Notes under the pieces: model-generated
The model's database searches: none
What the model was told of the DNA's origin: nothing
What the model saw: the letters and a program-made list of their open reading frames with translations, nothing else
Position numbers and translations under genes: made by a program
Assembly: GCF_016863315.1 (NCBI RefSeq)
Contig: NZ_BOOQ01000030.1
Location: 62,001-126,000 of the forward strand
DNA: 64,000 nucleotides
Direction of reading: 5' to 3'
From: Planotetraspora silvatica
GTDB taxonomy: Bacteria > Actinomycetota > Actinomycetes > Streptosporangiales > Streptosporangiaceae
Shown here: positions 1-64,000 of the stretch, piece after piece
Position numbering within the stretch: position 1 is the first letter of the stretch
How the letters are laid out: each line of letters opens with the position of its first letter

Positions 1-2982
1 ACGGAACTGCTGGCCGCCGACGGCGAGCAGGCCCTGGCCGTGAAGATCACCCCGATGCCCTTCCCCGGCAGCCCCGCCGACAAGGGACCGGCCGGCCTGT
101 CGTGGGTGGACGCCGGCGCCACGATGATGAACCGCAACTCGCCGACCTACCTGGCCTCCTCCGGCTGGGACTGGATGCCGGCGGTGCGCGACCGCGCCGC
201 GGGCATCTGGAACCACGTACGGCTCCGCTCGACCGGCCACGCGGTCATCGGCGACCCCCGCGTGGACACCAGGCTCCCCGGCCTGCCGGACACCGGCACC
301 GCCGAGGTGACGATCGTCGTCCCGGTGCGCAACGCCGACACGTCGGACAGGCGGGTGACGGTGTCCGCCTCGTTCGACGATGTCCACGTCTCCCAGACGG
401 TCACCGTTCCCGCAGGTCAGACAGTCGACGTCACCTTCACCCCCGACGCGTACGGCCGGCTGCGCCTGCGCGACCCCGAGCTGTGGTGGCCCAACGGATA
501 CGGCGAGCCCGCCCTGCACGACCTGACCCTCGTCGCCTCGGCCGACGGCGTGGAGAGCGACCGGCGCACCACCCGGTTCGGCATCCGCCAGTTCGGCTAC
601 GAGTACGAGGTGCCGCTGTCCTTCGGCGGCGAAGGCGGCGACGCGTACACCCAGTCGGTGGACCTGGGGCCGCAGGAGGCGCGGCACGTGCGGGTCAGGT
701 GCCTGACCCGGGCCACGAACTGGGGGAGTTCCCTGTGGAGCCTGTCGATCTTCGAGGGCGCCGTGCCGAGCACCGACCTGGCCTTACACAAGACGGCCAC
801 CGCCTCCACCGTGGACGAGACGTCTCACCAGCCCGGTAACGCCACCGACGGAGACCCGGACACGCGCTGGTCGTCGGCGTTCGAGGACGACCAGTGGATC
901 AGCGTCGACCTCGGGTCCGTCGTCGCCTTCGACCGGATCGACCTGTCCTGGGAGCAGGCCTACGCCAAGACGTACGTCATCCAGGTCTCCCGGGACGGCG
1001 ACACGTGGACCGACGCGAAGTCGGTGGACAACGGCGCCGTGCCGCTGCCGTTCAACCGGGCCTCGGCGAGCCTGCAGACCGTGGACTTCCCCGCCCGTAC
1101 GGCACGGCACATCAGGATCAGATGCCTGACCCGGGCCAGCAGTTGGGGGTCGTCGATGTGGAGCCTGTCGGTCATCGACAGCGCCGTGCCGGGCACCGAC
1201 CTGGCCCTGCACAAGACGGCCACCGCCTCGACAGTGGACGAGTCGTGGAACCAGCCCGGCAACGTCACCGACGGCGACCCGAACACGCGGTGGTCGTCGG
1301 CGTTCGAGGACGACCAGTGGGTCGGCGTCGACCTCGGCTCGGCCGTGACCTTCGACCGGGTCGTCATCGTGTGGGAGCAGGCCTACGCGAAGACGTACGT
1401 CATCCAGGTGTCCGACGACGGCGAGACCTGGACTGACGTGAAATCCGTCGACAACATCACGGTCCCGTTGAAGATCAGCGTCAATGGTGTCCGGGTGTTC
1501 TGCCGGGGCGGCAACTGGGGCTGGGACGAACTGCTGCGCCGCATGCCCCCCGAGCGCATGGACGCCGCCGTGCGGATGCACCGCGACATGAACTTCACCA
1601 TGATCCGCAACTGGGTGGGCAGCAGCAACCGGGAGGAGTTCTACGCCTCTTGCGACGAGCACGGCCTGCTCGTGTGGAACGACTTCCCCAACGCGTGGGC
1701 CATGGACCCGCCGGACCACCAGGCGTTCCTCGACCTGGCGCGCGACACCGTGCGCCGCTACCGCATCCATCCCAGCGTCGTCGTGTGGTGCGGGGCCAAC
1801 GAGGGCAATCCGCCCGCGCCGATCGACAAGGGCATGCGCGAGGCGGTCCAGGCGGAGGCGCCCGCCGTGCTGTACCAGAACAACTCGGCCGGGGGCATCG
1901 TCAGCGGCGGCGGCCCGTACGGCTGGATCGAGCCGGACCGCTACCACTCGCCGTCCACGTACGGCGGCGTCTTCGGCTTCCACACCGAGATCGGCATGCC
2001 GGTGGTGTCCACGGCCGAGAGCATGCGCAACCTCGTCGGTGGGGAGCCCGAGTGGCCGATCGGCGGAGCGTGGAACTACCACGACTGGAGCACCAGGGGG
2101 AACCAGGCGCCGCAGAACTACCAGGCCGCCATCGAGACCCGCCTCGGCACGGCCACCGGGCTGGACGACTTCACACGCAAGGCCCAGTTCGTGAACTACG
2201 AGAACCACCGCGCCATGTTCGAGGCGTGGAACGCTCACCTGTGGCAGGACGCCAGCGGCCTCATGCTCTGGATGTCCCACCCGGCCTGGCACAGCACGGT
2301 CTGGCAGACCTACGACTACGACTTCGACGTCAACGGCGCCTACTTCGGCGCCCGCAAGGCGTGCGAGCCGGTCCACGTCCAGGCCGACCCGGATGACTGG
2401 CAGGTCATCGCCGTCAACCACACTCCGCGGGCGCTCACCGGCGTGACGGTGACGGCGGCCGCGTTCGACCTCGGCGGACGTCGGCTCGGTGCCCCTCAGC
2501 GGATGAAGGTCGACGTCCAGCCGTCGGCCACGGAGAAGGCGTTCACGGCGGGGTGGACACCCGGCATGCCGGACTTCCATCTCCTCCGGCTGACACTGGA
2601 GGACGGCCGGGGCCGTGTGCTGTCGGAGAACGTCTACTGGCGGTATCGGGAGGCCGCCCACATGAGGGCGCTCAATGAGGCCCCGCAGGTGAAGGTGTCG
2701 GCCGACGCCGCGCGGGTGACCAGGACGGGGACGCGCCGCTCGCTCACCGCGACGGTCGTCAACCGCGGCTCGGCGGTCGCGGCGATGGTACGGCTGTCGC
2801 TCCTGGACGACCGGACCGGCGGGCGGGTGCTGCCGACCCTGTACGGCGACAACTACCTGTGGCTGCTACCCGGCGAGCCGCGGGCCGTCACCCTCTCCTG
2901 GCCCGCCGCGGCGCTGCCCTCCGACCGGCCCGCTCTGCGACTGGAGGGCTACAACGTGCCCCGGACGGTGACCCGGCCGTAG
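1..2982 (+). CDS. GH2 exo-beta-glycosidase (glucosaminidase/mannosidase type) with inserted discoidin repeats, 5' partial
   Basis: The frame is open from base 1, so the gene begins upstream and the ATG at 40 is internal. It belongs to glycoside hydrolase family 2, nearest in motifs to exo-beta-D-glucosaminidases and mannosyl-glycoprotein endo-mannosidases, retaining enzymes that act on amino-sugar or mannose chains. Visible landmarks in order: the end of the sugar-binding domain (SSGWDWMPAVRDR), an Ig-like domain with LWWPNGYGEP, and the TIM barrel starting at RVFCRGGNWGWDELLRR. The probable acid/base Glu is in WCGANEG (codon at 1801) and the probable nucleophile Glu is in FHTEIGMP (codon at 1987). 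C-terminal Ig-like domains follow. Two F5/8C (discoidin-like) repeats, 619-1047 and 1048-1470, sit between the Ig domain and the barrel; each starts with the second half of the domain and ends with the first half. Exact substrate is not decidable from sequence. Confidence 0.9.
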   Translation, partial: TELLAADGEQALAVKITPMPFPGSPADKGPAGLSWVDAGATMMNRNSPTYLASSGWDWMPAVRDRAAGIWNHVRLRSTGHAVIGDPRVDTRLPGLPDTGTAEVTIVVPVRNADTSDRRVTVSASFDDVHVSQTVTVPAGQTVDVTFTPDAYGRLRLRDPELWWPNGYGEPALHDLTLVASADGVESDRRTTRFGIRQFGYEYEVPLSFGGEGGDAYTQSVDLGPQEARHVRVRCLTRATNWGSSLWSLSIFEGAVPSTDLALHKTATASTVDETSHQPGNATDGDPDTRWSSAFEDDQWISVDLGSVVAFDRIDLSWEQAYAKTYVIQVSRDGDTWTDAKSVDNGAVPLPFNRASASLQTVDFPARTARHIRIRCLTRASSWGSSMWSLSVIDSAVPGTDLALHKTATASTVDESWNQPGNVTDGDPNTRWSSAFEDDQWVGVDLGSAVTFDRVVIVWEQAYAKTYVIQVSDDGETWTDVKSVDNITVPLKISVNGVRVFCRGGNWGWDELLRRMPPERMDAAVRMHRDMNFTMIRNWVGSSNREEFYASCDEHGLLVWNDFPNAWAMDPPDHQAFLDLARDTVRRYRIHPSVVVWCGANEGNPPAPIDKGMREAVQAEAPAVLYQNNSAGGIVSGGGPYGWIEPDRYHSPSTYGGVFGFHTEIGMPVVSTAESMRNLVGGEPEWPIGGAWNYHDWSTRGNQAPQNYQAAIETRLGTATGLDDFTRKAQFVNYENHRAMFEAWNAHLWQDASGLMLWMSHPAWHSTVWQTYDYDFDVNGAYFGARKACEPVHVQADPDDWQVIAVNHTPRALTGVTVTAAAFDLGGRRLGAPQRMKVDVQPSATEKAFTAGWTPGMPDFHLLRLTLEDGRGRVLSENVYWRYREAAHMRALNEAPQVKVSADAARVTRTGTRRSLTATVVNRGSAVAAMVRLSLLDDRTGGRVLPTLYGDNYLWLLPGEPRAVTLSWPAAALPSDRPALRLEGYNVPRTVTRP

Positions 2983-2994
2983 TCCATCTCGGTT

Positions 2995-3020
2995 CCCCGC
3001 CGTCCACCCGGGCGGCGGGG
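2995..3020 (+). terminator. Intrinsic terminator after the GH2 gene
   Basis: A perfect 8-bp inverted repeat, CCCCGCCG and CGGCGGGG, with a 10-nt loop starts 12 bases after the GH2 stop codon. There is no T-run, as is common for actinomycete terminators. Confidence 0.6.
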
Positions 3021-3076
3021 GGCCTTCGGCCGAACATCATCGGGACGGGCATCGTGGCGTGCCTTAGAGTCGGAAT

Positions 3077-3649
3077 GTGCCGTTACTTGCCACGCCCGCT
3101 CTGCCTCCCGGCTCGATGGCGGCGCTGACGCAGCCCGAGATCCGTTTGAACGGCGTAGTGCTCCGGCCCTGGCAGGTGTCGGATCATCCGGCTGTCGTGG
3201 CGGGCTACGCCGATCCTGCCATTCAGCGCTGGCACTGCCGATCGATGACCGAAGACGAGGCCCGCGATTGGATAGGTGCCTGGCCGGGCCGGTGGCGCGG
3301 TGAGACCGGTGCCGGGTGGGCCGTACTCGACGCGGGGGACGTCGCCGGGCAGATCAGCCTGCGTCGGATCGATCTTTTCGAAGGCCTGGCCGAGGTGTCG
3401 TACTGGGTACTGCCCGGAGCGCGCGGTCGACGCATCGCCCCGCGAGCGTTGTCAGCGCTCAGCGCGTGGTGCTTCGAAACGCTCCGGCTGCACCGCGTCG
3501 AGTTGTGCCACTCGACGGCGAACGTCGCGTCCTGCAGGGTCGCCCACCACGCCGGCTTCGCCGTAGAGGGTACGAAACGGGGCGAGGCCCGCCATGCCGA
3601 TGGCTGGGACGACATGCACCTCCATGCCCGCCTCGACGACGACGCCTGA
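3077..3649 (+). CDS. GNAT-family N-acetyltransferase (RimJ/RimL-like)
   Basis: The protein is 190 residues from a GTG start at 3077. An ATG at 3116 (residue 14) is an equally plausible start, and neither has a clear ribosome binding site. It should transfer acetyl from acetyl-CoA to an amine; the target is unknown. Family features seen: an opening strand (VVLRPW), the acetyl-CoA loop (LPGARGRRIAPRAL), and the conserved late segment NVASCRVAHHAGF, which corresponds to the N-xx-S-xx-V-xxx-GF signature of RimJ/RimL-type enzymes. Length is normal for the family. It stands alone between the GH2 terminator and a gene remnant on the other strand. Confidence 0.85.
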   Translation: MPLLATPALPPGSMAALTQPEIRLNGVVLRPWQVSDHPAVVAGYADPAIQRWHCRSMTEDEARDWIGAWPGRWRGETGAGWAVLDAGDVAGQISLRRIDLFEGLAEVSYWVLPGARGRRIAPRALSALSAWCFETLRLHRVELCHSTANVASCRVAHHAGFAVEGTKRGEARHADGWDDMHLHARLDDDA

Positions 3650-3717
3650 CGCGGGCGGGCGATAGCCGTACCCCGGCGCACGTGAGGCCGGGCAAGATCG
3701 CTTGCCCACGCTGCCGT

Positions 3718-3942
3718 TTATGCCACGGCGGGCACATAAGGGAAGGTCCGTGACGGCTTCCCTGTGACGGACTCCTTGGTGATCCCGATGCTGACCGGCG
3801 TGTTGCCGGCGAAGGAGAACATCACGTCCGGGGCGTTGTCGGTCAGGGTGCGGCCGTTCCACCCCGCGAACCCGAACGAGGCGGGTGTGCCGACGCGGTA
3901 CGGAAGCATGTTGGGCAGGAACGCGTCGGTCGGATCGGATGA
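3718..3942 (-). pseudogene. 3'-terminal remnant of a DUF4331-type protein
   Basis: On the minus strand a 74-codon stretch ending in TAA reads like the extreme C-terminus of DUF4331 proteins: NMLPYRVGTPASFGFAGWNG, then TLTDNAPDVMFSFAGNT and TFPYVPA. The frame is closed upstream by the TGA of the histidine kinase gene, so everything N-terminal is missing. There is no ribosome binding site before the only ATG (3909). The family assignment is from memory of conserved tail motifs and is moderately sure. The fragment is probably not translated. Confidence 0.5.
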
Positions 3943-5358
3943 TCAGAAGTCAGACGGCCCTCCCGGCGGCGATGCGGCCGGGAGCCGGAGAACGAACCGC
4001 GCGCCGCACAGGCTGTCCTCGATCCCGAGGGTCCCGCCGCCGGCCTCCGCGATCTGCCGGGCGATCGTCAGTCCGAGCCCGGCCCCTCCGGCGGACGTGG
4101 TGCGTGGGGGGTCCAGCCGGGTGAACCTCTGGAACACCAGCTCACGTTTGTCCGGATCGATGCCCGGGCCGTCATCGATCACTTCCATGACCGCGACGCC
4201 GTGCGGGAAGCCTGGATCATCGAGGGAGGCGCTCGGCTCCTGCCGTACGGAGACTCTGAGCGCGATCTGGGCGTGCCGCTCGGCGTTGTCGATGAGGTTG
4301 GTGAACAGGCGTGCCAGCCGTGACCTGTCGCCCAGCACGACCACGCCGGGGTCGATCGAGGTGTCGATCCGCTTGGCCGGCGGCCGGGAGCACAGCTCCG
4401 CGGCGACGAGTTCGGACAGGTCGACGGGCTCGTGGGCGCCCGCCATCCCCGATTCGAGCTGCGTGATGGTCACCAGGTTCTGCGCGATCGCCTGCAGGCG
4501 ATCGAGGCGGGGCATGACGGCTGCGCCGAGCGCCGTCACGCTGGTCTCGTCGGGCGCGAGCAGAGCGTCTTCGACCTCCGCGCGCATGGCGGTGACAGGA
4601 GTCCGCAGGTCATGGGAGACGTCGGCGACCATCTGGCGCTGCCGGTCCAGCGCGGTCCGCAGCTCCCGCAGCGCCACGTGCAGCCGGCACAGCGTGTGGT
4701 TGACGCTCTCCGCGAGCTCGTGGATCTCGTCGTCGGTGGGAGGCACGGGAACACGGCGTCCGGAGCTGGCCGCGTTGATCTGGTCGAGTTCGCTCCGGAT
4801 CGCGGTCACGGGTCGTAGGGAGGCGACGACCGTCCGACGGCCGAGGCAGGTGACGATCACGGCCAGCAAGGCCGCCAAGCCGCCGACCAGCGTGGCCAGT
4901 CGCGGGTCCACCCAGAAGGGGACCGCGGGTGAGGCGGCGTAGACGATCCATCGCTCGCCGCGGCGATGGACGCGCTGTGCGACCACGAGGTCGCATCTGC
5001 CGGAGTGGACTCCTCCGCAGACGACGGACGTGGAGGCGTTCCTCCCTTCTGGGGTGAACGCCGCGATGGGCGGCCTCCCTCGCAGGTCCGGAGTCGAGGC
5101 GACGACATGGCGGCGTGAGTCGACGACCTGGATGCTCCGCAGTGGGAGGGTCGCGAGGGGGTATTGCAGCCGCCCCTGCTCCAACTGGATGGCCACGCGC
5201 GCTCCCGCCGCGGTGATCTCCTCGGTGGCGGACTCGACGGCGTAACGCTCAATCGCGACCATGACAACGGTGGCCAGCAGCGCGGACAGCACAGTGGCCA
5301 CGACACCGGTGAACAGAGTGACGCGTGTGGTGATCGAGAGTCGGCGTCTCGCACTCAT
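3943..5358 (-). CDS. Sensor histidine kinase, no adjacent response regulator
   Basis: Start at the ATG at 5358, preceded by GGGGGAG five bases upstream; a longer in-frame start lacks a binding site. The protein is 471 residues. Order: transmembrane helix about 12-35, a periplasmic region of about 115 residues, a second helix about 152-172, a HAMP linker, then the H-box VSHDLRTPV with phospho-accepting His about residue 249, the N-box LFTNLIDNAERHA, G1 DDGPGID and G2 GAGLGL. This is a complete HisKA-HATPase sensor kinase that autophosphorylates and passes phosphate to a response regulator. No regulator gene lies on either side: downstream is the DUF4331 remnant and upstream is a Ser/Thr kinase on the same strand. 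Partner and stimulus are unknown. Confidence 0.92.
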   Translation of the reverse strand: MSARRRLSITTRVTLFTGVVATVLSALLATVVMVAIERYAVESATEEITAAGARVAIQLEQGRLQYPLATLPLRSIQVVDSRRHVVASTPDLRGRPPIAAFTPEGRNASTSVVCGGVHSGRCDLVVAQRVHRRGERWIVYAASPAVPFWVDPRLATLVGGLAALLAVIVTCLGRRTVVASLRPVTAIRSELDQINAASSGRRVPVPPTDDEIHELAESVNHTLCRLHVALRELRTALDRQRQMVADVSHDLRTPVTAMRAEVEDALLAPDETSVTALGAAVMPRLDRLQAIAQNLVTITQLESGMAGAHEPVDLSELVAAELCSRPPAKRIDTSIDPGVVVLGDRSRLARLFTNLIDNAERHAQIALRVSVRQEPSASLDDPGFPHGVAVMEVIDDGPGIDPDKRELVFQRFTRLDPPRTTSAGGAGLGLTIARQIAEAGGGTLGIEDSLCGARFVLRLPAASPPGGPSDF

Positions 5359-5483
5359 TCCACTCCCCCTGTCAGTGGACCACATGGCCGCCCGGTCGCG
5401 GCAGCGGGGTTCCACTACGGGGGACTGTGCGCCGGTGCGATGGACGCGGCGACTCACGCCGGCGATCTACTGGCTCACTGGCG

Positions 5484-7478
5484 CTACCCGCGGTTGCGGG
5501 CCTGCGAAGGCACGCTGGACGCGGCGCCTTGCTTGGAAGTGGTGTCCTGCTTGGCCTTGGCGTCGCCGCGGGGCCTGGCGCTCGGCCTGGTGCCCGACTT
5601 GGTGCCCGGCTTGTGGCCGGACTCGGCGTTCGGCATGTGGCCGGGTTCGCCGGACGGGCCACGCGGAGGCCTGCCGGTGTGGGGTTCCGTGGTCGGGGCC
5701 GGTTCGGCGCAGGAGGCGCCCTTGTGTACGGCCCTTGCGGAGTCCTCGGCCGTGCCGAGAGCGGAACCGACCTTCACCGTGACCTTTCGGACGTCCGCGT
5801 ATCCGCACTGGGGGGTCTTGAACCGCACTCTGAGCTTCTGGTCGTACACCGAGTGGCCTGACAGTTCGACCCGCCGTTTGGAGGTGCGTTCCACGGTCTT
5901 CGGGCCCACGGTGATCGTCTGGCGGAAGGTGGCCGTCAGCGTGACGGGGTCCGGCGTGACGTTCCTGACCCTGACCGAGAGAGTGCTGCCGTTCCAGGAG
6001 GAGATCGACACAGTGGGCGGCGTGCACGGGTCGCCCTTCACCGCGACGACCTCGCTCCGCGCCCCAACGGACGTCTTCGTGGTCGTCGACACCGTGACCT
6101 GCCGGTATACGGTCTCGCCGCAGCTCGGCGTGGCGAACCCCCCGTCGATCGCCCGGTTGTAGGCGGTGGAGCCCGTGAGGACGAACGTCGTCGTACGGCC
6201 CGCCGTGAGCGTGGACGCGGACGCCCCCTCGGCGAAGCGCACGGTGAGGGTGACGCTCTTCGGCGTCGACGTCCTCGCCCGGATCGTGGCGGTGCGCCCG
6301 TCGAAGCCGGCGATGGTCAGGTCGCTCACCTTGACCGCGACGGGGGCCGGTGCGCGTGTACGGCTCGGGGTGGGACTCGGGGTCGGTGTCCGGGTCGGTG
6401 TCGGAGAGGCATGGTGAGTGCCAGGCGAGGTCGTCTGCGGCGCGGAGGCGTCGGAAATGGTCGCGTCATGGCGATCGACGGCGAGCACGGCCACCGCTGT
6501 CACGGCCACCGCGAGCGCCCCGGCTCCGATCAGGACCCGCGGCCCGTGGCGCAGTGACCGCTTCCGCCTGGTCCGCGCGGGGGTGGTGATCGTCCGTGGC
6601 GCCGGCGTTGCCAGGGGTAAGCCCGGGGCCAGAGGGGCGGCCAGTTCAGCGAGGTGACGCCGGCCGCGACGCTCCCACTCCGGCCCGTACGCTCCGAGCG
6701 CCGTCGTCTCCAGTTCGCCGATGAACGCCCCGGCGGTCACGGGGCGGTCCGCCGGATTCTTGGCCAGCCCCCGGCTCACCAGGTTCCTGACCGAGCCCGG
6801 CACGGCCTCCACGGGGATCGCCGCGCTCTGGTGCAGGTGGGGGAGGGCCGCCGGGTGGTCCGCTCGGTACGGTTCGCGCCCGGTGAGGCACTCGAAGAAG
6901 ACGCACGTCGCCGCGTAGATGTCGGTCGCGGGGCCGGCAGGCGCACCGTTCCACTGCTCGGGCGCCATGTAGGGCGGGGTGCCCGCGAGCATGCCCGGGC
7001 CGCCGTCCATGACGGTGGCGATGCCGAAATCGGTCAGCTTGCTGAACCCGTCGGCCTGGACGAGGACGTTCCCGGGTTTGCCGTCGCGATGGACGATGCC
7101 GGCGCCGTGCGCGGTGGACAACCCGAGCAGCGAGCTCTTCAGTATGGCCAGCGCCGCCTCCGGGCTGGTGGAACCGTACTCGTCGAGGATCTCGCGGAGC
7201 GACACGCCGTCCACGAACTCCATGACGACGGCGGCGCCGAGAGGGCTCTCGACAAGCCCGTAGCAGTGCACGATGTGCGGATCGCCGAGTTCGATCATCC
7301 GGCGGACCTGGTCGCGGAACGCGAGGCGGAAGCGGGAGTCGGAGCTGAGCTCGTCGCTCAGATATTTGATCGCGACAGGGACGCCGGTCTCCGTGTACGT
7401 GGCGAGGACGACCTGGCCGCTCCTTCCGGACCCGAGCACGCGTTCTTCCCGGTATCCCGGGATGGGCCAGGCGTTCAT
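5484..7478 (-). CDS. Receptor-type serine/threonine protein kinase with duplicated ectodomain
   Basis: The ATG at 7478 is chosen because GGGGGA precedes it by about 7 bases. The protein is 664 residues. Cytoplasmic kinase domain: glycine loop GSGRSGQV, Lys38 in AIK, catalytic loop HRDGKPGN at 130-137, DFG at 150-152 and APE at 172-174. A proline/threonine-rich linker and one transmembrane helix (about 313-335) follow, then a second Pro/Thr-rich spacer. Outside the membrane are two copies of a beta-rich domain (about 382-485 and 488-590), each with a Cys pair (453/485 and 558/590), then a basic low-complexity tail. The usual HRD(L/V/I)K is HRDGK here. PASTA repeats are absent, so the ligand differs from that of PknB-type kinases. 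It shares the strand with the histidine kinase 125 bases downstream. Confidence 0.93.
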   Translation of the reverse strand: MNAWPIPGYREERVLGSGRSGQVVLATYTETGVPVAIKYLSDELSSDSRFRLAFRDQVRRMIELGDPHIVHCYGLVESPLGAAVVMEFVDGVSLREILDEYGSTSPEAALAILKSSLLGLSTAHGAGIVHRDGKPGNVLVQADGFSKLTDFGIATVMDGGPGMLAGTPPYMAPEQWNGAPAGPATDIYAATCVFFECLTGREPYRADHPAALPHLHQSAAIPVEAVPGSVRNLVSRGLAKNPADRPVTAGAFIGELETTALGAYGPEWERRGRRHLAELAAPLAPGLPLATPAPRTITTPARTRRKRSLRHGPRVLIGAGALAVAVTAVAVLAVDRHDATISDASAPQTTSPGTHHASPTPTRTPTPSPTPSRTRAPAPVAVKVSDLTIAGFDGRTATIRARTSTPKSVTLTVRFAEGASASTLTAGRTTTFVLTGSTAYNRAIDGGFATPSCGETVYRQVTVSTTTKTSVGARSEVVAVKGDPCTPPTVSISSWNGSTLSVRVRNVTPDPVTLTATFRQTITVGPKTVERTSKRRVELSGHSVYDQKLRVRFKTPQCGYADVRKVTVKVGSALGTAEDSARAVHKGASCAEPAPTTEPHTGRPPRGPSGEPGHMPNAESGHKPGTKSGTRPSARPRGDAKAKQDTTSKQGAASSVPSQARNRG

Positions 7479-7641
7479 CGTTTTCCCCCGGAGTGATGAC
7501 GCTCCCGAGTCCCTGGATGTACGCCTCATCGAATACGTGGATCGGCAGGGGATTGGTAGATCATCACTGTGATCGCTCAGTTACGGACAGGTACGGCGTT
7601 CAAGCATATGTCAGGGTTTATGGATTAGATTCCTTTAAGTA

Positions 7642-7660
7642 ACTAAATGCTACATTTGGT
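7642..7660. promoter_or_regulatory. Near-palindrome in the AT-rich region upstream of the Ser/Thr kinase
   Basis: The gap 7479-7770 contains no gene. Within it about 7590-7680 is conspicuously AT-rich for this genome and holds ACTAAATG-CTA-CATTTGGT, a 19-bp inverted repeat with one mismatch. This fits a promoter/operator for the kinase gene reading leftwards; no regulator can be named. Confidence 0.35.
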
Positions 7661-7770
7661 AGACATTTCGCGGATGGTGTTTCCGTGCAGCTCAGGGGAT
7701 GGCGGGCGATCACACGCCCCGAATCGGGGAGTCGCACGGGCTGCGGCAAAACGGCACGGTGATCCAGGAT

Positions 7771-8955
7771 TCATTCGGCGAGAGCTGCTGCGCGCCGGGC
7801 CCGGGGTTTCGGAGCGACGGTGACGATGATCGCCAGGGCGCAGACGACGGCGATCGCCGCGACCGCGGCGGGCACTCCGGTCCGCGACGTCCCGAGCGGC
7901 AACAGCAGGATGACGGTGACGCAGCCCAGAATCACCGCGGGATGGATGACGGGCTTCGCCAGGATCGACGCGTGGACCATCCAGAGCAGGATGAGGAACA
8001 CGCCGACAGGGATCGCGACGGCGTAGCAGACGGCGAGGGGTGATGTGTTGAGGTCGTGTCCGGTCTGCTCGACCGCGACCTCAAGGCCGGCGCCGAGGGC
8101 CGCGAGGGCCGCGAAGAGGCCGTAATGGCCGTATCCCCACAGGTAGGAACGATGGCGACGGACGCTGAGACCGTCGCCGGCCGGTGCGAGGAAGTACAGC
8201 CACCAGAGGGCGAACAGCAGGGCGAGACCGGAGACGGCGATGAGGACGAGAGAGCCGCTGACCTCGTCCGCCTTGATCGCTCCTTCGACGCTCCTTGTCG
8301 CGGCGAGGACGCTCTCGCCCAGCAGGATGATCGTGAACAGGCCGTAGCGCTCGGCGATGTGGTGCGGGTGCCAGTTGGTGGGTCTGGTCCGTTCGGCCCA
8401 GCGTGGCACCGCGAGTTCCAAGGCGACCAGGCAGGCGAAGAACGGTACTTGAGCCGATGGCGGCAGGGCGCCCGTTTCTGAAAGGACGAGGCGGAGTGCC
8501 CAGGCGGCCTGCATGAGGCTGATCCCGGCGGCGTAGCGCAGTGCGGTGCGCCGGCTCGCCGCGTCGTCGGCGCCGGCCCGCAGCCATTGGGCGACGAGCC
8601 CGATCCTCATGATGATGTAGCCGAACGTGACCGCGCGATAGTCGGAGTGGTCGGCCGCGGCCGGCACGCCGGCGGCGAGGACCAGCACGCCCGCCATCTG
8701 CACCATGGTCAGCAGCCGGTAGGCGGCGTCGTCGGTGTCGTAGGACGAGGCGAACCAGGTGAAGTTCATCCACGCCCACCAGATCGCGAAGAAGACCTGG
8801 AGGAACGGGACGAGCCCGGCCAGGGCGTGACCGTCGGCGATATCGTGTCCGAACTGGGCGGTGACGGCCGCGATCGCGACCACGAAGGTGAGGTCGAAGA
8901 GCAACTCGAGCTGGCTTGAGACGCGGTGTGGCTCGTCGATCGCACGCGCGCTCAT
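7771..8955 (-). CDS. ltrA: Low temperature requirement protein A (LtrA) family membrane protein
   Basis: The start is placed at the ATG at 8955, 23 codons inside a longer open frame, because the conserved block begins just after it. The protein is 394 residues with about ten hydrophobic helices. Diagnostic LtrA motifs: ELLFDLTFVVAI near the N-terminus, WWAWMNFTWFAS, the mid-protein HHIAERYGLFTIILLGES, and GYGHYGLF. The family was named for growth of Listeria at low temperature; its biochemical role is not established. It lies between the kinase and the NB-ARC gene on the same strand and shows no operon-specific context. Confidence 0.9.
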   Translation of the reverse strand: MSARAIDEPHRVSSQLELLFDLTFVVAIAAVTAQFGHDIADGHALAGLVPFLQVFFAIWWAWMNFTWFASSYDTDDAAYRLLTMVQMAGVLVLAAGVPAAADHSDYRAVTFGYIIMRIGLVAQWLRAGADDAASRRTALRYAAGISLMQAAWALRLVLSETGALPPSAQVPFFACLVALELAVPRWAERTRPTNWHPHHIAERYGLFTIILLGESVLAATRSVEGAIKADEVSGSLVLIAVSGLALLFALWWLYFLAPAGDGLSVRRHRSYLWGYGHYGLFAALAALGAGLEVAVEQTGHDLNTSPLAVCYAVAIPVGVFLILLWMVHASILAKPVIHPAVILGCVTVILLLPLGTSRTGVPAAVAAIAVVCALAIIVTVAPKPRARRAAALAE

Positions 8956-9108
8956 CCGGATCCGGACTCTGATGCCTGCTGATGGCAAGATCTTGCTCCT
9001 GTCGCCGCGCGTCTTCGTCCTCACAGAAGACCGGGCAGGGCTCCGATCTGTGACACCTGAGCGACGCCGACCCCGTTCGTGTGGCCGAGATCTGCTTGCG
9101 CCCGTTCA

Positions 9109-11408
9109 TCACGTATGGAGGGCGATCGAACGGCTCGTCTTCAGCGTCTCCGGGTGGGCAGGTCCGAGGTGCTGCCGCTGGAGGTCCAGCACCTGACGAT
9201 AGATCCGTTCGGCCTGGTGAGTGCGGCCCTGGGCGGCGAGCACGTTGGCGAGATCGCGGCGGGTGGTGAGCAGCCGGGCGTCGGTGGCGCCGAGGACCCG
9301 GTCCATGGTGGCCAGAACGTCACGCAGCATGCTCTCGGCCGGTGATGGGCGGCCCAGTGCCGCGAGCGTGCGGGCCAGGGTCGCCCTGCTTGTCAGCGTC
9401 AGTGGATGGTCGGCACCCAGCACGCGAGACAAGGTGTTCACGACTTGGGCGGACAATGCTTCGGCGTCCTGGTGCGCGCCGCCCTCGTTGGTCCAATGCG
9501 CCAGATCCGCCCAGGCGTCGAGCGTTCTGGGATGTTCGTCGCCCAGGACGCGGCGGTCGACCTCCAGGGCTCGGCGGCAAAGGTCGGCGGCCTGTTCGGC
9601 GTCTCCGCGCATTCCGACCGACCAGGCGAGATCGACGATGGTCGTCAACGTGTCGGTGTGTTCGGGGCCCAGAAACGCCTCCTGGTCGGCGATCAGATCG
9701 CGGTACATCTGTTCGGCCTCGCCGTAGCGCCCCTGAGCCATGATGGCCCCGATGAGCTGGTCTCTGGTGAGAAGCGTGCGCGGATCGCCATCGCCCAGCA
9801 CGCTCCGCCGGTCCTCAAGGACGGCACGGAACAGGTCTTCCGCTTCGCGGTTCCGGCCTCGGGCGACCAGTGTGACACCGAGAACGTGGCGGGCCTCGAT
9901 CGCTTCGGGATGCAGGTCCCCGAGCCTGGACGCCGCGGCGAGGAGCAAGCGCGCTATCCCCTCACCACCCGCGCCCTCCCTGTTCCCGATCAGCCACAGC
10001 GAGTAGTGCGCGCGACCCGCGACCTGCGACAGGCTCAGCAGCGCCGGGGTGCCGAGATGAGGGGCCGCCCAGGTGAGCAGTGCCTCCACATGCGGGATCA
10101 GCTTCTCCCAGTGCGGCCAGTCGGCGGGACGTTCGATCTCCAGCGCCTCGGCAGTGGTGCCGACCAACCGTACGGCGAGCTCCGGAATCGAGATGTCCGT
10201 CGTCATCCGCGCCCGGCAGGTGTCGGCCACCACCGGATGAAGCGTGAGGTCGGGCAGGCCACCCGGCACCGGAACGGCGTCGATCAACGCCATTTCGGCG
10301 AGAGCGCGCAAGATCTGCTCGCTCACCGACGAGGCGAGCATGGCCATGGGAATCGGCGTGGTCGGCGCGAAGCAGGCCAGCAGATACAGCACCTCCCTCG
10401 CCCGGTCCACGCCCTGTTCCGCGAGCGCGTCCAGGGCAAGCTCCCAGGTGCGCGAGACCGTCGCCCACGCGTCGGAGCGCACGGCATCCAATTCGGTGAC
10501 CGCCGCCTGACCGCTGTCCAACGCTCGCCGGTAGTCCGCGAAGCTGTGCCACCTCGCGAACGGAGAAGTCAGATACACCCCCGCCAGATGCAGCGCGAGG
10601 GGCAGCCCGCCAAGGCGCCGCGCAAGCTCCACCGCCTGCCGCCCGTCCGGATCGGGGATGCCCGGAGCGGTTCTTCGAAGTACGGCTGCCGCCGTGATGT
10701 CGTCAAGGAGCTTCAGCGGCACCACCCGCATCCCGCCGCCCCAGACCTGCGGATCGCCTACCCGCGTGGTCACCACGGTGAGGATCCCGCCGCCTTCCGC
10801 ACCCAACCCGCGCCATCCGCAGGTGTCGACGTACCGTCCGCGGCCAGGACGGATGGCACGTCCGCGTTGTCGAACACCAGCAGAGCGTTTCGGCTTCCGG
10901 CGGGGCGCTCGGCCAGGAACGTCCAGAACCGGTCGGCCGCGGTCGGCGCGGCATCGTTCACGTCCCGCAGAAGTGATTCGGGCGCGCCCAGCCGTCGGAG
11001 GATCTCCACGATCCCGCCACGCAACGACATCGAATCCGCGACGTTCACCCACCATACGGGCCGCCCGCGCCGACGGAACTCCGCCGCCAGCCACAGCGCC
11101 AGCGTCGATTTGCCGACTCCTCCCATCCCGGCCAGCACCAACACCTGGGAAGCGCGCCTGCCCCTGCGCGTCAGCACGCTCCTCAGCTCCGCCTTGAGGC
11201 CGTCGCGGCCCAGGACCTCTGACGGCAGACGGCCGTACGGCGCCGCGACTGGAAGCGCACCAGTGGTATCGGCGGACGGCGAACGTGGTGGTCCGCCTCC
11301 GGCGCGCCGGACATCGCGACGATCCAGCACCGCCACCCGAAGCTGCCACGCGCCGACCCCCAGTGCGGCGACCCCGGCGGCCGAGGCCGCGGCACTCAGC
11401 AGATCCAT
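9109..11408 (-). pseudogene. NB-ARC/TPR (STAND) protein split by a frameshift
   Basis: One gene appears to be read in two frames. From ATG 11408 a frame encodes a short N-terminal membrane helix, the linker GRLPSEVLGRDGLKAELR, P-loop GMGGVGKSTLAL and Walker B NALLVFDNADVPSV, then ends at a TGA at 10770-10772. The overlapping frame resumes the same domain at GGGILTVVTTR (the sensor/RNBS strand expected next), continues through the NB-ARC helical part (GGLPLALHLAGVYL) and about eight tetratricopeptide repeats, and ends at 9109. The switch lies near 10790-10815 in a G-rich stretch and needs one extra base, so it is either a real single-base deletion or a sequencing error. If intact it would be a roughly 765-residue signalling ATPase. 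Confidence 0.75.
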
Positions 11409-11520
11409 GCCCCGACAATAGAATCGAAGCCTGACTCGGCCTACCCGTTCAAAGGCGGCAGTACTGCCCTGCGACGTGGCCGGGGTCTTCGCAGCGTGGT
11501 TACGTGTCGACGGTGTCCGC

Positions 11521-11625
11521 TCACATCGGCATGCGGATCGCCGCCGGCTGCGTGGCCTGTGCGACCAGGCGGTCCTTGCTGTCCCAGACGCACGTGGCCT
11601 CGTCCATCCGCCCGTTCGTGTGGCC
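11521..11625 (-). pseudogene. C-terminal remnant of a thioesterase-like gene
   Basis: The minus strand ends an open frame with a peptide containing LGHTNGRMDEATCVWDSKD and LVAQATQPAAIRMP, then TGA at 11521. This resembles the last strand and tail of hotdog-fold acyl-CoA thioesterases (D-E-A-x-C-V-W-D...LVAQA). Homology stops near 11625; codons further upstream are low-complexity. The gene would have been divergent from lpdA, which starts at 11691, so the missing part includes its start and the shared promoter region. Confidence 0.45.
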
Positions 11626-11690
11626 GAGTCTCCGCCTGCTGGCGGGACCCCCGCCGCCGGGCGAGGGACGGAGAAGCGTAGGGTCCGGAC

Positions 11691-13091
11691 ATGAGCGATC
11701 ATTACGACGTCGTGGTCCTCGGCGCGGGACCCGGTGGGTACGTCGCCGCGATCCGGGCGGCCCAGCTCGGGCTCCGTACGGCGGTCATCGAAGAGCGTTA
11801 TTGGGGCGGCGTGTGCCTCAATGTTGGGTGCATCCCCTCCAAGGCCCTCCTGCGCAACGCCGAACTCGTCAACCTCCTGTCCCGTGAGGCCAAGACGTTC
11901 GGCATCCAGGTCGACGGTGAGATCACCTTCGACTACGGCGAGGCCTTCCGGCGCAGCCGCAAGGTCGCCGACGGCCGGGTCAAGGGCGTGCACTTCCTGA
12001 TGAAGAAGAACGGCATCACCGAATACGACGGGCGGGGCACCTTCACCGATCCGAACACCCTGCGCGTGGACGGCGCCGACGGCACCACGACGACGGTGAC
12101 GTTCGGCCACTGCATCATCGCCACCGGCGCCACCACCCGGCTGCTACCGGGCACGTCCCTGAGCGAGAGGGTCGTGACGTACGAGGAGCAGATCCTCAGC
12201 GAGAAGCTCCCCGAGAGCATCGTGATCGCGGGTGCGGGCGCCATCGGCGTCGAGTTCGCGTACGTGCTCAACGGTTACGGCGTGAAGGTGACGATCGTCG
12301 AGTTCCTCGACCGCCTCGTGCCGCTCGAGGACGAGGAGGTCTCCGCCGAGCTGGCGCGGCGTTACAAGAGGCTCGGCATCGACGTGCTGACCTCGACCCG
12401 GGTCGAGGCGATCGACGAGTCGGGCGACAAGGTCAGGGTCACCGTCTCACGCGACGGGCAGTCGGAGATCCTCGAGGCCGACAAGGTGCTGCAGGCCATC
12501 GGCTTCCAGCCGCGGGTCGAGGGCTACGGGCTGGACAACACCGGCGTACGCCTGACCGACCGGGGCGCCATCGACATCGACGGGCATTGCCGTACGAACG
12601 TGCCGCACATCTTCGCGATCGGCGACGTGACGGCCAAGCTCATGCTCGCGCACGCGGCCGAGTCCATGGGCATCGTGGCGGCGGAGACGATCGCGGACGC
12701 CGAGACGATGGAGCTCGACTACGTCATGATCCCCCGGGCCACCTACTGCCAGCCGCAGATCGCGAGTTTCGGCCACACCGAGGCTCAGGCGCGCGAGCGC
12801 GGCTTCGACGTCAAGGTGGCGAAGTTCCCGTTCACGGCGAACGGCAAGGCCCACGGCCTCGGCGACACCGCCGGCTTCGTCAAGATCCTCAGCGACGCGG
12901 CGTACGGCGAGATCATCGGCGCGCACCTGATCGGGCCCGACGTGACCGAACTGCTGCCCGAGCTGACGCTGGCCCAGCAATGGGATCTGACGGTGCACGA
13001 GGTTGCGCGCAACGTGCACGCCCACCCCACGCTCGGGGAGGCGGTCAAGGAGGCCGTCCACGGGCTGGCCGGGCACATGATCAATTTCTGA
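11691..13091 (+). CDS. lpdA: Dihydrolipoyl dehydrogenase (E3)
   Basis: The protein is 466 residues from an ATG with AGGG about 8 bases upstream. It is the E3 flavoenzyme that reoxidises dihydrolipoamide of 2-oxoacid dehydrogenase complexes with NAD+. Seen: FAD dinucleotide fold [17 protein letters not shown], redox-active disulfide Cys42/Cys47 in [12 protein letters not shown] fold [15 protein letters not shown], the second FAD motif [12 protein letters not shown], and the C-terminal catalytic His-Pro at 445-446 with Glu450 in [10 protein letters not shown]. No E1 or E2 gene is near, so it probably serves complexes encoded elsewhere. A hairpin follows the stop. Confidence 0.97.
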
Positions 13092-13114
13092 GCTCGTCCG
13101 TTTTCGCGAGGACG

Positions 13115-13146
13115 GGAGAGCCTTTCGCAAAGGCGAAGGGCTCTCC
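13115..13146 (+). terminator. Intrinsic terminator after lpdA
   Basis: A 14-bp stem with one mismatch (GGAGAGCCTTTCGC pairing with GCGAAGGGCTCTCC) and a 4-nt loop lies 23 bases after the lpdA stop. Confidence 0.75.
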
Positions 13147-13232
13147 GTCGGCGGATGCGCCGCGCCCCTCCTTCGCAGCGTCTTCGGAAAGTGGATATAA
13201 CGCGTTTCGTACTTTGATCATGAGCTATACGG

Positions 13233-14717
13233 TTGTCGTCCGTGTATCGCCCCCTCCTTTACGCCGCGCTCGTGCCGGTATTGCTGATGACCGGCTGTAC
13301 GGCCGAGACCTCCACCTCTCCCGAACCCGCCCCCCGTGCCGTCGTGTCCGCCACCGCGTCGCCGGCGGCGGCCGAGGACAAGTACGCCGTCTGGAACGCC
13401 GGGCGCTCCACGCCCGTCGTCGACCCGATCTACCCGAAGCGGGGCACCGACGCCCTGGACGTGTTGCATTACGACCTGTCGCTCGACTGGTCGCCGTCCA
13501 AGCGCGTCCTGACCGGCACGGCCACTCTGCAGGTCCGGCCGACGAAGGACGCGGCGTCCTTCAGCCTCGACTTCACGCCCTACGAAATCGACTCGCTGAC
13601 CGTGGACGACGCCCCCGCCACCGGCAAGGTGACCGAGGAGAAGCTCACCGTCGCGACCCCCGTCACCGAGGACAAGCCGTTCACCCTCGTCGTGGGCTAC
13701 CACGGCAAGCCGATGACGACCCCGATGCCGTCGAAGCGCAGTGACGCACATCCGCTCGGGCTCACCGTCGACCGGGACGGCGGTCTGTGGACGATGCAGG
13801 AGCCGTTCGGGGCCTTCACCTGGTATCCGGCGAACGACCAGCCGTCGGACGAGGCGCTGTACGACATCTCGGTGACGGTGCCGAAGGGCTGGTCCGGCAT
13901 CGCCAGTGGCTCCCCCAAGGGGCGGGACGGCGACACCTTCCGCTACCAGAGCACCGATCCCGTGGCGTCCTACCTGACCACGCTCGCCGTCGGCAAGTAC
14001 AAGAAGGCCGCCGCGAAAGGCCCGCACGGGCTGCCGCTGACCTACTGGTACCTGCCGCGGGACAAGCGTGCCCTCCCCGTTCTGAAGAAGTCCCCGAAGT
14101 ACCTGGCCTGGCTGGAGAAGAAGTTCGGCCCCTATCCCTTCCCCAGCGGCGGCGTCGTCATGGTGGACTCCGACTCCGGGATGGAGACCCAGCAGATGAT
14201 CACTCTGGGGTCCGCCGTGGCCAAGGAGGGAGCGGACGGACTGGAGTTGGACGTCCTGCACGAGTACTCCCATCACTGGTTCGGCGACACCGTCACCCCG
14301 GCCGACTGGACGGACGTGTGGCTGAACGAGGGCTGGGCGACGTACGCCCAGTTCCTCTACCAGAGCGAAAGGGACAAGATCCCGGACGCCTCCCTCGACG
14401 GCTGGTTCCGGCAGTCCGACGCGGCTCTGCGCAAGGAGTTCGGTCCGCCCGGTCACCCCAGGCCGTCGGAGTTCGCCGCGGGCAACGTCTACATCTGCGC
14501 GGCGGCGATGCTCCGCCAGTTGCACAACACCCTGGGCGACAAGAAGTTCTTCGCGCTCGCCCGCGCCTGGGCGCAGGACCACCGGAACACCCAGCAGACG
14601 CGGGCCTCCTTCACGGCCTTCGTCAACGAGCAGACCGGCCGGGACTTCACCGCCTTCATCGACGCCTGGCTGGACTCGCGGACCACACCACCGAAGTCAT
14701 TGAAGGATCGACGCTAG
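13233..14717 (+). CDS. Secreted lipoprotein M1-family zinc metallopeptidase
   Basis: Start is TTG 13233 or GTG 13242; neither has a strong binding site. The 494-residue protein opens with a lipoprotein signal ending LLMTGC (Cys22), then a Pro/Ala-rich spacer. The M1 fold is clear: an N-terminal beta-saddle (DVLHYDLSLDWSPSK), the substrate/exopeptidase segment GMETQQ where most M1 enzymes have GAMEN, and the zinc site HEYSHHW (His343, Glu344, His347) with third ligand Glu366 in LNEGWATY, the canonical HExxH-18-E spacing. It probably trims peptides at the outer face of the membrane. The ABC exporter downstream is convergent. Confidence 0.92.
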   Translation: MSSVYRPLLYAALVPVLLMTGCTAETSTSPEPAPRAVVSATASPAAAEDKYAVWNAGRSTPVVDPIYPKRGTDALDVLHYDLSLDWSPSKRVLTGTATLQVRPTKDAASFSLDFTPYEIDSLTVDDAPATGKVTEEKLTVATPVTEDKPFTLVVGYHGKPMTTPMPSKRSDAHPLGLTVDRDGGLWTMQEPFGAFTWYPANDQPSDEALYDISVTVPKGWSGIASGSPKGRDGDTFRYQSTDPVASYLTTLAVGKYKKAAAKGPHGLPLTYWYLPRDKRALPVLKKSPKYLAWLEKKFGPYPFPSGGVVMVDSDSGMETQQMITLGSAVAKEGADGLELDVLHEYSHHWFGDTVTPADWTDVWLNEGWATYAQFLYQSERDKIPDASLDGWFRQSDAALRKEFGPPGHPRPSEFAAGNVYICAAAMLRQLHNTLGDKKFFALARAWAQDHRNTQQTRASFTAFVNEQTGRDFTAFIDAWLDSRTTPPKSLKDRR

Positions 14718-14724
14718 GACCATC

Positions 14725-14755
14725 CGGCCGACGCCGCCCATGTGCGGGTCGGCCG
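14725..14755. terminator. Bidirectional hairpin between convergent M1 peptidase and ABC genes
   Basis: CGGCCGAC and GTCGGCCG form an 8-bp perfect stem eight bases past the peptidase stop and 15 bases past the stop of the minus-strand ABC gene. Confidence 0.5.
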
Positions 14756-14769
14756 AGCCGGCGGCGGGC

Positions 14770-16653
14770 TCACGCACTGCGCAATGACGGGCCCCGCCGC
14801 CGGGACATCCGGAGCCGGATTCGTCCGGAGTCCCGGCCGGGTTCGAGCACCACCTTCTCGGCCGCCTCCGGCACGAGGCGGAGGTCGTGGGTGATGAGGA
14901 TGGTGGTGCGCCCGGTCATCAGCCTGCGGAGCGGTTCCATGATCCTTAACGCGGTCGGCTCGTCGAGCCCGGTCATCGGCTCGTCGAGGACCAGCACGGG
15001 AGCGTCCCGCAGGAGCGCGCGGGCGATGGCGATCCGCTGCCGCTGGCCGCCGGACAGCAGCCGCCCCCGCTGACCGATGGGCGTGTCGTAGCCGAGCGGA
15101 AGCGCCCGGATGAAGTCGTGCGCGCCGGCCGCGACCGCGGCCTCCACGATCTCGGCCTGGCCCGCTCCGGGCCGGCCGTAGGCGATGTTGTCGCGCGCCG
15201 TTCCGGAGAAGAGCAGGTTCTCCTGCTGGAGAAGGGTGATGCGGTCGCGCAGCACATGGCGCGGCAGATCGCGGATGTCCGTGCCGTCGAGCAGGATGCG
15301 CCCCGCGGTGGGGTCGTAGAACCGCATCAGCAGCTTGGCGACGGTCGACTTGCCCGCCCCGCTCGGGCCGGTGCACACGATCAGCTCGCCGGGCAGGGCG
15401 CTGAACGACAGCCCGCTCAGCGTCGGGCGGGTCCTGGTGGGATAGGTGAAGTCGACGTCGAGGAACTCGACGTGGCCCCGGGAACGGGGGGCGATGAGGT
15501 GGGCGTCACGCCGGTCGCTGACGGCGGGACGGGCCCGAAGCACCTCCATGATGCGGTCGGAGCCCGCGGCGGCCTCCGAGACGGTGAGCGCGATCTCCCC
15601 GAGTTGCTGGACCGCCGGATACAGGTAGGCCAGGTAGGCGGCGAAGGCCAGCAGCCCGCCGATGGTGAGCCTGCCCTCAGCGATCTCCCACGCCCCGACG
15701 CCGATGATCACGAGCAGGCAGCAGGTCTCGATCACCTGTGCGGCCGGGCCGTACAGGGAGGACAACCGCGCCTGGGAGAGATTGGCGAGCAGCCACCCAC
15801 GGCCGGCCTCGTGAAGGCGCCGGGCCTCGGCGTCCTGGCGGTTGTAGCCCTGCACGAGCGACTGGTTCGACAGGGCCTCCTCGATGGTGCTGTTCATGAG
15901 GGCGTTGCTGTAGCGCTCACGCGCGGCCGCATGCCTGAAGCGCGCCGCGAACACCTTGGCCATCAGGAGGAACGCCGGCACCAGCGCGAATGTCACCAGC
16001 GCGAGGTCCCACCTGATGTAGATGGCGGCGGCGGCGAAGAAGACCGCGCTGATCATCGCGGTGATCAGCCGGATCAGGCCGGAGGCCACGAGTTCCTCGA
16101 TGGCCTCGATGTCGTCGGTCAGCCGGGCCATCAGGTCGCCGAGCCGGCGGTTCTCGAAGAAGTCGGGAGTCAGCGTCTGGAGATGTTCGAACACGTTGTC
16201 GCGCAGTCGCAGCAGGAAGCGCTCCCCGACGACGGCTGCGCCGTAGGCGCCGGCGAACGACGCCGCGCCGGCGACGGCCGCGAGGCCGAGCCAGGCCATC
16301 GCGGGCGTCCAGAACGCGCCGAGGTCCTGGCGGCTGAGGACCTCGTCGGTGATGAGCCCGAAGAGCCGGATCGCGGCGACCTCGCAGGCCGCGGCCAGGA
16401 TCGCCGCGGCGACGCTCACGGCCAGCAGCCAGCGCAGGCCATGGGTGTAGGGCCAGAACCGCCGAAAACTCGTACGGATGGAGACGAAGGGAGCGACGGA
16501 AAGAGCGTGCGCGCCTGGCGGGTCTTCCGGAGAACGTGTGAAGGAAGGGAGCCGACGGGTGACCCGCCGGCTCCTATCCGGTCGTGCCGGTGTGCTCACC
16601 ACCACCAGCGCCTGCGCCAACGACGCCAGCGCCGCCGCCGACGTCGCCTGCAA
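14770..16653 (-). CDS. ABC exporter, fused transmembrane and ATPase domains
   Basis: Up to 627 residues. The TTG at 16653 is the outermost start and a GTG near 16602 is an alternative; the first 40 or so residues look non-conserved. Six transmembrane helices (about 70-350) precede a complete nucleotide-binding domain: Walker A GPSGAGKST, Q-loop LLQQENLLFSGTARDNIAYG, signature LLSGGQRQR, Walker B VLVLDEP, and the H-loop His in LITHD. This is the half-transporter architecture of lipid/drug exporters that act as dimers. No second half-transporter is adjacent, so a homodimer is likely. Substrate unknown. Confidence 0.93.
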   Translation of the reverse strand: MQATSAAALASLAQALVVVSTPARPDRSRRVTRRLPSFTRSPEDPPGAHALSVAPFVSIRTSFRRFWPYTHGLRWLLAVSVAAAILAAACEVAAIRLFGLITDEVLSRQDLGAFWTPAMAWLGLAAVAGAASFAGAYGAAVVGERFLLRLRDNVFEHLQTLTPDFFENRRLGDLMARLTDDIEAIEELVASGLIRLITAMISAVFFAAAAIYIRWDLALVTFALVPAFLLMAKVFAARFRHAAARERYSNALMNSTIEEALSNQSLVQGYNRQDAEARRLHEAGRGWLLANLSQARLSSLYGPAAQVIETCCLLVIIGVGAWEIAEGRLTIGGLLAFAAYLAYLYPAVQQLGEIALTVSEAAAGSDRIMEVLRARPAVSDRRDAHLIAPRSRGHVEFLDVDFTYPTRTRPTLSGLSFSALPGELIVCTGPSGAGKSTVAKLLMRFYDPTAGRILLDGTDIRDLPRHVLRDRITLLQQENLLFSGTARDNIAYGRPGAGQAEIVEAAVAAGAHDFIRALPLGYDTPIGQRGRLLSGGQRQRIAIARALLRDAPVLVLDEPMTGLDEPTALRIMEPLRRLMTGRTTILITHDLRLVPEAAEKVVLEPGRDSGRIRLRMSRRRGPSLRSA

Positions 16654-16876
16654 CAGCCCCAGCTCTCTGAATCAGATGAGCCGAGGTTCGTTGGGAAGAT
16701 CTTTCCGATACCCATCGATCCCTCCCTTGGTCGGTTCCTCAGGTGGGTCTAATTCCGACAGTAACCCCATTCGGGAATAAATCACCCACAGGGGTGCGGG
16801 TGAGGGGACGCGTGGCCGGTTGACGCAGGTCAGCCGCCTGGAGCGGGCGCCGGGTCGGCAGCCGTCGGGACGATTC

Positions 16877-19135
16877 TCAGAGGCGCAGGACTCGTGCTGA
16901 CTCCTGCCCGCCGCATTCCTTGAGGATTCTGTCCGCCTGCCGCAGGTAGTCGTCGCCGATCTGGTGGCGGGAGGTCTCGTGCAGTGCCCAGCCGAGATTG
17001 GCCAGCGTGTAGCCCCAGCAGTGCCGGTCGGCGAGCTCGCGGAAGACGGCGGCCGCTTTGTGCAGTCCGTGGATGGCCTCGTCGGGACGCTTCTTCATTC
17101 TCAGTATGTTCGCCAGGCCCGCGCGGATCGCGCCCTGGGTGTGGCGGTCGCCGGTCTCCTGGATGACGGCCTCGGCGCGGTCGCGCAGTTCATCGGTCCT
17201 CTCGGATGACGTGACGATCGCGAGGACGGGCATCTGAGCGTCTTCCCATCGCCCGCTGGAGGCCAAGGCGATGGCGAGGTCGATGAGGGCCCGGTCTCGT
17301 GCGCCACTCTGATCGCCGGTATCGCCCAGGGCCTTCACCGACCGTTGGAGGGCGTCGATGGCCGTGTCCAGTCTTCCCTCCTGGAGTACCAGCACCCCAT
17401 ACTCGGCGAGGGCGACGCCTTCGGCCTGCCGGTCGCCGATCGCCTTGGCCTCTTCTATCGCCCATGCCTTGCGTAACGCGGTGGCTCCGTCGTGGTTCGC
17501 CCATACGCGGTGTTCGGCGTTCCACTCGAAGCCCGGCGGAACGTGGTCGGCTGGTACGTCGCCGGAGATCGCGTAGTCACCCAGTTCGTCCACCCATTCG
17601 ACGCGGGCCGCAGGCCGGCCGTCGACCAGGACCCGGGCCCCGATGCCGCGGACGAACTCATGAGACAGGAAGTACCGTCCGAGTCGCAGGATTGCCGCGT
17701 CTGGTTCGTCCCCCGCCATGTCCTGTTCTCCGGTGAACAGGTGCACCAGGTCGTGCAAGCGCCAGTGCTCCCGTTCCAGGGAACGATCCCGCACCACCTG
17801 CTGGAGCAGGTGCGCTCTCCTGAGTGCGAGCAGCGTTTCCCGGACTTCTGGATGCGGGGCGGCGGCCAACGCCATGACCGCGGGGGTGGACAAATATGGG
17901 TTGGCGGGGATGAACCGCCTCATCTCGCCGACCGAATGGCGGGGATTGACCGCCAGCAGGCGCAGCAGGCGCTTCTGCGGGTCCGTCAGCTTCGCGTAGG
18001 ACAACGCGAGAGCGGCCCGGACGCCGCGCACCAGGGAGTCGCGGTACTCCAGGGTGTCCAGGCGCCGGTGCTCGTCGGCGAGCTGTCGTGCCAGGTCGGC
18101 CAGAGGGCGGGATCGGTCGAATCTCAGCAACGCCGCCACGATCTGAAGGGCGAGCGGCAGGTGCCCGCAGAGCTCGGCCAACCGGCGCTCCTGCTCCCGG
18201 TCGCCGGCGCCGGGTCCGCCGAGGAGCTCCACCGCGGCCGCGGTGGTCAGTACGTCGAGATCGACGTGCAGGGCGTTGCGCGGATTGTCGAGCGTGTGCC
18301 TGGAGGTCACCAGCACCCGGTGGCCCCCCGGCCCTGGGAGCAGCGGCAGTACCTGTCCGTCGGAGGATGCGCCGTCCAGCACGACGAGCACGGGGCCGCC
18401 GCGCTCGGCCAGCCGCGAGCGATACTGCGCCTGGCGTGCTTTCGCAGTGGGATGCGTGTCCTGCTCGGGCACATTGAGGTCACGCAGCACCATCCGGACG
18501 GCCTGGTCGCCGTCCATCGACTCGTCGGGGTCGTAGCCGCACAGGTCCACGAACAGCGTCCCGCCGGGGAACCAGCCGTTAGCCACGGCCGTGTGCGCCA
18601 CTTCCGTCACCAGAGCGCTTTTGCCCACCCCGGCCATCCCGGCGACGAGTGCCACTGGAGGGCCGCCGCCGGCCGGGTCCAGCACGCTCAGGAGTTCGCC
18701 GACCTCCCGCTCCCGGCCTACGAGATCTCCGTCCTTGTCCGGCAGACCGCCATGAGGCCACGGCGAGCGGGATCGGCCGTCCTGCCCCGAGAGGATGGAA
18801 CGGGCCTGCGCCCCAGTGACCTTTTCGCCGGTGAGGGCGGCTCGCCGCCGAGCCTCCACTTCATGCAGGTCGTGCAAGTGGTCGACGTTCAGCAGGTCCG
18901 CCACCTCGTCGTCGAGCACGCCTCGGCGGTGGGCCTCGGAACGGAGCCCCTCGATGACCTTCCGGAGGACGTCGAATCGTTGCGGGAAATGTCGGCCGGC
19001 CAGCCAATGGCCGATCGTGGTCGGCGAGACCTTCGCCCGCCGGGCCAGCTCCCTGTCCGCGGGCTCGCCTTCCAGCTTCCCGTCGCGAATTCCACCGGCC
19101 GCCCGCAGGGCATCGAAGAACGGACCGCCGGCCAT
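16877..19135 (-). CDS. XRE-HTH / NB-ARC / TPR transcriptional regulator (STAND family)
   Basis: The protein is 752 residues from ATG 19135. The N-terminal 60 residues contain a helix-turn-helix (ELARRAKVSPTTIGHWLAGR). An NB-ARC ATPase follows: GREREVGELLSVLD, P-loop GMAGVGKSAL, Walker B VLVVLDGA, sensor VLVTSRH, and GHLPLALQIVAALL. The C-terminal 200 residues contain TPR-like helical pairs. This architecture is typical of actinomycete switch regulators that bind DNA after nucleotide- and ligand-driven assembly. Its target is not evident; the nearest genes are a small membrane protein (divergent) and the ABC exporter (same strand, 220 bases on). Confidence 0.92.
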   Translation of the reverse strand: MAGGPFFDALRAAGGIRDGKLEGEPADRELARRAKVSPTTIGHWLAGRHFPQRFDVLRKVIEGLRSEAHRRGVLDDEVADLLNVDHLHDLHEVEARRRAALTGEKVTGAQARSILSGQDGRSRSPWPHGGLPDKDGDLVGREREVGELLSVLDPAGGGPPVALVAGMAGVGKSALVTEVAHTAVANGWFPGGTLFVDLCGYDPDESMDGDQAVRMVLRDLNVPEQDTHPTAKARQAQYRSRLAERGGPVLVVLDGASSDGQVLPLLPGPGGHRVLVTSRHTLDNPRNALHVDLDVLTTAAAVELLGGPGAGDREQERRLAELCGHLPLALQIVAALLRFDRSRPLADLARQLADEHRRLDTLEYRDSLVRGVRAALALSYAKLTDPQKRLLRLLAVNPRHSVGEMRRFIPANPYLSTPAVMALAAAPHPEVRETLLALRRAHLLQQVVRDRSLEREHWRLHDLVHLFTGEQDMAGDEPDAAILRLGRYFLSHEFVRGIGARVLVDGRPAARVEWVDELGDYAISGDVPADHVPPGFEWNAEHRVWANHDGATALRKAWAIEEAKAIGDRQAEGVALAEYGVLVLQEGRLDTAIDALQRSVKALGDTGDQSGARDRALIDLAIALASSGRWEDAQMPVLAIVTSSERTDELRDRAEAVIQETGDRHTQGAIRAGLANILRMKKRPDEAIHGLHKAAAVFRELADRHCWGYTLANLGWALHETSRHQIGDDYLRQADRILKECGGQESARVLRL

Positions 19136-19316
19136 CGCCGCTCCTGTCGTCTGTCCAGACGGGCATTTCGCTCATGCAGGATAAGACGACGACCTGGCCG
19201 GATGCGGGCAAGCTGTCCAAAGCCCATCAAAGGGGTGCTGGACACCGGGTTGGACGGCCACGCTCGACTGCGTCACCCCAAGGCGGGGAAATGCGGACGA
19301 GGAGAGGTCGCCGGCA

Positions 19317-19502
19317 GTGAGTGTGCTTCAGGTATTCGTATTGCTTCTGGCAATGTCGGTCGCGGTCAACTTCGGCTGTGTGGCCGCGTTCATCACGCTG
19401 CGTACCGGCGCGGGCTGGGCTCGTGCGGTCCTGACCGGCGGCGGGGCCACGGGCGCGACCCTGGTCGTCTTCTTCAGCGCCGTCGCGGCCTACAACGGGT
19501 GA
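19317..19502 (+). CDS. Small two-helix membrane protein
   Basis: A 61-residue product from GTG 19317, with GGAGAGG about 11 bases upstream. It is almost entirely two hydrophobic segments (VLQVFVLLLAMSVAVNFG and GATGATLVVFFSAVAA) joined by a short loop containing RTGAGWAR. Short two-helix proteins of this kind are common in actinomycetes and usually uncharacterised. It is divergent from the STAND regulator and convergent with marR. Confidence 0.7.
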   Translation: MSVLQVFVLLLAMSVAVNFGCVAAFITLRTGAGWARAVLTGGGATGATLVVFFSAVAAYNG

Positions 19503-19531
19503 CGGCGGCGCGGCTTTCCGGGCGGACGGTC

Positions 19532-19999
19532 TCAGAAGGTTTCGGTGAGGGCGTTGAAACGGGACAACATGTCGGCCAGCAGCCGGACCTCGTCCTCCGG
19601 CCAGGTGTCGAGCAGCGCGCGGAAACGCTCCTGGCGGGCCCTCCGCGCGCGGTCGAGTCTCTGCTGTCCTTCGTCGGTGAGTTCGAGGAAGTGGGCGCGG
19701 CCGTCGACGGGATCGGGGGCGCGCTCGATCAGCCCGAGCATCTCGAGGACCTTCAGCTGGCGGCTGATGGTGGCCTTGCCGATGCCGTAGTAGGCGGCCA
19801 GGTCGCTGGGACGTGCCGGAGCGGCCTCGTGGATGCGGACGAGCAGCCCGTACGCGCCGGCGTCCAGTTCGGGGTGCACCGCGCGCCTCATCTCGGCGGA
19901 CAGGGCGCGAGATCGCCGGAACAGGACGCCGAGCTGGTGCTCGACCGCCGAGTACGCTTCACGCCCCTCGACGGGGACCACCGCTGTCGTCTTGGTCAT
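19532..19999 (-). CDS. MarR-family transcriptional regulator
   Basis: The protein is 155 residues. Winged-helix features: RPSDLAAYYGIGKATISRQL as the recognition region and DPVDGRAHFLELTDEGQQRL as the wing, where MarR proteins have the D-x-R-D/G-x-R-x-x-L-T motif. It is the last gene of a minus-strand series MFS-YceI-MarR and probably represses it through the paired palindromes at 23782-23817. Typical inducers of such regulators are lipophilic or phenolic compounds; the ligand here is unknown. Confidence 0.92.
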   Translation of the reverse strand: MTKTTAVVPVEGREAYSAVEHQLGVLFRRSRALSAEMRRAVHPELDAGAYGLLVRIHEAAPARPSDLAAYYGIGKATISRQLKVLEMLGLIERAPDPVDGRAHFLELTDEGQQRLDRARRARQERFRALLDTWPEDEVRLLADMLSRFNALTETF

Positions 20000-20066
20000 C
20001 TCGCTGTCACCCGCCTTTCTTCAGCAGTATCAGGGCACCCGGCGTGTTCCCGTGGCGCGGAACCGA

Positions 20067-20921
20067 TCAGGCCTGCGGCTGGAGTTCCCCCTGGACCGCC
20101 TGGATGTCCAACTCGACCTTCAGAGTGGCTCCGATCAGTGAGATCCCCGCCTGCACCACCTGGTTGTAATTCATCGCGAAATCCTCGCGGCGCAACTCGG
20201 TGACGGCACGGAACGCGGCTCGCAGGCCACCCCACGGATCGGGGCTCGTGCCGAGGTAGCTCAGATCGAGGTCGACCGGCCGGGTGATGCCGCTCATGTT
20301 CAGGACACCATGCAGCGTCCACCGATCCGGGCCCGCGGGGGACAGCCCGGTGCTCCGGTAGGAGATCGTCGGATGCGGCCCGACGTCGAGGAAGTCCGCC
20401 GAGCGCAGGTGGTCGTCACGCGTGCCGTTGCCCGTGTTGATCGACGCGGCGTCGATCTCGGCCACGACGCTGGACGTGTCGGCGCTCGGGCCGATGTCGA
20501 TCCGGCCGGAGAAGTCGGCGAACCGGCCCTGCACGCTGGACAGCCCGAGGTGTTGCGCGGTCGCCGCCACCTTGGAGTGGGCCGGGTCGATGGTCCACAC
20601 CCCGGGCGGCGGGAGCTCCACGCCGCCCTGCCGCGTGAGTACGAGGGTGCCCAGCTCGGCGGTGCCGGAGGCGGTCGCGATCGCCGTCGAGGCGATGGGG
20701 GAGTACCCGACCGCGGTGACGACGACGGTGTAGACGCCGGCCGCGAGAGGGCCGGTCAGCACCGCCCCGTCGTCGTCCGCCTCGGCACGTACGACCTGAT
20801 GGCCGGACATGTCGGTCACGGTGACGACCGCGTGCTGTACCGCCCAGCCGTCTTTCGTCCGCAAGAGGGCGTGCAGGCCGCGCCGCCCCGCGCTCTCGGA
20901 GGTCTGCGGGCTGGTGTACAT
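20067..20921 (-). CDS. YceI-family protein with N-terminal carboxypeptidase-regulatory-like domain
   Basis: Start is ATG 20921 with AGGAA about 6 bases upstream; a longer frame above it is GC noise. The protein is 284 residues. Residues about 15-100 form a carboxypeptidase regulatory-like (transthyretin-type) beta domain: AVVTVTDMSGHQVVRAEADD and GVYTVVVTAVGYSPI. The rest is a YceI lipocalin-like domain (WTIDPAHSKVAATAQHLG, RFADFSGRIDIG, DDHLRSADFLDVGPHPTISY), a fold that binds isoprenoid-like lipids. No signal peptide is seen. The same regulatory-like domain occurs three times in the neighbouring MFS exporter, which suggests the two products work together. Confidence 0.9.
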   Translation of the reverse strand: MYTSPQTSESAGRRGLHALLRTKDGWAVQHAVVTVTDMSGHQVVRAEADDDGAVLTGPLAAGVYTVVVTAVGYSPIASTAIATASGTAELGTLVLTRQGGVELPPPGVWTIDPAHSKVAATAQHLGLSSVQGRFADFSGRIDIGPSADTSSVVAEIDAASINTGNGTRDDHLRSADFLDVGPHPTISYRSTGLSPAGPDRWTLHGVLNMSGITRPVDLDLSYLGTSPDPWGGLRAAFRAVTELRREDFAMNYNQVVQAGISLIGATLKVELDIQAVQGELQPQA

Positions 20922-20960
20922 GCTGTTCCTGCTTTCACTGCTCGTCGGGCGGCGTCCGCC

Positions 20961-20993
20961 ATGCCGGGCGCCTCTTCCGAGGCCGCCCGGCAT
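20961..20993 (-). terminator. Hairpin between the MFS and YceI genes
   Basis: ATGCCGGGCG and CGCCCGGCAT form a 10-bp perfect stem extended inward by GCCTC/GAGGC. It lies in the 200-base gap between the MFS stop and the YceI start, so it may attenuate read-through and lower expression of YceI and marR relative to MFS. Confidence 0.5.
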
Positions 20994-21121
20994 CCCCCCT
21001 CGCCGGCCCGTCGAGGGCCCGGCCGGTCTTCTCCTCGCCCCTCGCCGCCAGGCTCCGTTCCCGGCCGTGGCGGCGTAGGGCCCCGCAGGGCCGCTCCCTC
21101 TCCGGGGACGCGGCCCCGGCG

Positions 21122-23620
21122 TCACTCGGGGTGTCCGAGCACGAGATCGTGTTCGTCGTCGCCCTGCCCGGTCAGGTTGAGGGCGCTCGCCACGGGCGGG
21201 TACCCGGTGGCGATGAGGGTGTACTGACCATCCGTGAGGTCGGCGAAGGCGTACTCTCCGTCCTCACCGGTCGTCGCCGTGCCGACGACGTTGCCCCCGG
21301 AGTCGAGCAGCGTGACCCTGGCGTCGGCGAGTGGGCCGCCGCCGCCCTTGCCCCGGACCGTGCCCCGGACGTGGGCGCCGGGCCGCAGTTCGATGTCCTG
21401 CCTCGTCTGGCCGGTCCCGACCTCGACCGGCACCGCGGCCGGACGGTGCGCGGCGGCGCTGACCGCGAGCGTGTAGGTCCCCGCGACGACTCCCACGAAG
21501 CCGAAGGCGCCGTCCGAGTCGGTCACCGCCGTGGTGACCACCTCGCCGCGCACGTCCGTCACGATGACCATCGCCTGGGCCACCGGCGCGCCCTCCGCGT
21601 CGCGCACGGTCCCGGAGAGCTTCCCCGAGCCCGCGAGCACCAGGTCGAAGTCCAGCGGCTGGTCGCCCACGACGACGGTCGCGACCTGAGGGTCGTAATC
21701 GCTGGCGGAGGCGATCAGGACGTACGTGCCACTGCCGGGCGTCCACATGCTGTACCCGCCGTCCGGCGTGGTGACCGCGCGCCCGAGTTGGTGACCCCGC
21801 ACATCGATCAGAGTGAGGGTGGCGTGGCTCATCGGCGTGCCGTCCGCGCCGCGGACGAAGCCGCGGATTCCGCTGCCGGCCCCGGTTTCGCCGGCGCCCG
21901 CCGAGGCGTACGCCGCGTGCTGTGCCGCTGTCCGGGCCTCTGCCGGTGCGCCGGCCAGGCCGTTGGGCCCTCCCTGGGCGCCGGCGCCGACGGACACCAG
22001 TTCCTGCGTGTCGCGGTGCGCGTGCCGGCCGGGCGCCGAGCCGTTCGCCGCCGGCGCGTCCGCGCCCGCGCCCGCGGGAAGTTGCTCGGAACCGGAGCTA
22101 CGGAGGGGGACCTCCTTGATGAAGAGGATGGCGATCAGCGCCAGCAGCGCGCTCGGCGCCGCGTACAGGAACACGTCGCCGACGCCGTGGCCGTACGCGC
22201 TCTGGACCACCGCCCGGATGGGGGCGGGCAGCGCGGACAGCCGGGGAACGGCACCCTCGCTCAGAGTGTTGTGGATCCCCAACCTTGTGAGGCCCTCGTT
22301 CAGGTAGTCCGTGATCCGGTGGCCCAGCACGGCTCCGAGAGCCGAGACGCCGATCGCGCCGCCGAGCGTACGGAAGAACGCGACGACCGAACTGGCCGCC
22401 CCGAGGTCCGCGGAGCTCACCTGGTTCTGGACGGACAGGACGAGGTTCTGCATGGTCAGGCCGACGCCGATGCCGATGGCGACCATGTAGACGGCCAGGA
22501 GCCAGTAGTCGGTGTCGTACCGCAACGTTCCCATGAGCCCGAATCCGGCGGTGAGGAACAGGCCGCCGATGACCAGGAAGATCTTCCAGCGGCCGGTGCG
22601 GGTGATGATCTGCCCGGCTGCGGTCGACGACACGGCAAGACCGAGGATCAGCGGCAGGGTCATGAGCCCCGCCTTCGTCGGCGTCTCACCACGCGCCAGC
22701 TGGAAGTACTGGCTGAGGAAGGTGGTCGCACCGAACAGGGCGACACCGACCAGCAGGCTGGACACGACGGCCAGGCTGATCGCGCTCTTGCGGAACAGCC
22801 GCAGCGGCACGACCGGCTCTCGGGCCTTCCTCTCCACGAGCAGGAAGAGCAGCGCCAGCACCACTGCGCCGCCGACCATCACGCCGGACTGCCAGGACAG
22901 CCAGTCGTACTTGTTCCCGGCGAAGGAGACCCAGATCAGGAGCAGGGACACCGAGGCGACGATCAGCACCGCGCCGGTCCAGTCGATCTTGACCTCCCGC
23001 TTGTGCACGGGGAGGCGGAGCGTCCTCTGCAGGACGATCAGCGCGACGATGGCGAACGGCACGCCGACGTAGAAGCACCACCGCCAGCCCAGCCAGGAGG
23101 TGTCCACGATCACGCCGCCGATGAGCGGGCCGCCGATGGTGGCGAGGGCGAAGACCGCGCCGAGGTAGCCCGAGTAGCGGCCGCGTTCACGCGGCGAGAT
23201 CATCACCGCCATGATCACCTGAGTGAGGGCGGTGAGACCGCCGGCGCCGATGCCCTGGACGACCCGGGCCGCCAAGAGCATCCCGGGGTCCTGTGAGAGC
23301 CCCGCGATCGCCGAGCCGACCACGAAGATGATCAGGCTCAGCTGGACGAGTAACTTCTTGCTGATCAGGTCGGCGAGCTTGCCCCACAGAGGCGTGGAGA
23401 TCGTGGTCGCGAGCAGGTCCGTGGTGATCACCCAGGTGTAGGTGGTCTCACTCGCGTGCAGATCGGCGATGATCGTGGGCAGTGCGTTCGACACGACGGT
23501 CGCTGCCAGGATCGCCACGAACAGGCCGAGCAGCAGTCCCGACAGCGCCTCCAGGATCTGCCGGTGCGACATCGGAGCAGAATGCAGATCCCGCGCCTCG
23601 GCCGGTACTGCGGTTGTCAT
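21122..23620 (-). CDS. DHA2 MFS drug exporter fused to three carboxypeptidase-regulatory-like domains
   Basis: The protein is 832 residues; ATG 23620 follows AAAGGA. Residues about 20-510 are a 14-helix DHA2-type major facilitator: motif A GKLADLISKK, the antiporter motif (RVVQGIGAGGLTALTQVIMA) and GPLIGGVIVDTSWLGWRWCF. A flexible Ala/Gly linker leads to three tandem beta domains of 75-80 residues (GFVRGADGTPMSHATLTLID, LSGTVRDAEGAPVAQAMVIV, VRGTVRGKGGGGPLADARVT). An exporter with a long C-terminal array of regulatory-like domains is unusual in size. First gene of the MFS-YceI-MarR set, under the paired palindromes upstream. Confidence 0.94.
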   Translation of the reverse strand: MTTAVPAEARDLHSAPMSHRQILEALSGLLLGLFVAILAATVVSNALPTIIADLHASETTYTWVITTDLLATTISTPLWGKLADLISKKLLVQLSLIIFVVGSAIAGLSQDPGMLLAARVVQGIGAGGLTALTQVIMAVMISPRERGRYSGYLGAVFALATIGGPLIGGVIVDTSWLGWRWCFYVGVPFAIVALIVLQRTLRLPVHKREVKIDWTGAVLIVASVSLLLIWVSFAGNKYDWLSWQSGVMVGGAVVLALLFLLVERKAREPVVPLRLFRKSAISLAVVSSLLVGVALFGATTFLSQYFQLARGETPTKAGLMTLPLILGLAVSSTAAGQIITRTGRWKIFLVIGGLFLTAGFGLMGTLRYDTDYWLLAVYMVAIGIGVGLTMQNLVLSVQNQVSSADLGAASSVVAFFRTLGGAIGVSALGAVLGHRITDYLNEGLTRLGIHNTLSEGAVPRLSALPAPIRAVVQSAYGHGVGDVFLYAAPSALLALIAILFIKEVPLRSSGSEQLPAGAGADAPAANGSAPGRHAHRDTQELVSVGAGAQGGPNGLAGAPAEARTAAQHAAYASAGAGETGAGSGIRGFVRGADGTPMSHATLTLIDVRGHQLGRAVTTPDGGYSMWTPGSGTYVLIASASDYDPQVATVVVGDQPLDFDLVLAGSGKLSGTVRDAEGAPVAQAMVIVTDVRGEVVTTAVTDSDGAFGFVGVVAGTYTLAVSAAAHRPAAVPVEVGTGQTRQDIELRPGAHVRGTVRGKGGGGPLADARVTLLDSGGNVVGTATTGEDGEYAFADLTDGQYTLIATGYPPVASALNLTGQGDDEHDLVLGHPE

Positions 23621-23781
23621 CTAAGTCCTTTCACTGTCCGAGCCGCGCGGTGGGGTGCGGGAGGCGCGCGCGGCGGGGAGTTCGGCGATCTCCTCGTCGG
23701 GTCATCGAGGGGCTCGGCGAGGCGGTACGGGGAAAACAGCTGTCGGCAGCTCTCAGACGCCAATGGGGTGGGTTTCATCTG

Positions 23782-23817
23782 GTTGCCGAGGGCAACTATA
23801 TGTGAATGCCTGAGGCA
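23782..23817. promoter_or_regulatory. Paired palindromes, candidate MarR operator
   Basis: GTTGCC-GAG-GGCAAC (23782-23796) is a perfect inverted repeat. TGCC-TGA-GGCA (23807-23817) is a second one whose centre lies 23 bp away, about two helical turns. Both contain the same GGCAAC half-site. They sit 160-200 bases upstream of the MFS start in a comparatively AT-rich patch, the expected place for MarR autoregulation of the operon. Confidence 0.6.
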
Positions 23818-23893
23818 ACCTGTATGGGGGGTATGGCGCTTATGTCCGATCTCCCCGCGCGCTGATCGGCCCGAGGGGTTCGGCGCGGCCGAT

Positions 23894-23985
23894 TCAGCGC
23901 CACTTCAGGGTGGTGACGCCCCAGAGTTCGGCGATCCTGCCGTCGGCGACGCGCATCATCTCCATCAGGACGGCCGGTTCCCGCC
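23894..23985 (-). pseudogene. C-terminal remnant of a SnoaL/NTF2-like protein
   Basis: The minus strand encodes about 30 residues, EPAVLMEMMRVADGRIAELW then GVTTLKWR, ending at a stop at 23894. This is the final strand pair of SnoaL-like (NTF2 fold) proteins. Upstream coding similarity ends at about 23985, where the plus strand starts to read as a TetR domain, so the N-terminal three quarters are missing. Confidence 0.55.
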
Positions 23986-23999
23986 GGTCGGGTGAGGCG

Positions 24000-24428
24000 T
24001 ACACGCTGGACCGGACCCCGTCGAAGTCGGCGATCGTCGAGGCGCTGCTGGCCGAGCCGCTCGACGCGTACGCCCGGCTGGCCGGTCCTGACAGCGCGGA
24101 CCGTCCGGCGGCTGAATTGCTCGCGGCGGTGGTCGACACGACCGTGGAGCTGCACGGGCTGGTGGACGTGATCGGCAACGACCCCTCGTTGCAGTCCGCC
24201 CGTGGCGCCCTCGTGACCCGCTCGCGTGAGATCAACGAGGCAATCGTCGTCGTCCTGGCAGGCGACGGGCCGGGCCGTCCGGGTGAGGTCCGGGCGCAGG
24301 CGGCCTACGCGGTCGTGAAGAACGGAACGCTGGCCCTGCTCACGTCGAACGGGGGCAGCCTGCCGGCGGCGGACCGCTCCCAGTTGCTCGCCGCCGCGTT
24401 GCGGGCCCTCGGCGGCTCCGCGAGCTGA
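24000..24428 (+). pseudogene. TetR-family regulator lacking its DNA-binding domain
   Basis: From about 24000 the plus strand reads TPSKSAIVEALLAEPLDAYA, the end of a TetR helix-turn-helix (normally Y-x-H-F-x-S-K-x-x-L), followed by an all-helical ligand domain ending at 24428. The first 40 or so residues, including the recognition helix, are absent, and no start codon with a binding site exists at the junction. Even if translated it could not bind DNA normally. It abuts the SnoaL remnant on the other strand. Confidence 0.6.
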
Positions 24429-24459
24429 TCGCGCGGCCCCCGGATGACCGGCCTGTCGG

Positions 24460-25182
24460 TCAGCGGGTGCCGGTGATGAGCCGTTCGCGGTCGAACACCG
24501 CGGAGACGATCCGCCAGCCGAGGCCGTCGAGCAACAGCAGCGCCGCCACGAGGGCGAGGGCACGGCCGGGCGTCGGGTGGATCACGTCGAACGCGATGAG
24601 GGATGTCAGCGCGACCGTCGGGAGACCGGCGAGCAGGCCGAGTTGCTGGGAGACCCTGACGTCGGTGAACTTCGCGGAGATGCCCATGCCGGCCCAGATC
24701 GACCAGGTGGCGATCAGCGGCGTGAAGAGCACCTGAGCGAGGATCTGCGGCCACTGCAGCAGCGCTGAGGCCACGGCCGGATCCGCGAAGAGCTCGACGC
24801 AGGCGATGAAGACCGCATAGACCGCGTACGCCACCGCGGCCGACGGGAGGAGCGAGGCCAGCGCCTTGCCCAGCAGAAGCTCCTCGCGGCGTATCGGTGT
24901 GGTGAGCAGCGGCTCGAGGGTGCCCTGCTGGCGCTCGCCTGCCACCGCGTACGCGGCGATCAGCACGGGCACGAGCGCCGGGATGCCCAGCAGATACAGC
25001 AGGACATGCTCGTGCGCCAGCGGGCCTGCGGAAGAGGCGGTCAGGCCTAAGACCACGACGAGCGGCTGGACGAGGAAGATCAGTGGAATGATCGCCATCG
25101 TCACGACGATGGAGGGCGTGCGGCGGTACTCTCGCAGCTCTTTGCGGACGATGGCCCGGATGCGCCTGCTGCTCATGCTCAT
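24460..25182 (-). CDS. ABC-2 type exporter permease
   Basis: The protein is 240 residues with six hydrophobic helices. Motifs typical of ABC-2 permeases: ELREYRRTPSIVVTMAIIPL at the start and YAVAGERQQGTLEPLLTTP, the conserved E-R-x-x-G-T-x-E-x-L-L segment. Its ATG overlaps the ATPase gene by four bases (25179-25182), so the two are translationally coupled. Together they form a two-component exporter of unknown substrate. Confidence 0.92.
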   Translation of the reverse strand: MSMSSRRIRAIVRKELREYRRTPSIVVTMAIIPLIFLVQPLVVVLGLTASSAGPLAHEHVLLYLLGIPALVPVLIAAYAVAGERQQGTLEPLLTTPIRREELLLGKALASLLPSAAVAYAVYAVFIACVELFADPAVASALLQWPQILAQVLFTPLIATWSIWAGMGISAKFTDVRVSQQLGLLAGLPTVALTSLIAFDVIHPTPGRALALVAALLLLDGLGWRIVSAVFDRERLITGTR

Positions 25183-26156
25183 CTGCGCCCCGCCTGTTCG
25201 TCGGCGGGGGTGTCGGTGCCGACCAGTTCGAGGTAGACGTCCTGGAGCGAGTGGTGCAACGAGCTGATCGACAGAACGTCGGCGCCGGCGCCCACCAGGG
25301 CGCGGGTGGCGGCCGGCGCGGCGACCGCCGGGTCGCTGACCGCCAATATGTAGCCGCAGCTGCCGTCCGGGTGCCAGCCGTCGACGGCCGGGAGGTCGGC
25401 GAAGATGTGATCGGGGTCGGGCAGCGGGGCAAGGGTGGTGACCGTGAGGGACTTGGCGAACAGTTGATCGCGCAACTCGCCGGGCCGGCCGATCGTCCGC
25501 AGCGTGGTGTTCAAGATTGCGACGCGGTCGCAGAGTCGCTCGGCCTCCTCCAGGCGATGCGTGGTGAGGAAGATGGTCACGCCCCGCCGGCGGAGCCGGT
25601 CGATCAGCTCGTGGACGGCTCGGGTGGCGACCGGATCCAGGCCCGCGGTCGGCTCGTCGAGGAAGAGTATCTGCGGGTCGCTGAGCAGCGCCCTGGCCAA
25701 TGCGACACGCTGACGCAGGCCCTTGGACAACGAGGCGCAGACGTCATCTGCCCGATCGGCCAGGTCGACGGTCCGGAGTGCGCGCGCGATGCGTTCGCGC
25801 GGGTCGGGTGTCCGGTAGAGGTCGGCGAAACACTCGAGGTTTTCCGCCACGCTCAGGCGCAGGTACAGGCCCGGCGACTCGGGCATGATCGAAATTCGCC
25901 GGCGGATCCGCTCCGCGTTCTGCGGCACGAGCGGGATGCCGGCGATCTCCGCCGACCCCGACGTCGGCGTGATGAGCGTGCCGAGCGTCCGTACCGTCGT
26001 CGTTTTCCCCGCGCCGTTGGGCCCGAGGAACCCGAAGACCTCGCCGCGGCCGACCTCGAACGACACGTCCTCGAAGGCGACGCGGTTCCCGAAGCGCTTG
26101 CTCAGACCGTGGACGGACAGCGCTGGGCCGCCCCTGCCGTGGTCCTGGTCGTCCAT
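25179..26156 (-). CDS. ABC exporter ATPase (DrrA/CcmA type)
   Basis: The protein is 325 residues. Walker A GPNGAGKTTTVR, Q-loop region ISIMPESPGLY, signature SLSKGLRQRVALARAL, Walker B ILFLDEPTAGLDP and H-loop FLTTHRLEEAERL are complete. The C-terminal 90 residues are the extension typical of drug and lipid ABC-2 ATPases. AAAGGGCGG lies 7-8 bases before the ATG. A strong AT-rich repeat element at 26199-26230 precedes it, so repression is likely. It is paired with the permease downstream; the response regulator upstream may also control it. Confidence 0.94.
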   Translation of the reverse strand: MDDQDHGRGGPALSVHGLSKRFGNRVAFEDVSFEVGRGEVFGFLGPNGAGKTTTVRTLGTLITPTSGSAEIAGIPLVPQNAERIRRRISIMPESPGLYLRLSVAENLECFADLYRTPDPRERIARALRTVDLADRADDVCASLSKGLRQRVALARALLSDPQILFLDEPTAGLDPVATRAVHELIDRLRRRGVTIFLTTHRLEEAERLCDRVAILNTTLRTIGRPGELRDQLFAKSLTVTTLAPLPDPDHIFADLPAVDGWHPDGSCGYILAVSDPAVAAPAATRALVGAGADVLSISSLHHSLQDVYLELVGTDTPADEQAGRR

Positions 26157-26198
26157 GTGTGCCGCCCTTTCGTCGACGGGCCCGCACCGGGGTTCAAA

Positions 26199-26230
26199 AA
26201 AGTGATATCACTTTGATATTCGTGATGTCA
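26199..26230. promoter_or_regulatory. Perfect palindrome plus TGATATCA-like repeats, candidate operator of the ABC genes
   Basis: AAAGTGATATCACTTT (26199-26214) is a perfect 16-bp palindrome, 43 bases upstream of the ATPase ATG. TGATATCA (26203), TGATATTC (26214) and TGATGTCA (26223) recur at 9-11 bp spacing, one helical turn each. The AT content stands out from all neighbouring DNA. The repressor that reads it is not identifiable here. Confidence 0.55.
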
Positions 26231-26314
26231 ATGAATGCACGGCCCGCTCCCACGATGGCGAGATCTCCATGCCGTGCGATCCGCGCATGCGCAGGCACTC
26301 CAACCGGGGCGATC

Positions 26315-26953
26315 TCAGTCGATGAGTCGGCGCTCCCACGCCCACGCCGCGATCTCCACCCGGTTGCGGGCGCCCAGCTTCATGTGCACGCTGCCCAGAT
26401 GCGTCTTCACGGTGCCGACGGCGATGAACAGCCGCTCGGCGATCTCGGCGTTGGTCAGGCCCCGGGCGGCCAGCTTCACCACGTCGAGCTCTCGTGGCGA
26501 CAGGCCCGCGTCGTCGCGCGCCGGGGCGGGGGGACTGAGGTGCTGCAGCAGCCGTACCGTGATCGAGGGACTGATCAGGGCGTCGCCGGACACCGCGGCC
26601 CGCACCGCCTCCACCAGCAACGCCGGGCCGGAGTCCTTCAGCAGGAACCCGCACGCACCGGTGCTCAGCGCTGTGTGCACGTATTCGTCCAGGTCGAAGG
26701 TGGTCACCACGACCACCTTGATCGGATCGGCGACGCCCTTGCCCGCCAGCAGCCGGAGCGCCTCCAGACCGTCCATCCGGGGCATGCGGATGTCCAGCAG
26801 CGCCACGTCCGGCCGGAGTCGCCGGGCCAGGGCGACCGCTGCCACGCCGTCCGCCGCCTCGCCGACCAGTTTCATGTCCGGCTGGCTGTCGATGATCATT
26901 CCGAAGCCGGTCCGGACCATCGCCTGATCGTCGGCGACCATCACGCGAATCAC
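26315..26953 (-). CDS. NarL/LuxR-family response regulator
   Basis: The protein is 212 residues from GTG 26953 with AGGAGG seven bases upstream. Receiver domain: acidic pair VADDQ, phospho-accepting Asp54 in LLDIRMP, and the Lys in GFLLKD. LuxR helix-turn-helix: SPRELDVVKLAARGLTNAEI and LFIAVGTVKTHLGSVHMKLG. It overlaps by four bases the end of a histidine kinase gene whose N-terminal part is gone, so its partner is lost. The ABC exporter genes follow on the same strand and are its plausible target. Confidence 0.93.
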   Translation of the reverse strand: MIRVMVADDQAMVRTGFGMIIDSQPDMKLVGEAADGVAAVALARRLRPDVALLDIRMPRMDGLEALRLLAGKGVADPIKVVVVTTFDLDEYVHTALSTGACGFLLKDSGPALLVEAVRAAVSGDALISPSITVRLLQHLSPPAPARDDAGLSPRELDVVKLAARGLTNAEIAERLFIAVGTVKTHLGSVHMKLGARNRVEIAAWAWERRLID

Positions 26954-27110
26954 CGCGCCACCTCCTGATTGAGCGGCAGCGCCGCGTCGACCACCCAGCC
27001 GCGATCGATCCCGGGCCCGGCGTCGATCCGGCCGCCGAGGGTCCTGACCCGCTCGGCCAGGCCGATCAGACCGTACCGGTGCTGCCCTCGTGGCGCGGTG
27101 GCGCGCGGCG
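26950..27110 (-). pseudogene. C-terminal remnant of a NarL-type histidine kinase
   Basis: The last 50 or so residues before the stop at 26950 read RYGLIGLAERVRTLGGRIDA and GWVVDAALPLNQEV, the G2-box end of an HPK7-type HATPase domain. The frame above about 27110 no longer resembles a kinase, and the plus strand there begins to encode an acyltransferase. The stop overlaps the response regulator start by four bases, confirming it was the cognate sensor gene. Confidence 0.6.
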
Positions 27111-27177
27111 CGGCGCAGATGCGACCCGGTAACGCGGGCAGTGGGCGGATGCCACCAAGGGCGTATGCATCGTCCTC

Positions 27178-28191
27178 GTGGTTTTGTGGCACGTCGTCGT
27201 CAAGCACTACCTGCAGATCAGCTGGCATATCGGGGTGCCCGTCCCCAGCGCGTGGGGAACGCTGGGCGAGCAACTCCTGCCGCTCCGAATGCCGGTGTTC
27301 TTCACCATCTCCGGAGTATTCGCGGCGAACGCTGTGAAACGACCGTGGCGGGTGCTCGGCAGGTCCCGGATCGCCGAATTCTCCTACCTGTACGCCGTCT
27401 GGTTGCTCATCCATACCGCGATCCTGGCCGCGGTCCCGGATTTCCGCACCGACCACGCCGATTCTGTGCTCGATCTGGTGGAACAGCTCACGATCACCCC
27501 CTCCAACCTGTGGTACCTGTATGCTCTCGCGCTCTATTTCGCGTTCGCCAAGGCCGTACGACAGGTGCCGCGGCCGGTGATACTCGCCGCCGCCGCGGTC
27601 CTGTCCGTGATCACGGCGGCGGGCGTGCTCGCCACCCCGGGCGACCGTGGCGGTTTCTACCAGAACCTGGTGTTCTTCCTCGGCGGTCTGTACCTCAAGC
27701 CCTACGTCGAGCGGTGGGCGGCGACCGCGACGAACCGCCGCCTGATTCTGACCTTCGTCGTGTACGCCGCGGCTCTGACGGCCATGGCCGCAGCCGGTGC
27801 CCAGCGCTGGGCCGGGGTGTGGCTGGTCGTGTCCGTCACGGCGGTGGCCTTCGGCATCACCGCCGCCGCGCGACTGAGCCGGTGGCGGGCGGTGGGTGAC
27901 GCGCTCGCCGCCCTCGGACGCCGAACGTTGCCGATCTACGTCATCCACATGCCGCTGCTGGCTCTGTTGCACCGGTTCCTCGTCGGCCCGATGTCGGGCC
28001 TGGGCGGAGACGGCCAGGCGTTCATGGCGGCGGGCTACCCGATCGTGCTGACCGCCGTGGTGATGAGCCTGAGCCTTGCGATCCACCACGGACTCGTGGC
28101 GATACACGCGACGTGGTTGTTCGAACCACCTGGGGCGCGGAGGCGGCAGGCGGCGCTCACAGCCGGGTCTGAGAATGGCTCTCACTGTTAA
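27178..28191 (+). CDS. Acyltransferase family 3 (OafA-like) membrane protein, 5' end apparently lost
   Basis: About ten transmembrane helices. Coding similarity starts before the first possible start codon: in frame from 27139 the DNA reads WADATKGVCIVLVVLWH, the conserved opening of acyltransferase-3 proteins, and a TAA at 27130-27132 closes the frame. So the authentic start and a few residues are missing, and only the GTG at 27178 remains. Later features fit the family: MPVFFTISGVFAANAV, LWYLYALALYF, RTLPIYVIHMPLL. It would O-acylate a cell-surface glycan or exported metabolite. Translation of the remaining frame is uncertain. Confidence 0.6.
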   Translation: MVLWHVVVKHYLQISWHIGVPVPSAWGTLGEQLLPLRMPVFFTISGVFAANAVKRPWRVLGRSRIAEFSYLYAVWLLIHTAILAAVPDFRTDHADSVLDLVEQLTITPSNLWYLYALALYFAFAKAVRQVPRPVILAAAAVLSVITAAGVLATPGDRGGFYQNLVFFLGGLYLKPYVERWAATATNRRLILTFVVYAAALTAMAAAGAQRWAGVWLVVSVTAVAFGITAAARLSRWRAVGDALAALGRRTLPIYVIHMPLLALLHRFLVGPMSGLGGDGQAFMAAGYPIVLTAVVMSLSLAIHHGLVAIHATWLFEPPGARRRQAALTAGSENGSHC

Positions 28192-28215
28192 GAAGTCCAC
28201 GGATCTGACGTGCGG

Positions 28216-29025
28216 CTATGCCGACGCGCCGGCCGCCCTGAGCCGCCGCAGGGTCCAGCCGCGGCCCGCCGGGTCGAGATGCCTGGTGGCCTCGGCGAAG
28301 AGCTCGGCCGCCTGGCGGTAGGACAGCCGCCCCCGCCCGGTGACGGGGCAGCGGTCGCGGGCCGCCGTCCCCGCCGCCGCCCGCCGGCTCGCCAGGAACA
28401 CCGGCCCCGTCGTACGGCCCGCCAGGAGCAGGGGGAGCAAGCGGGCCGAGCCGGCTCGCCAGCGGATGCCCGGCTCTTTGCGCACCCGTCGTCTGATCAG
28501 GTCGAGGTCGTCGGCGTTCAGGGCGAGCACACGCTCGATGGGGGCCGTCGTCTCGTACAGCAGGCGCCGGCATGTCTGCTCGCGGAGCGGCGCCGGGAGG
28601 GCGAAGACCTCTGCCACCTGCTCCGGCGTCAGTGTGGAGGGCGCGGAAGACGGCATGGCAGGCGGGCGGAGCCCGTCCAGCGGGTCCGCGTCGATCCAGC
28701 CGCGCGTCCGCCACCAGGAGATCGCGCCGCGCAGGATGGACAACTCCCTGCTGACGGTGCGCGGGTCGGCCGTGGCGGCCCGCCGTACGAGGGCGTCTTC
28801 CAGCCGCCCCGCGGCGCCGGAGGCGTCGAGCAGGGCCATGGGCACGATCGGCGCGACGGCCCCCCGGCGCGCCCTCCCGTTCGGCGGCGTTCTCGCGACG
28901 AGCGCCCACGCCCACGTGGCCAGGGCGATGCGGTAGACGCGGCGGGACGCCTCACTCAGGCGCAGCGCAGCGAGGTAGTGCTCGACCGCCACCGCGTATT
29001 CGACGGGGGCCGGGGGCGACGTCAT
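28216..29025 (-). CDS. Degenerate tyrosine-recombinase-like protein
   Basis: The protein is 269 residues with GGAAAGAG about 9 bases before the ATG. It has the layout of a phage-integrase-type protein: an N-terminal SAM-like core-binding region (VEHYLAALRLSEASRRVYRI, ISWWRTRGWIDADPLDGL), then a catalytic-like region (LTPEQVAEVFALP, CRRLLYETTAPIERVLALNA). The first catalytic Arg of active enzymes (T-G-L-R-x-x-E) is absent (TTAPIER), and the protein stops near LRRLRAAGAS, before any H-x-x-R...Tyr. It is probably not a recombinase. No att-like repeats or cargo were recognised around it. Confidence 0.65.
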   Translation of the reverse strand: MTSPPAPVEYAVAVEHYLAALRLSEASRRVYRIALATWAWALVARTPPNGRARRGAVAPIVPMALLDASGAAGRLEDALVRRAATADPRTVSRELSILRGAISWWRTRGWIDADPLDGLRPPAMPSSAPSTLTPEQVAEVFALPAPLREQTCRRLLYETTAPIERVLALNADDLDLIRRRVRKEPGIRWRAGSARLLPLLLAGRTTGPVFLASRRAAAGTAARDRCPVTGRGRLSYRQAAELFAEATRHLDPAGRGWTLRRLRAAGASA

Positions 29026-29134
29026 CCGTGACTCTTTCCGCAGTAAACAGCCGAGCTCGGCGGAGTCGTGGTGAGTATAACTCCCCAGTTCCCACCGGCC
29101 ATTCAGGCGCCCACAGCCCTATGCAGTAAAGGGA

Positions 29135-29149
29135 CTCAACCTTGTTGAG
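29135..29149. promoter_or_regulatory. 15-bp inverted repeat upstream of MFS gene
   Basis: CTCAAC-CTT-GTTGAG is a perfect inverted repeat 46 bases upstream of the MFS start, in the divergent gap between the integrase-like gene and the transporter. It could be an operator; no regulator gene is adjacent. Confidence 0.35.
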
Positions 29150-29195
29150 CCGAAAATCTTGAACGATCGCCCGCGACCCCGCAGGGTGATGAGAC

Positions 29196-30422
29196 ATGGC
29201 GAGGACACGGCGGCTGGCCGCTCTGGCGCATCACGACCTGAGGCTGTTCTTCATCGGGGAGTCGGCGTCGTTGCTGGGATCGTCGATGGCGACGGTCGCG
29301 GTGACCTTCGCCGTGCTCGACGGTGGAGGGACCGGGGCGGATCTCGGCTACGTGATGGCGGCGCGGATCGTGCCCATGGTGGTCCTGATGCTCGTGGGCG
29401 GCGCGGTCGCCGACCGGTTCGGCCCCCGCCGGGTCATGGTCGCCTCCGACGTGCTGCGCTGCGCCGTGCAGGCCGTACTGGCCGTGCTGCTCCTGACCGG
29501 ACGGCCCGCCGTCTGGACGTTCGTGGCGCTGCTCGCGATGTGGGGAGCGGGCGAGTCGTTCTACGCCCCCGCGCGCGGCGCGCTCATCCCGGAGATCGCG
29601 GCCGGGGGCGAGCCGTACGAGGGCAAGCTGCGCGACGCCAACGCGCTGGCCGGCATGGCCGGGTCGCTGGCGTCCGTCGCGGGGCCGGCGCTCGCCGGGA
29701 TCGCCGTGGCGGCGGCCGGATCCGGCGCGGTCGTCGCGGTCGACGCGCTCACCTACGTGGTCAGCGCCGTCGCTCTCCTCGCCCTGCGCGTCCAGGACCG
29801 GCCCTCCCGGCCGGCGGGGCGCGGGGGAGGGGCGGCGTTGCTCGAAGGCTGGGCGCAGTTCCGGTCGAGGACCTGGTTGTGGGTGACGACGTTGCAGTTC
29901 ACGCTGTTCAACCTGCTCGTGTGGGCGCCGTTCCTCGTGCTCGGACCGGTCGTGGCGCACGAGCGTCTCGGCGGCGCCCGTGACTGGGGGCTGATCATGG
30001 CGTTCTACGGCTCGGGCGCGGTCGTGGGCGGCCTGGCGTCGCTGGGCGGCCGGACCCCGCGCCGGCCGCTCGTCGTCGCGACGATCGCCACGGCGGGCTG
30101 GGCGTTACCCTCGGGCGCCATCGCCGCAGGCCTCCCGGTGATGCCCGTGGCCGGTGCCGCGTTCGGCGCCGGGATCGGCTCGGCGGTCTGCGGGATGCTC
30201 TACGCGACCACCAACCAGCGGCACATGCCGGCCGAGGTCATGGCCCGGATCACCTCCCTCACCACCGTGGGGGCGTTCGCCCTCGGGCCGCTCGGCCTGG
30301 CCGCGGCGGGGCCGGTGGCCACCCTGGCCGGGACGGCGGCCGTGCTGGGGTTCGGGGCGATCTGGCAGATCACCACCGGCCTGGCCGTGCTCGCCGTACC
30401 GGACGTGCGGAGGCTCGGATGA
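29196..30422 (+). CDS. MFS transporter (MFS_3 / enterobactin-exporter-like)
   Basis: The protein is 408 residues with about 12 transmembrane helices. Motifs: FFIGESASLLGSSMATVAV in helix 1, loop GGAVADRFGPRRVMVASDVL (motif A), and APARGALIPEIA, characteristic of the MFS_3 group. These proteins usually export drugs or siderophores. Its stop lies two bases from the stop of the convergent aldo/keto reductase gene. Confidence 0.9.
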   Translation: MARTRRLAALAHHDLRLFFIGESASLLGSSMATVAVTFAVLDGGGTGADLGYVMAARIVPMVVLMLVGGAVADRFGPRRVMVASDVLRCAVQAVLAVLLLTGRPAVWTFVALLAMWGAGESFYAPARGALIPEIAAGGEPYEGKLRDANALAGMAGSLASVAGPALAGIAVAAAGSGAVVAVDALTYVVSAVALLALRVQDRPSRPAGRGGGAALLEGWAQFRSRTWLWVTTLQFTLFNLLVWAPFLVLGPVVAHERLGGARDWGLIMAFYGSGAVVGGLASLGGRTPRRPLVVATIATAGWALPSGAIAAGLPVMPVAGAAFGAGIGSAVCGMLYATTNQRHMPAEVMARITSLTTVGAFALGPLGLAAAGPVATLAGTAAVLGFGAIWQITTGLAVLAVPDVRRLG

Positions 30423-30424
30423 GG

Positions 30425-31402
30425 TCAGAAGCCCTCAGGGGCGTGGGGCACGTAGTGCTCCTCGAGCCGGCCGAGTTCGTCGGCGTCGAGCCGCAGGTCG
30501 ACCGAGGCGATCGCATCGGTGAGATGCTCGATCTTCGTCACGCCGACGATGGGGGCCGTGACCGACGGTTGATGGTGCAGCCAGGCCAGCGCGACCTGGG
30601 CGCGGGGAACTCCCCGCTCCTTGGCGACGGCGCCGACCGCGTCGGCGATTCTCCGGTCGGACTCCTCCGCCTGCCGGTACAGCCTGCCGCCGAACGCGTC
30701 GTTCTGGCTCCGATTCGTCGTGGCGTCCCAGTCACGGGTGAGACGTCCCCGTGCCAGCGGGCTCCACGGCAGCACTCCGACGCCCTGATCGAGACAGAAC
30801 GGAAGCATCTCCCGCTCCTCTTCTCGCATGAGCAGGTTGTACTGGTCCTGCATCGACACGAACCGGGTCCAGCCGTTGAGGTCGGCGATGTACTGCGCCT
30901 GCGCGAACTGCCAGGTCCACATCGACGAGGCGCCGATGTAGCGGACCTTGCCGGCTCGGATGAGGTCGTGCAGCGCCTCCATCGTCTCCTCGATCGGCAC
31001 ATTCGGGTCGTACCGGTGGATCTGGTAAAGATCGATGTAGTCCGTGTTCAGCCGCCGCAGGCTCTCGTCGACCTGGGTGAGGATCGCGGCCCGCGACAGG
31101 CCGCGGCCCTTCGGCCCAGGCCCCATCCGGCCGTGGACCTTCGTGGCGATGACCACCTCGTCGCGCTTGGCGAATTCACCCAGCAGGCGTCCGGTGATCT
31201 CCTCACTGGCCCCCGCCGAGTAGACGTTGGCGGTGTCAAAGGTGGTGATGCCGGCCTCGATCGCCCGCTGGACGAAGGGCCTGGCCTCGTCGAGGCCGAA
31301 TGACCAGCTGTGGGTGCCCCGATCCGGATCGCCGAAGCTCATGCATCCGAGCACCACCTGTGAAACCTCCAGCCCCGAGGTTCCCAAACGAACGTATTCC
31401 AT
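30425..31402 (-). CDS. Aldo/keto reductase
   Basis: ATG 31402 has GGGAG seven bases upstream; a longer open frame above is non-coding. The protein is 325 residues. NADPH-dependent reductase of carbonyl compounds with the complete catalytic tetrad Asp56 (FDTANVY), Tyr61, Lys88 (IATKVHG) and His129 (YQIHRYD), and a cofactor segment VGVTKIEHL near the C-terminus. The LGCMSFGDPDRG opening matches the AKR11/13-like group. It lies just downstream of the TetX-like gene on the same strand with a gap of 94 bases, so co-expression is possible. Confidence 0.94.
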   Translation of the reverse strand: MEYVRLGTSGLEVSQVVLGCMSFGDPDRGTHSWSFGLDEARPFVQRAIEAGITTFDTANVYSAGASEEITGRLLGEFAKRDEVVIATKVHGRMGPGPKGRGLSRAAILTQVDESLRRLNTDYIDLYQIHRYDPNVPIEETMEALHDLIRAGKVRYIGASSMWTWQFAQAQYIADLNGWTRFVSMQDQYNLLMREEEREMLPFCLDQGVGVLPWSPLARGRLTRDWDATTNRSQNDAFGGRLYRQAEESDRRIADAVGAVAKERGVPRAQVALAWLHHQPSVTAPIVGVTKIEHLTDAIASVDLRLDADELGRLEEHYVPHAPEGF

Positions 31403-31496
31403 CAGTGCGCTCCCATCTCGATGTCCTACTTCGATCAGAATAGGCAGGCATGAAGCGGCCAGAGGCGTCGCGTGCCGCACTGGAAAGGGGCTCTCG

Positions 31497-32657
31497 TCAT
31501 CCGTCGCCCCCACCGGAGGCCATCGCGAGCAGAGCTCCTGGGCCTTCGGGAGAGAGCAGGATGTCCTGGGCCGCCTTGGTGGCGGTGATCGCCTCTTCCA
31601 TCCGGGCCAGCATCGAGCCCTCGTACGCGCTGATCGCCGCGTCCACGTCGACGTGCTCGGCGGAGGTGAGCGCCGTGGCGAGTTCGAGGGCGTCGAGCAG
31701 GCCCATGTTGACGCCCTGTCCCGTGAACGGAGGCATCACGTGCGCGGCGTCGCCGATAAGGGTCAGGCCCGTGTGCTGCCGCCAGCGCTGCCGCGCGGGA
31801 ACGGTGTAAAGGGGCCACCAGATGAACGTGGTCTCCACCTCGTCGAGGATGCCGCGCATTCGCGGGGACCACTGCTGGAATTCGCGGTCCAGTTCACCGC
31901 GGATGAAGCCGGGATCCTTGAACGCGGCTCCGGCGGTGCGGTTCGGGTCCTCTGTACGCCGGTGGGCGAAGTAGACGCGGATCGAGCCGTCACCGTTGCG
32001 CTGGCAGAGGAACGCCTTGTCGTATCCGAGGACGAGGCCGGAGCCCTCTCCGACGACCTCGGCGGCGTAGGACCCGGGCAGCGGACGGGTGATCTCTCCG
32101 GCGATGAAGGCGACACCGGTATAGGCGGGCGCCTCGTCCGTGATGGCCGGGCGGGCCCTGGAGTTGACGCCGTCGGCGCCGATCACCAGGTCCGCGCCGA
32201 TCGTGTCGCCGCTTTCGAGGACGATCCGCCAGCGCTCCCCGGTCTTCTCCACGGAGGTGACGTTCGCGCCCCAGTCGACCGTTCCGCTCGGGAGCGAGTC
32301 GAGGAGTAGGGAGCGCAGTTCGAGCCGGTCGATCTCCGGCCGCGCCTCGTCCTCGTCGGACTCGTCGGTCGACAGCAGCAGCGTCCCCTCGATGTCGAAG
32401 TAGTTGGTGTGCTGCCCTTGCGGGCGGGCGGCCTTGTCGAACTCGTCGGTCAGCCCGGCGGCGGCGAGGGCCCGCAGCCCGTTGTCTTCGCCGAGGTCCA
32501 GCGACCCGCCCTGGGTCCGCGCGAGCCGGTCCGCGTCTCGCTCGAGCACCCGGGTCCGCACGCCCCGCACGTGCAGGAGCCGGGCGACGGCGAGACCGGC
32601 GGGGCCGGCGCCGAGGATGACGATCTCGAGCTGGTTCAGAGCTTGTGCGGTGGGCAT
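31497..32657 (-). CDS. TetX-like FAD-dependent monooxygenase
   Basis: The protein is 386 residues. Rossmann motif VILGAGPAGLAVARLL, ERDADRLARTQGGSLDLGED, the DG motif GADLVIGADGVNS and the second FAD motif GDAAHVMPPFTGQGVNMGL are all present and in family spacing. This is the group A flavin monooxygenase class that contains tetracycline-inactivating TetX, although many members hydroxylate other aromatic substrates. It sits 60 bases downstream of a DHA2 exporter, which has a divergent TetR repressor, a layout expected of an inducible detoxification or resistance cassette. Confidence 0.92.
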   Translation of the reverse strand: MPTAQALNQLEIVILGAGPAGLAVARLLHVRGVRTRVLERDADRLARTQGGSLDLGEDNGLRALAAAGLTDEFDKAARPQGQHTNYFDIEGTLLLSTDESDEDEARPEIDRLELRSLLLDSLPSGTVDWGANVTSVEKTGERWRIVLESGDTIGADLVIGADGVNSRARPAITDEAPAYTGVAFIAGEITRPLPGSYAAEVVGEGSGLVLGYDKAFLCQRNGDGSIRVYFAHRRTEDPNRTAGAAFKDPGFIRGELDREFQQWSPRMRGILDEVETTFIWWPLYTVPARQRWRQHTGLTLIGDAAHVMPPFTGQGVNMGLLDALELATALTSAEHVDVDAAISAYEGSMLARMEEAITATKAAQDILLSPEGPGALLAMASGGGDG

Positions 32658-32717
32658 GGTGGAGTCCTTCCGATGGGGTTCGTAACCGACTGGGGAGCCG
32701 CTGACCGGCGACGTGGG

Positions 32718-34169
32718 TCAGTATTCGGGGACCTCGACCTTGCCCTCGGCGACCTCGATCATTTCCTCCGACAGCGGCTTCTCCGGCATGACGAGGGCCA
32801 GGACGAAGGAGGCGATCATGAAGGGGGCGGACCAGAAGAACACCGTCTGGAACGCGTGCAGGGTCGTCAGGGGAGTGGGGTGCGAGCCCATGGCGGTTGT
32901 GAGGATGGCGCCGAAGATCGCCGCGCCGAACGCGCCGCCGATGCTCTTGAAGAAGTTCAGCGCCCCGGTCGCGGTGCCCAGGTGCCGATACTCGACGGCG
33001 TTCTGCCCGGCGAGGAGGGCGACCTGGATCATGAATCCCATTCCGGCGCCGGCGAGGGTCAGCGGCACGATGATCGCCCACGCCGGGGTTTCCTGAGCCC
33101 CGAGACTGACCGCCCACATGGACACGCCCGCCAGCGCGGACCCGATCACCGGGAAGATCTTGTATCGGCCGGTTCTCGCGATGAACGGCCCGGCGATCGC
33201 GGTCGCGACGACGAGGCCGAGGAGCATCGGGATCAGGAACAGGCCCGCCACGAACGCGGAATATCCCTGCACGGTCTGCAGGAACAGCGGGACGTACAGC
33301 ATCGCGACGAACAGGACCAGGGAGGCGAATCCGAACTGGATCGAGGAGATGGTGAAGATGCCCGATCGGAACAGGCTGAGCGGTGTGATCGGTTCCGACG
33401 CCCGCCGTTCGACGAGGAGGTAGGCGGCGAGGCCCGCGACGCCGACGCCGGCGAGGCTGAGGATCACGGGCGAGTCGAAGGAATGGCCGGGGCCGCCGAG
33501 GGTGGTGAACAACAGGACCGTTGTGGTCACCAACGCGGCGAGCAGGCCGCCCGCGACGTCTACGCGGCCGCGTGGGCCGGTGCGCCGAGGCAGGTGGACG
33601 CGGAGGGCGATCATGATGATCGCGAATGCTCCGATCGGGACGTTGATGTAGAAGATCCACCGCCAGGAGACCGCGTCCGCGAACAGGCCGCCGAGGAACG
33701 GGCCGGCGATCAGCGCGAGAGTGGCGACGATGCCCGTGTAGGCCTGGTAGCGGGAGCGTTGCCGGGCCGGCACGATGTCGCCGACGATCGCCATCACCAG
33801 GGAGTTCAGGCCTCCTCCGCCGATGCCCTGGAAGGCGCGGAAGATGATCAGCCAGAGTATGTTCCGTGAGGCCGCGGCCAGGATCGAGCCGATCAGGAAG
33901 ATCACGATCGAGACGAGGAAGATCCGCTTCCGGCCGAACATGTCGCCGAGCTTGCCGAACAGCAGCGTCGTGACGGCGCTGGTGAGCAGATACGCGGACG
34001 CCACCCAGGAGATCTGGTCGGTGCCGCCGAGTTCCTTGCCGATGGTCGGCAGGGCGGTCGCGACGATCGTCTGGTCAAGGTTCGAGATGAACAGCACGAG
34101 CATCAGCGGGACGAGGATCGCCATGATCGCGCGATGGGTGAGCAGGGGTGGCACAGTGGGGTCCTCCAT
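32718..34169 (-). CDS. DHA2-family MFS drug exporter
   Basis: Start placed at ATG 34169: the outer GTG at 34199 lies inside the operator repeats. The protein is 483 residues with 14 helices. Motifs: FISNLDQTIVATALPTI (helix 1), GKLGDMFGRKRIF (motif A), RAFQGIGGGGLNSLVMAI, and GPFLGGLFADAVSWRWIFYI (motif C and loop). It exports drugs by proton antiport. It is the first gene of the exporter/TetX-like operon and is divergent from tetR. Confidence 0.94.
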   Translation of the reverse strand: MEDPTVPPLLTHRAIMAILVPLMLVLFISNLDQTIVATALPTIGKELGGTDQISWVASAYLLTSAVTTLLFGKLGDMFGRKRIFLVSIVIFLIGSILAAASRNILWLIIFRAFQGIGGGGLNSLVMAIVGDIVPARQRSRYQAYTGIVATLALIAGPFLGGLFADAVSWRWIFYINVPIGAFAIIMIALRVHLPRRTGPRGRVDVAGGLLAALVTTTVLLFTTLGGPGHSFDSPVILSLAGVGVAGLAAYLLVERRASEPITPLSLFRSGIFTISSIQFGFASLVLFVAMLYVPLFLQTVQGYSAFVAGLFLIPMLLGLVVATAIAGPFIARTGRYKIFPVIGSALAGVSMWAVSLGAQETPAWAIIVPLTLAGAGMGFMIQVALLAGQNAVEYRHLGTATGALNFFKSIGGAFGAAIFGAILTTAMGSHPTPLTTLHAFQTVFFWSAPFMIASFVLALVMPEKPLSEEMIEVAEGKVEVPEY

Positions 34170-34171
34170 GC

Positions 34172-34205
34172 AGGTGAGTAGATGTGAAAGGTAAGTCACT
34201 CACCT
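34172..34205. promoter_or_regulatory. TetR-type operator cluster
   Basis: AGGTAAGT-C-ACTCACCT (34189-34205) is a 17-bp palindrome with one mismatch. A further half-site AGGTGAGT lies at 34172-34179, 17 bp away. It sits between the MFS start and the divergent tetR gene, where the TetR protein should repress both. Confidence 0.6.
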
Positions 34206-34229
34206 AAATGGTGTCAATCCAGTATCACC

Positions 34230-34265
34230 ATGACTGAGGAACGTAACTAGCTGTGTTTCAGTCAT
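34230..34265. promoter_or_regulatory. Spaced inverted repeat in the tetR promoter region
   Basis: ATGACTGA (34230-34237) and TCAGTCAT (34258-34265) are exact inverted copies 20 bases apart, ending 11 bases before the tetR ATG. This may be a second operator or a hairpin at the 5' end of the tetR message. Confidence 0.35.
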
Positions 34266-34276
34266 AGACTGTGGCG

Positions 34277-34900
34277 ATGACCACCGACACGAAACCGCCG
34301 CTGCGAGAACGCAAGAAGGCGATGACCCGTCAGTCGTTGATCGACGCCGCGGAGCGGTTGTTCGAGGAGCGCGGTTTCGACGCGGTGACGGTGGCGGAGA
34401 TCGCGGACGCGGCGAACGTGTCGGTGAAGACGCTCTTCGTCTACTTCCGGTCGAAGGAGGACCTCGCCTTCGCCGACGAACGGCTCATCGAAGCCCTCCT
34501 CGAAGGCCTGGCGAACCGCCCGGCCGGTACGGCGGCGGCGGACGTGGTGGCCGGAGTGCTGATCGCGGCGCTCGGCGACAGCGATGGCACCCCGGGCCTG
34601 GAAGGCTTCCACCGCGGCTACGGCCGGTCGGTGGCGCTCCAGTCGGGCCTGCTTCGGATGTGGGCCGACTTCGAGGACCGGATCACCGAGGAGCTGGCCC
34701 GCGAGGCCGGTGCGGAGGCGACACCGCGGCAACGCATGCACGCGATCCAACTCGTCGGCATCGTCCGGCTGGCGACCTCGCCCGAGGCTCGCGCCGCGAT
34801 CGTGGGACTCGCCTCCGAGGAGGCCATCGCATGTGTCGAGTCGATGCTCGCCGAAGCCGCGGCCGTCGTCGCCCGGTCGTTTCCGGCTGGCCTGCCATGA
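34277..34900 (+). CDS. TetR-family repressor of the exporter/TetX-like operon
   Basis: About 207 residues from ATG 34277 (an in-frame GTG lies at 34271). DNA-binding domain: RQSLIDAAERLFEERGFDAV, TVAEIADAANVSVKTLFVYF with the following R-S-K-E-D. The rest is a helical ligand domain with TetR_C features (FEDRITEELAREAG). No ribosome binding site is seen, so the message may be leaderless. Divergent from the MFS gene with operator-like repeats between, so it probably senses the exported drug. Confidence 0.93.
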   Translation: MTTDTKPPLRERKKAMTRQSLIDAAERLFEERGFDAVTVAEIADAANVSVKTLFVYFRSKEDLAFADERLIEALLEGLANRPAGTAAADVVAGVLIAALGDSDGTPGLEGFHRGYGRSVALQSGLLRMWADFEDRITEELAREAGAEATPRQRMHAIQLVGIVRLATSPEARAAIVGLASEEAIACVESMLAEAAAVVARSFPAGLP

Positions 34901-35017
34901 CGCCGTGATCGCGGTCCGTTCGGACCGTTCGTCGACGCCGGAGAGCGCCCCGTAAATACGCAAAGGCTGAGCCATCATTTGCTCGGCATTGACCTGGGAT
35001 TTCCTACTGTGTCCAAC

Positions 35018-35845
35018 ATGAGGAGTTCCCTTGGCGAGTTCCTCCGTGCCCGGCGCCGGGTCACCACCGTCGATCAGGTGGGCCTGCCGGAGGTCGGGGA
35101 CCATCGCCGGACGCCTGGGCTACGCCGCGACGAGGTCGCGATGCTGGCCGGCGTCAGCACCGACTACTACACCCGGCTGGAGCAGGGCAGAGAACGACAT
35201 CCGTCGGATCAGGTGCTCGACGCCCTGGCCGAGGCCCTCCTACTCGACCCGGACGCCACCGATCACCTGCACGAACTCGCTCGCGCCCGGAGGTCCCGGC
35301 ACAACCGGGTGGGACAGGCCGACCAACTCAGCTCCCACTTGCTCCAACTTGTCGACAGGTGGGAGCACACGCCGGCGTTCATCGTGAACCGCCGGTGGGA
35401 CGTGCTCGCCAGGAACACGCTGTCCGCCGCTGTCTGCGGGTGGCTCGAGAACAGCGACAACATGATGCGGCTGGTGTTCCTCAACCCCGCGGCACAGGAG
35501 TTCTTCCCCGCCGACTGGGAACGGGAGGCCTACGCCTACGCGGCCCATCTTCGCGCCATGGTGGGAGCGGGTGGCGACGATCCGTTCCTGCTCGAACTGG
35601 TCGAGGAGCTGTCACGTGGAAGCGCGACCTTCCGACAGCTGTGGGCCCGTCATGACGTCCATGTCAGGACACATGAGTCCATTCGTCTGCACCACCACGA
35701 TGTCGGCGACCTCGCCCTTCACTTCGAAGGGTTCGCGATCAACAGTGCCCCCGGTCATGTTCTGGTCGTCGGTCAGGCCGAGCCCGGCAGCCCGTCCGCG
35801 GACGGGCTGGCCAAGCTGGGCTGGCTGGCCGTCAGCAACCGGTGA
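35018..35845 (+). CDS. XRE-family regulator with MmyB-like ligand domain
   Basis: Start at ATG 35018. The protein is 275 residues. N-terminal helix-turn-helix: RTPGLRRDEVAMLAGVSTDY and YTRLEQGRERHPSDQVLDAL. The C-terminal half is the MmyB-like PAS-type domain: TPAFIVNRRWDVLARNTL, RLVFLNPAAQEFFPADW, FRQLWARHDVHVRTH, and the terminal FEGFAINSAPGHVLVVGQAE. Such regulators often control an adjacent short-chain dehydrogenase or reductase gene, but none is next to it here. It follows tetR on the same strand after a 117-base gap. Confidence 0.92.
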   Translation: MRSSLGEFLRARRRVTTVDQVGLPEVGDHRRTPGLRRDEVAMLAGVSTDYYTRLEQGRERHPSDQVLDALAEALLLDPDATDHLHELARARRSRHNRVGQADQLSSHLLQLVDRWEHTPAFIVNRRWDVLARNTLSAAVCGWLENSDNMMRLVFLNPAAQEFFPADWEREAYAYAAHLRAMVGAGGDDPFLLELVEELSRGSATFRQLWARHDVHVRTHESIRLHHHDVGDLALHFEGFAINSAPGHVLVVGQAEPGSPSADGLAKLGWLAVSNR

Positions 35846-35920
35846 CCGGTACGCCTCGGAGCACCTCCGGGCTGTGGCTCGGGCGCGGCGTCGGCTCTGG
35901 CGCGGCACCGTCGGTGCCCG

Positions 35921-36868
35921 TCAGGAACCGAGCACGGGCGGATCGGCGCGAAGGCGCACCGCCTCGTCCGTGACCGCTCGGAGCGCGGCAAGTGTCTCCG
36001 GCCACGTCCTCACCGGCTCGTCGATCAGGTGGTAGGAGTGATGCTCGAAAACGGCCGCGGCTCCCGGTGCGCCCAACACGGTGAGCAACTGACTCTGGCG
36101 TTCCAGCAGGTTGAGTACGGCCAACCCGCGGTCTCGCTGTTCGGGGTCGCCGTACGCCAGCGGAGACACGGAGACGGTCATGGCCATCTGGTCGATCCCG
36201 TCTTGCAGCAGCGGTATCAGCTTCACCGCGGCCTCGGCGTCCAGCGGATCGGTGTTCTGCGCGAGGTGGTAGACCATGCGGCCGAAGATGACGATGTCGC
36301 TGATCCGGCGGATCTGACCGATGCGCGGTCGCAGTATCTCGACGCACTCCCGCGCGGCGTCGTCGGCGCGCTCGTGATCGCCGAGAAGGAGCATGACGGC
36401 GGCGTACCGGTTCAGGGTGCGGGCCGTGATCAGATGGGTGTTCTCGTCGCCGGAGTCGAGCGCCTGGCGGAACTGCTCGATCACCCCGCTGTGGCGGAGC
36501 GCAGGCTCCCGCTCGCCGAGGGCAGCGTGCAGTTCGGCGAGCAGGATGTGCAGGTCGGGCACGAACAGGTGGTACTTCGGGTTGCCGCCCGCTTCATGCG
36601 CCGCGATCGCCTCATGGGCGTCCGACAGGGCGGCGCGGTGGTGACCGAGCGCCTCCCGGACCTCGGCCCGTGTACGCAGGCGTGAGGTGAGCTGGTCGAT
36701 CCACAGGCCGATGCCGGGCTGGCGTTTGCAGATCTTCTGAGAGAGCCGCACCGCCTCGTCGGCCATTCGAAGAGCTTGTTCGAATCGGCCTTCCTCGAAG
36801 GCGCGCGTCGCGCCCTCGGCGTTCCCCTCGGCCTGTCGAACCCACTCGTCAGGAACTCTGCTTCTCAT
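35921..36868 (-). CDS. Helical TPR-like protein of unknown function
   Basis: The protein is 315 residues from ATG 36868 with TGGAGA directly upstream. The whole sequence is predicted amphipathic helix pairs, with TPR-like segments GATRAFEEGRFEQALRMADE, ALGHHRAALSDAHEAIAAHE and MLLLGDHERADDAARECVEI. No catalytic motif, signal peptide or DNA-binding domain is recognisable. It resembles the isolated C-terminal repeat halves of actinomycete STAND regulators but lacks an ATPase. A 13-bp palindrome lies immediately upstream of the start. Confidence 0.75.
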   Translation of the reverse strand: MRSRVPDEWVRQAEGNAEGATRAFEEGRFEQALRMADEAVRLSQKICKRQPGIGLWIDQLTSRLRTRAEVREALGHHRAALSDAHEAIAAHEAGGNPKYHLFVPDLHILLAELHAALGEREPALRHSGVIEQFRQALDSGDENTHLITARTLNRYAAVMLLLGDHERADDAARECVEILRPRIGQIRRISDIVIFGRMVYHLAQNTDPLDAEAAVKLIPLLQDGIDQMAMTVSVSPLAYGDPEQRDRGLAVLNLLERQSQLLTVLGAPGAAAVFEHHSYHLIDEPVRTWPETLAALRAVTDEAVRLRADPPVLGS

Positions 36869-36875
36869 TCTCCAA

Positions 36876-36888
36876 GAAGATAATCTTC
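36876..36888. promoter_or_regulatory. 13-bp palindrome at the start of the TPR-like gene
   Basis: GAAGAT-A-ATCTTC is perfectly palindromic and lies 8-20 bases upstream of the ATG, overlapping the expected ribosome-binding/promoter region. Confidence 0.35.
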
Positions 36889-37027
36889 GCCTCCATTAAC
36901 ACAACCGGCATAATCGAGGTTTCGCTGCGGACTGCCACGAGCTCCGTACCGATCGACCAGCAACCTGGTGCGGATCTCGCCGGAGATCGGCGCCATGACG
37001 AACCTGCGGCAATTCACCGACGCCAGG

Positions 37028-37639
37028 TCAGGGGTTCACGACTTCGGCGTCCGGCGGCAAGCCGAAAGTTCTGCGCGCCTCCTCGTAGATTCCGTTTTCC
37101 GAGTCCCACCCGGCGCCCGCCAACTCGATTGCCCGGGGCGCGCCTTCCGGCGAGAACATCGCGCGGGTGGTGGATATGTTCGATGCGCCGTCGGTTGGCT
37201 CGTCGACGTCCTGCACGATGAAGCGTCCGTTCACCGATTCCATGGTCAAGAGTTGCGGTACGCCGTAGCCGGTACCGCTGACGAGCCTGTTCCCGCGGCG
37301 GGCGAGTTCCTCGCACCAGGTCATGACGCCGACCAACAGCCGAGGATCTTTCCGGCGGACCTCAATGAGGTCCTCATGGCAGAACACCCGGGGATTCAAG
37401 CCGGGCTCATCAGTGGCCAGAAGGTCGCCCTCGTTGAGGCGGGGGTCCGCCTCAAGAAAGCGGTCGGCCGCCTCCATGAGTGCCGAACGCGTCGAAGCGT
37501 CGACCGAGATGACCTCTTCGTCGGCGGTGCCCGCGTAATCCGGTCCCAACAATCGCGGCACCAGCACGACGGCTCCAGCCATCGCGACAACCAGCGTGAA
37601 GATTGCCCAGAGCGCCGATCGTCTGCCCACGCTCGTCAC
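37028..37639 (-). CDS. Membrane-anchored protein of unknown function
   Basis: GTG 37639 has GAGGAGA four bases upstream, so it is preferred to the TTG at 37654. The protein is 203 residues: a basic N-terminus, one transmembrane helix (ALWAIFTLVVAMAGAVVLV), then an extracytoplasmic domain beginning DEEVISVDASTRSALMEAAD. It has two cysteines (FCHEDLIE and TWCEELARRGN), which could form a disulfide. No family was recognised. It is divergent from rph, sharing the 460-base gap that contains the RAE. Confidence 0.75.
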   Translation of the reverse strand: MTSVGRRSALWAIFTLVVAMAGAVVLVPRLLGPDYAGTADEEVISVDASTRSALMEAADRFLEADPRLNEGDLLATDEPGLNPRVFCHEDLIEVRRKDPRLLVGVMTWCEELARRGNRLVSGTGYGVPQLLTMESVNGRFIVQDVDEPTDGASNISTTRAMFSPEGAPRAIELAGAGWDSENGIYEEARRTFGLPPDAEVVNP

Positions 37640-37875
37640 GTGTCTCCTCGGCAATCATGGAAGCTGAGACGCCGAAATCTTAGCTCTTGACTGTTCTGCC
37701 GGCTCCTATCGGAGGGCTGGCGAGCCGCCCGAGGCGATCATCACCGGGATCGGCCCGAGGATGGTGTACAGGCCGAGCGTGAGCGGCAGGACCGGGGATC
37801 TCAGCCCGCGGCGGACGACAAAAGCAAAGGCGAGGAGATCTCACCCCTCACCACTTCCAACGTATAGCGCACAGG

Positions 37876-37907
37876 GGGGCTTGCGGCAAGACCCGGGTCT
37901 TGCCGCA
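37876..37907. promoter_or_regulatory. Rifamycin-associated element (RAE) within a longer palindrome
   Basis: The 19-bp GGGGCTTGCGGCAAGACCC at 37876-37894 matches, with one difference as I recall the consensus, the RAE found upstream of rifamycin-inactivating genes in actinomycetes. It runs directly into a mirror copy: TGCGGCAAGACCC (37882-37894) and GGGTCTTGCCGCA (37895-37907) form a perfect 26-bp palindrome. It lies about 200 bases upstream of rph. The remainder of the gap 37640-38103 has no gene that I can recognise. Confidence 0.85.
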
Positions 37908-38103
37908 GAATCAGCGGCCGGACACGGCACCGACGAGGAAACGGGGGCCACGACGTGGGTGTGTTGTCGGGGGGACGCGGCGACCTCGAACCGCCGATGA
38001 GATCGGCGGTGCAGTTGCGGACGCTTGACGCGAAGGTCCGGGGGTGCGCGCCGCACGACCAGGTGCAGCGGCGACGGAGCACGGCCGCCTCGGAGGTGTC
38101 GCG

Positions 38104-40692
38104 ATGATCGAGCAGTACGTGTTGGATTTTCAAGAGGTTGACGAGACGCAGGTCGCGGTCGTCGGCGGCAAGGCCGCGCACCTGGGCGGGCTCTCGCGGA
38201 TCGAAGGCATCCACGTGCCGGCCGGCTTTTGCGTGACGACGGCCGCCTTCCGGCGGATCATGGCGGAGGCGCCGTCGATCGACGATCGGCTCGATCAGCT
38301 GTGGCGCCTGAACCCGGATGACCGGGAGGCGATCCGCACGCTCAGCGCGGAGATCCGCCAGACCATTGAAGGGATCGCCATCCCGGGCGATCTGGCGGCG
38401 GCGATCACCCGCGCGCTCGGCGAGCAAGCCGCCTACGCCGTGCGATCCAGCGCGACGGCAGAGGACCTGCCGATGGCGTCCTTCGCCGGCCAGCAGGACA
38501 CGTACCTGAACGTCGTGGGGCCGGCGGCGATCCTCCAGCACGTCAGCCGGTGCTGGGCGTCGCTGTTCACCGAGCGGGCCGTGACCTACCGCCTGCGGAA
38601 CGGCATCGACCACCGTACGGTCCACATGGCCGTGGTCGTACAGCAGATGGTCTTCCCGGATGCGGCCGGCATCCTGTTCACGGCCGACCCCGTCACGGGC
38701 AACCGGAAGGTCGCCACCGTGGACGCCGGCTTCGGCCTCGGCGAGGCCCTGGTCTCCGGCCAGGTGAACCCGGACGTCTTCAAGGTGCGCGACGGCGAAA
38801 TCGTCGCCAAGGCGGTCGCCGCCAAACAGCGTGCCGTCCACGCCCTGCCGGCTGGCGGGACGCGGGAAGTGGCGATCGACCCGCGGCGGCAGGAGCAGCC
38901 GGCGCTGACGGATGCGCAGGTCGTGCGGCTCGTGCAGTTCGGGCGGCGGATCGAAGCGCATTTCGGCCGCCCGCAGGACATCGAGTGGTGCCTGGCCGAC
39001 GATGACTTCCAGATCGTGCAGAGCCGGCCGATCACCACGCTTTTCCCCATCCCCGCGGCCCGCGACCGGGAGAACCACATCTACCTCTCCGTCGGTCACC
39101 AGCAGATGATGACCGACCCCATGAAGCCACTGGGGCTCTCCATGTGGCAACTGACGGCCATGGCGCCGATGCACGAGGCCGGCGGGAGGCTGTTCGTCGA
39201 CGCCACCCCGCGCCTGGCCTCGCCCGCGGGCCGCGCCGGCTTCCTGGAGATGGTGGGGAGATCCGATCCGCTGACCAGGGACGCGCTGGAGACCGTCCTC
39301 GACCGCCACGACTTCGTCCCGGCGCTCCCGGAGGCCGGCCCTGGCGGGCCGCCGGTCGGCGGCGCGTCCGCCCCGATCGAGACCGATCCGGCCATCGTCA
39401 CCGAGCTGATCGAGCGCAGCCAGGTGTCCATCGCCGCCCTGCGGCGCGACATCCGGACGAAGACCGGACCGGCGCTGTTCGACTTCCTGCTGGAGGCCTT
39501 CCAGGAGCACAAGCGGGCCCTCGGTGATCCATTGAGCATGCAGGCGATCATGGCGGGGATGGAGGCCACCTGGTGGCTCAACGACCGGCTGCAGGAATGG
39601 CTGGGCGAGAAGAACGCGGCCGACACCCTCACGCTGTCCGCCCCCGGCAACGTCACGTCGGAGATGGGACTGGCGCTGCTCGACGTCGCCGACGTGATCC
39701 GCCCGCATCCGGAGGTGGTGGCGTTCCTGCAAGGCGTCGAGGACGACGGCTTCCTGGACGAGCTGCCGAAGTTCGCGGGCGGGACCGAAGCGCGTGACGC
39801 CATCGAGGCCTACCTCGACCGGTACGGCATGCGCTGCGTCGGCGAGATCGACATCACGAGGCCGCGTTGGCGCGAACGCCCCACCACGCTCGTGCCCGTG
39901 ATCCTCGACAACGTCAGGAATTTCGAGCCGGGCGCCGCCAAGCGGCGCTTCGAGCAAGGACGGCAGGAGGCGCAGAAGAAGGCGCAGGAGGTGCTCGAAC
40001 GCCTGCGGGTACTACCGGACGGGGAGCAGAAGGCCGACGAGACCAAGCGGATGATCGACCGGGTCCGGACCTTCATCGGCTACCGGGAGTACCCGAAGTA
40101 CAGCATCGTCAGCCGCTACTTCGTCTACAAGCAGGCCTTGCTGGAAGAGGCCGAGCGCCTCGTGCAGGCCAACGTGCTCCTCGAGAAGGAGGACGTCTTC
40201 TACCTCACATTCCAGGAGTTCCACGACGTCGCGCGCTCGAACCAGGTGGATGACCAGCTCATCCAGCAGCGCAAGGACGCGTTCCGGTCGTACCACGCGC
40301 TCACGCCGCCCCGGGTGCTGACATCGGACGGCGAGGTCATAGCCGGGGCGTACCGACGCGACGACGTGCCGGCCGGCGCCCTGATCGGCCTACCGGTCTC
40401 CGCCGGGACCATCGAAGGGCGCGCCCGCGTCATCCTGGACATGGCCCAGGCTGACCTCGAACCGGGTGACATCCTCGTCACGGCCCACACGGACCCGAGC
40501 TGGACGCCCCTCTTCGTCGCCATCGCAGGCCTGGTGACGGAGGTCGGAGGATTGATGACACACGGCGCGGTGATCGCACGGGAGTACGGCCTGCCGGCTG
40601 TCGTCAGTGTGGTGGACGCCACCCGGCTGATTCCCGATGGGCAGCGGATCCGCGTGCACGGAAGCGACGGGTACGTCGAGATTCTGCCTTGA
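38104..40692 (+). CDS. rph: Rifamycin-inactivating phosphotransferase
   Basis: ATG 38104 has GGAGGTG six bases upstream. The protein is 862 residues, the usual length of Rph. It inactivates rifamycins by phosphorylating the ansa-bridge C21 hydroxyl using the beta-phosphate of ATP, releasing AMP and phosphate. Three domains are visible: an ATP-grasp/PPDK-like N-terminal domain (VVGGKAAHLGGLSRIEGI, VRSSATAEDLPMASFAGQQD, the distal segment IEWCLADDDFQIVQSRP), a central rifamycin-binding region of about 400 residues, and a C-terminal swivelling phosphohistidine domain with the catalytic His about 820 in GGLMTHGAVIAREYGLP. The RAE upstream supports rifamycin-linked regulation. No other rifamycin gene is close. 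Confidence 0.96.
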   Translation: MIEQYVLDFQEVDETQVAVVGGKAAHLGGLSRIEGIHVPAGFCVTTAAFRRIMAEAPSIDDRLDQLWRLNPDDREAIRTLSAEIRQTIEGIAIPGDLAAAITRALGEQAAYAVRSSATAEDLPMASFAGQQDTYLNVVGPAAILQHVSRCWASLFTERAVTYRLRNGIDHRTVHMAVVVQQMVFPDAAGILFTADPVTGNRKVATVDAGFGLGEALVSGQVNPDVFKVRDGEIVAKAVAAKQRAVHALPAGGTREVAIDPRRQEQPALTDAQVVRLVQFGRRIEAHFGRPQDIEWCLADDDFQIVQSRPITTLFPIPAARDRENHIYLSVGHQQMMTDPMKPLGLSMWQLTAMAPMHEAGGRLFVDATPRLASPAGRAGFLEMVGRSDPLTRDALETVLDRHDFVPALPEAGPGGPPVGGASAPIETDPAIVTELIERSQVSIAALRRDIRTKTGPALFDFLLEAFQEHKRALGDPLSMQAIMAGMEATWWLNDRLQEWLGEKNAADTLTLSAPGNVTSEMGLALLDVADVIRPHPEVVAFLQGVEDDGFLDELPKFAGGTEARDAIEAYLDRYGMRCVGEIDITRPRWRERPTTLVPVILDNVRNFEPGAAKRRFEQGRQEAQKKAQEVLERLRVLPDGEQKADETKRMIDRVRTFIGYREYPKYSIVSRYFVYKQALLEEAERLVQANVLLEKEDVFYLTFQEFHDVARSNQVDDQLIQQRKDAFRSYHALTPPRVLTSDGEVIAGAYRRDDVPAGALIGLPVSAGTIEGRARVILDMAQADLEPGDILVTAHTDPSWTPLFVAIAGLVTEVGGLMTHGAVIAREYGLPAVVSVVDATRLIPDGQRIRVHGSDGYVEILP

Positions 40693-40815
40693 CCGACCAC
40701 TCACCGAGAAGGCCCGTCTGCCTTGCCGAGCACATACTTTCCAAGCGGCACTGACCTGCTCGGCATCCGGATCGGCCGCGAGCCGTGCGCCAGCCACCGT
40801 GCCGAGCGAGAGTGG

Positions 40816-41997
40816 TCAGGAGGCTTCGTTGCTGCGCGGTACGGTGACGATGGTTCGGGCTCGTTCGGGCGTAACCAGTTCGCGCAGTGTCGGGTCGGTG
40901 AGCAGCACGACTGGGGCAATGCGGAAGGGGGAGTCGGAGCGCCACTGGGGTAGGGCGCTTTCCAGGACGGCCCAAGCCCGGTCGGTGGCGCCATCTCGTG
41001 CGAGCGTGCGGGCTTGGTTCAGCGCCGTCTGGAAATCTGGTGGCTCGGGCAGCTGCGGTGGGACGAACGCGCCGATGCGCTCGATCTCCCCGTCGGTCAG
41101 GATCCCGGTGAGGAGCCGGAGATACGGGGCAACCGAGGATCCGCTGCGGGCCAGCCCGTAGAGAAACAGCGGCACGGCCTCGGCGCGCACCTGTTCGAGA
41201 CCGACCGCCTCGATCACGTGCGGGTGGCCGAGGATGTCGTTGCGGATCTTGTGGTGAGTGTGGTTCAGATCGAGGAACGCGTTCAGGATGACGGAGAGGT
41301 ACGCACCGGCACCCGAGCCTTTGACGGTGGCGCGCGCGAAAGCGTCCGCGGCGGCGTGGAGGTCGCCCCGCAGGGCACTCGCGCGGCCCGCGGCCATCAG
41401 CTCATCCGCACCGTCCGGATGCACCGCACGACCCTCGCGGCCACTGAGCATCTCAAAGGACCGACGTTCGGCGTCGACCAGCACGGCGAACGACTCATGC
41501 CGGTCCCCAAAACCGGGGTACCAACTGGCCCACACGTAGGCCGCCCACTCGCCGCCGGTGGACACATCGCCGGGATCGAGCAGCCAGTACTGGGCGTCAC
41601 CATCCCCGGAGACCAGCAACGCGCGGTCCACGAGGGCGATCTCCTCATCCGTCCCATGCTCCCGCAGAATCTCCCACAGTCCGGCATCGGCATCACGCAG
41701 CCAGCCGACGTCACGAGACGGGCGCATCGCCCACATGAACGGACCGATGTGCAGCCACCCGTCTGAGGCAGCAAGGAACGACCGATAGCTGGGCGGCAGG
41801 CGAGTGCCAAGATGCTGCTCGACCGCGGCGAGCCGGCCCTCGTCGGCGCCGTCGAAGCCCAGCCAGCCGGCGGCCCGCTGCAGATCGGAGACCTCGCGCA
41901 GTTCGTCGTCAGCGGAGACACCCAACACGTCGGCGCTGTACTCGACGAGATAGCGCCGCCACTGTTCTACAGAGCGTGCTCCGTCGGTGGATGCCAT
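40816..41997 (-). CDS. SMI1/KNR4 (SUKH) family protein
   Basis: ATG 41997 is preferred to the TTG at 42012. The protein is 393 residues. The N-terminal 190 residues have SUKH features: AVEQHLGTRLPPSYRSFLAA, SDGWLHIG, GDAQYWLLDPGD and SFAVLVDAERRSFE. SUKH proteins are immunity factors for polymorphic toxins or general interaction domains. The remaining 200 residues are helical, TPR-like (AADAFARATVKGSGAGAYLS), without a recognised family. No toxin gene is adjacent, so an immunity role is only a possibility. Neighbours are rph (convergent) and a methyltransferase remnant. Confidence 0.82.
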   Translation of the reverse strand: MASTDGARSVEQWRRYLVEYSADVLGVSADDELREVSDLQRAAGWLGFDGADEGRLAAVEQHLGTRLPPSYRSFLAASDGWLHIGPFMWAMRPSRDVGWLRDADAGLWEILREHGTDEEIALVDRALLVSGDGDAQYWLLDPGDVSTGGEWAAYVWASWYPGFGDRHESFAVLVDAERRSFEMLSGREGRAVHPDGADELMAAGRASALRGDLHAAADAFARATVKGSGAGAYLSVILNAFLDLNHTHHKIRNDILGHPHVIEAVGLEQVRAEAVPLFLYGLARSGSSVAPYLRLLTGILTDGEIERIGAFVPPQLPEPPDFQTALNQARTLARDGATDRAWAVLESALPQWRSDSPFRIAPVVLLTDPTLRELVTPERARTIVTVPRSNEAS

Positions 41998-42289
41998 GCC
42001 GTATCCGTTCAAGAGTCAAACCATTGGCACAAGGCGCACCATTTTGCCGCGAGTTGCACCCCCGGCACGACTCCGAAATGATCACGTCGCCCATCAACCC
42101 GAGGCCGTGACCAGATGCACGCAACGTGCTTAACGTTTCAGGTACTGAGTCGGCGCTCTCTTGGGCGGGTGGCTCGCGCAGCCCGCAAAATTCACTTCCG
42201 GGTAAGGGCCAACGGTCCTCAACGCTCCGCGGTAGTGGAGCTGGTGCAACGTGCCAGTTGGTGGTTCGTCGATGGTGTCGAGGACTAGC

Positions 42290-42513
42290 GGCCCGAGAGC
42301 GCCCTCAGTAGTAGGGGGTCGAGCAGCAACCGAACGGCCAGTGGCGTTAGTGAGCTGCGCTCCCCGCGTGCCTGTCCGGTCGAAGACGGCGAACAGTCCA
42401 TCACCTGCGCGGCCAGCGGCGTGGTGGGCCAGTAGCCGGTCGCGCGACAGGTCGAACTCGATCGGCGCCACGATTCCGCCCGGGCGCAGCACCGCGGTCT
42501 GGCGGCGGAGCAC
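42290..42513 (-). pseudogene. Frameshifted remnant of a SAM-dependent methyltransferase
   Basis: Starting at 42513 one minus-strand frame reads LRRQTAVLRPGGIVAPIEFD, the post-motif strand of class I methyltransferases (L-R-P-G-G). A second frame continues with TPLAAQVMD, and the first frame resumes with GLFAVFDRTGTRGA. The alternation implies at least two frameshifts, and both ends of the gene are missing. The identification rests on short motifs. Confidence 0.45.
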
Positions 42514-42517
42514 CGCG

Positions 42518-45235
42518 CTAATCGTGCGGCTTCAACCGCCGCAGTTCCTCGCTCAGATAGACGGTGTCCGGATGGTCCGGCCCATGCGCGGCCTCGGTGA
42601 TGGCCAGGGCCCGCTCGAACAGGGGTATCGCCTCGGCCGGACGGTCCAGCGCGAGCTGGCACGCCGCGAGTTCGCCCAGCGAGATCGCCACGTCCGGATG
42701 GTCCGGCCCATGCGCGGCCTCGGTGATGGCCAGAGCCCGCTCGAACAGGGGCATCGCCTCGTCCGGCCGATCCAGCGCCAGCAAGCTCGACGCCAGGTCA
42801 CCCAACCGGATCGCCACATCGGGATGGTCCGGCCCATGCGCGGCCTCGGTGATCGCCAGGGCCTTCTCCTCCAGCGGGATCGCCTCGTCGGAGCGGTCCA
42901 GCGCGTGCAGGCTCTTTGCGAGATTCAGCAGCGAGGTCGTCATGAACGGATGGTGGGGCCCGTACGCGGCCTCGGTGACAGCCAGCGCACGCTCGTCCAA
43001 CGGCACCGCCTCGGCCGGTCTGTCCAGGGCCCGGAAACTCGACGCCAGGTTCGTCAGCGACGTCGCCACGGTCGGATGGTCCGGCCCGAGGGAGATCTCG
43101 GTGATCTCCAGCGCCAGTTCCAGCAGGGGTACCGCCTCAGCGGGCCGGTCCAGCCTCAGGTAACAGGAGGCCAGGTTCGACAGCAAGGTCGCCATGATCG
43201 GGTGCTCCAGCCCTTGCGCGGCCGCGGTGATGGTCATCGCACGCTTGAACAGGGGCACCGCCTCGTCCGGCCGGTCCAGTGCCAGGAAGCACGCGGCCAG
43301 GTTGCTCAGCCGGATCGCCACGTCCGGATGGTCCGGCCCAAGGGCTGCCTCGGTGATGGACAGCGCGCGTTCGAACAGGGGCACCGCCTCAGCCGATCGA
43401 TCCAAGCCGTACAGGCTCATCGCCAGGTTCCCCAGCCGGACTGCGAGCGTCGGGTGGTCCGGCCCGTACACGACCTCGGCGATGGACAGCGCCCGCCGCG
43501 CGTATCGATGGCCGAGCTCCACCATGCCCTGCGTGAACGCGTAGAGCGCGGCCATGTTGAGCAGGGCGCTCAGGTTCTCGGATTCCGTATCTGGCGGGTG
43601 ATGGGCTTCGAGCGCGTCGATGTGCAGCAGGAGATCACGCCACGCCGGCCACCCGCCTGGGTCGGTGTCAGGGTAAGGCGGCGCCGCCGAGAGCACCGCG
43701 GCCACCGCGTCGTCACGGGCGGCCCGCCGGCGCGGGTCGTCGTAGTCCAGGCCGGTTCGGATAACCGACTGGAAGAGCCGGTGCGTGCTCACCGTCTCGG
43801 CCGCGTCCTCCCCGGATCGTGTGATCATGCTGTACGAGGCCAGCAGCCGCAACGAGCCGTCGAGGTCGTTCACCGGGGGCTGGACGAGGACGGCCCACGG
43901 CACGTTGTCCGGCGCCAGGTGGGCCAGCACGCGCAGCAGATGCTCGCTGCCGAGGCCGCGATCCTGGTCGTGCCGGCGGAGGGCGGCGAGGTGGGCATCC
44001 CACAGACGGGCCATCGTCCGCTGCTCGGTGGTGCCTTCCTCGCGTTTGCGATAGTGCTCCTCGGGGTGATCGTGCAGCCCGGCCAGGTAGCGGCCCAGGC
44101 TGGTCGTGCGCTCCATCCGAATGAACGCGGCGGCCTGCTCGACCGCCACCGGCAGGCGGCCCAGCTCCCGGACGATCTCCGCCGCGTGCTCGGCGTCAGC
44201 CGGACCGGTGCGCCCGCTGACCGTCATGAGCAGGTCCGCGGCGGCTTCCTCGCTCAGCACGTTCAGCGTGATGACGTGCGCGCCCGGCCAGTACACGTCA
44301 CGCCGGGTCGTGATCACGATGTGCCCGCCCGGCCGCGCCAGCAGGTCCACCCACTCCCGCACGTTGCCGGGATCGTCGACGTTGTCGAAGGCGAGCAGCC
44401 AGCGGTCATGCGTCCGCAGCCAGGCGGCGGCCCATCGCGCCTGCTCCGCCAGGTCCTGCACCAGGGCGATCGGAGGATGAAGCGCCGCCGCCAGAGCGGC
44501 GAGCCCGCGCGTGATGGCGTCCGGGCCGTCCGCGGTGATCCACCACATCAGGCGATAGCGGTCACGATGCCGGGCGCCGTACACGCGGACCAGCTCGGAC
44601 TTGCCGATGCCGCCCATCCCCTGGACCACCAGACGAATCACCGGTGCGGCGGCCGGATCCGCGAAGCCGGGTGCGTCGAGCAGGTCCGCCATCCGCGACA
44701 GTTGATCCTCCCGGCCGACGAACTTCGCCGACCGGGGAAGCTCAAAAGGGCGGGTCTCTCCTCCGTCGACGTCGCCGGCCGGTCTGACCTCCGTGTGAAT
44801 CCGCGTGATGGTGATCGGCGAGTTGGGCCCGGTGGTGAACGGCCCGGTGATGTCCCGACCGGCGGCCACACCTCCGTGGCTCGCCCGCACCGTCGTGGTG
44901 GTGGTCGAGCCCGCCTGGGCGAGCATGGCGCGGATCTCCTCGGCCAGCACCAGATCCGCCGCCAGGGCGTTGCGGATCTCGACCCGTAACGCGGCCTGCA
45001 AGTCACCGTCGTCCGGGTCGGCCGCAAGCGCGGTCAGGGGACGCGGTGGCTCCGCGTCGCCGGAGTCGTCTTCCGCCGCCCCGAAGATGCGCCGCAGGAT
45101 CCTGCGGCCCCATCCGACCGTGGCGTCCACCGCCTCGTCTTGCGCCTTGGCCAGCACCGCCGCCCCGTAGGCGGTGATGGCAGCACTCACGTACGGCCAG
45201 GCCTGACCGACCAGTGCGGGGATATCGCCACTCAT
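42518..45235 (-). CDS. NB-ARC protein with eight kinesin-light-chain-like TPRs (STAND)
   Basis: The protein is 905 residues from ATG 45235. An N-terminal helical segment of about 110 residues is followed by the linker HGGVAAGRDITGPFTTGPNS seen in several actinomycete STAND proteins. NB-ARC: FELPRSAKFVGREDQLSRMA, P-loop GMGGIGKSELVRV, Walker B WLLAFDNVDDPGN, sensor IVITTRR, ELGRLPVAVEQAAAFI. The C-terminal third is eight consecutive 42-residue repeats of the pattern EAVPLFERALSITEAALGPD. The gene starts 14 bases after the stop of the SAVED remnant on the same strand, which suggests a former operon. A defence or signalling switch role is plausible but unproven. Confidence 0.92.
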   Translation of the reverse strand: MSGDIPALVGQAWPYVSAAITAYGAAVLAKAQDEAVDATVGWGRRILRRIFGAAEDDSGDAEPPRPLTALAADPDDGDLQAALRVEIRNALAADLVLAEEIRAMLAQAGSTTTTTVRASHGGVAAGRDITGPFTTGPNSPITITRIHTEVRPAGDVDGGETRPFELPRSAKFVGREDQLSRMADLLDAPGFADPAAAPVIRLVVQGMGGIGKSELVRVYGARHRDRYRLMWWITADGPDAITRGLAALAAALHPPIALVQDLAEQARWAAAWLRTHDRWLLAFDNVDDPGNVREWVDLLARPGGHIVITTRRDVYWPGAHVITLNVLSEEAAADLLMTVSGRTGPADAEHAAEIVRELGRLPVAVEQAAAFIRMERTTSLGRYLAGLHDHPEEHYRKREEGTTEQRTMARLWDAHLAALRRHDQDRGLGSEHLLRVLAHLAPDNVPWAVLVQPPVNDLDGSLRLLASYSMITRSGEDAAETVSTHRLFQSVIRTGLDYDDPRRRAARDDAVAAVLSAAPPYPDTDPGGWPAWRDLLLHIDALEAHHPPDTESENLSALLNMAALYAFTQGMVELGHRYARRALSIAEVVYGPDHPTLAVRLGNLAMSLYGLDRSAEAVPLFERALSITEAALGPDHPDVAIRLSNLAACFLALDRPDEAVPLFKRAMTITAAAQGLEHPIMATLLSNLASCYLRLDRPAEAVPLLELALEITEISLGPDHPTVATSLTNLASSFRALDRPAEAVPLDERALAVTEAAYGPHHPFMTTSLLNLAKSLHALDRSDEAIPLEEKALAITEAAHGPDHPDVAIRLGDLASSLLALDRPDEAMPLFERALAITEAAHGPDHPDVAISLGELAACQLALDRPAEAIPLFERALAITEAAHGPDHPDTVYLSEELRRLKPHD
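42551..43545. repeat. Tandem 126-bp DNA repeats encoding the TPR array
   Basis: Eight in-frame 126-bp units lie inside the STAND gene. The last units (towards 42551) are nearly identical over long stretches, for example the recurring TGGTCCGGCCCATGCGCGGC, whereas those near 43500 are diverged. Confidence 0.8.
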
Positions 45236-45248
45236 ACACCGAATCTAA

Positions 45249-45756
45249 CTATGCAGCGACTGCGAAGGCGGCGACATAGCCGCGTCCGGGGCCGAGGTCT
45301 TCGTCAACCACGGTTGGGGCGACTCGGTTCCATCGGTGGCCACGGAGCAGGGCGAGGCCGCCGGGGCCTGCAAGGAAGAGGTGGACGTGGTCGGCAGGCG
45401 TCATTTCGAGTTGCTCGCGCACGGCGTTGCGTAGTGCTTGTGCGTAAGCGACGGCTTGCCCCGGACCGGCAACGGACTGGTCGTGGGCGCCTTCGGCTGG
45501 CATGAGGGTGAGTAGCGTCTGTATCGGCAGGCTGGCGGAGTTGGTGAAGCGGGTGACGGCCGGAGTCGGGTCCACAGCAATGCCAACACTGACCGCGAGT
45601 TCGTCCCCTGCGCCAAGAGTCGTTATCAACACCTGAGGTGCGGGGACCGGGACTCGAGGCGCATTCGATGACCACGGGGTGCCATTCTGCACGTACGTGA
45701 CGGTCGTGCCGGTGACTTGGGCGAGTTGAGCGCCGACGGTGAAGAAGGCGGCGTCT
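45249..45756 (-). pseudogene. C-terminal remnant of a SAVED-domain protein
   Basis: About 167 codons end at a TAG at 45249. The sequence fits the second half of a SAVED domain, the cyclic-oligonucleotide sensor of CBASS effectors: ITTLGAGDELAVSVGIAVDP, SASLPIQTLLTLMPAEGAHD, and the signature tail HVHLFLAGPGGLALLRGHRW, NRVAPTVV. The N-terminal effector and first half of SAVED are missing: upstream is the terminator hairpin of the TetR-ABC operon. No good start codon exists within the fragment. It directly precedes the NB-ARC/TPR gene on the same strand. Confidence 0.65.
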
Positions 45757-45767
45757 CGGCCACAGCT

Positions 45768-45802
45768 CGAGGGCCGCGCGGGTCGAGCTCGCGCGGCCCT
45801 CG
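45768..45802 (-). terminator. Terminator of the TetR-ABC operon
   Basis: CGAGGGCCGCGCG and CGCGCGGCCCTCG form a perfect 13-bp stem with a 9-nt loop, 12 bases after the permease stop in the direction of transcription. Confidence 0.8.
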
Positions 45803-45814
45803 ACTTGGGCGTGC

Positions 45815-47404
45815 TTACGCCACAGGCATGTCCCTCCGGTGCAGGCCCGCGAGGCCGACCGCGCCCAGGGCGAGCGCGACGGCGGTGAGCCACAACATCG
45901 GCGTCACGGTGAACGCGGAGCCGGGCAGCTTCGGCACGTGCGCGAACGGGGTGGCGTCGACGATCCACCGGCTCAGCCCGAACAGTGCGCCGAGCTCGAC
46001 GAGCAGGACGGACACGATGAGCGCGGCCCAGGCCAGCGCGCTGAACCTCGGTGCCAGGCCGATCAGGGCGGTGCCGAACCCGGCCAGCACCCAGGTGGCC
46101 GGCAGTTGCACCAGCGCGGCGCCGAGCAGCCGTCCGATCTGACCGCCGACGTCGTGGATCTGCATGCCGTACCCGACACCGCCGGCGACGCCTGCCACGG
46201 CCAGCAGCAGGGCCGTGCCCAGGAGCGCGAACGTCAGGTGGCTCGCCGCCCAGCGGACCCGGCCGACCGGCGTGGCCAGCAGCGCCTCGACCCGCCCGCT
46301 GCTCTCCTCTTGGCGCAGCCGCAGTGTCGCCTGCACCGTGTAGGCGGCGGCGACCATGCCGGTGATGCCGAAGATCGCGGCCAGGAACGCGTCGGTGAGG
46401 CCGCTGTTCCCGCCCATCCGGGTCAGGATGTCGGTCAGCTGCTGGTTCGGCGACTGCAGGTCCCCGATGCCGGCGGCGGCGCCACCCATGACGGCCCCGG
46501 TCAGCGCGAGCCCGATGGTCCAGCCGAGGAGCAGGCCGCGATGCAGCCGCCAGGCCAGGGCGAGCGGGCTGCGCAGGGCGGGCGAGGACTCGGCGGGCCC
46601 GAGCCGCTGCGGTAGCAGACCGGCGCCCACGTCCCGGCGCGCGACGAGCGCGTATCCGGCGGTGGCGAAGACGGCCGCGATACCGACGAACAGCCCGGCC
46701 ACCCACCAACGTTCTCCGGCGTACGGGCGCAGGTGCAGTGCCCAGCCGGTCGGGGACAGCCAGCTCAGCCAGGTCGGCCCGGTGTCGCCCACTGCACGCA
46801 GCAGGTAGGTCCCGCCAAGGACGGCGCCGGCGAGGGCGCTGGCCGCCCGGGCGCTCTGGGTGAGCTGCGCGCTCGCGGCCGCGACCGCGGCGAACAGCAT
46901 CCCGGCAAGGCCGGTGGCGAGGCCGAACGCGAGCGATCCGGCGGCCGGCAGCCCGGTCGCCAGCAGCCCGAGGGCGATCAGCACCGCGATGGCCAGGTTC
47001 GCCAGGGTGGTGACGAGCAGGGCGGCGGTGAGCGGCGCATATCGACCGACCACGGTGGCGCCGATGAGCTCCAGCCGGCCGGACTCCTCCTCGGTCCGGG
47101 TGTGCCGTACGACCGTGAGCAGACTCATCAGACCGACCAGGATGAACTCGGTCACGCCGATCTTCCACACGGTGAGCCCACCGATCGACACGCCGAACAG
47201 CGGGCCGCTCAGCGCGACGAGCGACGGGTTGGCGAGCACGGCACTCACCGCACGCAGGTCCTGGTCGGTCGGGTACAGGCTCAAGTAATTGGCCGCGGTC
47301 CCCATCGGCATCACCGCGAGCCCGAGCACCCACACGGTCAGCCGGACGCGGTCGAGCCGCAGCGCCAGCCGCGCCAGGGCGCGCGTGCCGGTCAGCGAGT
47401 TCAT
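45815..47404 (-). CDS. ABC exporter permease (two-module, 12-helix type)
   Basis: The protein is 529 residues. It is built of two halves of about six helices, each beginning with an amphipathic segment followed by a conserved block before helix 3 ([40 protein letters not shown]). This duplicated architecture is typical of actinomycete tetronasin/polyketide-antibiotic exporters partnered by a single ATPase. Its start overlaps the end of the ATPase gene by four bases. Last gene of tetR-ATPase-permease, ending at a strong terminator. Confidence 0.92.
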
Positions 47405-48324
47405 CGGGTCACCTTCGTCTGTGGCTTTCCGTCGGCCTGAGTCCGGTCGTAGTGGCGCAGGAACAGCTCCTCGAGGGTCGGCGGCTGGCTGGTCAGGCTC
47501 AGGATGCCCACCGTGGTGAGCTGCCGCAGCACCGCGTCGAGAGCACTGGTGTCGACGTCGAAGCGCACGGTCCCGTTGTGGGTCCGCAGGTCGTGCACGC
47601 CGGGTAGCGTGTCCAAGCCGGGCGCGGGCCCGGCGAGGTCGACCTCGATCGAGGTGCGAGTCAGGTGGCGCATGTCGGCGAGCGTGCCGGTCTCGACCGC
47701 CCGCCCGTCGCGGATGATGGTGAGCCGGTCGCAGAGCGCTTCGACCTCGGCGAGGATGTGGCTGGACAGCAGGACGGTGCGGCCGTCGCGCTGCTGCTCC
47801 TCGCGGATCACCTGGCGGAAGACCTCTTCCATGAGTGGGTCGAGGCCGGAGGTGGGCTCGTCGAGAATGAGCAGGTCGACGTCCGAGGCGAGGGCGGCGA
47901 CGAGGGCGACCTTCTGCCGGTTGCCCTTCGAGTAGGCCCGGCCCTTTTTGCGCGGGTCGAGGTCGAAGCGCTCCAGCAGCTCGTCTCGGCGCTTGACGTT
48001 GAGGCCGCCGCGTAGCCGGCCGAGGAGGTCGATGACCTCGCCGCCGGACAGGTTGGGCCAGAGGGTGACGTCGCCGGGCACGTACGCGAGGCGGCGGTGC
48101 AGTTCCGTGGCGTCGCGCCGCGGATCGCCGCCGAGCAGCCGGGCCGAGCCGGAGTCGGCGCGCAGCAGTCCGAGCAGGATCCGGATGGTGGTGGACTTCC
48201 CCGCGCCGTTGGGACCGAGGAAGCCGTGCACTTCCCCGGTCCGTACGGCCAGGTCGAGCCCATCGAGTGCACGGGTGGGCCCGAATGTTTTGACCAGTGC
48301 GTCTACGTGGATCGCCTCGGCCAT
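47401..48324 (-). CDS. ABC exporter ATPase
   Basis: Start placed at ATG 48324, ten bases after AGGAG; the ATG at 48333 overlaps the tetR stop but is only one base from that AGGAG. The protein is 307 residues: Walker [16 protein letters not shown]-loop segment [20 protein letters not shown], signature [15 protein letters not shown], Walker [17 protein letters not shown]-loop [15 protein letters not shown]. The C-terminal DrrA-type extension is present. It works with the following permease to pump a hydrophobic compound, probably an antibiotic. Confidence 0.94.
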
Positions 48325-48329
48325 GGTCC

Positions 48330-49016
48330 TCATGCTCCTTCGGCCCCGGGGTCGGTCCCCGTGGCGGTAGGGGGGTTGGGTGCCCGCAGTGGCTCCATCG
48401 CCGCGCGGGCTTTCGTGACGAACCCGGGATCGAGCAGCGGGTGGGAGTAGAAGTCGGCCAGGGCGCCGGCCATGCGCAGGTGCCCTTCAGTGGTGAAGAT
48501 GTCGACGCCCAGCGCGCGGGACACGTGCTCGTGCATCGCGAGCATCCCGGACTGCATGCCGACGAACACCGCGGCGTAGGCCCGGTAGTCCTCGGTGACG
48601 GTCGGCGCGTGCTTGCTGATCCACTGCTCGCTCAGCGTCACCATGTCGTCGAACATCGCCGCGGCGCCCGACGAGCCGTCGAGCAGGGCGCGGGTGAGGT
48701 ACCTGTACAGCAGCACGATCGTCGGATGGACCGACGGCAGGAAGCCCGGAGTGGCCACCTTGCCCTCGAAGACCAGATCTTCCTTGATCTTGACGAGCCG
48801 ATCCAGCGCGTAGGCGTCGCAGACCTCGCGCAACGCCTCCTTGGACCCGAAGTGGTGCCGAAGCAGGCCCGGTGACACGCCTGCCTCCTGGGCGATGTCG
48901 CGGACCGTCGTGCCGTCGATGCCTCGCTCGGCGAACAGGCGGATCGCGGCGTCCCTGATCCGCGCTCGAGCCGTCAGGTCCTCGAACGCCGGATCGCCAA
49001 TCGGGCCTCCCACCAC
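48330..49016 (-). CDS. TetR-family repressor of the ABC exporter operon
   Basis: GTG 49016 or GTG 49013 follows AAGGAGG by 4-7 bases. The protein is 228 residues: [40 protein letters not shown] with the following K-E-A-L, then a TetR_C-like helical domain. First gene of tetR-ATPase-permease. A perfect inverted repeat at 49064-49083 upstream is its likely binding site, giving autoregulated expression of the exporter. Confidence 0.94.
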
Positions 49017-49063
49017 TCGACCTCCTTATACAAATATATCGCCAGCTACCTGACCGGATAGCT

Positions 49064-49083
49064 CACTATACGCTCATATAGTG
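49064..49083. promoter_or_regulatory. CACTATA-N6-TATAGTG operator/promoter
   Basis: A perfect inverted repeat with 7-bp arms and 6-bp spacer lies 48 bases upstream of the tetR start in an AT-rich stretch. The TATAGT arm could double as a -10 box for leftward transcription. Expected role: autorepression by the adjacent TetR. Confidence 0.55.
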
Positions 49084-49183
49084 CGGCCGGCGCAAGGCCT
49101 CCGTGACGTGCAAGATCTGGCCTGACTGCCTGCGACTTCACCGGGCGAGCCGTCGCTGAGGCGAAGGAAGGCCCGGCCATGGA

Positions 49184-49396
49184 TCAGTCGCGTTCCACCG
49201 GCTCCTGGGCGTGTAGAAGCTGTCGCAGACCGTCGGCCAGGGGCTCGAGGAGGGTGAGCCCCGGCCGCCGCACCTTCGGCAACGTCTTGCCGAAGCGGAA
49301 GACGATGCCGCGCTCGGCCTGGTTGATGACCCGAACGCCGGTGACGAGCCAGATCACGACGACCCCGACGATCGCGAGCGGGATGTAGCTGCCCAT
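49184..49396 (-). pseudogene. N-terminal fragment of a slipin/SPFH (band 7) protein
   Basis: ATG 49396 is preceded by GGAAGGA at a good distance. The 70 codons read a membrane helix (YIPLAIVGVVVIWLVTGV) and the SPFH entry VINQAERGIVFRFGKTLP, RRPGLTLLEPLADGL, then leave the family and stop. Full slipins are about 250-330 residues, so only the first fifth remains. The start signals are intact, so a short membrane peptide could still be made. Confidence 0.65.
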
Positions 49397-49475
49397 GGGG
49401 GATCCTTCCGCCGCAGGGCTAGGACCGGTCGGAGTGGCGCGGGCGTAGAGAAGCGGCGCATCGACCGTACGGCGG

Positions 49476-49498
49476 AGATCGCACGAAAGTTGCGATCT
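49476..49498 (+). terminator. Hairpin with T-run
   Basis: AGATCGCA and TGCGATCT form a perfect 8-bp stem with a 7-nt loop, followed by TT. No gene ends just before it on the plus strand, so it may be a leftover of a deleted gene. Confidence 0.4.
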
Positions 49499-49838
49499 TT
49501 ACGCCATTACTACGCCGATCTCCCAGTCCAGGCCGTCCGAGTGGAGCCGCGGAGGTGTATGGCCGCGCCTGCGGGGATCGCCACGAACGCTCGTGTGCGC
49601 AGATATTCATTAGATGCGCTTTGAGTGGGGCCGGTTCGGTGAAATCCGGGGAGAGGCCTCCGGCAACGTGGATCTCGAAAAGAAGCCGTGCATGTTCGGC
49701 TTTCGTGCGAGGACGAGCCCCGGATTCTCGCATTTCGACTTTCGGCGATGAGTTTCATGCCACGCGGGCGGTCCGGAAAGGAGCGTCGACGTCCGCAATC
49801 GCAGACCGTGCTCAGCGCGTCGGTCTCATGGAACTCGA

Positions 49839-49907
49839 AAATCGGCCCCGAAATCGGCCTTTAAATCGGCCCCGAATGCCAGGACGTAGAAACAGGACGT
49901 AGAAACA
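49839..49907. repeat. Adjacent 12-bp and 13-bp tandem repeats
   Basis: AAATCGGCC begins at 49839, 49851 and 49863, an exact 12-bp period over three units. Seven bases after the third unit, AGGACGTAGAAAC occurs twice head to tail (49881-49893 and 49894-49906). Two different short-period repeats side by side in otherwise unique DNA suggest slippage or an old insertion/deletion scar. Confidence 0.75.
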
Positions 49908-50236
49908 GGTCCCGCGCACGCGGCTAGTGACAAGATATTTGTAAAGGTTTTTTACTCCAATATCGGGCGGGTTCCGGCTGGGGAACGGCGTTGCTCCGAA
50001 TCGCCCGATTTCGCCCAGAAGTCGAGCGGGTGTCGCCGATGGAGGCGGCGCCGCGACCGGTGACCGCCAGTGGCGGCGTCGCGACCGCCGCCGGGGCGCG
50101 CCGGAGCTCCCGCTCACACCACGTGTACGGATGATCACGCTTGGCGGCGCACTGCGCGTCCACATCGGGAATCGGTCGCCGAGGGCGCTGACCTGGGCGG
50201 GTGCTTTGTCCGTGTGACGGCTGAGTTCCCGAATTG

Positions 50237-50304
50237 AAACGTTTGTGTGTCGTGGGTCTTTACATCGGCTCTGTGGATGGATTAGAACGACATTCGTCCG
50301 ATGT
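50237..50304. promoter_or_regulatory. Operator-like repeats upstream of the GH95-like gene
   Basis: AAACGTTT (50237-50244, within TGAAACGTTTG) resembles the core of LacI-family carbohydrate operators. ACATCGG (50262-50268) and CCGATGT (50298-50304) are exact inverted repeats 29 bases apart. They lie 110-180 bases upstream of the start of a secreted sugar hydrolase, which fits substrate-dependent repression. Confidence 0.4.
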
Positions 50305-50413
50305 TAGGTGAGCTTCTCGAGCCAGAACCGGCTACTTGTCAGTCCGCAGCGCGCGAGATCCGACCCAGTCATCGGATCACTGCTCAAAAGCTCGTACAGC
50401 CCTGGAGGGCATC

Positions 50414-53400
50414 GTGCAGATCACCCCCCGCCGCCGGCGCATCCCGCTCCGGCGCATCCTCTCGCTCTGGTCGGCGATGCTCGCCGCGCTCGCGGGGCTC
50501 GTCACCGTGAACTCCGGTACGGCCGAGGCGGCGACCGGGGCGACCACGGCCTGGCAGCACGGGGAGTTCCAGCTCGACCCGGCCGGGGTCGTCAGCCGTT
50601 CCGACATCGTGCTCGGATCGCCGAACACCGACCCCATCGCGTCCATGCCGCTGGGCAACGGCTCGCTGGGCGCGGCCGCGTGGGCGGCGGGCGGTTTCAC
50701 CGCGCAGCTCAACCGGTCGGACACCATGCCGGACCGCAAGTCTCCCGGCCAGGTCAACATTCCGGGCCTTTCCGTGATCACGCACGCCGCCGACTTCAGC
50801 GGGCTGCTCGACCTGACAAACGGCGTGCTGCGCGAGTCCGGCGGCGGCATGTCGATGAAGGCGTGGGTGGCGGCGGAGAAGGACGAGCTGATCGTCGAGG
50901 TCTCCGGCGCGAACCCCGACATCGCCCAGACGGCCACCATCAACCTGTGGTCCGGCCGCAAGCCGGCCGCCGCGGTGTCCGGTGGCATCGGCACCCTCGC
51001 CGAGACCTGGGTGGACGGAAACCCCTCGATCGGCAGCGGGAAGACGTTCGGCTCGCTGGCCGCCATCACCGCGGGCGGCCGGGACGTGACGGCCACGGTC
51101 GCAAGTCCCACGCAGGTGAAGGTCAACTTCAAGCCGCACGCCGACGGCACGTTCCGCGTGGTCGTGGCCTCGCCCGGGTGGACCGGCGGCGACGCCGCCG
51201 CGACCGCGGCCGAGCTGATCGGCGAGGACGCCACCGTGCGCGAGGCGAAGCTGATGAAGGCCCAGGACCGGTGGTGGGACCGCTTCTGGAAGCACACCGG
51301 CCTGGTCACGATGGACTCGGCCGACGGCAGCGCCGCCTACATCGAGAACCTGCGCACGCTCTACCTCTACGAGGAGGCGGCGTCCATGAAGGAGGGCATC
51401 TACCCCGGCAGCCAGGCCGGTGAGGCCGACATGTTCGCCTGGAACAAGGACACCCAGACCTGGACGCCGTCGGCGTACTGGCTGTGGAACCTGCGCACCC
51501 AGATCTCGGCGAACATGAGCTCGGGGAACTACCAGCTGAACACGCCGATCTTCGACATGTACTCCGACGACCTGGCCGACATCGAGGCGTGGACCAAGCT
51601 CGCGATGGGCGGGCTTCCCGGCTCCTGCGTGTCGGAGACCATGCGCTTCAACGGCAACGGCATCGAGATCAACGGCAACGGCAGCTGCAGCCAGGCGAGC
51701 GCACCGAACTGGAACGCGCTGAACATCACCAGCGGGCCCGAAGTGGCGATGTACATGTGGCAGCAGTACCAGGCCACCGGCGACCGCAAGATGCTGAAGA
51801 AGTACTGGCCCTTCATCAAGTCCACGGCGGTCTTCCAGCTGGCGTACCAGAAGGTGGGCGCGGACGGCCTGCTGCACGCGAACGCCAACGCGCACGAGAC
51901 CCAGTGGTCGGTCAACGACCCGACCACCGACATCGCGGCCGACCTCGTGCTCTTCCCGATCATCCAGCAGGCCGCGAAGGAGCTCGGCACCGACAAGAAG
52001 GCCGACGCCGCCCTCGTGCAGCAGGTCGGCAAGGCCCTCACCCAGATCCCGCCGTACCCGCGGACCGACCAGGCCACCCGTACGCAGCTGCTCAACCCGC
52101 ACTACACCGCGGCCGAGACGGCCGCCGCGGACGCGACCGGCACCGACATGATCGCGATCTCCTACGAGCCCGCGGCGGCGCGCAGGAACGGCGAGAACAT
52201 CGAGCTTGAGCCGCTGTGGCCGTGGAACACGATCAGCGACCAGGACGCGAACCTCTTCGCGCTGGAGCAGCGCAGCTACGCCCACCGGCCCAACAAGGGC
52301 GGCAACGACTGGACGATGGACGCGATCCACGCGGCGCGGCTCCAGAACCCCGCCGAGGTGCGCAGCAACCTGATCTCGATCACCGAGGGCCACCAGGTCT
52401 ACCCGAACGGGTTCGCCGACCTCGGCAACAGCGTCGGCTACCAGCCCTACATCGAGCAGGCGTCCGGCGTCGCGACCGCGGTCAACGAGGCGCTCGCGCA
52501 GGACTACGACGGCATCATCCGCTTCGCGCCGGCATGGCCGAGCGACTGGAACGTCAGCGGCAGCGTCTACATCCGGGACAACGGCAAGGTCGACGTCCAG
52601 GTGCAGGACGGCCGTCTCGTCACCGCCGCGATCGAGGCCGGGGCCACCGGCACGCTGCGGGTCAAGAACCCCTGGCCGGGTCAGCAGGTGGAGGTCGTCG
52701 ACGGCAAGAACGGGCACAAGGCGGCCGCCGGCAGCCAGGGCATCCTCACCGTTCCGGTGAAGAAGGGCAAGACCTACCTCGTGCAGCAGGTCTCCGCGCC
52801 CACCACCGCACTTCCGTTCGCGAAGGTGACCGGGAGCGCGGCGACGGCGGCTCGGCACCTGGGCAAGGTGCAGCTCGGCCTGGACAAGACCACCCAGTCC
52901 GGCACCGCCACGGTCGGGACCGTCCTCGGCGGCACCAACCGGAGCCACGGCCTGACCCAGGTCGACTACAGCGGCTCGGCCGGCGCCACCACCACACCCG
53001 GCGACGTGAACGGCCTGACGGCGCGCACGACCGGCAGCGGGACCGACGGCGGCGACATGTACTTCGACGTCGACAACGACGTGGCCGCGACCGGGTCGTA
53101 CAACGGGAAGGTCGCGGTGTCGTACTTCGACGCCGGCACGGGTGACATTTCGGTGCAGTACGACGCGGGGTCCGCGGACCGATACCACGTCGCCGGCACC
53201 ATCGCGCTGACCGGCAGCCAGACCTGGAAGAGCGCCGAAGTGCCCCTCACCGGCGCCTACTTCGGCGGACTGCAGAACGCCGGGGCAGACCTGCGTCTGC
53301 ACGCCGACCACGGCATCACCGTGCACAGTGTCGGCGTGACCGTCACAGGGCCCTGGGTGCCGAACCGGCGGGCGTTCCCGCCGGCACCGGCGATCGTCAC

Positions 53401-54394
53401 GCCGCGCACCGGTGCGACGGTCAAGCTCGCCTCCTCCATCTCGGGCACGACGATCCCGAACGGTGTCGTGACCGTCCGCAAGGGACAGGCGGTCGTGTGC
53501 AGCGGGACGGCGGACGACGCCGGCGCCTGGAGCTGTGCCCCCGACGGGGGACTGGCCCGGGGACAGCAGACCATCAACGCCACGGTGACCGACCCGAGCG
53601 GACTCACCGGTGACGCCTCGGCGGCTGTCAGCTTCAACGCCTCCGACCTGCCGCCCGGCACGGCCGTGGTCGGCTCGGTCGTCGGACCGACCAACTACGC
53701 GTACGGCATGAGCGAGGACGAGAAGCCGTCGGGCGGCTTCGACGGACCGACGACCGCTTCGGTGATCGACGGCCTGACCGCGCGCACCAGCACGCAGAGC
53801 AACATCTACTTCGACATCGACGACTCGATCGCCCATGCCGGGTTCTACTCGGCGACGTTCACCATCTCCTACTACGACCAGGGCTCCGGGTCGTTCGCCG
53901 TGCACTACGACAACGGCAGCTCCGACCCTTACAAGTCGACGGCCGGCATCCAGCTGACCGGGACCAACACCTGGAAGACCGCGACGGTGAGCGCCTCCGA
54001 CGCCTACTTCGGCGGCCAGCAGCACTCCGGCGCCGACTTCCGGCTCCGCAACGGCGGCGGCCAGGTGACGGTGCACAGCGTCGTCGTGAAGGTCAGCGGT
54101 GACGGCGTGCCCAGCGTCACCCGCTTCGCTCCGCCGGTGACGATCACCTCGCCTGAGGCGGGCGCCACCGTGACCGGCACCCCGGCCGTCTCGGGAACGA
54201 GCGAGCCGGACGCGAAGGTGACCGTGACGGCGGAGGGCGCGCCGGTCTGCACGGCCACCGCGTCGGACGACGGCACGTGGACCTGCTCCTCGTCCGCCAC
54301 CCTCGGCGCGGGACAGCACACGCTCACCGCGACGGCCCAGGATGTGACCTCCACGCCCGCGACGGCGGCCACCGTGGCGATCACCGTGCAGTAA
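50414..54394 (+). CDS. Secreted GH95-like glycoside hydrolase with duplicated C-terminal modules
   Basis: GTG 50414 is preceded by GGAGGG and opens a classical signal peptide (RRRRIPLRRILSLWSAMLAA, cleavage near GTAEA). The protein is 1,326 residues. The N-terminal beta-sandwich contains SMPLGNGSLGAAAWAAGG. The following (alpha/alpha)6-barrel-like region (YWLWNLRTQISANMSSGNYQ, EVAMYMWQQYQATGDRKMLK, HETQWSVNDPTTDIAADL) resembles GH95 alpha-fucosidase/galactosidase enzymes, though distantly. After about residue 830 come two copies of a 140-residue sugar-binding-like module (VLGGTNRSHGL and VVGPTNYAYGM) each followed by a bacterial Ig-like domain (IVTPRTGATVKLASSISGTT and ITSPEAGATVTGTPAVSGTS). 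It should act on extracellular fucosylated or related polysaccharide; specificity uncertain. Confidence 0.85.
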   Translation: MQITPRRRRIPLRRILSLWSAMLAALAGLVTVNSGTAEAATGATTAWQHGEFQLDPAGVVSRSDIVLGSPNTDPIASMPLGNGSLGAAAWAAGGFTAQLNRSDTMPDRKSPGQVNIPGLSVITHAADFSGLLDLTNGVLRESGGGMSMKAWVAAEKDELIVEVSGANPDIAQTATINLWSGRKPAAAVSGGIGTLAETWVDGNPSIGSGKTFGSLAAITAGGRDVTATVASPTQVKVNFKPHADGTFRVVVASPGWTGGDAAATAAELIGEDATVREAKLMKAQDRWWDRFWKHTGLVTMDSADGSAAYIENLRTLYLYEEAASMKEGIYPGSQAGEADMFAWNKDTQTWTPSAYWLWNLRTQISANMSSGNYQLNTPIFDMYSDDLADIEAWTKLAMGGLPGSCVSETMRFNGNGIEINGNGSCSQASAPNWNALNITSGPEVAMYMWQQYQATGDRKMLKKYWPFIKSTAVFQLAYQKVGADGLLHANANAHETQWSVNDPTTDIAADLVLFPIIQQAAKELGTDKKADAALVQQVGKALTQIPPYPRTDQATRTQLLNPHYTAAETAAADATGTDMIAISYEPAAARRNGENIELEPLWPWNTISDQDANLFALEQRSYAHRPNKGGNDWTMDAIHAARLQNPAEVRSNLISITEGHQVYPNGFADLGNSVGYQPYIEQASGVATAVNEALAQDYDGIIRFAPAWPSDWNVSGSVYIRDNGKVDVQVQDGRLVTAAIEAGATGTLRVKNPWPGQQVEVVDGKNGHKAAAGSQGILTVPVKKGKTYLVQQVSAPTTALPFAKVTGSAATAARHLGKVQLGLDKTTQSGTATVGTVLGGTNRSHGLTQVDYSGSAGATTTPGDVNGLTARTTGSGTDGGDMYFDVDNDVAATGSYNGKVAVSYFDAGTGDISVQYDAGSADRYHVAGTIALTGSQTWKSAEVPLTGAYFGGLQNAGADLRLHADHGITVHSVGVTVTGPWVPNRRAFPPAPAIVTPRTGATVKLASSISGTTIPNGVVTVRKGQAVVCSGTADDAGAWSCAPDGGLARGQQTINATVTDPSGLTGDASAAVSFNASDLPPGTAVVGSVVGPTNYAYGMSEDEKPSGGFDGPTTASVIDGLTARTSTQSNIYFDIDDSIAHAGFYSATFTISYYDQGSGSFAVHYDNGSSDPYKSTAGIQLTGTNTWKTATVSASDAYFGGQQHSGADFRLRNGGGQVTVHSVVVKVSGDGVPSVTRFAPPVTITSPEAGATVTGTPAVSGTSEPDAKVTVTAEGAPVCTATASDDGTWTCSSSATLGAGQHTLTATAQDVTSTPATAATVAITVQ

Positions 54395-54411
54395 CGATCA
54401 CCGTGCAGTAA
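54378..54411 (+). repeat. 17-bp tandem duplication spanning the stop codon
   Basis: CGATCACCGTGCAGTAA at 54378-54394, containing the stop codon of the GH95-like gene, is repeated exactly at 54395-54411. Confidence 0.95.
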
Positions 54412-54418
54412 CACCGTG

Positions 54419-54465
54419 ACGTCCGCCGACCGTGGCCGCTTCACCGCCGCGGTCGGCGGACGTTT
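54419..54465 (+). terminator. Terminator after the GH95-like gene
   Basis: ACGTCCGCCGACCG and CGGTCGGCGGACGT form a perfect 14-bp stem with a 17-nt loop, followed by TT, 25 bases after the stop. Confidence 0.85.
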
Positions 54466-54625
54466 CCCATGCCGGCGCTCGCGGGGGCACGCTACCGCCG
54501 GGAACGGGGCCCGCACCGCGAACCTAAGGCCAGAGGGTTCGCGCAGCGGCATGGTAAGCCGGGGCCGGAATGTTGAGTAGGCCTGTACTCATGCCGAGCA
54601 TGGCCTCCGCGGAGACAGTCATGAC

Positions 54626-55705
54626 ATGACCACGCTCTCGCCGAACGTCGACCTGGCCAGCCTCATCCGGATATATCTGGATAAGGAAGATGCTGAGGTC
54701 GACGACGTCCGGATGCAGACCATCGACCATGTTCTCGGCACGCCCTCAACGGGAGGTCTGCGCCGGATATCCGGCACCACGACCTGCGGCCGCCACTGGT
54801 CCTTCTTCGTGAAGTCCATCCACGCGGTCCGGCACTGGCCGAACATCGGCGTGATTCCCGAGGCCGACCGGGCGACGTTCGACGCCCATTTCCCCTGGAG
54901 GGTGGAGGCCGACGTCTACAACTCCCGCCGGCCGCTTCCCGAGGGGCTGCGACTGCCGCGCCTGTACTTCGTGGACGACCTGGGTGACGACCGCCTCGAC
55001 CTGTGGCTGGAGGACGTCCAGGCCGCGCCCGTCGAATGGGACCTGACCCGGTACGCGGCGGCGGCCAGGGCGCTGGGAAGGCTGGCCGCCCAGCGGCCGG
55101 CCGATGGCCCCGGCGCCGAGCCGGGGCTGCGGATGTACGTCCAGAACAGGGTCATGAACGGTGTCCTGCCCGCGTTGCGCGAGCCTTCGCTCTGGCGGCA
55201 CCCGCTCGTCGCACCGTACGCCGACGGCCTGCTGCGGATGGATCTCGACATCCTGGGTCACCGGATCCCCGCGATGCTCGACGCGGTCGATCGCCTGCCG
55301 CACACCATGGCGCACGGCGACGCCAGTCCGCAGAACCTGCTCGTGCCCGCCGACGCCCCGGACCAGTTCGTCGCCATCGACTGGGGCTGGCAGACCCCCG
55401 TTCCCGTCGGGTTCGACCTCGGCCAGTTGCTCGTCGGTCTCGCCCATCAAGGCGCGATCGAGCCCGGCGAACTGCCCGCCATCCATCGGGCGATCCAGGC
55501 CTCCTACGCACGCGGCCTCGCCGACGAGGGGATGGCGGACGACCACCTGGCGGCCGGCTACGTCACCACCATGGTGCTCCGCAGCGCGTTCACCGCCATC
55601 CCCGTCGAACGGCTCGGCGACCCGGTCACGCCGCGGTCGCACGAGCTCTTCCGCAAGCGCGTCGGCCTGGCCCGATTCCTCGCGGACCTGGGTCTCGCAC
55701 TGTGA
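54626..55705 (+). CDS. Aminoglycoside-phosphotransferase-fold kinase
   Basis: The protein is 359 residues from ATG 54626. Kinase-like APH fold: catalytic loop HGDASPQNLL with Asp232 and Asn237, and metal-binding Asp252 in VAIDWGW; the equivalent of the nucleotide-binding region is RISGTTTCGRHWSFFVKSIH with the Lys in FVK. FDLGQLLVGL follows the Asp-Trp-Gly motif as usual. Members phosphorylate small molecules such as antibiotics, sugars or choline; the substrate is not deducible. An amidohydrolase remnant follows 45 bases downstream on the same strand, so an operon once existed. Confidence 0.88.
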   Translation: MTTLSPNVDLASLIRIYLDKEDAEVDDVRMQTIDHVLGTPSTGGLRRISGTTTCGRHWSFFVKSIHAVRHWPNIGVIPEADRATFDAHFPWRVEADVYNSRRPLPEGLRLPRLYFVDDLGDDRLDLWLEDVQAAPVEWDLTRYAAAARALGRLAAQRPADGPGAEPGLRMYVQNRVMNGVLPALREPSLWRHPLVAPYADGLLRMDLDILGHRIPAMLDAVDRLPHTMAHGDASPQNLLVPADAPDQFVAIDWGWQTPVPVGFDLGQLLVGLAHQGAIEPGELPAIHRAIQASYARGLADEGMADDHLAAGYVTTMVLRSAFTAIPVERLGDPVTPRSHELFRKRVGLARFLADLGLAL

Positions 55706-55750
55706 CCCGACACGAAGTCAGACCGGCCACCCACAGAAGAGGACGACCCG

Positions 55751-56080
55751 ATGAAGGCCATCCGAGCGGCTCGTCTGTTCGACGGCGACCAGGCATTTCC
55801 CGGCGGGGATCCCATCGTGGTCGTCGAAGGGGGCCGCATCGTGTCCGTACGGCATGGCGGCGCCGTCCCGTCCGGCGCGGACCTGGTCGATCTCGGCGAC
55901 GTGACGCTGCTCCCCGGGCTGATCGACGCCCACGTGCATCTCGCCTTCGACGCCGGTTCGGACCCGGTAGGGAGCCTCGCCGTCCGCGACTCGGGCAGCG
56001 GTCCGCGCCCACGCCGAACGCGGAGTCGACGTCATCAAGATCAGCCGCACCACCGGGTCGTTGAGGACGCCGCCGTGACG
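55751..56080 (+). pseudogene. Internally deleted amidohydrolase
   Basis: ATG 55751 follows GAGGA. The first 75 codons are a good amidohydrolase (imidazolonepropionase/dipeptidase-like) N-terminus: KAIRAARLFDGDQAFPGGDP, and the metal-site strand LLPGLIDAHVHLAFDAG. Immediately after DPVGSLAVRD another frame carries AVRAHAERGVDVIKI, normally some 80 residues further on in the family, and stops at 56080. So an internal deletion with frameshift has occurred and the C-terminal two thirds are absent. Only two metal-binding His remain. Confidence 0.65.
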
Positions 56081-56120
56081 CTTCGTGCGGTGCGGGAGCC
56101 TCTCGCCGGCGCGAGGGCCG

Positions 56121-57113
56121 CTACCTGCGCAGGAGCAACATGGCCGCGTCGTCGTCCAGAGGGCCGCCGACATGGTGCAGCAGATCGGCCCGGAGGACCT
56201 CCAGCCCCGCCTGCGGATCCTCGCACTGGAGGAGGCACATCCGTTCGCCGAGTGGGTAGAAGGCGCCGCGGCCGTCGCGCGCCTCGATCACGCCGTCGGT
56301 GTAGAAGAGGATCTGGTCGCCGTCGGCGAAGGGGACCTGGTACGGCTTGGGCCTGGTGTGCCCGAATGAGGTCAGCCCGAGGGGCACGGCCTCCTCGGGA
56401 GGCTCGGCCGAGTGGACCGTGCCGTCGCCGCGGAGGATGAGAGGGGAGGGGTGGCCCCAGTTGAGGAGGGAGATCGTGTCGTCGTCGCGGACTTCGGCGA
56501 GTATGGCGGTGACGAACTTCTCGCCGGTCAGGTGACGGACGATGCTGGTCTCCATCTGATCGGCGACGGCGGGTAACTCGTCCTTGTCGTAGACGGCTTC
56601 GCGGAACGCGCCGAGCACCCACGCCGCGGTCTCCACCGCGTCGAGCCCCTTGCCCTGGACGTCGCCGATCAGCAGCCGCACACCTTGAGGCGTGGTGGCC
56701 ACCTCGTACAGATCTCCGCCGATCTGCGCCTCCGCCGCGGCGGAGGTATAGGAGAGGGCGACGCGCATGTTCCCGGCCTGACGAGGAACAGGGCGCAGCA
56801 GGACTCGCTGGGCGGCTTCGGCGACGAGACGGACGTTGGCGAGCTCTCGTTCACGCCCGATCCGCAGGTGGCTCGCCAGCATGCTCGCCCCGGTGATGGC
56901 GATGATCGTGGTGAGGGTGACGTAGTTCTGCGTTCTGCCGAGCAGGTGGTTGTAGGCCGCGAGCGGAAGTGAGAGCGCGAGCGCCACCACGCCGACCAGG
57001 GCGGTGCGCCGTACGCTCCCGGAGACCGAGGCGAACGTCGGGCCCAGCGTGAGCAGGGACAGGAAGCCGAGAGTAGGGCCGTTGAGTAGGTCGATCAGCG
57101 CCACCACGGCCAT
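56121..57113 (-). CDS. Membrane-bound PP2C-type (SpoIIE/RsbU-like) phosphatase
   Basis: The protein is 330 residues from ATG 57113; hydrophobic, family-like codons continue about 15 residues upstream but contain no start codon. Three or four N-terminal transmembrane helices (about 1-80) are followed by a SpoIIE phosphatase domain: SYTSAAAEAQIGGDLYEVAT, LLIGDVQGKGLDAVETAAWV, TAILAEVRDDDTISLLNWGH, ILFYTDGVIEARDGRGAFYP and the last metal Asp in PLDDDAAMLLL. Such proteins dephosphorylate anti-anti-sigma factors and release stress sigma factors. No sigma-factor or anti-sigma gene is adjacent. Confidence 0.9.
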   Translation of the reverse strand: MAVVALIDLLNGPTLGFLSLLTLGPTFASVSGSVRRTALVGVVALALSLPLAAYNHLLGRTQNYVTLTTIIAITGASMLASHLRIGRERELANVRLVAEAAQRVLLRPVPRQAGNMRVALSYTSAAAEAQIGGDLYEVATTPQGVRLLIGDVQGKGLDAVETAAWVLGAFREAVYDKDELPAVADQMETSIVRHLTGEKFVTAILAEVRDDDTISLLNWGHPSPLILRGDGTVHSAEPPEEAVPLGLTSFGHTRPKPYQVPFADGDQILFYTDGVIEARDGRGAFYPLGERMCLLQCEDPQAGLEVLRADLLHHVGGPLDDDAAMLLLRR

Positions 57114-57549
57114 GACGGCGAACGGCAGCGACCAGAGCAGCTTCTGCGAATTGATCGGCAGTGGCGCCAGAGCCCCTCTCCGCCTCGACTGACTGAACTC
57201 TTGGCCACTAAAGCACAGCGGACGGTGACGTAGGGGCCACTTCGGTCACGAGCCCAGCCCCGATGGCCTGCATCTATCTCATCAAAAGCCGTTCGAGATG
57301 ATTTTGTCGTGATCCGTACCTTTCGGTCGGCGGTCCTTACTCGTCGAATCATCGAATGCGGAAATCGAGCTCCGAACGGGGCACGTCTACGCGGCGTCCG
57401 GCCCACCCTGCGTCCGGGGGCTCGCCGCGACGGGGATTCCTGGGGCGCAGGTGCGGCCCCCGCCTGGGGGCACGGGGGAGCGCGCCTATCAGTGATCCCG
57501 GTGACTCTGCGATTATCACTGAATGGGATCACCAACAGGAGGAGCACGG
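57114..57549. other. Divergent promoter gap, no gene seen
   Basis: The 436 bases between the phosphatase and the AI-2E-family gene contain only short non-conserved frames. A less GC-rich patch about 57270-57365 (with ATTTTGTCGTGATCC and nearby) is the most promoter-like part. Confidence 0.5.
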
Positions 57550-58707
57550 ATGCCTCTCGTGCCGGACGCCGAAGACGGCGGAGCACTGCGTCGAGTGAGT
57601 GTCACGGCCGGTCGGCTGCTCGTGGTGATCGCGCTGCTCGCGGTGATCCTCTGGGTGATCTCCGTGATCCAGACGGTGGCCATATCCGTGGTCTTCGCGA
57701 TCTTCATCTCGGCGTTGCTGCTCCCTCCGGCTCGCTGGCTCAGGGCGCGTGGCCTCAACCGCGCGCTGTCCACCACCGCCGTGAGTTTCGGCGGCCTCGT
57801 GTTCGTCGCCGGTCTGTTCGCGCTGCTCGTGCCGCCCACTGTGAGCGGTCTGTCCGAGCTCAGTGAAAGCGTCGACAAGGCGACCGCCAATCTGCAGTCC
57901 CTCGCCGCCTCCTTCGGCCTGGACGAGGCCAAGCTCGCCGACCTGGTCACGCAGGCCCGCGAGTACATCAGCCATCAGAGCGGGCAGATCGCCTCCGGAG
58001 CCCTCGCCGGGGCGCGGACGGTCGGTGAGATCGTCGTCGGCGCGGTGCTGGCGTTCATCCTGGCCATCTACCTGGTCCACGGCGCCGACCGGCTGGCCAC
58101 CTGGGTCACCGACCTGACCCCGAAGCATCGGGAGCCCATTCTCGCCACGGGCCGGGTGGTGTTCGACGTCGTCGGCCGTTACATCCGCGGTGTGGCGATC
58201 GTGGGCTTCGTCGACGCGTTCTTCATCGGCAGCGCCTTGTGGATCCTGGGTGTGCCGATCGCGCTGCCGCTGGCCGTGCTCACCTTCGTCGGGGCCTTCC
58301 TCCCCGTCATCGGCGCGTTCCTGGCCGGGCTGCTCGCGGCGGTGGTCGCGTTCGTGGCCAAGGGCTGGCTGGTGGCGGTTATCGTGATCGCCGTCACCGT
58401 TCTGGTCCAGCAGCTCGAGGGGCACGTGCTGGCGCCCCAGATCTACGGCAGGGCGCTCGAACTGCCCGGAGCGGTCATCCTCGTCGTCATCGCCGTGGGC
58501 GGCGTCGTCGCCGGCATCATCGGCGCGTTCCTTGCCGCGCCCGTGGCCTCCGTCATCGTGGCCCTCATCCGAGCGAGACATGCCGCCGCGGTCCCGCCGC
58601 AACCGCCCGCGGCCCCACCGCCACCGCCAGGTGCTCCACCACAGCCGCCGGAGCCCGCACCGCAACCGTCCGCGGCTCCAGGTCCGGCGCGGCCGGCGAC
58701 GTCCTGA
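57550..58707 (+). CDS. AI-2E family transporter (PF01594)
   Basis: ATG 57550 has AGGAGGA eight bases upstream, so it is preferred to the ATG at 57523. The protein is 385 residues with seven or eight helices. Family blocks: VAISVVFAIFISALLLPPA, FGGLVFVAGLFALLVPPTV, a central amphipathic segment, then VLTFVGAFLPVIGAFLAGLL and VQQLEGHVLAPQIYGRALEL, the conserved E-x-H-x-L-x-P-x-I-x-G-x-x-x-x-L-P motif. The C-terminal 50 residues are an unusual Pro/Ala-rich tail. Members export small molecules or exchange ions; the AI-2 name does not imply autoinducer transport here. Confidence 0.93.
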   Translation: MPLVPDAEDGGALRRVSVTAGRLLVVIALLAVILWVISVIQTVAISVVFAIFISALLLPPARWLRARGLNRALSTTAVSFGGLVFVAGLFALLVPPTVSGLSELSESVDKATANLQSLAASFGLDEAKLADLVTQAREYISHQSGQIASGALAGARTVGEIVVGAVLAFILAIYLVHGADRLATWVTDLTPKHREPILATGRVVFDVVGRYIRGVAIVGFVDAFFIGSALWILGVPIALPLAVLTFVGAFLPVIGAFLAGLLAAVVAFVAKGWLVAVIVIAVTVLVQQLEGHVLAPQIYGRALELPGAVILVVIAVGGVVAGIIGAFLAAPVASVIVALIRARHAAAVPPQPPAAPPPPPGAPPQPPEPAPQPSAAPGPARPATS

Positions 58708-58756
58708 CCGCACCGGCTGTTCCAGCGAGCGTGCGCCGAGCATCACGGTGAAGCCT

Positions 58757-58789
58757 GGTCCCCGCCTCGCGACGAGCGAGGCGGGGACC
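58757..58789. terminator. Bidirectional terminator between convergent genes
   Basis: GGTCCCCGCCTCGC and GCGAGGCGGGGACC form a perfect 14-bp stem with a 5-nt loop, between the AI-2E-family gene and the convergent hydrolase gene. Confidence 0.9.
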
Positions 58790-58826
58790 TTGGTCTCTCG
58801 GCCGGCTGTCCCTCAGTCGGTGTCTC

Positions 58827-60869
58827 TCAGCCGGCGTGCTGCGCCGTGCAGGGACGGCCGCCGCAGACGTCGACCACCACGCCGTATTTCAGGAAGTCCG
58901 CCTTCTGACGGCGGGCCGTCGCGTCCGCACGCGGGTCCTCATGGGAGTCGGTGCCGTACTGCTCGCCCAGCGGAGGCGTGTTGGTCACCGGGGGAGCGGG
59001 CGTGCCGCTGTCCCAGACGACCATCGCCGACCCCTGGTACGGCCGGCCCGGCAGCGCCGGGATGCCCCAGTAGGGGGCGACGTCGGGGTTGCGGCCCGCC
59101 GCGATCGCGGGCCGGTGGATGCGGGCGCCGATCGTCCGCGCCTCGACCTCGGCGGTGACCGTCGACACCTGGTGGTCACCGAACGCCACGTGCATCAGGA
59201 TGCGGTGACGCGGTGAGCCGGGGAGCGGGTCGTCGCCCAGATGCTGGGCGTACCCGTCGGTCTCGGCCCGGTCCCACAGGATCTGGATCAGCCCGAAGCA
59301 GAGCTGCTGGTCCAGCTTGTCGGGGTAGTAGCCGTCCATGACCTGCTGGAAGGGCTGGAAGTCGACGCTCCGGTTGAGCAAGGTGCTGTAGTTCATCCCG
59401 GAGACCCCGAGCACGCCCCTGCTCACATCCGGCGACACCGCGACCAGCGCGCCGCCCGCGATGGAGCCCTGGCTGTTGCCGTCGTAGGCCAGGTCCGCAT
59501 GCCGGTCGATCAGCGGGCGTCCCCTGTCGTCCTGGAACGCCTCGTCGGCGGCGAGCCCGTCCTTGGTGATCATCATGCGGCCGAGGAACACGAAGTTCAC
59601 CAGGCTCTGCTGAAGCCGATCAGCCACGGTGTCGAAGCGGGAGAAGTCGGCGAACACCCCACTGACGTTCGGGATGTCCTCATCGGCCATGCCGATCCAT
59701 TTGGTGGCGCAGAACAGGAAGTCGTGCTCGCCCGCCATGGCCCTGACATTCGAGGCCCGGACCTCCGTCGCCTTGCCGAGCAGGCCGTGCCCGTACAGGG
59801 AGGGGCGCGCGGGCCTGCTGAACGCGGCACGCGGGATCTCGCACTGGAACTGGGCGCGCAGGTCGTCACCGAGCGGCTTCGGCCTGCCGGAGGCGTCGCG
59901 GTTCAGCACGGATCCGGGCGGGCCGCCCGCCTTGTTGAGGAAGTTGGGCACGAGGAACTCGCCCGTGACCTCGCGGGCGATGTTCGCGTCCTGCTGGGGG
60001 GTGAAGTCGGTGACGGTCGTGACGGTGAACTTCGGCGACCGGCCGCGCAACTGGCCGAGTGCCTGATCCCGCATCCGCAGCACGGGTCCGGCGAGCCCCT
60101 GCTCGCTGGCGACGGTGAAGTCCCAGGCCAGGTAGAGATTCTTGGTGCTCACCCCCGCGCGGGCGACGTCGTGGAGAGTCCGCCGGAGCGCGGACTGCCG
60201 CCCGGCCAGCGGGTCCTTCGCGGGGAGCGTCCTCCCGGCGAGGCGGGTGAACGTCCCGGGGGCGGCGATCCGGGATCCGGAGGCGTTCTTGAGGTCCCTG
60301 AGGACGACGGCGTAGCGGTGGCCCTCACGGAAGTTCTTCGCAGGGCGGATGATCAGGGCCTGCCGCGCCGGGTCGGTCGCGTTGGCGTCGAGTTCCGCCC
60401 AGTACGGCCAGCGCTCGCCCGTCCGGGTGTCCACGATGACGATCGGGGCGTCCCGCTTCAGGGACCTCGCGACGTCCGTCACCGGAGCGGCGCCGGTCGC
60501 GCCGAGATCGAGGCCGGGAACATGGGCGAGCAGCATCGAGCCCGGTGAGAACCCGTCGGAGAGGTTCCACGCCGCCGGGTCGATGCCCTTGCCCGCGACG
60601 TTCTTGGGCGTCATCGCGCTGGTGAGGTCGAGGCGGAGCCCGGTCGGCGTGTGGGCGCTCGTCGTGAACCAGTCGTTGGGGAAGGGGAGCAGGCAGTCGG
60701 TCCCGGCGATGGGATCGCATCCGGAGCCGGGCGGAGACGTGGACGGGGTGGATCCGGCCGAGGCGGTGGGCGTGGCCGAGGCGGTGGGCGCGGCCAGCGC
60801 GGGCGCCGCCGAGCCCGCGATCACCGATGCTGTCAGGGTCAAGATGGAGAACGCTCGATGTAAGCGCAC
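58827..60869 (-). CDS. Secreted alpha/beta hydrolase (lipase/esterase-like)
   Basis: GTG 60869 is preceded by GGGAGGG and begins a signal peptide (RLHRAFSILTLTASVIAG, cleavage after APALA). The protein is 680 residues. After a Ser/Thr/Pro linker comes PPGSGCDPIAGTDCLLPFPN, a region related to bacterial virulence-factor lipases, with a central hydrolase core: SLYGHGLLGKATEV (oxyanion region), nucleophile elbow YDGNSQGSIAGG with Ser in G-N-S-Q-G, and a late HVAFGDHQVST that may supply the catalytic His. Paired cysteines and export suggest an extracellular lipase or esterase. Divergent from the GH25 gene with the 53-bp repeat array between. Confidence 0.85.
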   Translation of the reverse strand: MRLHRAFSILTLTASVIAGSAAPALAAPTASATPTASAGSTPSTSPPGSGCDPIAGTDCLLPFPNDWFTTSAHTPTGLRLDLTSAMTPKNVAGKGIDPAAWNLSDGFSPGSMLLAHVPGLDLGATGAAPVTDVARSLKRDAPIVIVDTRTGERWPYWAELDANATDPARQALIIRPAKNFREGHRYAVVLRDLKNASGSRIAAPGTFTRLAGRTLPAKDPLAGRQSALRRTLHDVARAGVSTKNLYLAWDFTVASEQGLAGPVLRMRDQALGQLRGRSPKFTVTTVTDFTPQQDANIAREVTGEFLVPNFLNKAGGPPGSVLNRDASGRPKPLGDDLRAQFQCEIPRAAFSRPARPSLYGHGLLGKATEVRASNVRAMAGEHDFLFCATKWIGMADEDIPNVSGVFADFSRFDTVADRLQQSLVNFVFLGRMMITKDGLAADEAFQDDRGRPLIDRHADLAYDGNSQGSIAGGALVAVSPDVSRGVLGVSGMNYSTLLNRSVDFQPFQQVMDGYYPDKLDQQLCFGLIQILWDRAETDGYAQHLGDDPLPGSPRHRILMHVAFGDHQVSTVTAEVEARTIGARIHRPAIAAGRNPDVAPYWGIPALPGRPYQGSAMVVWDSGTPAPPVTNTPPLGEQYGTDSHEDPRADATARRQKADFLKYGVVVDVCGGRPCTAQHAG

Positions 60870-61006
60870 ATGCCCTCCCGGTCCGTACTTCTCCGCTGAA
60901 GGTGACACCTGCGCTGAGATCTTTCAGGGGAAATGATCAGATTGCAATGATCTATAACTAATCGACCGTTTATCCGATACCTACCGGAGGGCCGGCCATC
61001 CCCCGG

Positions 61007-61322
61007 CGTGATCATGCACACATTCGGGGAAGTGTGCGCCGACCTGGGCATTCTCGAATCGTGATCATGCGCAGGTTCGCTTCCACTCCCGCCTACCTGC
61101 GCTTTCGGGCTGCGTGATCATGCATTGACCGGGTTCGCCGCACGGCCATCGAACAACCCCCCGGTCCGGCACGCCTTTCGATGAACAAGTCACCCAAGGA
61201 CAAATGCATGATCGTGAAAGACGCTTTGCCTGGTCCACCCGCTTCTCAGCGAACCTGTGCATGATCACGCCGGATGAACGCCCAGGTCGACGGACCCTTC
61301 CTCGAATCCATGCATGATCACG
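61007..61322. repeat. Mirror-symmetric array of six 53-bp repeats
   Basis: CGTGATCATGCA or a close variant starts on the plus strand at 61007, 61060 and 61113, and on the minus strand at 61322, 61269 and 61216: exactly 53 bp apart in each arm. Similarity continues beyond the core: first and last units share ATTCG, GGAAG and CGACCTGGGC at identical offsets, and the second and fifth share CAGGTTCGCT. The third and fourth are the most diverged (61216 reads CACGATCATGCA). Fifty-three bp is close to five helical turns, so the cores lie on one face of the DNA. The array fills the divergent gap between the secreted hydrolase and the GH25 leader; no gene is seen in 60870-61507. Confidence 0.9.
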
Positions 61323-61507
61323 CCCGGCGAAAGCGCAGGGCGGAAACTGGGGAACTTTGTCCTATTTACACCCCTATGGTGCTGTGTGTACCTTTAGCCT
61401 CCACGGCACGCACAACGATGACTCCCATCGTCGTTTCCGTTGCCGGTTCGTTGGCCAGACCGTGCGTCCGGCGGGACCCGTCCCGTCAGGAGCGTACGGC
61501 CGTCGAG

Positions 61508-61634
61508 TCCGTACCTCACGGAGCCGGGGACCCACTATTCCGGGGTGAATCGGAGCGCTGACCCCCAGTCGGCCGCACCGTAGGGCACTTCCTGCCCGAA
61601 CCCGTCAGCTAACCCGGTAGGCGGCATGGAAGCA
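61508..61634 (+). ncRNA. Cyclic di-AMP (ydaO/yuaA) riboswitch
   Basis: The leader before the GH25 gene has the conserved blocks of the actinomycete ydaO-type aptamer in order: GAGCCGGGGACCCA near 61521, CCGGGGTGAATCGG at 61540-61553, a variable GC hairpin, CCGTAGGGCACTTCC near 61578, and CCCGAACCCGTCAGCTAACC then GGTAGGCGGC near 61595-61625. These elements precede Rpf, NlpC/P60 and lysozyme-like cell-wall hydrolase genes in actinomycetes and switch them off when c-di-AMP binds. Confidence 0.88.
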
Positions 61635-61647
61635 AGGAGTCAACCCC

Positions 61648-62376
61648 TTGATGCCCACCCATCGGATCTCCCCGACCTCTCTCAGACACCGGCTGAACCT
61701 CGCCGGCAGGCGACTGTGCGTCGTCGTCGCCGGTGCGACCGCGGCCGCGTCTGTCGTCACGGCCCCCCTCGTCCACGCCGTCCCGGCGCACGCCGCCGCG
61801 TTCACCTATGGGCAAGACGTCTCCGGTTACGAGGCGGACCATGACTGGAGCGCCAGCTCGGCGGAGTTCGGCATCGTCAAGGCCACCGAGGGCCTGAGCT
61901 TCCTCGATCCCGCCTTCGCCCGGCACTGGCAGGAGCTGGACAAGAAGGGCATCGTGCGCGGGGCGTACCACTACGGCCATCCCGGCAACGACCCCATCGC
62001 CGAGGCCGACTACTTCCTCTCCGTGGTGAACCAGCAGCCCGCCAAGCCCGGAGACCTGCTGGTGCTGGACCTGGAGACCACCGACGGGGAGTCGGTCGCC
62101 GACGTCAACACGTGGGCGAAGAGGTGGCTGGAGTACGTGAAGGCCAAGACCGGCGTCACCCCCATGTTCTACAGCGGCTGGGACTTCGCCGACACCTACG
62201 GCCACGGCCTGGGCGGCTATCCCTTGTGGGTGGCCTACTACGGCCGGGCCAAGGGCGACGTGACTCCGCCGGCCGACTGGAAGACCTGGACCATCCACCA
62301 GTACACCGACACCCCCATCGACCAGAACGTCTCCTCCCTGAGCCCCCAGCAGTTGCGCGCACTCGGCCGCCGCTGA
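61648..62376 (+). CDS. Secreted GH25 lysozyme
   Basis: Start is TTG 61648 (AAGGAG eight bases upstream) or the adjacent ATG 61651. The protein is 242 residues. A signal peptide with a long basic start ends near VPAHAAA. The mature part is a single GH25 muramidase domain: GQDVSGYEADHDW with Asp57, FGIVKATEGLSF, GAYHYGHPGNDP, catalytic pair LVLDLETTDG (Asp141, Glu143), and PMFYSGWDFADTY, PLWVAYYG, WTIHQYTDTPIDQNV at the end of the barrel. It hydrolyses the MurNAc-GlcNAc bond of peptidoglycan. No cell-wall-binding module is attached. Expression is governed by the c-di-AMP leader. Confidence 0.95.
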   Translation: MMPTHRISPTSLRHRLNLAGRRLCVVVAGATAAASVVTAPLVHAVPAHAAAFTYGQDVSGYEADHDWSASSAEFGIVKATEGLSFLDPAFARHWQELDKKGIVRGAYHYGHPGNDPIAEADYFLSVVNQQPAKPGDLLVLDLETTDGESVADVNTWAKRWLEYVKAKTGVTPMFYSGWDFADTYGHGLGGYPLWVAYYGRAKGDVTPPADWKTWTIHQYTDTPIDQNVSSLSPQQLRALGRR

Positions 62377-62379
62377 TCG

Positions 62380-63807
62380 TCAGTCGACGCGCGTGGCGAA
62401 GAATTCTTCGACCGTCTTGCGGGACTGGGTGTTGACGCCGGCGTAGACGGTGGGATCCACCGTGAAGTCGAGCAGCCCCATGCTTTCGCCGGTGGCCGGG
62501 TCCGTGGTGCCGATGACGATGATCCGGTCGACGTCCGAGGTCGTCGCGGACACCTGGCTTCCGCCGGTGCCCATGAGAAAGCCCATCGGATACGCGGAGA
62601 AATAGCCGAGAATGCTGTTGATCTCCGTCCGGCCCTCGGCGCCCACCATGAGGCCCAGCGTGTGCTCCTGGCCTCCGGCGAGCTCGTCGAAGGCCCCGAC
62701 GGGGATGTTGTTGAGGAGACCCCCGTCCACCCACACCCCCTTGAGGGGATGCTCGGGGGTCGTCTCGCCGGGGTTGATCACCGTCTTGAGGTCGGCGTCG
62801 TCCTTGATGACCATCGGCTTGAAGATCATGGGAAGGCTCATCGAGATCCGTACGGCATCCACGACGCGGAAGTTCGGCGTCGTGTCAGCGGAGAAGATGT
62901 GGCTCTTCTGGGTCTCCAGGTTCGTTCCGGTCACGGCGAGCCGGGTGCCGAAGATCTGCAGGTGCTGCCGGAAGGTGATCTCGCTCGTCTGCACCATGGT
63001 TCCGGTCGGCGCGTCGTAGAACGACTGCCCGGTGCCGGAGACGACTGCGCCACCTGGGCCGTACCGGCCCGCCGCCGTGTTCGTGAGCCGGTAGCGGGGA
63101 TCCGCCCGCATCATCCGTTCGGCGGCGAGAGAGATGTAGCGTGCGAAGAACCTGCGGATCTCGAGGCCGGGGAAGATGCCGTAGTCGGCCACCACGGACG
63201 CGGCGAGCTTACCTGTGGGCACATTGGCGAAGACCTTCTCGGCCGCCTTTTCGGGGAAGTCCACCAGAAGACTGAGGTAGAACGTCCACATCGTCGCCAG
63301 GAACGATCCCTGGACATTCGTCGCCCACTCCGCGAACCGGGCATACCTGAGGGGAGCGGTCCCCGTCAGCGCGTTGAGGACCTTTCCCGCCGTCGTCGCG
63401 CTGACCTCCTCGACGAAGCCGGCCATGTCGTACGTCGTGTAGTCGACCCGGAATCCGCCGACATGCGGGTTCAGGCCGGGCGTGACGTCGTCGAAGAACG
63501 CGTCGAAGTCGTTGGCCTTGAGGATGTGCTCCACTTCGGCCGGGGTGTAGCCGAGAGACAGGAAGAGCGCGTTGATCGCGCCCGCCGAGGCGCCCGAGAT
63601 GCCTTTGATCTGTCCCCGGATCCGCCAGTCGATGCCGGTGAAGTACCCGGTCAGGCTCGACTGCGGGGCCAGGCTCGCCCGCCGCGGGTCGTACTGGAGC
63701 ACACCGAGGGACTCGAGGGCGGTGAGGGCGCCGGGGTAGGCGTTGCCCGCACCGCCCCCGCCTTCGAACGACAGGTAGTTGATCTGGCTCTTGACCAGCC
63801 GCCTCAT
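62380..63807 (-). CDS. Patatin-like phospholipase
   Basis: The protein is 475 residues from ATG 63807. Patatin features: oxyanion segment SFEGGGGAGNAYPGAL, nucleophile elbow GISGASAGAI with Ser74 in G-A-S-A-G, and the dyad Asp in GVWVDGGLLNNIPVGAF. It should hydrolyse acyl esters of phospholipids. There is no signal peptide, so it is probably cytoplasmic or exported by another route. The insert between the Ser and Asp blocks is long (about 290 residues), larger than in minimal patatins. Its start lies 27 bases after the stop of the upstream gene, suggesting an operon. Confidence 0.92.
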   Translation of the reverse strand: MRRLVKSQINYLSFEGGGGAGNAYPGALTALESLGVLQYDPRRASLAPQSSLTGYFTGIDWRIRGQIKGISGASAGAINALFLSLGYTPAEVEHILKANDFDAFFDDVTPGLNPHVGGFRVDYTTYDMAGFVEEVSATTAGKVLNALTGTAPLRYARFAEWATNVQGSFLATMWTFYLSLLVDFPEKAAEKVFANVPTGKLAASVVADYGIFPGLEIRRFFARYISLAAERMMRADPRYRLTNTAAGRYGPGGAVVSGTGQSFYDAPTGTMVQTSEITFRQHLQIFGTRLAVTGTNLETQKSHIFSADTTPNFRVVDAVRISMSLPMIFKPMVIKDDADLKTVINPGETTPEHPLKGVWVDGGLLNNIPVGAFDELAGGQEHTLGLMVGAEGRTEINSILGYFSAYPMGFLMGTGGSQVSATTSDVDRIIVIGTTDPATGESMGLLDFTVDPTVYAGVNTQSRKTVEEFFATRVD

Positions 63808-63834
63808 CGGCGTCGCGATTCTCGGCCGGCCGTC

Positions 63835-64000
63835 TCAGGGGGCACCGGTCGTCCAGTCCGGGAGCGTGCTGTCGGACTTCAGGTAGACCAGCGTGGTCGG
63901 GATGGTCACATCCCACGGCTCCCCGTACGCCGTCCGGCCCTCCGTCGCGTCGGCGAGTTCCGCGGCGATCGAGACGTAGAGGGGGTCGTCGATGGTCGGC
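63835..64000 (-). CDS. C-terminal end of an unidentified protein, 5' part outside the window
   Basis: The minus-strand frame is open to the window edge and ends in TGA at 63835. The 54 visible codons include DDPLYVSIAAELADATEGRT, EPWDVTIPTTLVYLKSDSTL and PDWT. No family was recognised. Codon use is that of a real gene, and the stop precedes the patatin gene by 27 bases, so the two are probably co-transcribed. Confidence 0.65.
   Translation of the reverse strand, partial: PTIDDPLYVSIAAELADATEGRTAYGEPWDVTIPTTLVYLKSDSTLPDWTTGAP

Follow-up and report, generated by a model that had tools for sequence, protein, structure and literature searches.

Phased, inward-facing arrays of a conserved DNA core form a genome-wide family at gene borders in Planotetraspora

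The window array and its neighbours

The window is the whole stretch of DNA analysed here, 64,000 nucleotides of the Planotetraspora silvatica genome (8.66 Mb in 117 contigs). Near its end, between a gene for a secreted serine-hydrolase-like protein and a GH25 lysozyme-like gene, lies an array of six short cores arranged in two facing arms. The features of the locus are as follows, with positions counted from the first letter of the window:

58827..60908, minus strand: left neighbour, a secreted serine-hydrolase-like protein (named by eye; start uncertain), divergent from the array
60953..61343, no strand: segment without counterpart in P. mira (from alignment with relatives)
61007..61112, plus strand: two full 53-bp unit steps of the left arm
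61007..61018, plus strand: core 1, exact CGTGATCATGCA, outermost in the left arm
61060..61071, plus strand: core 2, with a single mismatch (ends ATGCG)
61113..61124, plus strand: core 3, exact, innermost in the left arm; the unit consensus is not found 3′ of it
61125..61204, no strand: array centre, 80 bp separating the innermost facing cores
61205..61216, minus strand: core 4, with two mismatches (TGATCA broken), innermost in the right arm
61217..61322, minus strand: two full 53-bp unit steps of the right arm
61258..61269, minus strand: core 5, exact
61311..61322, minus strand: core 6, exact, outermost in the right arm
61491..61638, plus strand: c-di-AMP riboswitch (Rfam RF00379, 78.3 bits)
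61648..62376, plus strand: right neighbour, a GH25 lysozyme-like gene (start approximate)

A preliminary description of this DNA had reported six cores, spaced by 53 bp and mirrored, and this is borne out: plus-strand cores begin at 61007, 61060 and 61113 and minus-strand cores end at 61216, 61269 and 61322, with steps of 53 bp in both arms and a midpoint at 61164.5. Four of the six cores match CGTGATCATGCA exactly. When up to two mismatches are allowed, the window contains 17 matches where 5.66 are expected, a number reached by none of 100 shuffles. Over 83 nt, the outer arms (60999-61081 and 61248-61330) reach 80% complementarity. The units had also been described as pairing across the centre (1 with 6, 2 with 5, 3 with 4), which holds for the outermost pair and fails for the inner ones: over 23 variable columns in 17 arrays, pairing amounts to 0.57 at the outer step and 0.30 at the one inside it, with unmatched offsets of the same columns giving 0.31-0.40 in five of six cases and 0.446 in the sixth (n=4). 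Pairing of whole arms was considered as a general feature and rejected, being weak and seen in a minority of arrays. The array was said to be neither CRISPR nor a simple operator, and we concur; as for CRISPR, the arms are oppositely oriented and the would-be spacers contain conserved patches that are common between species.

The left neighbour (58827..60908) has no Pfam hit. On the right, the c-di-AMP riboswitch mentioned in the preliminary description is confirmed at 61491-61638, with the GH25 gene next to it. Three relatives, P. mira, P. phitsanulokensis and P. kaengkrachanensis, have both flanking genes and lack the window array; in place of 60953-61343 (391 bp) they carry about 5, 24 and 39 unrelated bp, respectively, and P. 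mira is 97% identical on the left and 94% on the right. For a further Planotetraspora genome (G001), the right flank alone aligned. As the riboswitch stretch is retained in the array-less relatives, the riboswitch is a neighbour that lies outside the element. Likewise, the loss or lack of the array in relatives that keep both genes implies that it performs no conserved service to these two neighbours. The preliminary description had itself named such an absence as a refuting outcome, and the joint control of exported enzymes that it proposed is not supported.

The window array and part of an array on another contig of the same genome (C26, ~187.4-188.1 kb) are 84% identical over ~350 bp. At the C26 place, P. 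mira has a lone core, G001 a bare CGTGATCACG at a stop codon, P. kaengkrachanensis two other genes (aldo/keto-reductase-like and MerR-like, by eye) and P. phitsanulokensis a gap of roughly equal size. This difference between species, together with the likeness of the two arrays nearly end to end, indicates that an entire array can be duplicated elsewhere or lost. The window array sits in a divergent promoter region, which is an unusual place, and it seems to have been either gained or retained there.

The array family in Planotetraspora

The window array belongs to a conserved family of DNA sites that are regularly spaced and occur throughout the genome. The array has at least 300 blastn matches in its own genome, which contains 998 exact copies of GTGATCATGC (498 and 500 by strand). 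The reversed string has 0 copies; since it contains CTAG, which is rare in such genomes, the 38-58 core copies found in 11 of the 20 genomes counted are a fairer yardstick. On 800 kb of the P. silvatica genome, arrays contain or adjoin 116 of the 119 exact cores (contig C2, 1-400 kb: 74 of 75; C3, 1-400 kb: 42 of 44), from which we extrapolate roughly 150-200 arrays in this genome. The 53-bp tandem pattern occurs in all five Planotetraspora genomes and in none of 55 others in the same search, with 132 matches in P. phitsanulokensis and 571-729 in the other four. The preliminary description had set random scatter of the units, as a generic short repeat, against its own reading; the units are indeed scattered over the genome, but the scatter is not random, the units being grouped in ordered arrays. 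We file the family as a kind of dispersed extragenic repeat.

The 53-bp unit has the consensus CGTGATCATGCACAGgTTCG-N13-ccGACCtGcgc-nnaCnc-N4 (173 unit steps from three species, partly orthologous). Within it, the half-site spans ~20 bp and comprises a constant core, GTGATCATGCA, and a lineage-specific extension (CAGgTTCG here). The unit consensus is not found after innermost cores, and outermost cores are preceded by a C-rich stretch (C 0.50, G 0.20 over 25 bp, n=82). Spacing is strict: in an unfiltered count of 237 exact cores with another to follow on their strand within 200 bp, the following one is 53 bp away in 210 cases and 52 bp away in 12, the remainder being spread over ten other distances. 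Within P. silvatica arrays, 237 of 254 steps measure 53 bp, 16 measure 52 bp and one 54 bp; these counts are filtered, because the array finder accepts a site only if another lies 52-54 or 105-107 bp away on its strand. A length of 53 bp corresponds to five helical turns.

All 41 two-armed arrays face inward (30 in P. silvatica and 11 in two relatives, partly orthologous). An arm contains 3-6 cores in 28 two-armed arrays and 3-5 in 21 single arms, and the sizes of opposite arms are weakly matched (P=0.07, the same 28 arrays). Centre lengths in P. silvatica cluster at 36-37 bp (11 cases), 48, 59, 70, 80-82 and above. Up to 112 bp their best period is 11.0 bp, with none of 2000 jittered sets as strong; significance is lost when distinct lengths alone are used (P=0.056).

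Single arms within 3 kb of each other also face inward (5 of 5 pairs), as if bracketing a gene, with one or two ordinary genes between them (loci L244, L245, L246, L252 and L257 of P. silvatica). We considered these genes as cargo and rejected the idea, as they are ordinary by eye (an ABC-transporter ATPase, a thiolase-like protein and others); no transposase was noticed in the translations between close single arms, inspected by eye. Among single arms ~5 kb apart, one outward pair was seen, plus its orthologue.

Arrays sit at gene borders, typically close behind genes. With genes called by a simple codon-usage script, 49 of 52 P. silvatica arrays could be assigned a setting (three at stretch ends had one side without a called gene): 28 tandem, 14 convergent and 7 divergent, including the window array. 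Against all gaps of at least 100 bp, array-bearing ones included (291 tandem, 84 convergent, 149 divergent), odds ratios are 2.3 for convergent (P=0.022) and 0.39 for divergent settings (P=0.020). As 30 of the 49 came from stretches chosen for likeness to the window array, a contiguous sample of 19 arrays is less biased, and it holds 9 tandem, 7 convergent and 3 divergent cases. The convergent bias in Planotetraspora is modest, and avoidance of promoters could be its cause. The array edge lies at a median of 20 bp from a gene 3′ end (n=56) and 85 bp from a gene 5′ end (n=42), and the TGA inside the outer core serves as the gene's stop codon in 9 of the 56. A role in stopping translation, with one TGA per 53 bp and all frames covered after three units, was rejected since it leaves the other conserved core bases unexplained. 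Single-arm arrays in tandem settings have no clear polarity relative to transcription (8 with, 6 against).

Between species, places and cores are mostly kept while the sequence around the cores changes. Collinear stretches of P. silvatica C2, P. kaengkrachanensis C1 and P. mira C1 carry 13 arrays each. P. silvatica arrays with both flanks aligned recur at the same place in P. mira without exception (11 of 11) and in P. kaengkrachanensis in all but one case (11 of 12). The TGATCATGC core diverges by 1.1% between P. silvatica and P. mira, compared with 17% for the variable columns (20-32 of the unit) and 10% for 150-bp flanks. The corresponding values are 1.6%, 42% and 19% between P. kaengkrachanensis and P. 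mira, and 5.6%, 38% and 20% between P. silvatica and P. kaengkrachanensis. Core divergence leaves out deletions, and the arrays compared were selected for having cores; with this proviso, it is 7 to 26 times below that of the columns between cores. Judged from these alignments, every core is under strong purifying selection.

Unit numbers vary between orthologous arrays. At 10 orthologous places, P. phitsanulokensis has an array of 2-4 cores at seven; another holds three dispersed sites with one mismatch each, and the last two hold almost nothing. Its core number equals that of P. kaengkrachanensis at two of the 10 places and is lower at the remainder. Decay of the arrays in this species was considered and rejected: they are shorter, yet most surviving cores are exact or one mismatch away.

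Facing pairs and dialects in other genera

Outside Planotetraspora, a few other actinomycete families carry the core as single inverted pairs. Across the order, the three-core pattern was found in 9 of 345 genomes: the five Planotetraspora genomes, G105 (251 matches), G074 (4), G034 (1) and G296 (5). The matches in G034 and G296 lack the continuation as GTGATCATGC and look unrelated, so they were dropped as family members. G105 belongs to another genus in which the sites have been amplified into arrays; its cores are mostly 52-53 bp apart, and two-armed groups face inward. Raised core counts (104-268) were found in G074, G075 ('Actinomadura sp. HBU206391'), G078, G079, G028 and G130. In G074, G075 and G028 a core stands at either end of short palindromes, giving 22, 35 and 48 facing pairs. 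Genomes G078, G079 and G130 have 215, 104 and 136 cores, yet 1, 1 and 6 facing pairs, which implies some other arrangement of sites. A congener of G074 and G075 (212 and 268 cores), G076 (86% complete), has a background count of 49, a natural gain-or-loss contrast for tracing the binding protein.

In a class-wide search, facing pairs occurred in 7 of 393 genomes: 29 in P. silvatica, 44 in G445 (pairs of at most 60 bp), 21 in G498, 13 in G582, 6 in G395 and one each in two further genomes. We read 8 of the 21 pairs of G498, 1 of 13 in G582, 10 in G445 and 6 of 6 in G395. Of these 25, 16 are convergent, 8 tandem and 1 divergent (P=9e-8 for convergent settings against the P. silvatica background), with several gene calls doubtful. 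A 'CTGACC' string 5′ of the palindromes was rejected as a motif, because in several cases it is the stop codon of the neighbouring gene (by eye).

The core stays constant and the extension next to it changes between lineages. Four Planotetraspora species have the dialect ACAGgTTCG in common, and G001 has AGAAgTTCGG (2 units only). Elsewhere, the dialects are AGTTGTTCGC in G074, aGTTTTgagC in G028, ACaGaTTCCC in G105, ACGTTCGCCC in G498, ACGcCAGCGC in G582 and AATCCCGCCA in G395, those of G498, G582 and G395 being taken from one locus each plus 8, 5 and 6 listed copies. G498 and G582 belong to one genus and have a pair at the same place behind a thiL-like kinase gene (by eye), where the two palindromes (L292, L293) are identical in the core and entirely different in arm sequence. 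Within each genome the listed copies (8 of 21 in G498, 5 of 13 in G582) nearly agree. From these copies, site specificity seems to have been rewritten genome-wide between G498 and G582. With the core constant and the extension switching at many sites together, the family may offer a natural experiment in rewriting genome-wide binding specificity.

Helical phasing is also seen in the simple pairs. The lengths of 78 inverted pairs from G074 and G075 (of 81 facing pairs, three with an internal core being dropped) cluster near 40-42, 48-52, 57-61, 67-73, 80 and 89 bp, with a period of 9.9 bp (R=0.66) matched by none of 1000 uniform or 2000 jittered sets. Each genome alone gives the same picture (R=0.74 for G074 and 0.61 for G075; 0 of 1000 as strong). 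Such a period equals one helical turn.

Candidate roles and known systems

Taken together, a sequence-specific protein bound to one face of double-stranded DNA would account at once for the core, for the phasing and for the arms facing inward. Cooperative binding on one DNA face had been suggested before, and the phasing, as we infer, supports it. In the mechanism that we propose, a putative sequence-specific protein would fill the half-sites of an arm on one helix face and connect that arm with its inward-facing partner, or one site of a simple inverted pair with the other, thereby forming a compact or looped nucleoprotein complex. This complex would act as a boundary between transcription units, most likely as a roadblock to read-through or as a stop to the spread of supercoils. 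That the arrays are protein-binding sites marking such boundaries is our best explanation, and we hold it at slightly less than an even chance. Divergent arrays speak against a pure terminator, as does the absence of clear polarity, and both lend some weight to an insulator. The earlier hedge toward a chromosome-organisation site is supported. Several points weigh against the proposal: 7 of 49 arrays lie between divergent genes, where a terminator is not needed; P. phitsanulokensis manages on far fewer cores; the sizes of opposite arms are matched only weakly; single arms have no clear polarity; the convergent bias is modest; the phasing of centres loses significance for distinct lengths; and native arms pair slightly better than swapped ones.

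An RNA-level element is unlikely, although it survives best among the alternatives. The sites would then be bidirectional hairpin or Rho-assisted terminators, or stabilisers of mRNA 3′ ends, for which their position behind stop codons and at convergent junctions would be apt, as would the C-rich sequence preceding outer cores. Transcripts are predicted to fold far better than shuffles, with z of -8.3 for the window array and means of -12.5 for 17 arrays (at least three cores per arm, at most 450 nt) and -7.9 for 21 palindromes. However, any inverted half-sites fold, which mostly explains this strong folding. Arms of the 24 arrays whose outer steps are strictly 53 bp pair a little better with their own partner than with one swapped in (-145.5 vs -139.9 kcal/mol; permutation P=0.004), but the gain is small; the own partner arm is best in 5 of the 24. 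No clear covariation or hairpin stem was found within the 53-bp unit, and the folded RNA/DNA structure offered as an alternative in the preliminary description is, given this and the small native-arm gain, unsupported as a conserved feature. Identity of arms within and between copies (0.84/0.82 in G074, 0.73/0.68 in G075, 0.73/0.67 in G028 and 0.39/0.32 in G105) is slightly higher within, as expected of half-sites. Behind the palindromes of other genera there is no U-tract; the 12 bases that follow are G-rich (G 0.63, T 0.08; 106 flanks), with T at most 0.18 at every position, and a length step of ~10 bp is unexpected of RNA. Rfam covariance models detect no family at the window array (RF00379 lies outside it) or at the arrays of 11 related loci. 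In one of the P. silvatica loci, a 6C RNA (RF01066; L246, 16708-16783) lies some kilobases from the arrays. As arm matching stems from shared half-sites more than from covariation, recognition is probably by protein on double-stranded DNA.

A selfish element of the REP/BIME or MITE type, spread by a transposase (a RAYT, or one using Tn7-like multi-site ends), is marginally less probable still. Like such elements, the arrays are dispersed, extragenic, mirrored and multi-copy, their presence at a place differs between species, and the window array has its near-copy on C26. Passages of two papers describe REP/BIME elements as interspersed extragenic repeats, regularly spaced and mirrored, that prefer tandem or convergent intergenic regions; BIMEs bind gyrase and IHF, and REPs assist Rho-dependent termination (PMC2817692, PMC3733652). 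The arrays resemble the elements of these passages in being extragenic, multi-copy, mirrored and near gene 3′ ends. They differ in that their unit has no GTAG or CGTC tag and no clear hairpin, in a core of 10-11 bp that is constant across families and in the 53-bp direct repeats of each arm. The main text of a 2025 REP survey (PMC12306157) contains neither GTGATC, TGATCA nor 'Streptosporang'. Our transposase domain search covered Y1_Tnp/RAYT (PF01797) in 20 genomes; the domain is absent from P. silvatica and most site-rich genomes tested (G002-G004, that is P. phitsanulokensis, P. kaengkrachanensis and P. mira, as well as G105, G074, G075 and G028) and present in four (G001, G078, G110 and G030).

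The ends of Tn7 (L and R) consist of several repeated protein sites per arm, with the arms facing inward, which the inward multi-site arms recall. In contrast to such ends, the arrays have no target duplication, and the flanked genes seen are ordinary. Over 41 arrays, 5-mer identity at the two sides is 0.32 compared with a mean shuffled maximum of 0.35 (largest 0.41), so the CCCGG that flanks the window array on either side probably arose by chance; in old copies, target duplications could have been lost. Cores conserved at fixed places between species are also unlike neutral insertions. The window array has no match in plasmid or phage collections. Eight pattern matches in viral contigs look coincidental by eye, and an AT-rich viral contig (L306, 3352-3577) carries an 18-bp tandem repeat containing GCATGATCAC that looks unrelated.

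Functionless expansion of a minisatellite-like tandem repeat could account for the varying unit numbers of orthologous arrays and for neighbouring units being more alike than distant ones (0.446 vs 0.372), but it is largely refuted by the 7- to 26-fold lower divergence of the cores, and the fixed spacing, inward orientation and narrow range of arm sizes also speak against it; we give it very little weight.

A signal akin to DNA uptake sequences (DUS) with species dialects is hardly credible either, and we know of no natural uptake of this type in these actinomycetes. The resemblance is in the constant core with lineage dialects, the ~1000 copies and the inverted pairs at gene ends, features that passages of a study of Neisseriaceae ascribe to DUS (PMC3630211). 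Single scattered cores, a DUS feature, are almost absent from the 800 kb of P. silvatica (3 of 119 outside arrays). Planotetraspora cores lie almost exclusively in phased arrays, and elsewhere in facing pairs; the dialect stands on one side of a long core, and a strict 53-bp phase is foreign to DUS. Least credible of all is a local operator jointly controlling the hydrolase and lysozyme genes, which the position between two divergent genes would suit, since three relatives without the array keep both genes and the right-hand leader and the same arrays occur at unrelated genes.

Returning to protein-bound boundaries, ~1000 conserved, phased sites per genome at gene borders imply a dedicated and apparently undescribed DNA-binding factor, and the sites would offer a defined handle on how actinomycetes separate transcription units or organise their chromosome. 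A more specific version, in which an actinomycete factor reads the constant core together with an extension that changes in concert, and phased arrays serve as insulators or protein terminators, is possible, though less likely than not. A literature search, mostly of papers outside subscription journals, found no description of the array family among the matches listed: among the matches listed for the core string, none concerns bacterial genome repeats by title; none was found on BIMEs in actinobacteria, and a match for Planotetraspora repeats concerned Ms1 RNA.

In eukaryotes, arrays of Sal boxes bound by TTF-I, which act as protein roadblock terminators, and convergent CTCF sites are oriented protein sites at gene ends or domain borders. 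It is possible, though we would not call it likely, that the arrays belong to a bacterial boundary system not described before, a counterpart of such oriented insulator sites in design and not by descent. The likeness to TTF-I and CTCF sites would be one of working, with no homology claimed.
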